DNA of 34,087 nt, taken from a virus. Every line of letters begins with the position of its first letter. The first letter of the stretch is position 1. The stretch covers positions 1 through 34,087 of IMG/VR virus record IMGVR_UViG_3300020214_000002; one strand, written 5' to 3'. Under the pieces are notes generated by a model. It was given only the letters and a program-made list of their open reading frames with translations, had not been told where the DNA came from and made no database searches. Shown piece by piece: positions 1-34,087 of this stretch. Position numbers and translations under genes: made by a program.

Positions 1-127
1 ATTTACTTGAGTATTAGTTATGCCACCTGACTTAACATAAAGCTGATTGCTTCCATTGGTTGCTATAGTACTATCGTCATAGTTAACGTTTATTGTATTA
101 CCAAGCAAGCTTAGACCATCACCTACA
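1..127. repeat. Terminal direct repeat, left copy (circular closure)
   Basis: The first 127 bases are identical to 33961-34087. The repeat lies inside one open reading frame that continues in phase across the join. This is the signature of a circular or circularly permuted genome assembled with a k-mer of 127, a common largest k value. It is more likely an assembly overlap than a biological terminal repeat. The unique length is 33,960 bp. Confidence 0.93.
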
Positions 128-2088
128 CCTACCTGGCTTGGACCTGAGAAGTTGACCCAAGAACCAAGTGTACTAGAGTAAGTAAAGCTAGAACCTACAT
201 GATTAGATCCTATGCCGTTCACACTAAGTGCCCAGTTGTTTACTGGACTAGTAAAAGTGTAAGCGTAACTTCCCGGAGTAGCATTTGTAACTACTGCAAT
301 CTTATACTGTTGACCTGTAAAGTTACCACCAATTAGTCCTGAGACATCATGAGCGCTTGCTACAAGGAATCTATCACCAATTTGTACTGGAGAACCAGCT
401 GCTTTTAGTTTATCACCAGTGCTTACATCAATCCAGTTCGCACCATCCCACCATACAACGTGACCAGCATGTGCAGCCCAAGCACCTGTAGGGCTAGCAC
501 CAATGATATAAGTAGCACTTATTGTTGGACTTCCTGGAGGAGTAGAAAGACTATCGTTTACAATATCTGGGTCTAGTACTGGATTTTGCCAGATTAGACC
601 TGTAACTAGACTAGTTAACTGACCATAGTTAACAGCGTCGTTAGTACTTGTACCGTTAGCTAGAGAAGTTATCTTAAAGCTTCCCATGTCTAGTGCACCA
701 GTCATGGTATCACCAGCTTTATTAACTGGAGTATAGCCTAATGCGGCTTGCTTGGAATTAAAGGTGCTCCAATCGGTTGAAGATAGGTATCCTGACTGAG
801 AACTAGATGCTTGAAGGATACTAAGTGTTCTACTTGTACTTAGATCTCCTCCACCTTGTAAAGGACTAGTGGTTGAGATAGAAGTTGCTTGTAAAGCGTA
901 GCTACCGGCTGGTTGTTTATTGTTGAAGGTATTCCAATCGGTAGAGCTTAGATAACCGTCTGTACTCGCAGTAGCCTGAGATACTGCAAGATTAAATGTT
1001 GTTGCAGTGCCTCCGCCTGTAAGCGGAGAACTAGTGTTAATAGTAATAGAAGTAGAAGCAGGCGTACTCCAAACTGGAAGACCACCAGATACAGTTAATA
1101 CTTGGCCAGTAGAACCTATTCCTAGTTTTTGAGAACCACTGTCATAGTACAGTAAATCTCCTGTATTAACCCAAGGAAGTAGCGGCTGCTTTGTGTTAAA
1201 AGTAACCCAGTCAGTTGAAGTTAAATATCCATCTTGTGATGAAGTAGCTTGTAGTATATTAAACTCAGTAGAGCTAGGAGTTATATAGTTCGCATATAAC
1301 GGAGCTGCTACACTGTAGTTAACAGTAAGTGTACCAAAAGATTGCCATTCTGGAGCCCCCGCATACCAGTTGTAAATAAGCCTATAGGCTGTGTTGCTAG
1401 TAGGAGGGCTGGTAGGAGCTGCTAACCTAGCTGGAGACGTGCTTCCATAATAAACTAGGTCGCCTGTGGTAGTCCAAGGTAACGCAGCTTCTTTACTATC
1501 AAAATTTAACCAGTCAGTGGAACTTAAGTAACCATCTACTGAACCATTTGCAGCTGGTATGCTAATACTAGGAGTTGTAGTTGGATTTGCAACAGCTAGA
1601 GGAGAACTTACACTTACACTTGACACTGCTGTTGCCCAAGTTGGTACACCACCTACTGCTTTTAGATATTGTCCTGCACTTCCTACTGCTAGTCTTGAGG
1701 TAACATTGGATCCATTGCGGATGATTATATCACCTGCACTTGTCATTGGATCTTGGAAGCCAACTGTACTTGGGTTCACCCAGCTAAGATATCCATTACT
1801 ATCTACTTGTAAGATCTGACCTACAGTTCCGTTATTGTAGGGAAATGTAATAGTTACAGTGCTTGTTTGATTGCCAGGATTGCGTTGAAGGACTAGAGTG
1901 AAGTCGTTATTTGTCTCAGTAGCTCCGTAGTTGATAGTAAGAATATTACCAGTAACATGAGCTAGATCAGTTTGACCAAGAAAATCATCTACAGCTACTG
2001 CAAAACCATTTATAAGTGTTGCATATAACGGACCTTGAGTAAGTTCAACATCGGGGAACTGAACCCCGAGTGTAGGTAAGTAAATCAT
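1..2088 (-). CDS. Giant tail fibre, N-terminal 696 codons (split by the contig ends)
   Basis: The frame opens at the ATG at 2088, with AGGAG about 7 nt upstream, and has no stop down to base 1. It continues in phase at 33960 and ends at 31771. On the circle it is therefore one protein of 1,425 residues. The N-terminus (MIYLPTLGVQ) is the likely virion-attachment end. The body is Gly/Ser/Thr-rich with repeated units containing D-G-Y-L-S-S-T-D-W; four such units lie in this half, at about 732-800, 905-965, 1180-1240 and 1490-1550. A PVNKAGDTMTG module lies near 690-740. Repeats of this kind are common in phage fibres, which are usually trimeric and extended. A host-binding role is inferred from architecture and position. 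Confidence 0.9.
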   Translation of the reverse strand, partial: MIYLPTLGVQFPDVELTQGPLYATLINGFAVAVDDFLGQTDLAHVTGNILTINYGATETNNDFTLVLQRNPGNQTSTVTITFPYNNGTVGQILQVDSNGYLSWVNPSTVGFQDPMTSAGDIIIRNGSNVTSRLAVGSAGQYLKAVGGVPTWATAVSSVSVSSPLAVANPTTTPSISIPAANGSVDGYLSSTDWLNFDSKEAALPWTTTGDLVYYGSTSPARLAAPTSPPTSNTAYRLIYNWYAGAPEWQSFGTLTVNYSVAAPLYANYITPSSTEFNILQATSSQDGYLTSTDWVTFNTKQPLLPWVNTGDLLYYDSGSQKLGIGSTGQVLTVSGGLPVWSTPASTSITINTSSPLTGGGTATTFNLAVSQATASTDGYLSSTDWNTFNNKQPAGSYALQATSISTTSPLQGGGDLSTSRTLSILQASSSQSGYLSSTDWSTFNSKQAALGYTPVNKAGDTMTGALDMGSFKITSLANGTSTNDAVNYGQLTSLVTGLIWQNPVLDPDIVNDSLSTPPGSPTISATYIIGASPTGAWAAHAGHVVWWDGANWIDVSTGDKLKAAGSPVQIGDRFLVASAHDVSGLIGGNFTGQQYKIAVVTNATPGSYAYTFTSPVNNWALSVNGIGSNHVGSSFTYSSTLGSWVNFSGPSQVGVGDGLSLLGNTINVNYDDSTIATNGSNQLYVKSGGITNTQVN

Positions 2089-2098
2089 TTAGAGCTCC

Positions 2099-2545
2099 TT
2101 AGCTGGAGGCCTGTGCCTGTATTTGTATGGTTGCAGTAGGAACAGTTATGTTGTAATGATCCCACTTAACACGTACATACTTGAAGGCAACATTGTTCAT
2201 GTTAATTAAACGACATGTTTTGAGAGCTGGGTCTCCACCTTCGTTTGTATAGCCATCAATAAGAGCTTCACCATAGACTGCAGGAGTGTTAGTGTGTGTA
2301 CCATATGCATCGTATAGGTAGGTGCCAGCGGATAATGCAAACCCACCAAAGCCACTATCTGGACCGATTATAGCAAAGTTAGTTCCGTCCAAGGATCCTT
2401 GTACTGTTGCTGTTCCGTATCCATCAGCTCCGGTAACTATTACCATTAGAGCTAGATTACGATGTGGTTCACCGATTGTAAAGACGTCTGAGTAGGCGTC
2501 TTGTGAGGCATAGCCATCTAGGATTGTTTTGACTGTCGTGCGCAT
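2099..2545 (-). CDS. Small virion-type protein, unknown function
   Basis: This 148-residue protein is encoded between the capsid genes and the fibre. It is rich in short hydrophobic stretches alternating with Gly, Thr and Asn, as in a beta-sandwich. A segment around residues 45-60 (GTATVQGSLDGTNFAI) resembles domains of phage head or tail surface proteins. It has no signal peptide or membrane segment. The tripeptide D-G-Y occurs three times, a motif shared with several other virion proteins here. The stop is 11 nt before the fibre start, and AAGGAG lies ahead of its own ATG. It could be a head decoration or head-tail protein; no family was recognised with certainty. Confidence 0.75.
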   Translation of the reverse strand: MRTTVKTILDGYASQDAYSDVFTIGEPHRNLALMVIVTGADGYGTATVQGSLDGTNFAIIGPDSGFGGFALSAGTYLYDAYGTHTNTPAVYGEALIDGYTNEGGDPALKTCRLINMNNVAFKYVRVKWDHYNITVPTATIQIQAQASS

Positions 2546-2570
2546 ATTAACTCCTTAATAAGAATGAAAT

Positions 2571-2593
2571 AGGAGGGGAAGCTCTCCCCTCCT
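2571..2593 (-). terminator. GC-rich hairpin, likely intrinsic terminator
   Basis: A perfect 9-bp stem (AGGAGGGGA / TCCCCTCCT) with a 5-nt loop sits just after the stop at 2605. Read leftward, it is followed by ATTTCATTCTT. The stem is strong but the uridine tract is interrupted, so termination may be partial. It also occupies most of the 59-bp gap before the next gene. Confidence 0.6.
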
Positions 2594-2604
2594 TCTAGAA
2601 ATCA

Positions 2605-2985
2605 TTACTGTAGAGACTTGTCTCTTAGAATTAAACAGAAACTTACTGCATTATCGCCGTAACCATCAGCTGCAACATCAGCAAGAGTACCAGCATCTAG
2701 AACTGCAATTTGAACTGTGGGTGGGTTAGAGGTTACTGCAACTTTGCCAACTTGAGCAGCTACGTCATCGGGTGTACGAAGGCCAACAGTAGCAGTAGCA
2801 GACATTAGCTTTACATACTCACGGTCAAGAGTAATAGTAAAAAGACCAGTGCTTGTGTGAACTACTGACTTGATACCTTTACCTTGAACGTTAGTTGGAT
2901 CGCTAGAACCATCTAGTTCAAATCTACCTTCTACAATGTGAACGCCTGAATCGTATACTTTGGGTGATCGTTTGTGCCATACCAT
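2605..2985 (-). CDS. Small virion-type protein, possibly capsid-associated
   Basis: The product is 126 residues. The N-terminal MVWHKRSPKVYD is followed by an alternating polar/hydrophobic beta-type segment (GVHIVEGRFELDG, then FTITLDREYVKLM). D-A-A-D-G-Y-G lies near the C-terminus. No transmembrane or catalytic motif is visible. The position two genes after the major capsid protein, its own strong AAGGAG site and the hairpin after it suggest a structural protein made in quantity, such as a decoration protein. That is an inference from position only. Confidence 0.75.
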   Translation of the reverse strand: MVWHKRSPKVYDSGVHIVEGRFELDGSSDPTNVQGKGIKSVVHTSTGLFTITLDREYVKLMSATATVGLRTPDDVAAQVGKVAVTSNPPTVQIAVLDAGTLADVAADGYGDNAVSFCLILRDKSLQ

Positions 2986-3013
2986 ATTAGAATCTCCTTC
3001 TCGTGTTGTTTAA

Positions 3014-3033
3014 TGTCGAGGAACGGGTCGACA
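3014..3033 (-). terminator. Short inverted repeat after the Lys-rich gene
   Basis: Arms TGTCGA and TCGACA are separated by 8 nt in the gap after the stop at 3039. The leftward continuation, TTAAACAACA, is only weakly T-rich. This may be a weak terminator or an RNA-stabilising hairpin. Confidence 0.3.
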
Positions 3034-3038
3034 AGTTA

Positions 3039-3398
3039 TTAGTATTTTTTCTGAGGCTTAGACTTAGAGACCTTAGCTGCTGCACGAGTCTTGTCATCTT
3101 TAGCTTCTTTGGCTTGCATAGCTGCCTGAGTCTTTAACATATCTTCAGGATCAAGCTTAGGTTTGCCTGGTGTGATAACATATTTGCCAGTAATAACAGA
3201 CATTACACCATACTCATCGTCTTCTTTTTTGCCTTGCTTAACGCCTTTGTCAAGTGTGGTAGGAGCGTTTTCATGCTTAGCAACAGAGGGGCCTAGTTTG
3301 CCTAGACCTGGATCTTGAGTAGTAGTAGGAGTGTCTTGTTTAGACTTAACGGCTTTTACATCACCAACCTTTTCGGTTTTTTGATCAGATTTAGCCAT
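3039..3398 (-). CDS. Lysine-rich, probably disordered small protein
   Basis: This 119-residue protein has long runs of Lys, Asp, Thr and Gln and very few aromatic residues; it looks intrinsically disordered. The one more ordered stretch is near residues 63-80 (EYGVMSVITGKYVITPG). It has a good AAGGAG site. It follows the capsid gene after a terminator-like hairpin. Basic, disordered proteins in this position can be head-associated or DNA-binding inside the head, but nothing in the sequence proves either role. Confidence 0.72.
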   Translation of the reverse strand: MAKSDQKTEKVGDVKAVKSKQDTPTTTQDPGLGKLGPSVAKHENAPTTLDKGVKQGKKEDDEYGVMSVITGKYVITPGKPKLDPEDMLKTQAAMQAKEAKDDKTRAAAKVSKSKPQKKY

Positions 3399-3415
3399 AG
3401 TAGAATCTCCTTATT

Positions 3416-3448
3416 AAAAAAAGGTGCTTGTATTTTGACTGCTGCACC
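3416..3448 (-). terminator. Terminator-like hairpin after the major capsid gene
   Basis: In the leftward reading, GGTGC is followed 16 nt later by GCACC and then a run of seven T (3422 down to 3416). The stem is only 5 bp with a long loop, so termination is probably partial. Its place between the capsid gene and the next gene fits a role in setting capsid-to-downstream expression ratios. Confidence 0.45.
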
Positions 3449-3474
3449 CACCACAGTAACTAACCGTGCTAATA

Positions 3475-4662
3475 TTATAGACCTAGGTTAGTGATTACAA
3501 CGTTATGAACTGGAGCAACGCAACCAAGCTGAGCGTAGGAAGCTACACGAGCTTGTACTGCATCACTGGATGCATCTCTCAAGAGGATACGACCGTCATC
3601 TTCTACGAAGTGAACGAGATCACCACGAGACTTAAGAACCCAGCTGTCTAGCTCAAGAGCGTAAGCAGTGTTGGATGGGCAGAACCTGTCTGCAACAACC
3701 ATAGCACCGTTAGCCATCATTAGACCTTCAAAGCCTAGTTGAGCGGCTTTGTCTGAGTTAGCGTAACGACGTTGACCTTGTTCTGAAGACTGAAGTTTGT
3801 AGAAGGTATCGTGATCAGTGATGATGATGTCTACTACGCCACCTTCACGGTCAGCACGGGTAACTGCTTGAATGAAAGCCTCTTCAATTGAGAGACCAGC
3901 AGCGTTTAGTGATTGACCTTGGAGACGGTAGCTAACTGAACGATCAACTGAGAAAAGTGTACTATCACTGCCTAACCATTCACCTAGACCAGAGATACCA
4001 GCGCCAGCACCGGCTTCACGGAAGATGTAATCAGAAGAGCCAAGTGAAGAAATTGTGCCGCTGTAGGTGATTGTTGAGGTTCCTGCATCGTCATCTATGT
4101 CTACTTTTGTAACAGTACCAACACCAGAACGTGGTGAAGAGCCGTTAGCGTTTGCACTAGCAATAACTCTCATGCCAACTTCAAACTTACGACCATCTTG
4201 TGCAGATAGTGTGATTGGGGAAGCTGTGCCTGAGGTGTTTTGGCCGAGATAGTTATTAGATGTACCGAACAATTGGCGTGCAATATCACGACCAACTTCT
4301 TTGAGTACGCTACGAACTTCACGGTCAAGTGCGTCTGCAAATGCACCGTCCATGTCAGCAGAAGCAAGGAATGCTTCACGATCTACTTTGATTACACCGT
4401 AGGTTTGAGCAGTTGAGAGTAGGAATTTGGTGTAAGCTGACTGACCGATGTTGCTGGTTAGGGTTGAGAAATTAGAAGTACCGGAACCAACTGACTGTGG
4501 GTTGCCGTATTGTAGTGGAAGTACAGCTACGTTACCAGTCCAGCCATTGTCTTTTGGTACAAGTGCGAACCATGGGTGACGTGCAGTCACGAGGTCCATG
4601 ATTACTTTTGCATCATAGTTTTGTTTTAAAATTGGATCAAAATTACTTAATGTAATACCCAT
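3475..4662 (-). CDS. Major capsid protein
   Basis: The 395-residue product is the size expected of an HK97-fold capsid protein. It begins MGITLSNFDPILKQNY, and the segment TARHPWFALVPKD at about residues 26-38 is typical of capsid proteins of many environmental podovirus-like phages. No N-terminal prohead propeptide is evident. The gene lies 16 nt after the scaffold gene, with AAGGAGA before its ATG, and is followed by a hairpin with a T run. The portal, scaffold, capsid order supports the call. Residues ~160-215 form a Gly/Ser/Asp-rich insertion that could be a surface-exposed domain. Confidence 0.9.
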   Translation of the reverse strand: MGITLSNFDPILKQNYDAKVIMDLVTARHPWFALVPKDNGWTGNVAVLPLQYGNPQSVGSGTSNFSTLTSNIGQSAYTKFLLSTAQTYGVIKVDREAFLASADMDGAFADALDREVRSVLKEVGRDIARQLFGTSNNYLGQNTSGTASPITLSAQDGRKFEVGMRVIASANANGSSPRSGVGTVTKVDIDDDAGTSTITYSGTISSLGSSDYIFREAGAGAGISGLGEWLGSDSTLFSVDRSVSYRLQGQSLNAAGLSIEEAFIQAVTRADREGGVVDIIITDHDTFYKLQSSEQGQRRYANSDKAAQLGFEGLMMANGAMVVADRFCPSNTAYALELDSWVLKSRGDLVHFVEDDGRILLRDASSDAVQARVASYAQLGCVAPVHNVVITNLGL

Positions 4663-4678
4663 TTGAGTTTCTCCTTAG

Positions 4679-5554
4679 TTATTTGTTTAGAGCTCTTTGT
4701 TGTTTGAGTAGCTCTTTGAGACCTTTTGCGGTCCCTTTGCCTTCGAATTCAGGTGATGTTGACTGTACTGTACTATTAACCTTCCCTGTAGGAGTTCTAG
4801 TTGTTAGTGTACTTGCCTTCTCTTTCTCTGCCTTCTTGGCTTTAGTGTATTCTTCGTATCGTTTTTCTAGATATGATCTACCAACTGATGTGCCTAGCGC
4901 CTTCTCTAGTTGATTTGCATAGTAGCCTTGTACTTCTTTAACTGCTGCCTCTGTCGCTTTAACTGGATCTGAGTAAGTACCGTCCTGTAGGAGTTGGATC
5001 GCCATTGAGTACGCTGTGTCAAGACCACCTTCTATCGTATCTATAAGCTCTGCGTTAAGTTCTTTAACCTTGCTAGCAACAAACTGCCGTGCGGCTTGTT
5101 CTTGTTGTGTTGCTTGAGCTTGTTGTACCCTTTCAAGTTCTCGAGCTCGTTCAGCTTTTAGCTCAGCTATCTGCTCTTGTAGCTCTAGGAACTTTTCTTG
5201 TGCTGGATCACGTGGGTTAGAGATTAAATCGCGTGTTAGATCGTCGTACTGTATGTTTAACTTATTAAGAACATCTAGCCTTTTACCTTGTTGAACTAAA
5301 GTATCTACTTCTTTATACTTCTCTAGCTCTTTTAGTTGGGCGTCTATCTGTGCTGCTTTAGCGTTGATAGCTTGTTCTCTACGACCTAGTTTGGCAAATC
5401 GTTGCCTTAACTCTTTCTCTGGATCCTTTTTAGCTTCTGTGGGTACTGTTGGTTCTGTGGGTTGAACCTCTGCAGTTGTTTCTGTTGCTTCACTGCTTTC
5501 TACCACTTCTGTCGTGTCGGGTGAGTTTACATCTGTAACCTGAGCCGTTGTCAT
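4679..5554 (-). CDS. Capsid scaffolding protein
   Basis: The product has 291 residues and is extremely rich in Glu, Lys, Gln and Ala. A Thr/Glu/Val-rich disordered N-terminus (residues 1-40) is followed by a Lys/Arg/Glu-rich heptad region (about 43-90) and a second long coiled coil (about 110-165). The C-terminus is basic (KELLKQQRALNK), as expected of a scaffold that contacts the capsid shell. It sits directly before the capsid gene. The AGGAGG site overlaps the stop codon of a tiny upstream ORF. Function rests on position and composition, which together are characteristic. Confidence 0.88.
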   Translation of the reverse strand: MTTAQVTDVNSPDTTEVVESSEATETTAEVQPTEPTVPTEAKKDPEKELRQRFAKLGRREQAINAKAAQIDAQLKELEKYKEVDTLVQQGKRLDVLNKLNIQYDDLTRDLISNPRDPAQEKFLELQEQIAELKAERARELERVQQAQATQQEQAARQFVASKVKELNAELIDTIEGGLDTAYSMAIQLLQDGTYSDPVKATEAAVKEVQGYYANQLEKALGTSVGRSYLEKRYEEYTKAKKAEKEKASTLTTRTPTGKVNSTVQSTSPEFEGKGTAKGLKELLKQQRALNK

Positions 5555-5563
5555 AATAACCTC

Positions 5564-5694
5564 CTAAGGCCTGTTGGCGTGCGGATATGTGTGTAACAAA
5601 GGAGTGTTAAGGTCCATTGTTACCTAGTAAGTGAAAATCCATACCGTTGTTGACATATTAGACTATCCTACTATTGTAGTCTTGGTTCTGGCAT
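5564..5694 (-). other. Leader with three tiny ORFs before the scaffold gene
   Basis: This 164-bp gap holds three successive minus-strand ATG frames of 7, 10 and 17 codons: 5694-5671, 5656-5624 and 5617-5564. The first has AAAGGAG 9 nt upstream. The stop codon of the third overlaps the AGGAGG that serves the scaffold ATG at 5554, an arrangement suited to translational coupling. An imperfect hairpin at 5593-5623 (GTAACAA/TTGTTAC plus GGA/TCC) covers the start of the third frame. Whether these peptides are made is unknown; such short frames can also arise by chance. Confidence 0.4.
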
Positions 5695-5699
5695 TTCAA
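5673..5699 (-). promoter_or_regulatory. Possible leftward promoter for scaffold/capsid genes
   Basis: In the leftward reading TTGAAA (5 of 6 matches to TTGACA) is followed after 15 bp by TACAAT (5 of 6 matches to TATAAT). The spacer is shorter than ideal. The site lies in the only sizeable gap within the head operon, which makes it a reasonable candidate for a promoter boosting scaffold and capsid expression. Confidence 0.3.
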
Positions 5700-5713
5700 T
5701 TCTCTCCTTTAGG

Positions 5714-5737
5714 TAGCCCTAGCTTTCGCTGGGGCTA
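5714..5737 (-). other. GAAA-capped hairpin across the stop of the membrane-protein gene
   Basis: The arms TAGCCCCAGC and GCTAGGGCTA flank a GAAA loop in the leftward transcript, giving 9 of 10 pairs with one C-A mismatch. The stop codon at 5719 lies in the hairpin. No T run follows, so an mRNA-stability or processing role is more likely than termination. Confidence 0.4.
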
Positions 5738-5952
5738 TCGCTTTTGGAGTCTAGTACTAACCCTTTGGAAGATGTAAACTTTCTGCCAAAGTATAGAGCA
5801 ATATTACCGTAAAACACTTCTAGTATTAGGCCTGTATTGTGGACTAGTTCAGCCATCTCTAACCCTGAAGCTATAATGCATCCTATGAAGCTTATTATAG
5901 ATAAGGTTAGAGAGACTGAAGGTTGACCTGTACTTGGATCTTTAATCCACAT
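5719..5952 (-). CDS. Two-helix small membrane protein, holin-like candidate
   Basis: This 77-residue protein begins MWIKDPSTGQPS. Two hydrophobic segments follow, at about residues 13-30 and 41-57, separated by a short acidic/polar turn. The C-terminus is charged and Ser-rich. Its ATG overlaps the portal stop codon (TAATG), so the two are translationally coupled. Small two-helix proteins with this kind of start are common in phage genomes and are often listed as possible holins. The location in the head operon rather than a lysis cassette leaves other membrane roles open. Confidence 0.72.
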   Translation of the reverse strand: MWIKDPSTGQPSVSLTLSIISFIGCIIASGLEMAELVHNTGLILEVFYGNIALYFGRKFTSSKGLVLDSKSDSPSES

Positions 5953-7880
5953 TAGCTTACTCCTGGGACACCTGGCATGCCTGGCTGGGCTGCTGGTTGT
6001 GCTGCTCCACCTAAGTTAGGTCCTGGACCTACTGGAGCTGCTCTCTGTGGTAAACCCATTGCTGGATTTGGAGGAGACGGCATCTCTTGAGGTTGTGGAG
6101 GTGGATTCATTAGCATCATACGTTCTTGTAGATGTTGTCTATACAAGTCTCTTACTTCTGGACTCATTCCGTAGAAGCGAGTAGACTTATAGTAGGCAAG
6201 CATCTTCTGGTAGATTACTTTATGATTTTCTAATGGATCTGGACTTACATACTCACCGTTGTTGAGTCTTATTATGTACTCGTCAGCTAGGTGACGATCA
6301 TTAAGTAGACTATCAAATAGTTTCTCTTGACCAGGAACTTCAAGGATTTCAAGTAGTAACATTGGATCTTGTTGAAAGGCTCCAAGTTGAGCTAAATCTA
6401 GAGCAAACTGCATGCGTCCTGCTTTGGTATCTGGAAGTGAGCTTGCTGTCTGAATACTTAACTCATACTTCATATCGTCCGTGTCTAGCTTATTGTACTC
6501 TATGAGTTCAAAGCTACTTTTTCCTAATGCTTTTACTACTCTTTGATCTTCTGGCTTGTAGTGCTTCTTGGCAAGCTTAATCATATGTTTGCCAATTGCA
6601 CGTAGAGCATGTTCATAACTTTGTTGTAGTTCTATGAACCTTTCACTTTCTATGTCTTGCTGGGTTTGAATTGCTATACCTGAATTTAGTCCAGCTGGCT
6701 TTTGGCCCGTAGCGCTTGCTTGGCTTAGACCAATGATTTGATAAGAGGTTTGAACTATACGATCTGCGTGCTGAAATACTTCTGGAGGTGTAGGATTTCC
6801 AACTTGCATCTGTGGGGGCACATTTCCTGCGTACTCTACTATAGCTCCTGAGCCATTGGTAAACGCTCCCTGTGGGATCTGGGACCCTTTTTGAACAAAC
6901 CATTTTGGCCTTCCCATTAGGTTCTGGTTGTTAGAGATATGTAGGTACTGCTTGTTGAGTTCAAGTTGTAGACCTCTAAGTTGTTCTGCTATTCCTATTC
7001 CCCACATTCCTACTGGAGGATGGTTGTAGTGTATAAGAATAAATGGAAACTCAGTTTCTGGGTACTCTTCGTCTAGAAGGGTTACAGAGTCCATACAGAT
7101 TACATGACGACCATTTGGAAGCTCAGGGCTCGCTTTGTACCAAGCCTCAACAATTTCTACAGTCTCTTGAAAGTGTTCTTGACGAATGGTGTCTTTGGGT
7201 CTTTGTTGACTGGTTAGGTTTGCTGGAGCATGTAATATATCTTTGGCATGTGCTGGATACATTGCTGCAAACTGTTGTTTATTAACGTTTCTTACTTGAA
7301 ACATATAAGGTGGGTTCTGATATACGCTTAGTTGTGGTGGAAAGTATATCTCAAGAGGAAGAATGGTTTCACATACAATCTCACCGTCATCACCTTTGTG
7401 AGGATCAAAATAGAGTTTTATTATTCCTGTTCCTGTGATGCAAGCATGTCTAAAGCTTTCACGAGTTCTCTGATAGATGCCTGCTCCCTGAAACTGAGCG
7501 TGAAGAAACTTTTCAAGAGCTTTTGCTTTGGTCTCGGCAACTGGATCATTTTTTTCTGGTAGAACTACCAACTTAGGATTGTTCTTAGTAATCTTTCCTG
7601 TTACGGTGTCTATAGCATTCCTAATTACGTTTACAACTATTGGATTTGTTTGCTCATTTTTAACCTGGTGCATAGAACTAATGTAGTGTCCACGCAAGGC
7701 ACTTTGATAGTAACGGTGGCTATAATGCCTCATACAGGTTAAGAGGTTTTGTTGACGAGGATAATATTCTTGAGCTATTGTACGAAAGTCTTCAAGAAGT
7801 CTATGATGCGGATCTTTCTTGGTGCGCCACCAAGGATCCTTTGTTTGTGCTGAATTGTTAGTTGGTCTACTAAGTGCCAT
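5952..7880 (-). CDS. Portal protein
   Basis: The 642-residue length is in the range of podovirus (P22-like) portals. The N-terminal third contains the typical portal segment with a conserved Gly-Thr-Gly (CITGTGIIKLYFDP, near residues 147-160) and IVEAWYKASPELP further on, followed by a long helical, Gln-rich C-terminal half. The last ~45 residues are a Pro/Gly/Ala-rich tail, probably disordered. It lies between the terminase and scaffold genes, the classic head-gene order. The site AAGGAGGAG precedes the ATG. It would form the dodecameric vertex ring that terminase docks to and the adaptor extends. Confidence 0.9.
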   Translation of the reverse strand: MALSRPTNNSAQTKDPWWRTKKDPHHRLLEDFRTIAQEYYPRQQNLLTCMRHYSHRYYQSALRGHYISSMHQVKNEQTNPIVVNVIRNAIDTVTGKITKNNPKLVVLPEKNDPVAETKAKALEKFLHAQFQGAGIYQRTRESFRHACITGTGIIKLYFDPHKGDDGEIVCETILPLEIYFPPQLSVYQNPPYMFQVRNVNKQQFAAMYPAHAKDILHAPANLTSQQRPKDTIRQEHFQETVEIVEAWYKASPELPNGRHVICMDSVTLLDEEYPETEFPFILIHYNHPPVGMWGIGIAEQLRGLQLELNKQYLHISNNQNLMGRPKWFVQKGSQIPQGAFTNGSGAIVEYAGNVPPQMQVGNPTPPEVFQHADRIVQTSYQIIGLSQASATGQKPAGLNSGIAIQTQQDIESERFIELQQSYEHALRAIGKHMIKLAKKHYKPEDQRVVKALGKSSFELIEYNKLDTDDMKYELSIQTASSLPDTKAGRMQFALDLAQLGAFQQDPMLLLEILEVPGQEKLFDSLLNDRHLADEYIIRLNNGEYVSPDPLENHKVIYQKMLAYYKSTRFYGMSPEVRDLYRQHLQERMMLMNPPPQPQEMPSPPNPAMGLPQRAAPVGPGPNLGGAAQPAAQPGMPGVPGVS

Positions 7881-7882
7881 CG

Positions 7883-8035
7883 TTATTCTCCTCCTTCATA
7901 TTTAATAAGAGCTTCTAGTATTTCAATATCTACACACACATCTCTAACGCCATGCCAATCGCGTTGTTCTAATTTAGTTTGAAGATAAAGCTCTAATACC
8001 TTTAGATGTTCTTGTTTAGTCCGCACCATACTCAT
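7883..8035 (-). CDS. Very small helical protein, unknown
   Basis: About 50 residues (MSMVRTKQEHLKVLELYLQ at the start), predicted entirely helical and charged, with a C-terminal KYEGGE. The ATG at 8035 has GGAAG 6 nt upstream; the ATG at 8029 is an alternative with AGGA. A longer upstream extension of the frame overlaps the neighbouring gene and has no ribosome site, so I exclude it. The end lies 2 nt before the portal start. Small helical proteins between terminase and portal are common, and no function can be assigned. Confidence 0.55.
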   Translation of the reverse strand: MSMVRTKQEHLKVLELYLQTKLEQRDWHGVRDVCVDIEILEALIKYEGGE

Positions 8036-8297
8036 ATCCTGCTTCCATATCTGATGCCAGGAACTCAATCTTCTCAAGTTCTTCAGGACTAGACCACATA
8101 CTTGGCATACCTGCACCATTGGTGAGTTGTTGTGTAGGAACAGCAAACTCTGCCTGAAGACTGTAACGGCTTTCAAACTCAATCTCAAACTCTGCGTTTT
8201 TGAACTTTGTGATTCCCTTTGCTCTTAGCATGTCTATCATTCTTTCTATCTTTGTGAGGTTTAGGCTCCTCTTTGCTTTTAATGTTGAAGGTTTCAT
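8016..8297 (-). CDS. Small protein between terminase and portal, unknown
   Basis: The product is 93 residues with a basic N-terminal half (KAKRSLNLTKIERMIDMLRAK is cut short here at MKPSTLKAKRSLNL) and an acidic C-terminal half rich in Glu. The ATG has AAGGAAG 7-8 nt upstream. It overlaps the preceding gene by 113 nt and the following one by 20 nt, in other frames. The fold appears partly helical. Long overlaps on both sides with good ribosome sites indicate compact coding; no family was recognised. Confidence 0.6.
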   Translation of the reverse strand: MKPSTLKAKRSLNLTKIERMIDMLRAKGITKFKNAEFEIEFESRYSLQAEFAVPTQQLTNGAGMPSMWSSPEELEKIEFLASDMEAGYEYGAD

Positions 8298-8409
8298 CGT
8301 ATTCTTCCTTTGTGATTAATTGGCTATAGTCTATGGGCTCAATTTCTTCCGTAAACCAATCGGTTATATCTAGATCAGTCAAATCAACTCCATTCAAGCG
8401 AGTCGTCAT
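8185..8409 (-). CDS. Small acidic-to-basic protein, unknown
   Basis: The product is 74 residues. The first 45 are acidic (MTTRLNGVDLTDLDITDWF at the start), and the last 30 are strongly basic and Lys/His-rich, ending KVQKRRV. I choose the ATG at 8409, which has AGGAG 7 nt upstream, rather than the ATG at 8415, which lies against that site. It overlaps the terminase end by 26 nt. The charge-split architecture might bind nucleic acid or a packaging protein, but this is conjecture. Confidence 0.6.
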   Translation of the reverse strand: MTTRLNGVDLTDLDITDWFTEEIEPIDYSQLITKEEYDETFNIKSKEEPKPHKDRKNDRHAKSKGNHKVQKRRV

Positions 8410-9745
8410 AGCCATTCTCCTTGTAATTTAGTCTTTCTTCTTCCCTACGCATTGCTTGCTCTAGTAGTTGCCTTTCCCAAGGATCCATTTCACGTGGTGG
8501 TGGATCTTTAACTAAGGGCTTCTCACGAGAATGAATATAAGTAAGAGCATACAGGGCAGCATCGCTAAGATGGTTAGGTTGACTAGGATTTTCTCTTTCC
8601 TTTTGAGACTTATTGTTCCACTCAAGTACGCTCCACTCATTTATGATCTGGTTGGGAACAAACACCTTAAGGTTAAGGTTATAGAGTAATGAGTTTACTC
8701 TTGCTATACTACCAAGCTTATCCTGCTTCTTTGCTGGTATAAGACTAATGTTGAATCTTTCTGTCAGTTCTCTTGCGTAGATAAGAGCAGCAGAGTCGTA
8801 TACAATACTTAAGTTGCTTTTTGGTATATTCTCTGTCATCTCCTTGATCTTTGTAGCTATTTCAGAGATAGCTAAGTTAGGAGAGCTAAAGCTTTTGGTA
8901 ATGTATATCTCATCAGCAAAATCGGAATAGGCTACTAATACTAATGCTGAGTCGTCTCTTACACCAAAGTCTAAGCCAAGGCACCATTGCCAGTGATGGT
9001 CTAGGTCAACTGGTTGTATTAGGTTTTCATCACTATAATTATATACTAGACCTTCTGGAGTAGCAAACTCAGCCTGGAACTCACGCTTGTAAGCCATTGA
9101 GTTAGGATTATAAGCTTTCTTTAGTTTAGTTAAAGCAGCTGCAGCTATGTGAGGATTTTTGTCTGTTAGCCATTCAAATTGTGCAAACTTAGGATCCTTC
9201 CAACATTTGTAGAAATATCCTACTGCAGCTTTGGGAGTTGATATAAGAGTAAGCTGACCATCTAAGTCTAGAAGAGTAGGCATTAGTACTTCATCTACTA
9301 GATACTCTAAGTTAGTAAATGAGGCTGCTTCATCTACTACAGCGCTTCTTAGTTTAATTCCACGCAAGCTTTCCATGGCACCTGGCTTATCTGCTCCAAG
9401 TAACCAAATCTCACTTCCATTGGGAAATTGGATAGTTAGGTTAGATTCGTTGTAGGTACACCCAAGCTGAGCAGTAAATTGCCTTAGTGGTTGCCAAGCA
9501 ATCTTCTTGATGTGTTGTCTATACAAAGCTACATAAAGATGATTGGTACCAGGATTTAGAATCGCTTCCTTAACAAGATCATAGCATACAGCTGTAGACT
9601 TACCTGAACGACGTGAGCATTTGGCTATTTTATACTTGGAAGGAGAAGCAACAAACTTTTGTTGTTCTGGGAATAGAGAAATAGGAATAGATTTGAGGAG
9701 TTGAACTCGTTTGGTAAGTTCTTGTTTTATTTTAGTCTGATCCAT
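8384..9745 (-). CDS. terL: Terminase large subunit (packaging ATPase and nuclease)
   Basis: The 453-residue protein drives DNA into the prohead and cuts it. Walker A is CSRRSGKST at residues 43-51. Walker B is SAVVDEA at 134-140, with catalytic Glu139. The coupling motif LISTP is at 167-171. The C-terminal RNase H-like nuclease has acidic residues in GLDFG (D259), VYDSAA (D317) and HLSDAALYAL (D395). All key residues are present and the length is usual. The ATG at 9745 has an in-frame stop three codons upstream and no visible Shine-Dalgarno, unlike most neighbours; it lies inside a palindrome. The gene ends by overlapping the next one. Confidence 0.96.
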   Translation of the reverse strand: MDQTKIKQELTKRVQLLKSIPISLFPEQQKFVASPSKYKIAKCSRRSGKSTAVCYDLVKEAILNPGTNHLYVALYRQHIKKIAWQPLRQFTAQLGCTYNESNLTIQFPNGSEIWLLGADKPGAMESLRGIKLRSAVVDEAASFTNLEYLVDEVLMPTLLDLDGQLTLISTPKAAVGYFYKCWKDPKFAQFEWLTDKNPHIAAAALTKLKKAYNPNSMAYKREFQAEFATPEGLVYNYSDENLIQPVDLDHHWQWCLGLDFGVRDDSALVLVAYSDFADEIYITKSFSSPNLAISEIATKIKEMTENIPKSNLSIVYDSAALIYARELTERFNISLIPAKKQDKLGSIARVNSLLYNLNLKVFVPNQIINEWSVLEWNNKSQKERENPSQPNHLSDAALYALTYIHSREKPLVKDPPPREMDPWERQLLEQAMRREEERLNYKENGYDDSLEWS

Positions 9746-9771
9746 ATAGGATCAGATAATATCCATATAGG
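9736..9771 (-). promoter_or_regulatory. Palindrome and phased repeat over the terminase start
   Basis: Perfect 8-bp arms TCTGATCC and GGATCAGA (9736-9743 and 9749-9756) flank ATATA and contain the terminase start codon. TCCATATAGG occurs at 9741-9750 and again at 9762-9771, exactly 21 bp apart, or two helical turns. The gap ends at the stop codon of the preceding gene. As DNA this resembles a two-site operator. As RNA the hairpin would sequester the start codon. No ribosome-binding site is visible here. Confidence 0.55.
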
Positions 9772-10005
9772 TTAAGTTAGTTCAAGTTTTAGCTTTTTGG
9801 CTTGTTCTCTAACATAGGAGTTAGGATGGGTTAAGGCTTCAATGAGAGTAAGTTCTTCTATCTTGGGTTCGTAAACTATTTTATCACTATCGTAGAGTCG
9901 CATATACCCCATTATTTCACTAGAAGGAATATACGTGTACTTCTTAAGTACACTATAAGATATAAAAACTTCGGGGGAGGTAGTAATGAACTTATACTTT
10001 TTCAT
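9772..10005 (-). CDS. Mini-protein with HEAT-like motif, paralogue A
   Basis: This 77-residue protein starts MKKYKF. Near residues 52-71 it carries LTLIEALTHPNSYVREQAK, which resembles a single HEAT-repeat helix pair. The same core (EALTHP..FVR.QAK) and the same M-x-K-Y-x-F start occur in the product of 11351-11542, so the two are paralogues. It overlaps the acetyltransferase gene by 14 nt and is followed by the palindrome at the terminase start. It has a modest AGGG ribosome site. Function is unknown; a small protein-binding factor or inhibitor is possible. Confidence 0.65.
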   Translation of the reverse strand: MKKYKFITTSPEVFISYSVLKKYTYIPSSEIMGYMRLYDSDKIVYEPKIEELTLIEALTHPNSYVREQAKKLKLELT

Positions 10006-10453
10006 TAAATTCCCTTACAAGTGTTGTTCCAATAGAACGCCATCCTAACTTTTCTGCAAGGCGTTGCGCCTTAGTATTTAAGGTGAGAGTTGTAATAAGA
10101 CACTGGGGAGTTTGATATAGAGCTGCTTCAACGAGAGCTTTAGACAAGGCTTGTGAAATGCCAGTCCTGCGATACTTCTTCTTGGTATAAGAAAAATGTA
10201 CAACAAAGACTGGCATTCCAACCATAACTTCCTGATTATAATCGTAATAACCCATAATGTAGCCACGTATCTCGTTATCCTCTTCGTCAACTAGTACGAT
10301 AGATCTACTAAGGTAGTCTTCTTGAGCAGGATGCTGAGAATTGTAGAATTCGGTTGTCTTACGCCAGGAGTTGAGACCCTGATGGCGGGTAGATTTTAAG
10401 TAGGAGTTTAGAATAAAGTTCTTATCCTTTTCATCGTACCCGCGGATTGTCAT
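9992..10453 (-). CDS. GNAT-family N-acetyltransferase
   Basis: The 153-residue length is typical of a single-domain GNAT enzyme, which transfers an acetyl group from acetyl-CoA to an amine. Motif A with the pyrophosphate-binding turn is at residues 83-105 (FVVHFSYTKKKYRRTGIS, with R-R-T-G at 95-98). A strand and helix follow, and LAEKLGWRSIGTTL at 132-145 is the usual C-terminal GNAT element. Its ATG overlaps the previous stop (TAATG). The substrate cannot be read from sequence. A protein, antibiotic or host factor might be acetylated. Confidence 0.8.
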   Translation of the reverse strand: MTIRGYDEKDKNFILNSYLKSTRHQGLNSWRKTTEFYNSQHPAQEDYLSRSIVLVDEEDNEIRGYIMGYYDYNQEVMVGMPVFVVHFSYTKKKYRRTGISQALSKALVEAALYQTPQCLITTLTLNTKAQRLAEKLGWRSIGTTLVREFNEKV

Positions 10454-10689
10454 TAGCTCACCACTTCAGTTGCAACAACATCTGCTGCTGCTTTAAATTT
10501 ATCAACGTAGGATTTGAGAAGAGCTTCAAACTCTTGACGAGCGCCAACTTTAGCGTTTAGCTTAACTCGTAGATCATTCTCTTCATTTGCAATTGTTACA
10601 TACTTGTCTACGAGAACTGTAAATTCTGGATACTTAGCTGAGAGATGACTAACTGGGATACCCTCAACCATTGCTTCTTGCTGATTCAT
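10453..10689 (-). CDS. Small helical protein, unknown
   Basis: 78 residues, highly charged and helical, with a likely coiled coil over residues 25-65. AGGAG lies 8 nt before the ATG. It is coupled to the acetyltransferase by a one-base overlap of stop and start codons. No motif was recognised. The tight coupling suggests it is made together with the acetyltransferase and could be its partner or an unrelated early protein. Confidence 0.65.
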   Translation of the reverse strand: MNQQEAMVEGIPVSHLSAKYPEFTVLVDKYVTIANEENDLRVKLNAKVGARQEFEALLKSYVDKFKAAADVVATEVVS

Positions 10690-10693
10690 TTAT

Positions 10694-11149
10694 TTACTCC
10701 TTTGTTAAACCTAGTTCTTTTCTTTTATCTTCTAACCATTTTTCACAAACTTTGCGATCGTGCTTAGAATACTTTACATATTTTTGAGTGTTGAATTCTA
10801 TTTTAGCTAGCCATGTTTCATTGTTGTTATCCCAACATATGTAGCCTTTGCGTTTGCGGTTTAGACCAATTTGAAGCGCATGTCTTACATTTTCACTTCT
10901 AGTAGACCATTCTAAATTAGATACATGATTATTAAGTTTATTGCCGTCTACGTGATTTACCTGAGATTTGTTTTCTGGATTAGAAATAAACTTTTCAGCA
11001 ACTAACCTATGTACTGATTTACAGATTTTAGTTCTATTCTCACACAACCATACTATGTAATAACCATTTGGCCCTTTGAAAGGTTTCAACTTCTTTCCAG
11101 TCTTAACATTAATTACTGTTCCATCTTCTAATACATCGTACTTAGCCAT
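10694..11149 (-). CDS. NUMOD4-like/HNH endonuclease with AP2-like tail (homing type)
   Basis: The protein is 151 residues from the ATG at 11149, which is preceded by AAGGTAAGGACA; the longer frame to 11170 lacks a better site. The N-terminus (YDVLEDGTVINVKTGKKLKP) resembles NUMOD4-type DNA-binding segments. The HNH core runs from VHRLVAEKFI (H47) through VNHVDGN (H66, D68, N70) to NLEWSTRSEN (N78). The C-terminal ~50 residues (GYICWDNNNETWLAKIEF) resemble an AP2-like DNA-binding module. Such genes are usually free-standing homing endonucleases that cut double-stranded DNA in genomes lacking them. It overlaps the preceding gene by 8 nt. Confidence 0.85.
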   Translation of the reverse strand: MAKYDVLEDGTVINVKTGKKLKPFKGPNGYYIVWLCENRTKICKSVHRLVAEKFISNPENKSQVNHVDGNKLNNHVSNLEWSTRSENVRHALQIGLNRKRKGYICWDNNNETWLAKIEFNTQKYVKYSKHDRKVCEKWLEDKRKELGLTKE

Positions 11150-11354
11150 TGTCCTTACCTTTCCTAGCATCTACAACCCACTCCGCAATAACTCTCTCAA
11201 CGGGGTCTGAACTAATAAGGCTTTTGACAACATTGTTACCATTAAAACTTACACCACGGTATTTCATCATGTAAAGTAAGTATTCTTTAGTTCCCTTGCT
11301 TGGTATTGGGCCATTTAGTTTAATAAACTCGGATAGTAGTTTTATATCGCTCAT
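11142..11354 (-). CDS. Small protein, unknown
   Basis: 70 residues (MSDIKLLSEFIKLNG at the start) with a basic, mixed composition and no recognised motif. Its ATG overlaps the previous stop in a 4-nt ATGA junction. There is little Shine-Dalgarno sequence, so re-initiation is likely. Its end overlaps the homing-nuclease gene. I judge it real from coupling and gene density. Confidence 0.55.
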   Translation of the reverse strand: MSDIKLLSEFIKLNGPIPSKGTKEYLLYMMKYRGVSFNGNNVVKSLISSDPVERVIAEWVVDARKGKDNG

Positions 11355-11542
11355 TGGTTTTCACTTTCTTTATATGCCTTGGCTTGTACGCGTACAAACT
11401 CATGTGGGTGAGTTAAGGCTTCTACTAGGGTCATGTCTACTGCTCTAACTATCTCTAGAGGTCCCCAACCAGCACGTTTAGTCATATAGTTGTCGGTTAC
11501 TGGTACTTGAAAGGTATACTTTTCCATTTCTGTGAACAACAT
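11351..11542 (-). CDS. Mini-protein with HEAT-like motif, paralogue B
   Basis: 63 residues from 11542, or 58 from the ATG at 11527, which matches the start of paralogue A (MEKYTF against MKKYKF). The core MTLVEALTHPHEFVRVQAK is near identical in pattern to residues 52-71 of the product of 9772-10005. Neither start has a clear ribosome site; the frame begins just after the preceding stop, so coupling is likely. Two copies of such a small protein flanking a homing nuclease and an acetyltransferase suggest duplication within the phage or separate acquisition. Function is unknown. Confidence 0.62.
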   Translation of the reverse strand: MLFTEMEKYTFQVPVTDNYMTKRAGWGPLEIVRAVDMTLVEALTHPHEFVRVQAKAYKESENQ

Positions 11543-11548
11543 ACTTTT

Positions 11549-11848
11549 TCATTGTGGGATATCTTCCTTATTTTGTTGAGCCAGCATCGCGATCAACGCG
11601 TCTGTAGATAAAGTAACTGTCTCAGTTTCATCTTTGTCTTCTTTGGTAGGATTAGAATAAAGAATCTGATAACCCTTCATAAGGGAATTGAAGAACTCTC
11701 TATTTTCTTTGCCTAATTCACCTGCACCTACTTGCTGCTTGATTTGATTCAGTCCAACCTTTACTATCTCCTCTAGAGCGTCTTTGGGAGGTAAAGTTTT
11801 CATATTTGGGACAATTATCTTTCTAGGCTTTTTAGGTTGATCGGCCAA
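11549..11848 (-). CDS. Small helical protein, possible terminase small subunit
   Basis: I place the start at a TTG at 11848, which has AGGAG 8 nt upstream; the upstream ATG in the same frame has no ribosome site. This gives 99 residues: a basic Pro/Lys-rich N-terminus (ADQPKKPRKIIVP), a helical middle (EEIVKVGLNQIKQQVGAGEL) and a short acidic segment before a last helix. Size, charge pattern and position upstream of terL resemble small terminase subunits of some marine phages, but no helix-turn-helix is visible. The assignment is a guess; the HTH protein at 12719-13315 is the rival candidate. Confidence 0.55.
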   Translation of the reverse strand: MADQPKKPRKIIVPNMKTLPPKDALEEIVKVGLNQIKQQVGAGELGKENREFFNSLMKGYQILYSNPTKEDKDETETVTLSTDALIAMLAQQNKEDIPQ

Positions 11849-12665
11849 GTTGTTTTCTCCTATGCTTTTTCTTTTCATAAGATCTTTTTGCAACTGCTTT
11901 TCTAGTTGCTACAATATCTTCCTCAGTTATAACTCTAAAGTGCTGCTTCCTGAAATCATGATTGTCACCAGACACTCTGCGTACTCTCCTTGACCACTTC
12001 TGGTTTGGAAATAGAAAGGTCCAAATTGTAACCATAGGCTCTTTTGTTCCTACAGTAGGTGAGTAAGGTCTATAGCAAGGAGAGTCAGCTTGTTGTTGAA
12101 AGAAGATTGTACCCTTACTAATGAGGTCTTTTAGTTCTCGGTCAAGAATAATATAAGGATACCTTGGCTCCTTATTTCTTAAACGCAAACTAACTTTAAT
12201 GTAGTCGTCAGCTTCTTCAATTACTTCACATGTAGAATGCATAAATCCATTCCTAGTAGTGTGCTTCTTACCATTCTTGCCTTTTCGGTTAGTCTTAGTT
12301 AGACAGGGTTCAGTATTTAAGTAATGAGCTGCTTGCTTTAAGGCTTCCATTCCGCCTTGCTCAAAAGCTTCAACTAGGCTATATTTATGGTTAACCTCCC
12401 ACAACTTGCCTTTGCCGTAGTTATCCCAATTCATCTCTGGAGTAAATTGGCTTTCAAGATGAAGACGAAGAGTTGCACCGTCACATCCAATGCTCTTACA
12501 AAACTTGGCATTTGGTATTCTTAGTAACCTATACATATTTGAGTAAGTATTTAGAATAAACCTGTACCTAGGATCGTTATGACGTTTCCAGTGGAGCCAG
12601 GCTTGGACGTATTGTGTTCTATTCGCAAATTGTGATCTAGTTGGTTTCAGACATAACATTGTCAT
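11832..12665 (-). CDS. HNH-like/AP2-like protein, probably degenerate or atypical nuclease
   Basis: The product is 277 residues with GGAGG 8 nt before the ATG. Residues 68-127 follow the layout of phage HNH proteins: LHLESQFTPEMNWDNYGKG, then W-E-V-N-H-K-Y-S-L where the family usually has H-I-D-H-I-x-P, then LNTEPCLTKTNRKGKN in place of the usual N-L-Q-P-L...N-x-x-K. His93 is kept but the acidic residue before it is Asn. Residues ~155-195 (YPYIILDRELKDLISKG) resemble the AP2/HNH-associated segment. The C-terminus is very basic. It may be a catalytically altered HNH or a DNA-binding derivative. Confidence 0.65.
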   Translation of the reverse strand: MTMLCLKPTRSQFANRTQYVQAWLHWKRHNDPRYRFILNTYSNMYRLLRIPNAKFCKSIGCDGATLRLHLESQFTPEMNWDNYGKGKLWEVNHKYSLVEAFEQGGMEALKQAAHYLNTEPCLTKTNRKGKNGKKHTTRNGFMHSTCEVIEEADDYIKVSLRLRNKEPRYPYIILDRELKDLISKGTIFFQQQADSPCYRPYSPTVGTKEPMVTIWTFLFPNQKWSRRVRRVSGDNHDFRKQHFRVITEEDIVATRKAVAKRSYEKKKHRRKQLGRST

Positions 12666-12685
12666 TATTTCTTCCTCCTTGTGAA

Positions 12686-12699
12686 TCTATATATATAGA
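12686..12699. promoter_or_regulatory. Perfect 14-bp AT palindrome in the gap upstream of the HNH-like gene
   Basis: TCTATATATATAGA lies 21 bp upstream of the ATG at 12665, between that start and the previous stop. Leftward, TTGCCA precedes it and TATATA lies 14 bp later, so it could include a -10 element, though the spacing is too short for a good promoter. A regulator site or melting element is equally possible. Confidence 0.3.
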
Positions 12700-12718
12700 C
12701 TTTTTTGGCAATACATTT

Positions 12719-13315
12719 TTAGGTTTTTTTGTTAGTTTTTTTGGTCGCCACACGAGAAGTTTTACTGTATACATTAGGATCCTTATAAATATAGGCCGAG
12801 TTCTCGTTTTCAACAACCCAGCGTGCTATGTCTATATTGTGGTTTCTTAATTCATGTCGCATCTGTTTAATGTTATTATACTGTGTATCGTTTTCTAAGA
12901 GCTTCTTGAGCTTAGTTTCAGCTCCTCCGTGATAGACTTCTCCACGCTTGATACCTTTAAGAGCGTGGCTGACAGCAGTGTAGTTTATTCCTAACGTAGC
13001 TGCAGCTTCATTATAAGTATAGCCCTGTACTACAACAAGCTGTACTACATTCTTCTGATGCAACGTAAGATTGTTGTTAACATGGATAGCAACTAGATCT
13101 AGAAGACGTTCACGAAGGATTAGGTTGGCTTCTTTAAGATAGTCTCTGTCTTGTTGAGACAACTCAAGTAGATCTAGATCTTCTTCATTTGTTAGAGCAT
13201 TTTCTAAAACTATATGAGGTACATGAACTTCACGCCAGTGAGCTGGATTGTTTTTGTAATCTGACTGGTCATCTAGTCCTTGTAGGTTTGAGATTGGTTT
13301 TCTTTTTCTTGACAC
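12719..13315 (-). CDS. Sigma-70 region-4-like HTH protein
   Basis: This 198-residue protein starts at a GTG at 13315 with AAGGA 11 nt upstream. Residues ~84-125 (LTLHQKNVVQLVVVQGYTYN, then EAAATLGINYTAVSHALKG) match the region-4-like HTH found in sigma factors and many phage regulators. The remainder is helical and charged and ends in a Lys-rich tail. No sigma region 2 is seen. It overlaps the HNH gene before it by 47 nt. It could be a transcription regulator, an RNA-polymerase-associated switch factor, or a small terminase subunit with an unusual HTH. It is the most regulator-like gene in the window. Confidence 0.75.
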   Translation of the reverse strand: MSRKRKPISNLQGLDDQSDYKNNPAHWREVHVPHIVLENALTNEEDLDLLELSQQDRDYLKEANLILRERLLDLVAIHVNNNLTLHQKNVVQLVVVQGYTYNEAAATLGINYTAVSHALKGIKRGEVYHGGAETKLKKLLENDTQYNNIKQMRHELRNHNIDIARWVVENENSAYIYKDPNVYSKTSRVATKKTNKKT

Positions 13316-13607
13316 GATCTTGTTTGTCCTTTTCCCTTTTACAACATTGCTTGCCCCATACGGCTACGTTGGACAAGTCAGATAGGGCATACCAATAACT
13401 CTCCCAGGAGTCATAGGCCCTAGTGCTAAGGGGGACTATGTGTTCAATATAAACATCCTTACGTAAGATGTGCTTAGTACAGTTACTGCAGTGGTACTTA
13501 CCTTCAACTTTAGCACTTCTGATAAGGTTTTGATAGGCTTCACATCTCTGCCAGTACTTACGTAGAGCTGCCTTCATAAAGTTATTAAGCTTATTATCTT
13601 TAATCAT
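13269..13607 (-). CDS. HNH endonuclease
   Basis: A 112-residue single-domain HNH protein. C-S-N-C at 40-43 begins the zinc site. I-E-H-I-V-P-L at 54-60 provides the catalytic His56. LSDLSNVAVWG supplies the conserved Asn80, and QCCKREKDKQ at 87-96 is the last HNH element; its zinc pair appears reduced, with Lys at 86 where a Cys is usual. The C-terminal 20 residues are Lys/Arg-rich. HNH proteins near terminase genes can assist packaging cleavage, and others are homing or host-DNA nucleases. The ribosome site is weak, and the end overlaps the HTH gene. Confidence 0.82.
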   Translation of the reverse strand: MIKDNKLNNFMKAALRKYWQRCEAYQNLIRSAKVEGKYHCSNCTKHILRKDVYIEHIVPLSTRAYDSWESYWYALSDLSNVAVWGKQCCKREKDKQDRVKKKKTNLKPTRTR

Positions 13608-13646
13608 AATTGTGGTTTAGTCCTAACTGCCAATTAGAGAAAGAGA

Positions 13647-14072
13647 TTAGGCTTCTTCATCCCATTCCCAGTCTAAAAAGTCTTCTTCTGAGTTTTCTGA
13701 TGTGATCAGATTGGAGCCTTGGTTACAATCTGATCTTATTAAGCTTATATTAACCTTATTAACCTTATTAGCCTTATTAGCCTTATTGGGTTCCAAACTC
13801 AGCTTTATAACTCCGTCTTTTAACTCATCTTTGTCCAAAAATTTCTTACATCTCCCTAGCAGGATCCGGAAACTTTTTGTATCAAATCCATGCCGTTCAC
13901 ATACACTTCTCATGGCGGATCTTGTCAAAACACCCTTTGCCTTGGATCGAAAATTAATATACTCTAGCATAAGATACTTGAAGGAATGTAAATTATGTCC
14001 ATTGTAAAGTGCTATAGCTTCGTCCCAAAAAGGACAAGAATAAGTAGTTTGATTTTCTGATTTGTGCGTCAT
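13647..14072 (-). CDS. First leftward gene; acidic-tailed protein, possible regulator or replication factor
   Basis: I choose the ATG at 14072, with GGAG 5 nt upstream, over an upstream in-frame codon at 14105 that falls in a hairpin arm. The 141-residue protein has a helical, basic middle (residues ~48-90, VLTRSAMRSVCERHGFDTKS) that could form a winged helix. An Asn-Lys-Ala/Asn-Lys-Val repeat follows at 96-107. The tail is strongly acidic (EEDFLDWEWDEEA), recalling the acidic C-termini of single-stranded-DNA-binding proteins. As the first gene after the switch region it is probably expressed early. No family was recognised. Confidence 0.65.
   Translation of the reverse strand: MTHKSENQTTYSCPFWDEAIALYNGHNLHSFKYLMLEYINFRSKAKGVLTRSAMRSVCERHGFDTKSFRILLGRCKKFLDKDELKDGVIKLSLEPNKANKANKVNKVNISLIRSDCNQGSNLITSENSEEDFLDWEWDEEA
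13752..13787 (-). repeat. Four 9-bp tandem repeats
   Basis: The units are AACCTTATT twice and AGCCTTATT twice, in the plus reading, encoding alternating Asn-Lys-Val and Asn-Lys-Ala triplets in the first leftward protein. The unit is a multiple of three, so copy-number change would keep the frame and alter only the linker length between the helical domain and the acidic tail. Confidence 0.85.
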
Positions 14073-14096
14073 AAAAACTCCATTTGTTAAATAAAA

Positions 14097-14184
14097 AGAG
14101 ATCACTTCCTATAGTACCAGGCTAAATGGTGATCAGTTCGGGTTGATCACCACTCGCAGGCCCGAACTACAAGGAGTGATCTCT
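14097..14184. other. Structured switch element: nested and interleaved inverted repeats, five GATC sites
   Basis: The outer arms are 14097-14110 and 14172-14184 (GATCACTTCCT against AGGAGTGATC, one bulged base). Inside, TGGTGATCA (14127-14135) pairs with TGATCACCA (14144-14152), and GTTCGGG (14136-14142) pairs with CCCGAAC (14161-14167). The two inner pairs are interleaved with loops of 0, 1 and 8 nt, the geometry of an H-type pseudoknot in plus-strand RNA. Read leftward, the outer stem is followed by TTTTTATTT, as in an intrinsic terminator. GATC occurs five times between 14100 and 14193. It lies in the only large intergenic region, where transcription diverges. Candidate roles are terminator/attenuator, replication origin or regulatory RNA. 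Confidence 0.75.
14111..14119 (-). promoter_or_regulatory. Possible leftward extended -10 promoter inside the structured element
   Basis: In the leftward reading TGGTACTAT fits TGn plus a -10-like hexamer (4 of 6). No good -35 is seen. A start around 14104 would give a leader of about 32 nt to the ATG at 14072 and would contain only one arm of the outer stem, so it would escape the terminator-like hairpin. Confidence 0.3.
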
Positions 14185-14227
14185 CTTAAGATCAAGAATA
14201 GCAATACATTTTAAATTGTCGTGTGTG

Positions 14228-14255
14228 TGGACTTATAAAAACTACATACTATAGT
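14228..14255 (+). promoter_or_regulatory. Candidate rightward promoter for the mini-gene island
   Basis: TGGACT, 16 bp, then TATAGT gives 4 of 6 and 5 of 6 matches to the sigma-70 hexamers. The region is AT-rich and is followed by the leader ATAACAAGTGGAGA and the first rightward ATG at 14289. The sequence TACTATAG occurs here and, inverted, at 14109-14116 in front of the leftward genes. Confidence 0.4.
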
Positions 14256-14288
14256 ATAAACATAACAAGTGGAGAAAGAAAAGCTACT

Positions 14289-14573
14289 ATGATTATTTTG
14301 GTGCTGTTGCTAATAATATTTATTTTGCCACACTGGTTTGATACAGGCAATGTGATCATATGGGACCTCAGGGATGATGAGACTTTTTTTGCATATTGGG
14401 AACGAGAAAGAGCGTTGCTGTGTCCATGGACAGTTAAGACGAAGGAACGTCCAGCAGTCTCAGTAGATGATGCTCTTGCATGGGGGGCAGCTATTTCAGA
14501 TGGCATAGAACAAGATGAAGAGTGGTGGCAAGAGTGCAAGAAAGATTCTGACACTGCTAGTATTAAGTACTAG
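14289..14573 (+). CDS. Rightward small membrane protein
   Basis: 94 residues from the ATG at 14289. Residues 1-14 (MIILVLLLIIFILP) form a strongly hydrophobic N-terminal anchor or uncleaved signal. An acidic, Trp-rich domain follows (EEWW at 77-80, two Cys), probably outside or on the membrane surface. GGAG lies 14 nt upstream, farther than usual; the same ATAACAAGTGGAGA leader precedes the next gene at normal spacing. A longer frame from a GTG at 14223 would run through the promoter and is unlikely. Function is unknown; lysis, superinfection exclusion or host-membrane modification are possible. Confidence 0.65.
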   Translation: MIILVLLLIIFILPHWFDTGNVIIWDLRDDETFFAYWERERALLCPWTVKTKERPAVSVDDALAWGAAISDGIEQDEEWWQECKKDSDTASIKY

Positions 14574-14605
14574 CCTTCCTTAGCTATAACAAGTGGAGAG
14601 AAGAT

Positions 14606-14854
14606 ATGAAAAAGATAAAGCTAGCAGATAGTTCTAACATTAGGTCGGCATTCTATTGTACAGATCTCAGAACTCTAACTGTAGAGTTTCAGGGGGGTGG
14701 CGTCTATCATTACTTTAACGTTGGTATTGACCAAGTGGTTGCTTGGCAGAAAGTAAGCAAGGCTGGCGGTAGTGTTGGTTCTTGGTTTTGCAAGAATATC
14801 AAAGGTAAGTATGCTTACGAAGCTGTAGTAAAACGTCTCAAGAAGATATCATAA
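14606..14854 (+). CDS. KTSC-domain protein
   Basis: An 82-residue protein that is essentially one KTSC domain. SSNIRSAFYCTDLRTLTVEF at residues 9-28 is the characteristic opening, followed by GGVYHYFNVG (31-40), a helix, then AGGSVGSWFCKNIKGKY (53-69). KTSC domains are small and widespread in phages and bacteria, sometimes fused to lysyl-tRNA synthetase-like or nucleic-acid-linked proteins; their biochemical role is not established. GGAG lies 7 nt before the ATG within a 14-base leader repeated from the previous gene. The frame ends 9 nt before the next gene. Confidence 0.85.
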   Translation: MKKIKLADSSNIRSAFYCTDLRTLTVEFQGGGVYHYFNVGIDQVVAWQKVSKAGGSVGSWFCKNIKGKYAYEAVVKRLKKIS

Positions 14855-14863
14855 GGAGAGAAT

Positions 14864-14968
14864 ATGTTACTTGCCATCATTTTTGGTATAATTGTGTTTA
14901 TATGTTATGATCCCAATTACAAGCCTAAATGCAACTGCTGTTGCAGCTGTGATTGTAAAAAGAACTAA
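14864..14968 (+). CDS. 34-residue cysteine-rich membrane peptide
   Basis: AAGGAG lies 7 nt before the ATG, a strong reason to accept so short a gene. Residues 2-14 are hydrophobic (LLAIIFGIIVFIC). The tail has six Cys among residues 23-31 (KCNCCCSCDCKKN), giving seven Cys in 34 residues. A membrane anchor with a cytoplasmic or external metal-binding or palmitoyl-like Cys cluster would fit. Its stop overlaps the stop of the converging gene at 14965 by 4 nt. I know of no matching family; a lysis or toxin-like role is only a possibility. Confidence 0.6.
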   Translation: MLLAIIFGIIVFICYDPNYKPKCNCCCSCDCKKN

Positions 14969-15213
14969 CGTCTCATTATCTCGCTATGCCACCATTTGCC
15001 CTTTGAGGGAGACGATAAGAAGGAGTACCATTCGTCTTCCGACATACTACCGACCCACGTGTAATTATCCCTAAACGTTACATTTGTTCTACCGCTCTTC
15101 ATATCTCTTTGCGCATGTGAAATCCAAGCTGAGGTAAAAGCAGCCTCCTCAACTGTCTCTGCTCCTAAATCCTCAACATCGTACCCGCTCGCGTCGTTAA
15201 ATACTTTTACCAT
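14965..15213 (-). CDS. Last leftward gene, small acidic protein
   Basis: 82 residues, with AGGAG 8 nt before the ATG at 15213. The sequence is acidic and aromatic, with MSEDEWYSFLSSPSKGKWW toward the C-terminus. No membrane segment or family was recognised. It follows the internal-type virion protein by a single base, so it is the 3' end of the very long leftward tail operon. Its end collides with the rightward cysteine-rich gene. Confidence 0.65.
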   Translation of the reverse strand: MVKVFNDASGYDVEDLGAETVEEAAFTSAWISHAQRDMKSGRTNVTFRDNYTWVGSMSEDEWYSFLSSPSKGKWWHSEIMRR

Positions 15214-15214
15214 G

Positions 15215-17140
15215 TTATCTACTCCTACTGGTGTATGTTACTCTTTGATCGTCTGATAGCATTCTGTTAGCTAGATCAGACTTCCCTGCCTGGTTAACAG
15301 AAACCCGGCTAGAACTTTGTTTTGGTACCTGTGCTGATTGAATGCCACCTTGTTGTTGTGGAACGTTGTAAAACTGATTTATACTGTTCTGCATGTAAGG
15401 ACTATAATTATTATCAAACGGCATTCCTGTTATCTTAAAAAAGTTTAACTTATCTTGCTCGCTCATAGAGTGACCTTCACGAACCTTATCACCTACCTTG
15501 CCCATGTACTCGGCAACCCATCTATTCCACTGAGCTGGATAGATTTCCTTAAGTGTGTCTATGTACTCCATATGAGTATTGCCTACTTCTATTTCACTCA
15601 AAGCTTTGGGAGGATTAGTAGCTGCAGTATAAACTTTGGTCATAGTACTTACTTGCTCTGCATTTGGTGGGGTAGAGTTAGAAACAAAAGACCCTGTAGT
15701 TGGTACAGTATTCTTTACAATTTGTGCAGCCTTGGAGGTAAGTATACCTTCTACTCTACTCATCTGAACACCAACTTGATACTTAAACAAGTCTTGAACA
15801 TAAGGATCTAATTCTTCCCAACCTTTTATAGCTCCTGCTTTTATTGCTTTTGCTCCGTATTGTACACCTGCTCCAAGCTTAGCTCCAAAAATTTCTTTAA
15901 GTATATAGAGACTTCCAAGTGGTCCAAACTCACCACCCAGTACTTTACCTACGTCTTCTTTCATTGAACCAACTGCACCGCCAACAGCTTCTGTACTAAA
16001 TTTTCTGAAGAATGTGTGCCAATCTTCCCAACCACCTCCGTATTTTTTTGCTTCCTTCCAGAGAGTATAATAACTTTCTCTAGCCGCTTTATTTAGATTA
16101 ACTAGCATCTCTTCTATGTTTGCTTTAGGTAATGCGCCCTCTGCTCCTGACTTAAACTTTTCAGCTTCTTGAAACCATGAAGATAACTGACTATTATACT
16201 TTGCTTTTGTAGCGTCTAAGATTTCAAGTGAAGCTCTTGCTTCTGGAGTATCTAAAGAACGAAGTTGTTGCAATAAGCGTTCACCACTAGATGTTCCCGC
16301 AGTAGCTAAATCAGTTTCAAAGGCAGGAGGAACAACCTTAGCTGTTACGCCTGGACCTGGAGGTCTTTTACCAAACAGTGTTTCACTAAGATTACTTGCA
16401 TATATCATTGTTCTAGATTCAGGTTGTAAAGCCTTTCCTACTGCTTCTTTTGCAGTAGCAAGCCCTTTGCCCGCTACACCTATTACGCCAGCAAAAGCTC
16501 CACCCCAAGCAGCATCTTCGGTCATTGCGCCAACATCAAATGCTTGAGATAGCTTTTGTCCAACTGGAGCTTCAGCACCCCTCATTTGAGCACCAGCTAG
16601 CATACTTTCACCTGCACCCATTGCTACGGCACCTAGTAATCCTGCTGGAGCAGCAACTCCTGCTGCTGCCAAACCTACTGGAATAGCAGCAACTCCTGCC
16701 ACTGTTCCTACTGTTGTTGAAGCAGGAAAAGCTTTCTGTTCTAATCTTCTCTGTAGATGGCCTTGTTCATCTTCAAGCGCTCCACCTGTTAGTGTAGTAG
16801 CAGCTTGACGACCAAATGCTGCAATATGTTCAGGAATTCCAGCTTGTTTAGCCATATCGTAGGCAGTGACGTCGTCTGGTGAAGCTATTTTTGCTCCGTG
16901 ATGCTTAACAGCCGCAATCAGTTCTTCAGAAGGAACGTTGTAAAGATCTTGAGTGTTAGGATAAGAGACTGATACATTATAGCCGTTAGCAGGAACGCCA
17001 CCCATCTTGATGGCTTCTTCAATTTGAGTATGATCTACATCGTAAATACCTTCTTGTCCAGGATACTGGAAAGGAATAGTATTTGGAGGAGGAGCCTGTT
17101 CGGGAACTGCACTAGGTGCAGGAATAGTTTGATCAACCAT
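15215..17140 (-). CDS. Internal virion-type protein with hydrophobic Ala/Gly segment
   Basis: 641 residues. The Pro-rich N-terminus is followed by two short repeats of the type Y-D-V-D/Y-N-V-P plus E-E-x-I/L-A-x-A (residues ~33-95). An Ala/Gly/Val-rich hydrophobic stretch at about 135-185 (GTVAGVAAIPVGLAAAGVAA) could insert into a membrane. The remainder is helical and soluble, and the C-terminus is Gln/Ser-rich. Large proteins of this type at the end of podovirus tail operons are often packaged in the head and ejected to form a channel. That role is inferred. AGGA precedes the ATG. Confidence 0.72.
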   Translation of the reverse strand: MVDQTIPAPSAVPEQAPPPNTIPFQYPGQEGIYDVDHTQIEEAIKMGGVPANGYNVSVSYPNTQDLYNVPSEELIAAVKHHGAKIASPDDVTAYDMAKQAGIPEHIAAFGRQAATTLTGGALEDEQGHLQRRLEQKAFPASTTVGTVAGVAAIPVGLAAAGVAAPAGLLGAVAMGAGESMLAGAQMRGAEAPVGQKLSQAFDVGAMTEDAAWGGAFAGVIGVAGKGLATAKEAVGKALQPESRTMIYASNLSETLFGKRPPGPGVTAKVVPPAFETDLATAGTSSGERLLQQLRSLDTPEARASLEILDATKAKYNSQLSSWFQEAEKFKSGAEGALPKANIEEMLVNLNKAARESYYTLWKEAKKYGGGWEDWHTFFRKFSTEAVGGAVGSMKEDVGKVLGGEFGPLGSLYILKEIFGAKLGAGVQYGAKAIKAGAIKGWEELDPYVQDLFKYQVGVQMSRVEGILTSKAAQIVKNTVPTTGSFVSNSTPPNAEQVSTMTKVYTAATNPPKALSEIEVGNTHMEYIDTLKEIYPAQWNRWVAEYMGKVGDKVREGHSMSEQDKLNFFKITGMPFDNNYSPYMQNSINQFYNVPQQQGGIQSAQVPKQSSSRVSVNQAGKSDLANRMLSDDQRVTYTSRSR

Positions 17141-17149
17141 GTTTTAATC

Positions 17150-18868
17150 CTATCGTTTTTTGCCTGGTAGACCTTGACCAGGTACTGTGCTTACCCCGCC
17201 AGCCTCAAAGTAGTTCCTAGCAGAAGGATACTGGTCTAGAATAGGAGTAGCTGGAACACCACCTTGCATCTCCATTTGAATAGCTTCCCATTTCTTATCC
17301 ATCACGCTAGCTGAATCACCTTCATTTGGAAGCTGGTCAAGTATCCTGTGAACTGCACCTTCGGTTAATCCACCGGAAGCTCTACCTAAACTTGTGGCAA
17401 TTACTGATTTAAGTGCGTCGATCTTACCTGATGCACCGCCAGCCCAGTTTGGTAAGAAAGTACTAAGCTTACCTGTAACGCCTCCTGCAAGGTCTTTGAG
17501 TTCGTTAAAGCCAGTTTCAACAAGTTTAGAAGCCTTCTGATGATTGATAATCTGTGAAGCTTCTTTTTGAGCTGAATCCTGATCCTTTGGAGGAATACCA
17601 AGACGACCCATAGCTGTTCCGTATTCTGCCTTGAGCCTAGTTGTAGTAAGACCAAGTTCTGCTTGTTTCTCTGCGATACCAACTTTGGTTTTGTATGCAT
17701 CCATCTCAAGTTGTTTACCAGCAAGAGCAGCTTGTTGCTTCTTACCAGCAATGTCAATACCCATGTTAAGAAGTGTAGTTTGTGCTTGTGCTTGTTTCCA
17801 CGCAGCTTCATTTGCAGCTTTCATTAGATCCGACGAGAAAGCTAATGCTGCTTGTCTAGCATCTTGCTTCTGAAGACCAGTAGCTAACTCCTGCATCCTC
17901 ATACCTGCATCCATGTTAATACGAGCTACGTTACTTTGGTATTGTGATTCACGTAGGTTTTGCATTACGACATTATTCTTCATTTGATCAGAAGTAAGAC
18001 CATATACTTCTTTGAGATTAGATAGTTTTTCTTTTTGAGTTAGATATTCACGATGAGCCGCATCATCTAGTATTTGCTTGGCAAGGTTGGGTCTTCCAGG
18101 AGCGCCTGCAATAAAGCTACCTATGGTGTTTAGTCCAATAGAAACAGCTGCACCCACTCTTCCCCAAGTGCCAAGATTTTCATAGAACTTGTTTGGATCA
18201 ACCTTGGTACTAGCTATAACTTCTCTTTGAAGTTTAAGCTCATTTTGTAGAGCAGCTTGATTCTCTTCAAAGGTACGACGACCAAGCTCAACAAGACCTT
18301 GTTCTGTCTTAAGTTCTTGTCTTGCTTCACCCATTGCTGTTTGCTGTTGCTCAAAAACTTTACCTTTTTGTGTAGAAATATCTTCGGCTGTAGTTCCGAG
18401 TCTCTTAAGTTCTGTTTGCACTTCAGTTGGCGAAGGAGCACCTAATTCTTGAGGGGTCTTAGGAATACTAGGATAAGCACCAGCTCCAACACTAGTAGAA
18501 GGAGCTTTTGCACCCATTGCAGCTAAGTTGCCGTAGATATCAGGAGTTTGTATTTGTGCTACATTAAATCCTGGTTGTGGCGTTGCAGTAGCATTAAACG
18601 TTGGAGCTCCTGCTCCTCCACCTGTTACTGCTGGAGACATATTAGTTGCGGAGGCACGACCTGGAGGCGGAGTAGGGGCTGTACTAGGAGTAGGAACGCT
18701 ACCTGGTCCTCCTCTTCCAGTTGCTGTAGTAAAGTCTGTTGGGGTGTTGCTTGCCTGTCCAGAAGGAACAAAACCACCATCTTGAATAATTTTAGCTTGC
18801 GCTGGGTCACTTGGATCCAATGCAGACTGAACACCAGTAGCTGGATTCATGTATAACTGACGAGCCAT
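17150..18868 (-). CDS. Internal virion-type coiled-coil protein
   Basis: 572 residues. The first ~130 are Pro/Thr/Ala/Gly-rich and disordered. Residues ~140-230 and 270-430 are long helical, Gln/Lys/Glu-rich coiled coils. A short Gly/Ala hydrophobic segment lies at about 233-255 (GAAVSIGLNTIGSFIAGAPG). It sits between two other large proteins of the same kind, with AAAGGAG before the ATG and 9 nt to the next gene. This fits an ejected internal protein rather than an enzyme; no peptidoglycan-cleaving motif was seen. Confidence 0.72.
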   Translation of the reverse strand: MARQLYMNPATGVQSALDPSDPAQAKIIQDGGFVPSGQASNTPTDFTTATGRGGPGSVPTPSTAPTPPPGRASATNMSPAVTGGGAGAPTFNATATPQPGFNVAQIQTPDIYGNLAAMGAKAPSTSVGAGAYPSIPKTPQELGAPSPTEVQTELKRLGTTAEDISTQKGKVFEQQQTAMGEARQELKTEQGLVELGRRTFEENQAALQNELKLQREVIASTKVDPNKFYENLGTWGRVGAAVSIGLNTIGSFIAGAPGRPNLAKQILDDAAHREYLTQKEKLSNLKEVYGLTSDQMKNNVVMQNLRESQYQSNVARINMDAGMRMQELATGLQKQDARQAALAFSSDLMKAANEAAWKQAQAQTTLLNMGIDIAGKKQQAALAGKQLEMDAYKTKVGIAEKQAELGLTTTRLKAEYGTAMGRLGIPPKDQDSAQKEASQIINHQKASKLVETGFNELKDLAGGVTGKLSTFLPNWAGGASGKIDALKSVIATSLGRASGGLTEGAVHRILDQLPNEGDSASVMDKKWEAIQMEMQGGVPATPILDQYPSARNYFEAGGVSTVPGQGLPGKKR

Positions 18869-18869
18869 G

Positions 18870-20777
18870 TTATGCTCCTTTAACTAGTTGGTATTTAAGA
18901 GCAGCTAATAGAACGCCTTGAAGACTTTGTGGATCATAACCCTTCATTCCATTTGGAAGCGTTCTGGAGATAATCTTACCAACCTTTGTATTTTCAATAT
19001 CTTGCATCATAAAGCCTACTTTTGATCCAGTTCCGTACTGTTCTGATAGGTATTCAAAAGCTTTAGGATTCACTGCATCTAAGAACTCTTTGATATCACC
19101 AGCACTTAGATCTTCAACGTTGTGTTTCAATCTTGCATCAGATGCTGCTGCGCCAGCTGCTACTGGAGCTGCTGTAGCTGCACCTGCACCAGTAGCGGCT
19201 CCAGCACCACCAGCTGTTGTTGTTGCGGCTGGTGCAGCGGCCTGACCTAGTTTAGCAGCCCCCATTTCAGATCCGCCTGAAATTAAACCACCTTTAAGTT
19301 TTTGTTGATAGTCAACAGCACTAGCTTGTGCTTGTTGGTAGCTACCAAGAGTTCCTTGAGCAACACCTGCTTGCTGAGCATTCTGCCCCATCTGCATCCC
19401 AAGAAGTTGTGTAGGCATTTGACCTGACCAGTACTGTTGAGCTCCAAGAGTAGCGCCCATTTGATTCTGATATGCCTGTGCTATTGCTTGGTTCATTTGT
19501 TGTTGATACTGAGCACTAGCCATGTTAGCTTGCTGATCTAAACCAGCTTGGTATTGTGCTGCTTGAATTTGATTACCTACGTTAAACTGATTGGTTTGGG
19601 TTGCCATTTGTGCATTAGCTAATGCTGCAGCTTGTAAATACTGAGCATTTGTAAGTTGTTGCTGAGTTCCAAACCCGTACTGAGCCATTGCCATTTGTGC
19701 TGCAAGTTGAGCTTGTGTTTGTGCTCCTTGCAACTGACCTTGATAACCAGCCAATCCTGCTTGCTGTAAAAGTTGTGCTTGAGCCAAAGCTGTTTGTTGT
19801 TGCTGAGCACTTTGTTGTAAGTTTGCAGCTTGTTGAAATCCTGCACCAGTAAGTCCGTACTGAGCAGCTATTTGTTGATTAGCCAAAGCCGCTTGTTGAG
19901 ACATTTGTGCTTGTTGCAACTGTGGATTATAAGCTTGTTGAAAGCTTTGTGCTTGCTGTGCAATTGCTGCCTGCGCAAGAGCTTGTTGTCCTGCTAGGCT
20001 TTGTTGGAACTGTTGAGTAGCCTGTTGGCCACCTATTGCTTGAGCTGCTTGAGCTTGTTGTGCCATTGCTGCTCGTGCTATTGCAGGGTTATAAGCACCT
20101 CTTTGTGAAGCTGCTTGTGATGCGATTGCTTGTTGAGCTTGTTGTTGTTGAAGTTGTGTAGCTTGGAGTTGTTGTGCACCACTAGGACCTTGAGCTAAAC
20201 CTGCAAGACCTGTTAGGGCTTGTGCTCCAGCTTGTTGTGCACCAAGTGCAGTTTGTGTCGATTGTGTTGCAAGATCTTGAAGACCTTGTCCAAGACTTGC
20301 AGGCGCTACTTCTGGAGCAGCCTCAGTAACGGCCGCCTGTACCTGAGGTATACTAGCAATTTGAGCAGCTTCTGGGCTGCTTGGATTTGTGTAAAGCTGA
20401 GCCATTTGCTGTGGACTTAATCCAGAAGCATCGCCCACCTTGGCTGCCGTCATTAACTGAACTGCGGCGTCTGGTGTTGTTTTGGTATAATCTACATTTG
20501 CAGCAACGGCTACGGCTGGGACTAGTGCATCTATTGCTTGCTTACTTAGGCCTGTTATTGTACCAAGAGAAGTTTGAAGTTGGTCTGCAAGTTCTTTAGT
20601 CTTTGCAGCCCATTCTTCTTTAGTGATCATTCCTTTTTTGAACTGATCTTGGATCTCATCACCGCGGGCACTAATTGCTCTTGCTGCATCGTTAGCAGCA
20701 TTGTGAACAATTGGGTCCTTAGTAGCTAGTTTGTCAAGCCACTGCCCACCTTCCACGCCTTTAAATGGATTAAACAT
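18870..20777 (-). CDS. Gln/Ala-rich virion protein with S74-like chaperone domain
   Basis: 635 residues. A normal N-terminal region (1-130) leads into a very long low-complexity region rich in Gln and Ala (about 160-500), predicted helical and probably elongated. From residue 546 the last 90 residues resemble the intramolecular chaperone (peptidase S74) domain: SDARLKHNV with the Ser-Asp junction, FLDAVNPKAFEYLSEQYG, then GFMMQDIEN and LLAALKYQL. In fibres this domain aids trimer folding and cuts itself off at Ser-Asp. Similar short S74-like ends occur on non-fibre proteins of marine phages. AAGGAG precedes the ATG. Confidence 0.78.
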   Translation of the reverse strand: MFNPFKGVEGGQWLDKLATKDPIVHNAANDAARAISARGDEIQDQFKKGMITKEEWAAKTKELADQLQTSLGTITGLSKQAIDALVPAVAVAANVDYTKTTPDAAVQLMTAAKVGDASGLSPQQMAQLYTNPSSPEAAQIASIPQVQAAVTEAAPEVAPASLGQGLQDLATQSTQTALGAQQAGAQALTGLAGLAQGPSGAQQLQATQLQQQQAQQAIASQAASQRGAYNPAIARAAMAQQAQAAQAIGGQQATQQFQQSLAGQQALAQAAIAQQAQSFQQAYNPQLQQAQMSQQAALANQQIAAQYGLTGAGFQQAANLQQSAQQQQTALAQAQLLQQAGLAGYQGQLQGAQTQAQLAAQMAMAQYGFGTQQQLTNAQYLQAAALANAQMATQTNQFNVGNQIQAAQYQAGLDQQANMASAQYQQQMNQAIAQAYQNQMGATLGAQQYWSGQMPTQLLGMQMGQNAQQAGVAQGTLGSYQQAQASAVDYQQKLKGGLISGGSEMGAAKLGQAAAPAATTTAGGAGAATGAGAATAAPVAAGAAASDARLKHNVEDLSAGDIKEFLDAVNPKAFEYLSEQYGTGSKVGFMMQDIENTKVGKIISRTLPNGMKGYDPQSLQGVLLAALKYQLVKGA

Positions 20778-20786
20778 AATGTCTCC

Positions 20787-23700
20787 TTATATCGTGCGAG
20801 CTTGATTAAACTTAGGACCCTTTTTAAGTCCGTATGTTAGCCCAATACCCATCAATGTAAATGAAGGCCCATTTGCTGGACCACCTGTAAGAGGAATAAT
20901 ATCATCTAAAAATTCAAACGAAATAGAGTAGCACTTTTGCTGCTTTAGCATATGCCTGTACGACATAACGTCATTTGAGCTTCCACCCCAGAAGTCTTGG
21001 CTTCCCCAAAAGCTTTGGTCACCCCAGGATCCATTACCACCACCGTAGTAGGTGTCTGAACCCCAAGATTGACCTTCACCATAAAGTGAATCAGAGCTCG
21101 TTACGTTAAAAGTAACTGTCTCAGTAACTACATCTGACTCGTCATAGTAAATATTCATAGTCACTAAGTGATCTGTAAGTCTCTCTCCAAATAAAACCAT
21201 CCAAGGAATCCTACAGAACTGCCATTTTTGACCACTTGGGTTAATCCAAGTAGTTCTGATTTTCATCCTGATTGGAGCTCCGTTGTCCAGGTAACTAGAG
21301 GTATTAGCCTTAAATATTGCTCCATTATCTCTTACAAAGAAGAAATCATCTATTCCTTGTTGACCAATATAGTTGTTAGAAATAGGTCTCACGCAAGCTC
21401 CAGACGCATTGTAGTTAGTATGAACTGACCATACATCGTGGAAGTAGTTGTAGTAAAGTACTTCTCCTGTATCTAAGAAGAGTCTTACTGCATTCTCTCC
21501 AGCGTGAAGTGTCGCTGCATAAACATAACTAAGCGGATTAGCTTGATGTTTGTCTGTAGGAGCGTTAGAAACAAAGAAGTCTTCTACTGGAGCACCAATG
21601 TAAACTACTTGTAGCTGTCTATTTATCTTCCAAATACCCTTGGTGGATTGGAACATTATACCATCTGGAGTAGTTACAATTGAGAAAGGATTCAAACAGC
21701 CAACGTCGGATTGTATCCTTCTTGGATCGTAGTCGCTACCGCCACCAGTCCTATCTGGACCAAGTCCTTGGACAAAGTATACAATACTTTCCTTAAATAT
21801 AATAAGGTTATCGTCTAGATAAGCAAGCGCAGTAATATAGCCACCTACTCCTGGCTCTACATCAAAGGACAAGAGTTCGTTGAATTGTAGTCCTACTCCT
21901 TGAATGTAAGGTTGACTAAACCAAACCTTATGAGGTTGATTGGCATCTCCTGCTACAAACACTCTACCCTTAAATGTTGTTGCAGTTAAGGTGTAAGGAG
22001 GAGCTACGGCTTCAAGGACACCGCCAGTTGTATAGAGCTGCTTATTGCCTGCTATGGCCGCATCAGAAACATCATCAGTAAACACAACTGAATCTACAGT
22101 AGGGTCGTTAAACGTGAAACTTCCATTTGTAGGCGATACTTGATAATATAATGTGCCCCCTGCAGTTGTTCTGTAAACGTTAATTACAACCCCTGTTCTG
22201 TCGTCCAGACGAAGTGTTGGAATAGTAACATCTACATCTTCAGCACTTCCTGAGATAGTATATGAAAACGGAACGCTTGGAGCTGACTCGTGTATGTCCC
22301 CATTCGCGTCAGTCCATTGGTATGTAGCTACGTATAAATATGTTCCAGGAGCCACTGAACCTGCCCCTGCAGAAGCACAACTTACAATCTCAGGGTATAA
22401 GCTAAAGCCAACTGGATCCACACTTTGATTAGTAACTACCTGGCATAAACCACCAGTCATTAAACCTGTAGTTCCTACTTGTGCTATTTGAGCTTGATCT
22501 CCTTGAGTAAGATAAGAAATAGTATCTAACCATGTTACACCATCATTGGCATAAACAGTTCCGCTAGTACTAGTCAGGAAGTCTTTCTTCAAAAGAGCAG
22601 CATCCATGGAATAATTGCCAATATGACCGATAGAGTGTGAAGATCCTGCTAACCCTTGAAGATGTTTGGCTACGATTGTTGTAGATTCTCCGTAACCATC
22701 AAGACTTCCGTAGCCATCGTCACTAAATTGTTCTCTAAGCAAGAAGTATGTAGGTTGTACTTGTGAATCAAATAGAACCCAGAAGTACATGTTATTGTTT
22801 GCATTTTCGTCATAGAAGTCTGTACTGGGGTTTGTATAAAGAGTTGCTCCTCTTTGATAAATAAATGGAGTTACATCTAGTCCATTTAATCCAACAACAC
22901 CTTTTGTAATGTAATCATCCGTACTTGCAGGTGCATTTATAGAAGTAAGGACGATCCATTGTGCTGTGTAGGGTCTCCATAGAGTTCCAAATCGTCCAAT
23001 GGTACCTGCAGCAGCTTCATAAACTGTTGGAGCCACTACTGCGTTAAGAGTAAAATCTACCACTACAAACTTAGCATCACCACCATTGTCGTACAAACAT
23101 AGGTTATAGTAAGCACCTACTGTAGAAACACCGTTACTTATTGAGACTTGTGTCGTAGGCGCTTCACCAGCAATTTGAGTTTCCGTAGGAAGACCGTTAA
23201 CTGCCACTCCAGCACCAGCATTACCAAGGCGATCGAAGTATTTTGCATAAATAAAACCGCTAGTGATACGCTTGTAAACAACAATGATTCCCTCCAGTTC
23301 AGGAATAAAGTCCATATCCCAGATTGAGTCAGCATGAACATTTGTTCCAGCTACTAGCACGATTTCGTTACCCAAGATATTAGGAGTAAGCCTATTTATA
23401 CGTCTTGCTTTAATTCCATTATCAGTCGTGTCGTTGTAAACAATCCAAAACCAAGCACCAGCTTGAGTTACTTTTGGAGCTCTACCACTTGCACTTATTT
23501 CTGTATCAGGAATGATTGTGTTACCGTTGAAGTCTAATACTCTACAACGTACACTAGATCCACTACCTCTAGTATCTACCCATGCAATAACTGCAGTAGT
23601 ATTTACATCTGTTTCTTGATTGGCTGTGATAAGGGTATCTAGTGCCATATCAGGATCAGTTGCATTGTAGTTACTTCTAAAGACTTCAAAGTGAGTTAGC

Positions 23701-23996
23701 CAGTAAGGTTTTTTAGTACCTATAGAACCACTCCATTTATTTGATAAGTCTGAGTAAGCGTAAAGATCACTAGCACTTTGCGCTAAGATAGAACCGTGGA
23801 AGTTAGTTAGTCCAGTAAACGAATCTGGTCCAGTTGACTTGTAATCGTAACCCGTTCTTTTTTGTACGCTTCCAGTCTTTAAGAAAACTGCGTCGTTACA
23901 AGTAAGAACATAAGGAGGATTCAGAAGCTCTTTTTGAGTCTTCTGATTTAAACCTTTGTGAAAAGTATAAAAAGCATAGTTAAAGTTAAGAGCCAT
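20787..23996 (-). CDS. Tail-nozzle/tubular protein
   Basis: 1,069 residues. The start (FYTFHKGLNQKTQKELLNPP, then TGSVQKRTGYDYKS) is typical of podovirus nozzle proteins such as T7 gp12-like and P22 gp10-like families. The body is beta-rich, consistent with a propeller-like tube. FSIVTTPDGIMFQSTKGIWK lies in the C-terminal third, another family hallmark. At about residues 977-1005 there is an unusual Gly/Trp/Tyr-rich stretch with W-G repeated four times. It would form the short tail tube below the adaptor. AAGGAG precedes the ATG. Confidence 0.85.
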   Translation of the reverse strand: MALNFNYAFYTFHKGLNQKTQKELLNPPYVLTCNDAVFLKTGSVQKRTGYDYKSTGPDSFTGLTNFHGSILAQSASDLYAYSDLSNKWSGSIGTKKPYWLTHFEVFRSNYNATDPDMALDTLITANQETDVNTTAVIAWVDTRGSGSSVRCRVLDFNGNTIIPDTEISASGRAPKVTQAGAWFWIVYNDTTDNGIKARRINRLTPNILGNEIVLVAGTNVHADSIWDMDFIPELEGIIVVYKRITSGFIYAKYFDRLGNAGAGVAVNGLPTETQIAGEAPTTQVSISNGVSTVGAYYNLCLYDNGGDAKFVVVDFTLNAVVAPTVYEAAAGTIGRFGTLWRPYTAQWIVLTSINAPASTDDYITKGVVGLNGLDVTPFIYQRGATLYTNPSTDFYDENANNNMYFWVLFDSQVQPTYFLLREQFSDDGYGSLDGYGESTTIVAKHLQGLAGSSHSIGHIGNYSMDAALLKKDFLTSTSGTVYANDGVTWLDTISYLTQGDQAQIAQVGTTGLMTGGLCQVVTNQSVDPVGFSLYPEIVSCASAGAGSVAPGTYLYVATYQWTDANGDIHESAPSVPFSYTISGSAEDVDVTIPTLRLDDRTGVVINVYRTTAGGTLYYQVSPTNGSFTFNDPTVDSVVFTDDVSDAAIAGNKQLYTTGGVLEAVAPPYTLTATTFKGRVFVAGDANQPHKVWFSQPYIQGVGLQFNELLSFDVEPGVGGYITALAYLDDNLIIFKESIVYFVQGLGPDRTGGGSDYDPRRIQSDVGCLNPFSIVTTPDGIMFQSTKGIWKINRQLQVVYIGAPVEDFFVSNAPTDKHQANPLSYVYAATLHAGENAVRLFLDTGEVLYYNYFHDVWSVHTNYNASGACVRPISNNYIGQQGIDDFFFVRDNGAIFKANTSSYLDNGAPIRMKIRTTWINPSGQKWQFCRIPWMVLFGERLTDHLVTMNIYYDESDVVTETVTFNVTSSDSLYGEGQSWGSDTYYGGGNGSWGDQSFWGSQDFWGGSSNDVMSYRHMLKQQKCYSISFEFLDDIIPLTGGPANGPSFTLMGIGLTYGLKKGPKFNQARTI

Positions 23997-24005
23997 TAGA
24001 ACTCC

Positions 24006-25076
24006 TTAGTTGTTGCGGTTTAATTCAACCCAATAAGAACCAGCCCAACTTAAAGTAATTGTGTCTCCAGCGCCTAGAGTAATATTACCATTCAGAAGAA
24101 GAGTTCCGCTGTAAACCATTGAGACCGTATTTGTACTGCTATTTCCTATAAGTGTTGCTTTTTGACCTGAGTAGACTCCACTAGCAAGTGTACAAGTGAC
24201 TGCTGTACTAGCACCCGCAACTGTAATAGTAGAATCCCTATGATCGGATGGAATTGTAATAGTTGCACCAGCAGCCAAGCTTGTTTGTGCACTTGTTGTT
24301 ACTGTGTCTGTAGGCACCCATGCACTACCGCTCCAACCAAGACGTTGACCAGTAGTTGCGCTATTTTGCTTGATATCTGTCGCAGGATCTACTTGGTTAA
24401 GAGTAAAGGTGCCAGTAGCTTGGCTAAGAGTAACATATGTTAGACCTGTTAAGCTTAGACGTACCCATGATGTATTACCACTTGTGTCTGTTTGCAGGTA
24501 ACTATAGTTGTTTGAGGCTACATCTGTAGGAAGAGTTATAGAGTAGCTTGTATTTACAGTTGTTGGAGACTGAACTGTGACTGTATTACTTGCACTATCT
24601 TGTATTACAAGGCTACGACCAACCGAAATATTTGCTGCAACACCTGAGCTTCTTGTAAAGTAGAAGGTTTTTGCAGTGTTATTGTATGTTACAGCGGCTG
24701 TTGTTCCGTTCATACCCGAAATGTTACCAGCTAGGTTACTCACATTAATCGCACCATTGCTTGTTAGCTGGATTGCATTGCCGTTTCCATCTACAAAGTT
24801 TAGCTCACCATTGAGAACATAGACTGTTGAACTACTTGTTATAGAAGAAGTCTGAACGCTAAGGTTTAGTGCCTTAGTTTCTAGTATGCCAAATCCGTTA
24901 AAGTTAAGGTCTGCATTAATGTTAAGACCAGCTGTTGTGATTTGCTTGCCATTGTTGGGTGTATGGTCATGAGAATCAACCTTGGTCATGGCAGCGTTCA
25001 CTAAACTAGCAAACTGAGGTCCACTAGTTATATTTACTAGTGGCAAATCTAGATACATGTAGGGTGTTAGAGTCAT
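24006..25076 (-). CDS. Tail fibre/appendage protein
   Basis: 356 residues from the ATG at 25076, which has GGAG 8 nt upstream; the longer frame to 25106 has no such site. The N-terminal ~70 residues (LPLVNITSGPQFASLVNAAM, then VDSHDHTPNNGKQITTAGLN) are a common phage tail-appendage attachment module. The rest is Thr/Ser/Asn/Gly-rich beta repeats ending in AGSYWVELNRNN. It lies between the nozzle and another fibre-like gene and is probably an accessory fibre or tail-side spike. Confidence 0.78.
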   Translation of the reverse strand: MTLTPYMYLDLPLVNITSGPQFASLVNAAMTKVDSHDHTPNNGKQITTAGLNINADLNFNGFGILETKALNLSVQTSSITSSSTVYVLNGELNFVDGNGNAIQLTSNGAINVSNLAGNISGMNGTTAAVTYNNTAKTFYFTRSSGVAANISVGRSLVIQDSASNTVTVQSPTTVNTSYSITLPTDVASNNYSYLQTDTSGNTSWVRLSLTGLTYVTLSQATGTFTLNQVDPATDIKQNSATTGQRLGWSGSAWVPTDTVTTSAQTSLAAGATITIPSDHRDSTITVAGASTAVTCTLASGVYSGQKATLIGNSSTNTVSMVYSGTLLLNGNITLGAGDTITLSWAGSYWVELNRNN

Positions 25077-25099
25077 GTTTTTGTCTCCAGTACGGAATG

Positions 25100-26470
25100 T
25101 TACCAATAAGGAATGTAACGATCTGTTCCGTTAATGTTTATCTTTATATAACCTGTTGGATTACCACTAATTGCACTTGGCGCATTTGTAAGTGTTAGAG
25201 TATTAGTTGAATTAGTACCAGTTGCCGTATTAAGTTTATGTGTAGGAGTTCCAGTACCAAGTGTTACAGTTGCATTTAATTCAAGAGTAGAAGCTGAAAA
25301 ATCTCCTTTAATTAGAGGAGTTCCTGCTGCGTTATTTATATAAAGCTTGTTACTTTCAGTAGTTGAAGTTGATGGTCCAGCACCGTAACCTATACAAACA
25401 TTACTTGCGCTTGTTGAAGCATGGTTTTGACCTGCATAAGAACCAATGCTTGTGTTGTTATTTCCAGTTCCGCTCACACGGGCTCCAGCAAAGTAGCCTA
25501 GAGAAGTGTTATATTCTCCTCCAGTTACGTTCAATCCAGCGTCCATTCCTATGTAGGTATTGTAACCAAAGTTTCCAACTTGATTTCCAGCCAGCGCGCC
25601 TACAAAAGTATTATAAGAGGATGCACCACTATTTAGTGCTGCCCCAGCGCCGTTTCCTATAACAACATTATAGCTACCCGCTGTAAGTGATGAAGCAGCA
25701 TACCATCCCATTATATTATTTGCGGATCCACTGGTAATGTTACCACCAGCTAAACTTCCGATTATATTATTAGTACTGCCTAAGGTGATACTTTTTCCGG
25801 CACCAACCCCCAAAAGTGTATTATTTAAACCACCTGTAATATTTATGCCAGCGTCTACACCAATAGCTGTGTTAGAAGTTCCAGTCATTCCAACATTATA
25901 AGAACCTACTTCAAAGGTACTTTCTGTTGTTGGATGTACTAGTGAGCCGCTAGCGGGAGGTGCTGCAGTCCAAGTAGGTAAACCACTAGCAAGTGTAAGT
26001 ACATAGCCATCCGTTGTTGCAGCTAATCTTTGTGCTCCAGAGTTATAGTAAAGTAAATCACCAGTAGTTGTCCAAGGTAAAGCTGCCTGTTTGGAATTAA
26101 AGGTACTCCAATCGGTACTTGACAAGTAGCCATTTGTACTACCGTTAGCCTGCGTAATAGATATCGTTCTGTTGGTAGACAAATCACCGCCTCCACTAAG
26201 AGGAGATGTTGTTGAAATAGTTATATTTCTATTTGCAGGTGTATAACCAAGAACATTTTGCTTATTGTTAAAGGTGACCCAATCAGTTGCGAGTAAGTAA
26301 CCATCTTGAGTAGCACTTGCTGGTACACCTGAAATAGAAACAGTACCACCGCTAAGACTCAAAGTCTTTACATAGCTGTAGATACTGTCTATAGATCGCT
26401 GCACATCCTGCAAGTTACGATCTAGTTTCGTATCTCCTGTTACGTAGCGATGATACTTCTGCATGATCAT
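25100..26470 (-). CDS. Tail fibre with YadA-head-like repeats
   Basis: 456 residues. A short N-terminal attachment region (KYHRYVTGDTKLDRNLQD) is followed by two D/N-G-Y-L-x-x-T-D-W units like those of the giant fibre. Residues ~190-390 contain repeated segments such as NTAIGVDAGINITGGLNN and NTYIGMDAGLNVTGG, resembling the left-handed beta-roll of trimeric autotransporter heads (YadA type). These repeats usually form trimers. The start overlaps the adaptor stop (TAATG). It is a second fibre, likely host-facing. Confidence 0.82.
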   Translation of the reverse strand: MIMQKYHRYVTGDTKLDRNLQDVQRSIDSIYSYVKTLSLSGGTVSISGVPASATQDGYLLATDWVTFNNKQNVLGYTPANRNITISTTSPLSGGGDLSTNRTISITQANGSTNGYLSSTDWSTFNSKQAALPWTTTGDLLYYNSGAQRLAATTDGYVLTLASGLPTWTAAPPASGSLVHPTTESTFEVGSYNVGMTGTSNTAIGVDAGINITGGLNNTLLGVGAGKSITLGSTNNIIGSLAGGNITSGSANNIMGWYAASSLTAGSYNVVIGNGAGAALNSGASSYNTFVGALAGNQVGNFGYNTYIGMDAGLNVTGGEYNTSLGYFAGARVSGTGNNNTSIGSYAGQNHASTSASNVCIGYGAGPSTSTTESNKLYINNAAGTPLIKGDFSASTLELNATVTLGTGTPTHKLNTATGTNSTNTLTLTNAPSAISGNPTGYIKININGTDRYIPYW

Positions 26471-27213
26471 TAATAGAAATCCTCGTAGATACCTACGTTT
26501 AGCTGACCTAAGTAGTCATCTTCAACTCTTGCCACAGCTCTTACTGTCGCTACTTGACGAGCTTTACCAATGTTTACAGCAAGCTCTTCTAGCTTTTCTA
26601 GACGTCTTTGTAGGTGAGTAGAATCTTGTTCTTGCTTTTCAACCATACGTATGGCAGCGTAGGTTGTAATAAATTCATCTAGTTGAGGCATTGTAGCTAC
26701 AACATCTGTATCGTCTACCAAGGGAGTAAAGCTTGGCACGTAATACATTCTTATTGCATCGCCAGTTTGACCGCTTGGTACTGGGCTAATGCGCATGCTG
26801 TTGTTAAACAAATGCCATTCATATCGTTTACCTAGGTAGGTAAAGAAGAAGCTTCTATAGCGGTTACGCTCTTGCCAACCAAGCTCTGCAATTGTTATCC
26901 TTAGTTTAGTATCACCACCAGGAAGAAGGTCTACACCAATTACGTGTTGAAAGTCTGTAGGAAGATCGTAATCTTCTTGATTAGCCTGCAACTGAAAGTC
27001 GTAAGTACTGTTAAAGAAGTTCTCCCATTGCAAGGTTAGTAGACCGTACAAGTATTTATAACCTTGGTTGATGTACTTATTTGCCTCACTAACTGGAACA
27101 AATCCTGTATTAACAACGTCTTGTGGAGAAGAAGCTGCAGTAACAGTGTTCGCCATGTCTGCCATTTGCAGAGCTTCACCTCTAAGTGCTGCTAGATTAG
27201 CATAAGTTGCCAT
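26470..27213 (-). CDS. Head-tail adaptor (tubular A-like)
   Basis: 247 residues. The start (MATYANLAALRGEALQMADM) is typical of phage adaptor proteins. The helical N-terminal half, YINQGYKYLYGLLTLQWENF, and YDLPTDFQHVIGVDLL match the family that sits below the portal, such as T7 gp11- and P22 gp4-like proteins. AAGGAG lies before the ATG. It is separated from the portal gene but belongs to the tail operon, as in several podoviruses. Confidence 0.82.
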   Translation of the reverse strand: MATYANLAALRGEALQMADMANTVTAASSPQDVVNTGFVPVSEANKYINQGYKYLYGLLTLQWENFFNSTYDFQLQANQEDYDLPTDFQHVIGVDLLPGGDTKLRITIAELGWQERNRYRSFFFTYLGKRYEWHLFNNSMRISPVPSGQTGDAIRMYYVPSFTPLVDDTDVVATMPQLDEFITTYAAIRMVEKQEQDSTHLQRRLEKLEELAVNIGKARQVATVRAVARVEDDYLGQLNVGIYEDFY

Positions 27214-27229
27214 TTAGATACTCCTTATC

Positions 27230-27493
27230 TTAGTCTTCGTGCTCCTCAGCATATTGCTGGTGCTCGTCAAGCATATCACGGTGTAGCCAATCGTGGTAAT
27301 CTTCAAAAGCCTTGTTAGCTTCTTTGATGTCACCCTCTTGCATAGCTTTGTGATAGGCTTCTAGGTACATTTCACCTTCACTATCATCATCTTCACTCAT
27401 TTCGTTTTCATTCTCAGGCTCCATACCCGCCATTTTGTCTTTGTGAGCTTTTGCAAGAATAATTGCAAGAGCTGGTACTTTTTTCTCTGCCAT
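27230..27493 (-). CDS. Small acidic protein, unknown
   Basis: 87 residues with a basic N-terminus (AEKKVPALAIILAKAHKDKM) and a very acidic remainder rich in Glu, Asp and His. The E-N-E-N-E-M-S-E-D-D-D segment is likely disordered and the final helix is amphipathic. AAGGAG precedes the ATG. It is in a group of three small genes upstream of the adaptor, one of which looks like a lysis membrane protein. Charge suggests binding to basic partners or metal; this is not shown. Confidence 0.7.
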   Translation of the reverse strand: MAEKKVPALAIILAKAHKDKMAGMEPENENEMSEDDDSEGEMYLEAYHKAMQEGDIKEANKAFEDYHDWLHRDMLDEHQQYAEEHED

Positions 27494-27504
27494 GTGTTTA
27501 CTCC

Positions 27505-27777
27505 TTAAGGAAATAAGATCTTATAAATATTATAAATTAGAGTTACTAATGTAACCCCACCTGTGCTAATAAGCATTATTGCTTTACCGATCGCATGAGC
27601 TTTTTCAAGAGGAATGACTTTGTTTTCAAGAAGAGTAGTACGCTTAATGTGCTCATCTAAACTAACTTGCTGTTTTGCAAGAGTTATATCCACACTATCT
27701 AGACGTTTATCAAGTACTTTGATTTGTTCGTCTAGTTTATCTAGCTTCATCTCAATGCGATCGGTTTGTTTAACCAC
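27505..27777 (-). CDS. Coiled-coil plus C-terminal membrane helix (XhlA-like, lysis candidate)
   Basis: 90 residues from a GTG at 27777 with AAAGGTG 6-7 nt upstream. Residues 3-55 form an amphipathic coiled coil (IEMKLDKLDEQIKVLDKRLD). Residues 66-88 form one transmembrane segment (AIMLISTGGVTLVTLIYNIY). This layout matches XhlA-like/hemolysin-like small proteins, which often accompany holins. It overlaps the gene before it by 8 nt. It is the best lysis candidate in the genome, but no endolysin gene was found beside it. Confidence 0.75.
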   Translation of the reverse strand: MVKQTDRIEMKLDKLDEQIKVLDKRLDSVDITLAKQQVSLDEHIKRTTLLENKVIPLEKAHAIGKAIMLISTGGVTLVTLIYNIYKILFP

Positions 27778-28012
27778 CAGCGTTCACCTTTAATGGAATA
27801 GGAGAGCCAGCTTCTTCTTCCATCCTCTTCTTTGTTGCTAGAACCCAGTCTACACCGAGTTTCTGATCACAATTTTTCCAGTGAGCGATTATTTCTTGAG
27901 AGCCGTCTTCAAAGTAAAGAACTATCTTATCTATATCAGGAAGATATTGGTGACCAATAACAGTTCTAGTGTTCCAAAACAGCTTTCTACGCCACTTAAA
28001 CTTATACTTCAT
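27770..28012 (-). CDS. Conserved phage small protein, unknown
   Basis: 80 residues (MKYKFKWRRKLFWNTRTVIG at the start). The basic aromatic N-terminus, DKIVLYFEDGS and LGVDWVLATKKRMEEE form a pattern I recognise from many tailed-phage genomes, often near tail or lysis genes, without a known function. The ATG directly follows the stop of the collar fibre, with GAGGA 8 nt upstream. No transmembrane or catalytic motif is visible. Confidence 0.72.
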   Translation of the reverse strand: MKYKFKWRRKLFWNTRTVIGHQYLPDIDKIVLYFEDGSQEIIAHWKNCDQKLGVDWVLATKKRMEEEAGSPIPLKVNAGG

Positions 28013-29125
28013 TTATTTAATCCTCATAATATATAACATGCTAATATACTTAGGTCTTATGTCAAATGATGATCCTGAACCAGCGTTATCTATGCTACCT
28101 CCAAAGGTCACTGTCGTAGTTGCACTTGGTGCAGCAGTGTTAGCTGTGTCACCACTTCCACTTGAAGCAGATAGTACACCACCTGTGTAGTAGTTTCTGG
28201 TCTGGTTATCAAATTGGTTAATTCTCATGGCTGTACTAGCATAAGGAGCAGTTTGAGTGCTAAGCAATGCGCCGTGAGAGTAAGGAATAACGTTACCACC
28301 AGTGCCAGGGTTACCACTCCATGTTGTTAAATTAGTACTTTCAGTTCCAGGAGCCCAAGATTGGTAAGTACTTCCTGAAGCACCACCACTTCCTGAAACG
28401 TTGGACATCCATTGGTGAACGTGCTTGAATACGTGAGTGTGACCACTAGAAGCAAAAGTTCCAGTTCCTGAGACTACACCTGTACCGCTAAGAGCAAACG
28501 TATTTGTGTGAGTATGTGTTGGTAGTTCTGTAGTTGTAAGAGTTTTTGTATTACTACCTGAAGCTGTTCCTGCAGTAGTAGAACCCATTAAAAATACGTC
28601 GTTATTTATATTAGGTATTGTCACGCCGTTCATGGGACTAGTTGCATCTGATATTACCTGACCATTACACTTTACAAACCCGTATCCATCGGCTGCTGTG
28701 GTCGCAGCACATACGTAAGCTCCAGACAGGTTAGCTGCAGTTGCTATTACTGCTCCTATTGGAAGTACACCAGGACCTGACAAAGCTGCTGATGACCCAA
28801 ATGAGACTGTACCGTTTAGCGTTATATTTCCACCAACAGTAGTAGTACCATTAAGGTTTGTAGTGCTTGTAAATGTTGAAGTACCATTTGCAGTAAGAGT
28901 ACCGTTTGCAGTAAGGGTACTACTAAACGTTCTAGTGCCTGTTATTGTTTCGTTTAGGTTAGTTGTACTTACTGTGCTTGTAGCGTTTGGTAGTGTTACT
29001 GTAGCATTGCCGGCTAATGCAGGAGACACTATTGTTGCAGAGTTACCAGAGATGTCATACATCTTTACCTGGCCATTTGCAGCAGCTCCGGCTGTTACTT
29101 TTATTATTCTGTTATCTTGTGCCAT
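28013..29125 (-). CDS. Tail-collar-domain fibre
   Basis: 370 residues. N-terminal ~120 residues are Thr/Asn/Gly-rich repeats (TANGTLTANGTSTFTSTTN). A phage tail-collar-type domain follows, with LPIGAVIATAANLSGAYVCA, KCNGQVIS and PNINNDVFLMG. The His-rich tip (LPTHTHTNTF, GHTHVFKHVHQW) and FDIRPKYISMLYIMRIK end match fibres whose tip binds metal ions in a trimer. It likely contacts the receptor. AAGGAG precedes the ATG. Confidence 0.85.
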   Translation of the reverse strand: MAQDNRIIKVTAGAAANGQVKMYDISGNSATIVSPALAGNATVTLPNATSTVSTTNLNETITGTRTFSSTLTANGTLTANGTSTFTSTTNLNGTTTVGGNITLNGTVSFGSSAALSGPGVLPIGAVIATAANLSGAYVCAATTAADGYGFVKCNGQVISDATSPMNGVTIPNINNDVFLMGSTTAGTASGSNTKTLTTTELPTHTHTNTFALSGTGVVSGTGTFASSGHTHVFKHVHQWMSNVSGSGGASGSTYQSWAPGTESTNLTTWSGNPGTGGNVIPYSHGALLSTQTAPYASTAMRINQFDNQTRNYYTGGVLSASSGSGDTANTAAPSATTTVTFGGSIDNAGSGSSFDIRPKYISMLYIMRIK

Positions 29126-29162
29126 GACATCTCCTTAATAATAAGCTTAGTATCAAGTCTAT

Positions 29163-29417
29163 TTAATTTGTTGTATCTTCCTCTAGCCCAGTTTGCTTTA
29201 ATATCCAGTCCTTGATATAAGGAAGGTCATCTATCCAGTTTGCGTATGCTTCACCTTCCATAGTTAAAGGTTGTGGGTTCCTTAGATGATTAGCATCTAC
29301 ATCTTCCCAGAAGACTTCAAAGAAAGCGCATTGTGCTTGAAAGTCTATACCTTTGACATAGACACCTAGTGTTGCTAAGGTCGGGTATTGTTCAGTTGGT
29401 TTAACTTTAATTTGCAT
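29163..29417 (-). CDS. Small fibre-associated protein, unknown
   Basis: 84 residues; acidic, aromatic, with no low complexity (AFFEVFWEDVDANHLRNPQP in the middle). Its ATG overlaps the stop of the propeller gene by one base, with GGAGG upstream. Small proteins between fibre genes are often assembly chaperones or baseplate-linked factors. The family is not recognised with certainty. Confidence 0.68.
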   Translation of the reverse strand: MQIKVKPTEQYPTLATLGVYVKGIDFQAQCAFFEVFWEDVDANHLRNPQPLTMEGEAYANWIDDLPYIKDWILKQTGLEEDTTN

Positions 29418-31759
29418 TAGAATATTCCTCCATCTATCGCTGACGTAGCGTCAAGTGCTGCTATTCCAATTCGGCCGTTACCTTTGTATGCAAGAGCTTG
29501 ACCTATTGCATAAACAACATTATTGCTTAGTCCTACCCACCACGTTCTTGATGTACCGCCAGTAAATCCTGAAGCGCTATTGAACGTTGTATCTAGTGCG
29601 CCGGTGCTGGCATTTGCTTTGAAAATGCCTTGTCTAGCCGTCCCTTTATAAGTACTCATCTCGCCAACTACGTAAATATTACTACCGTCTACTATCATCC
29701 ATCTTACTGCGCCATTAGCTCCACTAGCAGTGTTGAATGTTGTATCTAAAGCGGCGGTAGTTGGATTAAGTTTAGCAATACACTGCCTAGCGGTTCCTTT
29801 GTAGGTTGTAAAGGGACCACCGCAAAGTATGTTGCCGCTGCCATCTGTAGTGAGTACATAACTAGTGGAATTAAATCCAGAGGCGCTGTCAAACGTTGTA
29901 TCTAAAGCAGCAGTAGATGCATTTACTTTGCAAATATATTGCCTTGTTACGCTTTTATAGGTTGTAAATAATCCGGCTACGTAAAGTGCTCCTCCAGTAA
30001 ATACTAGTGAGTCTACATCTGCTGAAGGACCAGTTGAAGTGTCAAATGTTGTATCTAAAGCAGCGGTGGTTGCATCTACTTTCACTAGTCTTAGTCTTGA
30101 AGTACCTTTGTAGGTTGTAAAGACTCCACCAATGTAAAGACCGTTGCTACCATCATGAGCTAAACAAAGTGCATAGTTATTTAAACCACTTGCACTGTCA
30201 AAAGTTGTGTCCAACACACCTGTAGTTGCATTAAGCTTAGCTACTTGCTCTCTAGCTATACCGTTAAAAGAACCAAACGCTCCAGCAATGTAAAGATCGT
30301 TTCCAACTAAAAGCATTGCTCGTAAGTTGCCACCGGGAAGACCGGTACCAATACCGGCAGCAAATGTCTCATCCGCTTCTCTGTTTATAAGACGTATTTT
30401 AATAATTCCTACTGCTGCAGTGTACTTTCCAGAAGGTGATACATAACCTAAAAAGCTTCCACCTAAATAAGCGTAGCCGCCACTAATTACTCCTGTAAGT
30501 GGTACTCCTCCTAAAAATCCGTATCGTAATTCTTGGTCTATGGCTTGAGCATTTACGACACTTGTTTTAACTACGGTTCCATAAGGTTTACCACTATAAA
30601 ACGATACAGTCCCGATCGCTCCTATGTAAAGAGCACTGCCATCCGTAGCAATCGTATAAGGAGAAAAACCGCCATTATACCCACTATTGGGAGGATTAAA
30701 GGTTGTGTCAAGTGCCGCGGTTGTGGCTGATATCTTGACTAAGCCACCTCTTGCAGTTCCGTTGTAGTCTGTAAAAGCACCACTTACATACAAATTTGTA
30801 CCATCATATAGCAAACCATCTGCTCTAGCATTAAACCCAGTTCCAGGTGCAAATGTAGTGTCAAGTGCGCCTGTACTTATATTTAGTTTAGCTATTCTAT
30901 TTCTTGAGGTACCACCGTAAGTTGTAAAGTTGCCGTCTACACAAAGGTCTGTAAGGTCTGTACCGCTAATACCGTAGGTTGCTCTAAAAGCATAAGCATC
31001 AAAACCACTTGCGCTATTGAAGGCTGTAATCAAAGCTGCAGTGCCAGCATTAACTTTTGCGATACGCTGCCTAGTTGTTCCTTTATAGGTAGTGAACTCA
31101 CCCATAATAAAGTGATAATAAGTAGCGGTTGCAGAATCGTAACCGTAAGGGGTTATTTGATATATAGCAGAGTTAGCACCAGAGACCGAATTGTAACCAG
31201 CATCTAATGCTCCTGTACTACCATTTAATCTCAAGACATTTTGGCGTGTGGCACCTTTGTAAACAGTGAAGTTACCAGCAATATGAGGAAAACCATCATC
31301 GCCGCCGGTCCAACCATTTGTACATGCAATACCAAAAACAGTACCGTTAGCGCCAGAAGCAGTGTTAAATGTTGTATTTATCGCGCCGGTACTAGCACTT
31401 ATCTTACAAATTCGTTGTCTTGTTGTCCCATTGTACGCGGTAAAGTCACCCGCGCAAAGTAAAGTAGTACCACCATCATAAAGTCTTATATCATGTACCC
31501 AGCTGTTAAAACCTGTTCCTGTAGTAAATGTAGCGTCATGAAGACCCGTAGTTAGATCTATTTTAGCAAGTCCATTGCAGGCTGTCGCCTTACCATTCTT
31601 ATCTGTGTAAGTAACGAACTGACCAGCAATCCAAAGAGTGGTACCCGAAATTAAATGCTTTCTAATTTCGCCTCCAGATCCGTCGGCTCCGCATACAGTT
31701 CCTATATTATTTTCTACGGCTTGACTAAGACCGCGTGGTGAAAAATAACTAAGTACCAT
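29417..31759 (-). CDS. Delta-60-repeat beta-propeller tail protein
   Basis: 780 residues made almost entirely of about twelve units of ~55-65 residues. Each contains a strand ending with L-x-T-T-F-(D/N)-x-x-(S/T)-G and a following I-A-K-L-N or V-K-V-N turn; GALDTTFNSASGF is typical. This is the delta-60 repeat, which folds into beta-propellers. The unit order is regular with two weaker units near residues 400-480. It lies between the giant fibre and the collar fibre, so it is likely a spike or branch of the receptor-binding apparatus; glycan binding is an inference. AGGAG precedes the ATG. Confidence 0.85.
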   Translation of the reverse strand: MVLSYFSPRGLSQAVENNIGTVCGADGSGGEIRKHLISGTTLWIAGQFVTYTDKNGKATACNGLAKIDLTTGLHDATFTTGTGFNSWVHDIRLYDGGTTLLCAGDFTAYNGTTRQRICKISASTGAINTTFNTASGANGTVFGIACTNGWTGGDDGFPHIAGNFTVYKGATRQNVLRLNGSTGALDAGYNSVSGANSAIYQITPYGYDSATATYYHFIMGEFTTYKGTTRQRIAKVNAGTAALITAFNSASGFDAYAFRATYGISGTDLTDLCVDGNFTTYGGTSRNRIAKLNISTGALDTTFAPGTGFNARADGLLYDGTNLYVSGAFTDYNGTARGGLVKISATTAALDTTFNPPNSGYNGGFSPYTIATDGSALYIGAIGTVSFYSGKPYGTVVKTSVVNAQAIDQELRYGFLGGVPLTGVISGGYAYLGGSFLGYVSPSGKYTAAVGIIKIRLINREADETFAAGIGTGLPGGNLRAMLLVGNDLYIAGAFGSFNGIAREQVAKLNATTGVLDTTFDSASGLNNYALCLAHDGSNGLYIGGVFTTYKGTSRLRLVKVDATTAALDTTFDTSTGPSADVDSLVFTGGALYVAGLFTTYKSVTRQYICKVNASTAALDTTFDSASGFNSTSYVLTTDGSGNILCGGPFTTYKGTARQCIAKLNPTTAALDTTFNTASGANGAVRWMIVDGSNIYVVGEMSTYKGTARQGIFKANASTGALDTTFNSASGFTGGTSRTWWVGLSNNVVYAIGQALAYKGNGRIGIAALDATSAIDGGIF

Positions 31760-31770
31760 TCTATCTCCTA

Positions 31771-34087
31771 TTATGCAAACACTGTATTAGCACCACCGTA
31801 CCAAGTGCCACCTGCGTATAAGAAAGTCGCTATATCCACTCTACTTGCTAGAGTACTCCAACTAGGTTCTGTACCACCTGCCCACTTAATAGTAGAACCC
31901 CAAGCTCTTGTACGTCCACCAGTACCATCTTGTATCATGATAAGTACATAACTTGCGCCATCTATTGGATTGCTAAAGCTTATTGTAGTGTTTGCAGTAA
32001 GTGTGGTTTGTTGTACGTTACCATTGTTAAAGTCTATAGTAATACTAGTACTTGAGTTACCTGCATCATAGAATTCACTAGCTACCTGACCACCAGTAAC
32101 TATATTCTTAACCGCAGCAATACCACCACTAGATTTAAGAGCTCCAGTAGTTGAGCTAGTGCTATCTGTTGTGTTAGTAGTAGCAAGAGTACTTGTTGTA
32201 GATACTGCAGTACCACTATCTGTAATACTAGAATCTGCAGCTGTAGTAGAAGCGGACCATTTCATTATGGTATTTGTGGTACCAGATCCTGAAATACCTC
32301 CACCGCCGCTTGCCGTTGCCCAGCTTAGTGTGCCAGAACCATCGGTGCTTAGTACTTGACCATTTGTACCATCTGCACTTGGAAGAGTCCAAGTAACATC
32401 CGCAGTAATACTATCTGCAGCCTTAAAGGCTACAAAGTTAGTACCATTTGCTGCTAGTTCTGTGAATTGTATTCTACCACCTTGACCAGCACTAGTTCCA
32501 ATTGGGCCAAGAGTTAGGGTACCCGACATCGTATCTCCAGCCTTATTAACCGGAGTATAACCTAATGCTGCTTGTTTTCCGTTGAAAGTGTTCCAGTCTG
32601 TTGAACTTAAGTAGCCATCTGTAGTTGTATTTGCCTGTGTTATTGTTATGTTAGGTGTACTACCACCACTAGAAGCTAAAGGTGCGCTTGCTGTTACACT
32701 TGTAACCGTACCTCCGCCACCTCCTGAAGACCAGCTGAGTACACCAGAACCATTGGTGCTAAGTACCTGTCCTGATGTTCCGTCAGCATCGGGAAGAGTC
32801 CAAGTTACGCTAGACACAATACTGTCAGCAGCTCTAAATGCTACATAGTTAGTACCATTGGCTGCTAGTTCAGTTAGTTTTACAATGCCTCCGTCACCTG
32901 CACTTGTGCCAACTGGACCAAGTGTCAAGGCACCACTCATAGTGTCACCAGCTTTATTAACTGGAGTATAGCCTAATGCTGCTTGTTTACTATCAAAAGC
33001 AGCCCAGTCTGTAGAGCTTAAATAGCCACTTGCAAGTGCAGTTGCTGCACCCATACTAATAACACCGGTAGAGTTGTCATATGCTACTGGAGAGGTGGCT
33101 GATAAGGCAAGTCTTGCGCGAGTATCTGTATAATATAAGTTGGTATTTTCTGTGACAGCTAGAGTGTCAAGTGTTTGGAAGCTCTTGTCTCCGCGCCAGT
33201 ATTGAGATGTAGTACCTGCCGTAATTGCTGGCTCTTTGGAGTTGAATGTTGACCAATCTGTACTAGATAAGTAACCACTTGTACTCACAGTTGCCTGAGC
33301 AATTGACAAAGTTCTGTTTGTACTTAGGTCTCCACCACCGCTTAGAGGGCTAGTAGTTGAGATGGTAGTTGTGCTATTAGCAGGAGTAAAGCCTAGAGCA
33401 TTCTGCTTAGCGTTAAATGTTGACCAGTCTGTTGAACTTAAAAAGCCATCTACTAAACTAGTTGCTTGTGGCATCGCCAGTGTAAATGAACTACCACTAG
33501 CTCCACCTGTAAGAGGACTTGTAGTGTTAATAGTAACGCTACTTATTTTACTGTTAAAGGTAGACCAATCTGTACTAGATAAGTAACCATCCGACCCTGC
33601 ACTAGCTTGAGATATGCTTAGTGTTCTGTCTGCTGACAGATCACCTCCTCCGCTAAGTGGAGCAGATGTGTTTATAGCACGTGAGTTGGCTAAGAGAGTA
33701 CCGCTAATAGGTAAGGTAACATTCGTAGTACCACTAGTTGTAAATGTAAGATTATTACTTCCATACGTGAGGGTGCCTGCATTGTTAACTCCTGTACCAC
33801 CATTTGTAGATGGAAGTAAGAAACCACTTGCTAGGTCGCTTGTAGCTATGCTAGAAGCGAGGTTTAGCTTACTATAAGCAATTGCTGCAGTTGTTGATAT
33901 ATCTGCATTTACGATGCTATTACTTAAAGCTAGCTTGCTATAAGCAATGGCTGCTGAAGCATTTACTTGAGTATTAGTTATGCCACCTGACTTAACATAA
34001 AGCTGATTGCTTCCATTGGTTGCTATAGTACTATCGTCATAGTTAACGTTTATTGTATTACCAAGCAAGCTTAGACCATCACCTACA
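31771..34087 (-). CDS. Giant tail fibre, C-terminal 729 codons (split by the contig ends)
   Basis: This is the continuation of the gene that starts at 2088. The Met codon at 34068 is internal: it sits in the duplicated end and is in phase with the upstream half. Five more D-G-Y/F-L-S-S-T-D-W units are present, giving nine in the protein. A 411-bp module, containing GYTPVNKAGDTMSG and TELAANGTN, is tandemly duplicated at about 32290-33000. The last ~110 residues (SITIDFNNGN, TISFSNP, then a short aromatic tip, FLYAGGTWYGG) look like the conserved distal module of many phage fibres. The next gene begins 11 nt downstream. The likely role is receptor recognition. Confidence 0.88.
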   Translation of the reverse strand, partial: VGDGLSLLGNTINVNYDDSTIATNGSNQLYVKSGGITNTQVNASAAIAYSKLALSNSIVNADISTTAAIAYSKLNLASSIATSDLASGFLLPSTNGGTGVNNAGTLTYGSNNLTFTTSGTTNVTLPISGTLLANSRAINTSAPLSGGGDLSADRTLSISQASAGSDGYLSSTDWSTFNSKISSVTINTTSPLTGGASGSSFTLAMPQATSLVDGFLSSTDWSTFNAKQNALGFTPANSTTTISTTSPLSGGGDLSTNRTLSIAQATVSTSGYLSSTDWSTFNSKEPAITAGTTSQYWRGDKSFQTLDTLAVTENTNLYYTDTRARLALSATSPVAYDNSTGVISMGAATALASGYLSSTDWAAFDSKQAALGYTPVNKAGDTMSGALTLGPVGTSAGDGGIVKLTELAANGTNYVAFRAADSIVSSVTWTLPDADGTSGQVLSTNGSGVLSWSSGGGGGTVTSVTASAPLASSGGSTPNITITQANTTTDGYLSSTDWNTFNGKQAALGYTPVNKAGDTMSGTLTLGPIGTSAGQGGRIQFTELAANGTNFVAFKAADSITADVTWTLPSADGTNGQVLSTDGSGTLSWATASGGGGISGSGTTNTIMKWSASTTAADSSITDSGTAVSTTSTLATTNTTDSTSSTTGALKSSGGIAAVKNIVTGGQVASEFYDAGNSSTSITIDFNNGNVQQTTLTANTTISFSNPIDGASYVLIMIQDGTGGRTRAWGSTIKWAGGTEPSWSTLASRVDIATFLYAGGTWYGGANTVFA
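32290..33000 (-). repeat. Tandem 411-bp module duplication inside the fibre gene
   Basis: Equivalent positions in two neighbouring modules (the GGAGTATA of the GYTPVN segment at 32552 and 32963) lie exactly 411 bp, or 137 codons, apart. Both copies encode the same order: PVNKAGDTMSG, LTLGP(V/I)GTSAG, TELAANGTN, a W-T-L-P segment, GQVLST and a Gly-rich linker. The copies have diverged at many third positions and at some residues. A third, shorter relative of the GYTPVN segment lies near 707-750. In-frame tandem duplication lengthens a fibre without breaking it. Confidence 0.8.
33961..34087. repeat. Terminal direct repeat, right copy (circular closure)
   Basis: This is the second copy of the 127-base terminal overlap, identical to 1-127. 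When the sequence is closed into a circle one copy should be removed. Confidence 0.93.

Follow-up and report, generated by a model that had tools for sequence, protein, structure and literature searches.

In phage lambda, an RNase III hairpin in the N leader precedes the first gene transcribed leftward. The element described here, located at positions 14094-14187 of an uncultured phage genome, likewise presents a large hairpin a short way ahead of the ribosome site that serves the first leftward gene, but differs from the lambda N leader in having a U-tract. With Rho-independent terminators and leader attenuators it shares a stable hairpin, a U-rich tract immediately after it and a position ahead of the first gene of an operon; unlike them, it spans about 90 nt rather than forming a compact stem-loop, and its loop is complementary to one of its arms. 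Arrays of iterons or operators in the origins and control regions of phages, as in the distant relative G014, resemble it in repeating a short motif in both orientations within a divergent region, whereas the element holds only four copies, within one near-continuous palindrome. Phage P4 immunity involves the CI RNA and premature termination in a leader before the replication genes (PMC4825925). As in P4, an operon of this phage could in principle be controlled by termination in an untranslated leader, with a role for short segments that are complementary. The two differ in that here neither a separate CI-like RNA nor a second target was found, there is no sequence match, and the first gene is not a known replication gene; when the element region was compared with the rest of the genome, the longest match was 14 nt and corresponded to the ribosome-site block. 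P4 immunity is the nearest documented early-terminating phage leader that we found, and we take the relation as one of likeness, not of membership.

The window, that is, the whole stretch of 34,087 nt analysed, is a circular assembly with an exact 127-bp overlap between its ends (1-127 and 33961-34087) and a unit length of 33,960 bp. As far as the assembly goes, the source genome is circular or permuted, and the circle assumed by an earlier sequence-only reading is borne out at this level. The ORFs truncated at the two ends of the record are probably joined across the overlap into one tail-fibre-like gene. All genes run leftward except two small ones, which confirmed that the element sits in the sole real divergent gap. 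The features of the region are as follows:

13647-14072, leftward: first leftward gene, 141 aa, with ATG at 14072 and GGAG at 14078-14081
14088-14097, leftward: U-rich tract after the stem, reading TTTTTATTT leftward, U-tract score 4.55
14094-14187, leftward: long imperfect hairpin in the leftward RNA, with an outer stem of about 27 pairs, a 12-pair inner stem and an 8-nt loop
14094-14115 and 14166-14187: outer arms, 22 nt, 82% complementary, including 10 bp of perfect pairing (AGAGATCACT/AGTGATCTCT)
14127-14135 and 14144-14152 (span 14127-14152): inner arms B and B' (TGGTGATCA/TGATCACCA), 9 bp perfect, 8-nt loop
14135-14142 and 14161-14168: interleaved arms A and A' (AGTTCGGG/CCCGAACT), 8 bp perfect
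14096-14185: candidate array of GTGATC-core copies, at 14100 (minus), 14129 (plus), 14145 (minus) and 14176 (plus)
14195-14200, leftward: further candidate promoter for leftward transcription, with extended -10 TGCTATTCT, rank 216
14247-14256, both strands: palindromic -10-like TACTATAGTA, the best promoter candidates of the region by consensus scores only
14289-14573, rightward: first rightward gene, encoding a small protein with a hydrophobic N-terminus
14606-14854, rightward: second rightward gene, encoding a KTSC-domain protein (PF13619, 46 bits)

A family search with the product of the first leftward gene gave no match, and its structure prediction was too poor for use (pLDDT 41). At 13735-13787 this gene contains five to six 9-bp tandem repeats (consensus CTTATTAAC) encoding a repeated NKANKANKVNKVN stretch, which could be origin iterons as in lambda O or just a protein repeat. 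An identical 14-bp block, ATAACAAGTGGAGA, lies ahead of both rightward genes (14262-14275 and 14586-14599) and probably represents their ribosome sites.

An inverted-repeat search recovered the outer, B and A arm pairs, and the succession (B, A, B', A') and spacing (0, 1 and 8 nt) of the inner arms agreed with those given by the sequence-only reading. Arm A has one base in common with B, and without that base 7 bp are left (GTTCGGG/CCCGAAC). The loop is thereby complementary to an arm (A/A'), which offers an alternative pairing; in random placements within this genome, an 8-nt loop had at least 7 complementary bases in such flanks in 0.9% of cases, and 8 complementary bases in 0.12%. The leftward RNA (14085-14200) folded at -52.4 kcal/mol (z -7.75, 200 shuffles) into one nested hairpin of about 90 nt that places the A' arm within the outer stem, and the plus-strand RNA of the element folded more weakly, at -37.8 kcal/mol (z -4.83, 200 shuffles). 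On either strand none of the 200 shuffles folded as well, in agreement with the claim that the stems exceed chance. A strand gap this large was observed in 8% of simulated imperfect palindromes. When the arms were aligned with each other as plain DNA, six transitions were of the kind that yields G-U pairs in leftward RNA, and three favoured the plus strand (two of these three in the loop); since C-to-T change on the leftward strand could yield the same bias, it constitutes weak evidence regarding the strand. Stepwise folding showed that the hairpin zips up as the leftward RNA emerges. Among 100-nt folds it was the strongest non-coding one of the genome, surpassed only by an Ala-rich coding repeat at 19151. 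There, the very stable plus-strand fold (19141-19260) is antisense to the repeat, in a gene with an S74-peptidase domain. Comparison of the element with Rfam returned nothing above the gathering threshold, only chance-level matches to miRNA precursors (E about 4).

Terminators were scanned on both strands of the whole genome as a hairpin plus U-tract with the d'Aubenton-Carafa formula, allowing hairpins of up to 100 nt. The element scored 18.5, by a formula made for compact E. coli terminators that may not suit the host, and no other site on either strand scored above 0. A standard compact-terminator scan (loop of 3-8 nt, up to 20 pairs) gave no terminator in the region, because its loop limit excludes such a long hairpin. 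As in intrinsic terminators, a U-rich tract comes directly after a stable hairpin, the leftward run TTTTTATTT having already been pointed out in the sequence-only reading; the compact stem and short loop that are typical of that class, though not strictly defining, are replaced here by a hairpin of 86-94 nt, far above typical terminator length, and for this reason we term the element terminator-like only. The sequence-only reading is thus partly supported: its idea of a transcription switch or terminator gains support on the leftward strand (hairpin, U-tract and sole positive score), and its H-type pseudoknot in plus-strand RNA does not.

The hairpin ends about 20 nt ahead of the ribosome site (GGAG) and the ATG of the first leftward gene. 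By consensus scoring, the top leftward candidate promoters, all weak matches, lie upstream of the hairpin: the TACTATAGTA candidates ranked 90 and 103 among about 68,000 positions, and RNA from the TGCTATTCT candidate would begin near the foot of the hairpin. If the leftward candidates at 14247-14256 or 14200 are real, the hairpin belongs to the 5' leader of the operon. We propose, at roughly even confidence, that the element is a large hairpin of the intrinsic-terminator type which stands at the head of the main operon and acts on transcription running leftward; its service as a leader attenuator is a more tentative suggestion. According to this model, leftward transcription would start upstream, either close to the palindromic -10 at 14247-14256 or at 14200, and with the hairpin in the 5' leader, polymerase would have to pass it in order to express the operon. 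An attenuator would keep the operon silent until some factor of phage or host origin lets polymerase through; alternatively, refolding of the loop, A with A', would let polymerase read on. The same hairpin could also stop leftward transcripts that have circled the genome. The element is of a known type, unusual in its size and position. Against a terminator stands the consideration that an efficient stop at this place would silence the entire leftward operon unless it were conditional, and no antiterminator was identified. Were the model correct, one terminator in the leader might be where an uncultured phage lineage that has no recognised regulators governs its main block of genes, and this would offer a simple spot at which to seek timing or lysis-lysogeny control in the relatives retrieved here; if it is merely a terminator, the element is an ordinary one. 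A leader-peptide attenuator was discarded, as inspection by eye revealed just one 5-codon frame, without a ribosome site.

Other readings assign the element to RNA in different ways. The H-type pseudoknot in plus-strand RNA originally proposed can draw on the interleaved order B, A, B', A' with perfect stems, on stacking energies of -17.7 and -14.5 kcal/mol that make it energetically thinkable on the plus strand, and on a plus-strand candidate promoter (-10 at 14110) whose RNA would include the element. It requires, however, a plus transcript over the element, and the best plus-strand candidate promoter, slightly stronger than the former (-10 at 14250), lies downstream. In addition, L1 is 0 nt on this strand, and a loop of zero length across a stem of 7-8 bp would require at least one pair to open; a pseudoknot in the leftward RNA would likewise have no loop nucleotides with which to cross 8 bp. 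Nested folding of both strands favoured the leftward nested hairpin, which uses A', by a wide gap (-52.4 against -37.8 kcal/mol), and we regard the plus-strand pseudoknot as highly improbable. An RNA switch in the leader, in which A-A' pairing during transcription would compete with the long terminator hairpin and decide on transcription of the operon, possibly helped by an antisense RNA in the manner of P4, is improbable. It is also rather unlikely that the element is a leader hairpin that RNase III cuts or that shields the mRNA 5' end, setting stability or translation with no termination. Such a role would fit the extended double-stranded stem some 20 nt ahead of a good ribosome site, a candidate promoter whose RNA would begin where the stem has its foot, and the RNase III hairpin site known from the lambda N leader; it nevertheless neither needs nor explains the U-rich tract or the element's leading terminator score. 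In a narrower form of our preferred explanation, the hairpin would be a circle-closing terminator only, ending leftward transcripts that arrive from 14965, with no leader and with the next leftward promoter inside the left arm. Terminator scans of 14855-14964 detected no terminator-like site, as this form would have it, and its candidate extended -10, TGGTACTAT, was found at 14118-14110; this candidate is, however, missing from the 15 best promoter scores of the region, and we consider a purely circle-closing role unlikely.

A reading at the level of DNA has a somewhat better claim, although we hold it to be possible rather than probable: four GTGATC-core sites in alternating orientation would bind a phage protein (a repressor or a replication initiator) that controls the divergent promoters or an origin. 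GTGATC is common to the outer arms (AGTGATCTCT) and the inner arms (TGGTGATCA), and where both arm pairs are built of the same motif any two opposed copies resemble complementary arms. In G014, a distant relative of 38,036 bp that was likewise circularly assembled with a 127-bp end overlap, 12 of the 13 copies of GTGACAGA lie in both orientations in its sole divergent region, beside a VapE-like helicase gene (the array corresponds to L127:16060-16380), which makes an origin or operator in the divergent gap plausible; in our phage the adjacent first gene holds the 9-bp tandem repeats. Four of the 16 genomic copies of GTGATC fall within 82 bp, which is by itself not exceptional among 6-mers (about 0.3 by hand estimate after correction for the 6-mers tested), and the rank of the four copies is partly by construction, the motif model having been built from them. 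The binding-site reading leaves the pairing between sites, the U-tract and the better leftward fold unexplained, and no DNA-binding protein was identified for it. An array and a terminator can coexist: G014 has a separate compact leftward terminator-like hairpin with a U-tract at 34926, some 50 nt ahead of where the longest ORF of the VapE-like helicase starts. That hairpin also speaks for the terminator reading of our element, less so in that it lies inside a possible 75-aa ORF. Two further candidates were rejected, namely a P1-pac-like cluster of Dam sites (five GATC in 90 bp, equally tight in 3% of random placements, with no other support) and a T7-like promoter (ACTATAGG, present just once).

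A homologous element was sought in relatives and none was found. Neither a DNA search of phage records with the source phage, nor queries of IMG/VR with TerL, MCP and the first gene for close relatives, nor a search of genome contigs, nor DNA patterns of the element and of TerL gave a match. A portal-based search retrieved 80 contigs of a podovirus-like family (portal identity 26-35%) that share the virion gene order of the source phage, and in TerL and portal alignments the relatives were mostly 26-35% identical. The first leftward gene had no match in the 17 relative records searched, and the relatives from the TerL and portal alignments gave no match to the sigma-like gene. The closest ones, L082 and L069, reached 59% and 46% identity only in a single small virion-block gene. 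Apparent terminators were observed in two divergent gaps: that of G004 follows a small Lys/Ala-rich ORF and was set aside as probably an ordinary gene end, and that of G001 is of uncertain status.

Some further sequence features were recorded. Close to the major capsid gene, a leftward hairpin AGGAGGGGA...TTCCCCTCCT (2546-2604) lies between two genes; it was unscored as a terminator because it has no U-tract. The 12-mer GCAATACATTTT (leftward AAAATGTATTGC) occurs at 14201-14212, in the gap of the element, and at 12708-12719, on the border of a different leftward intergenic gap, possibly as a promoter or regulatory motif in common, or by chance. In the relatives G010 (5727-5887) and G009 (2644-2804), six of the seven genomic copies of CCCGGGAC cluster within 160 bp, four one way and two opposite, as another possible binding-site array.
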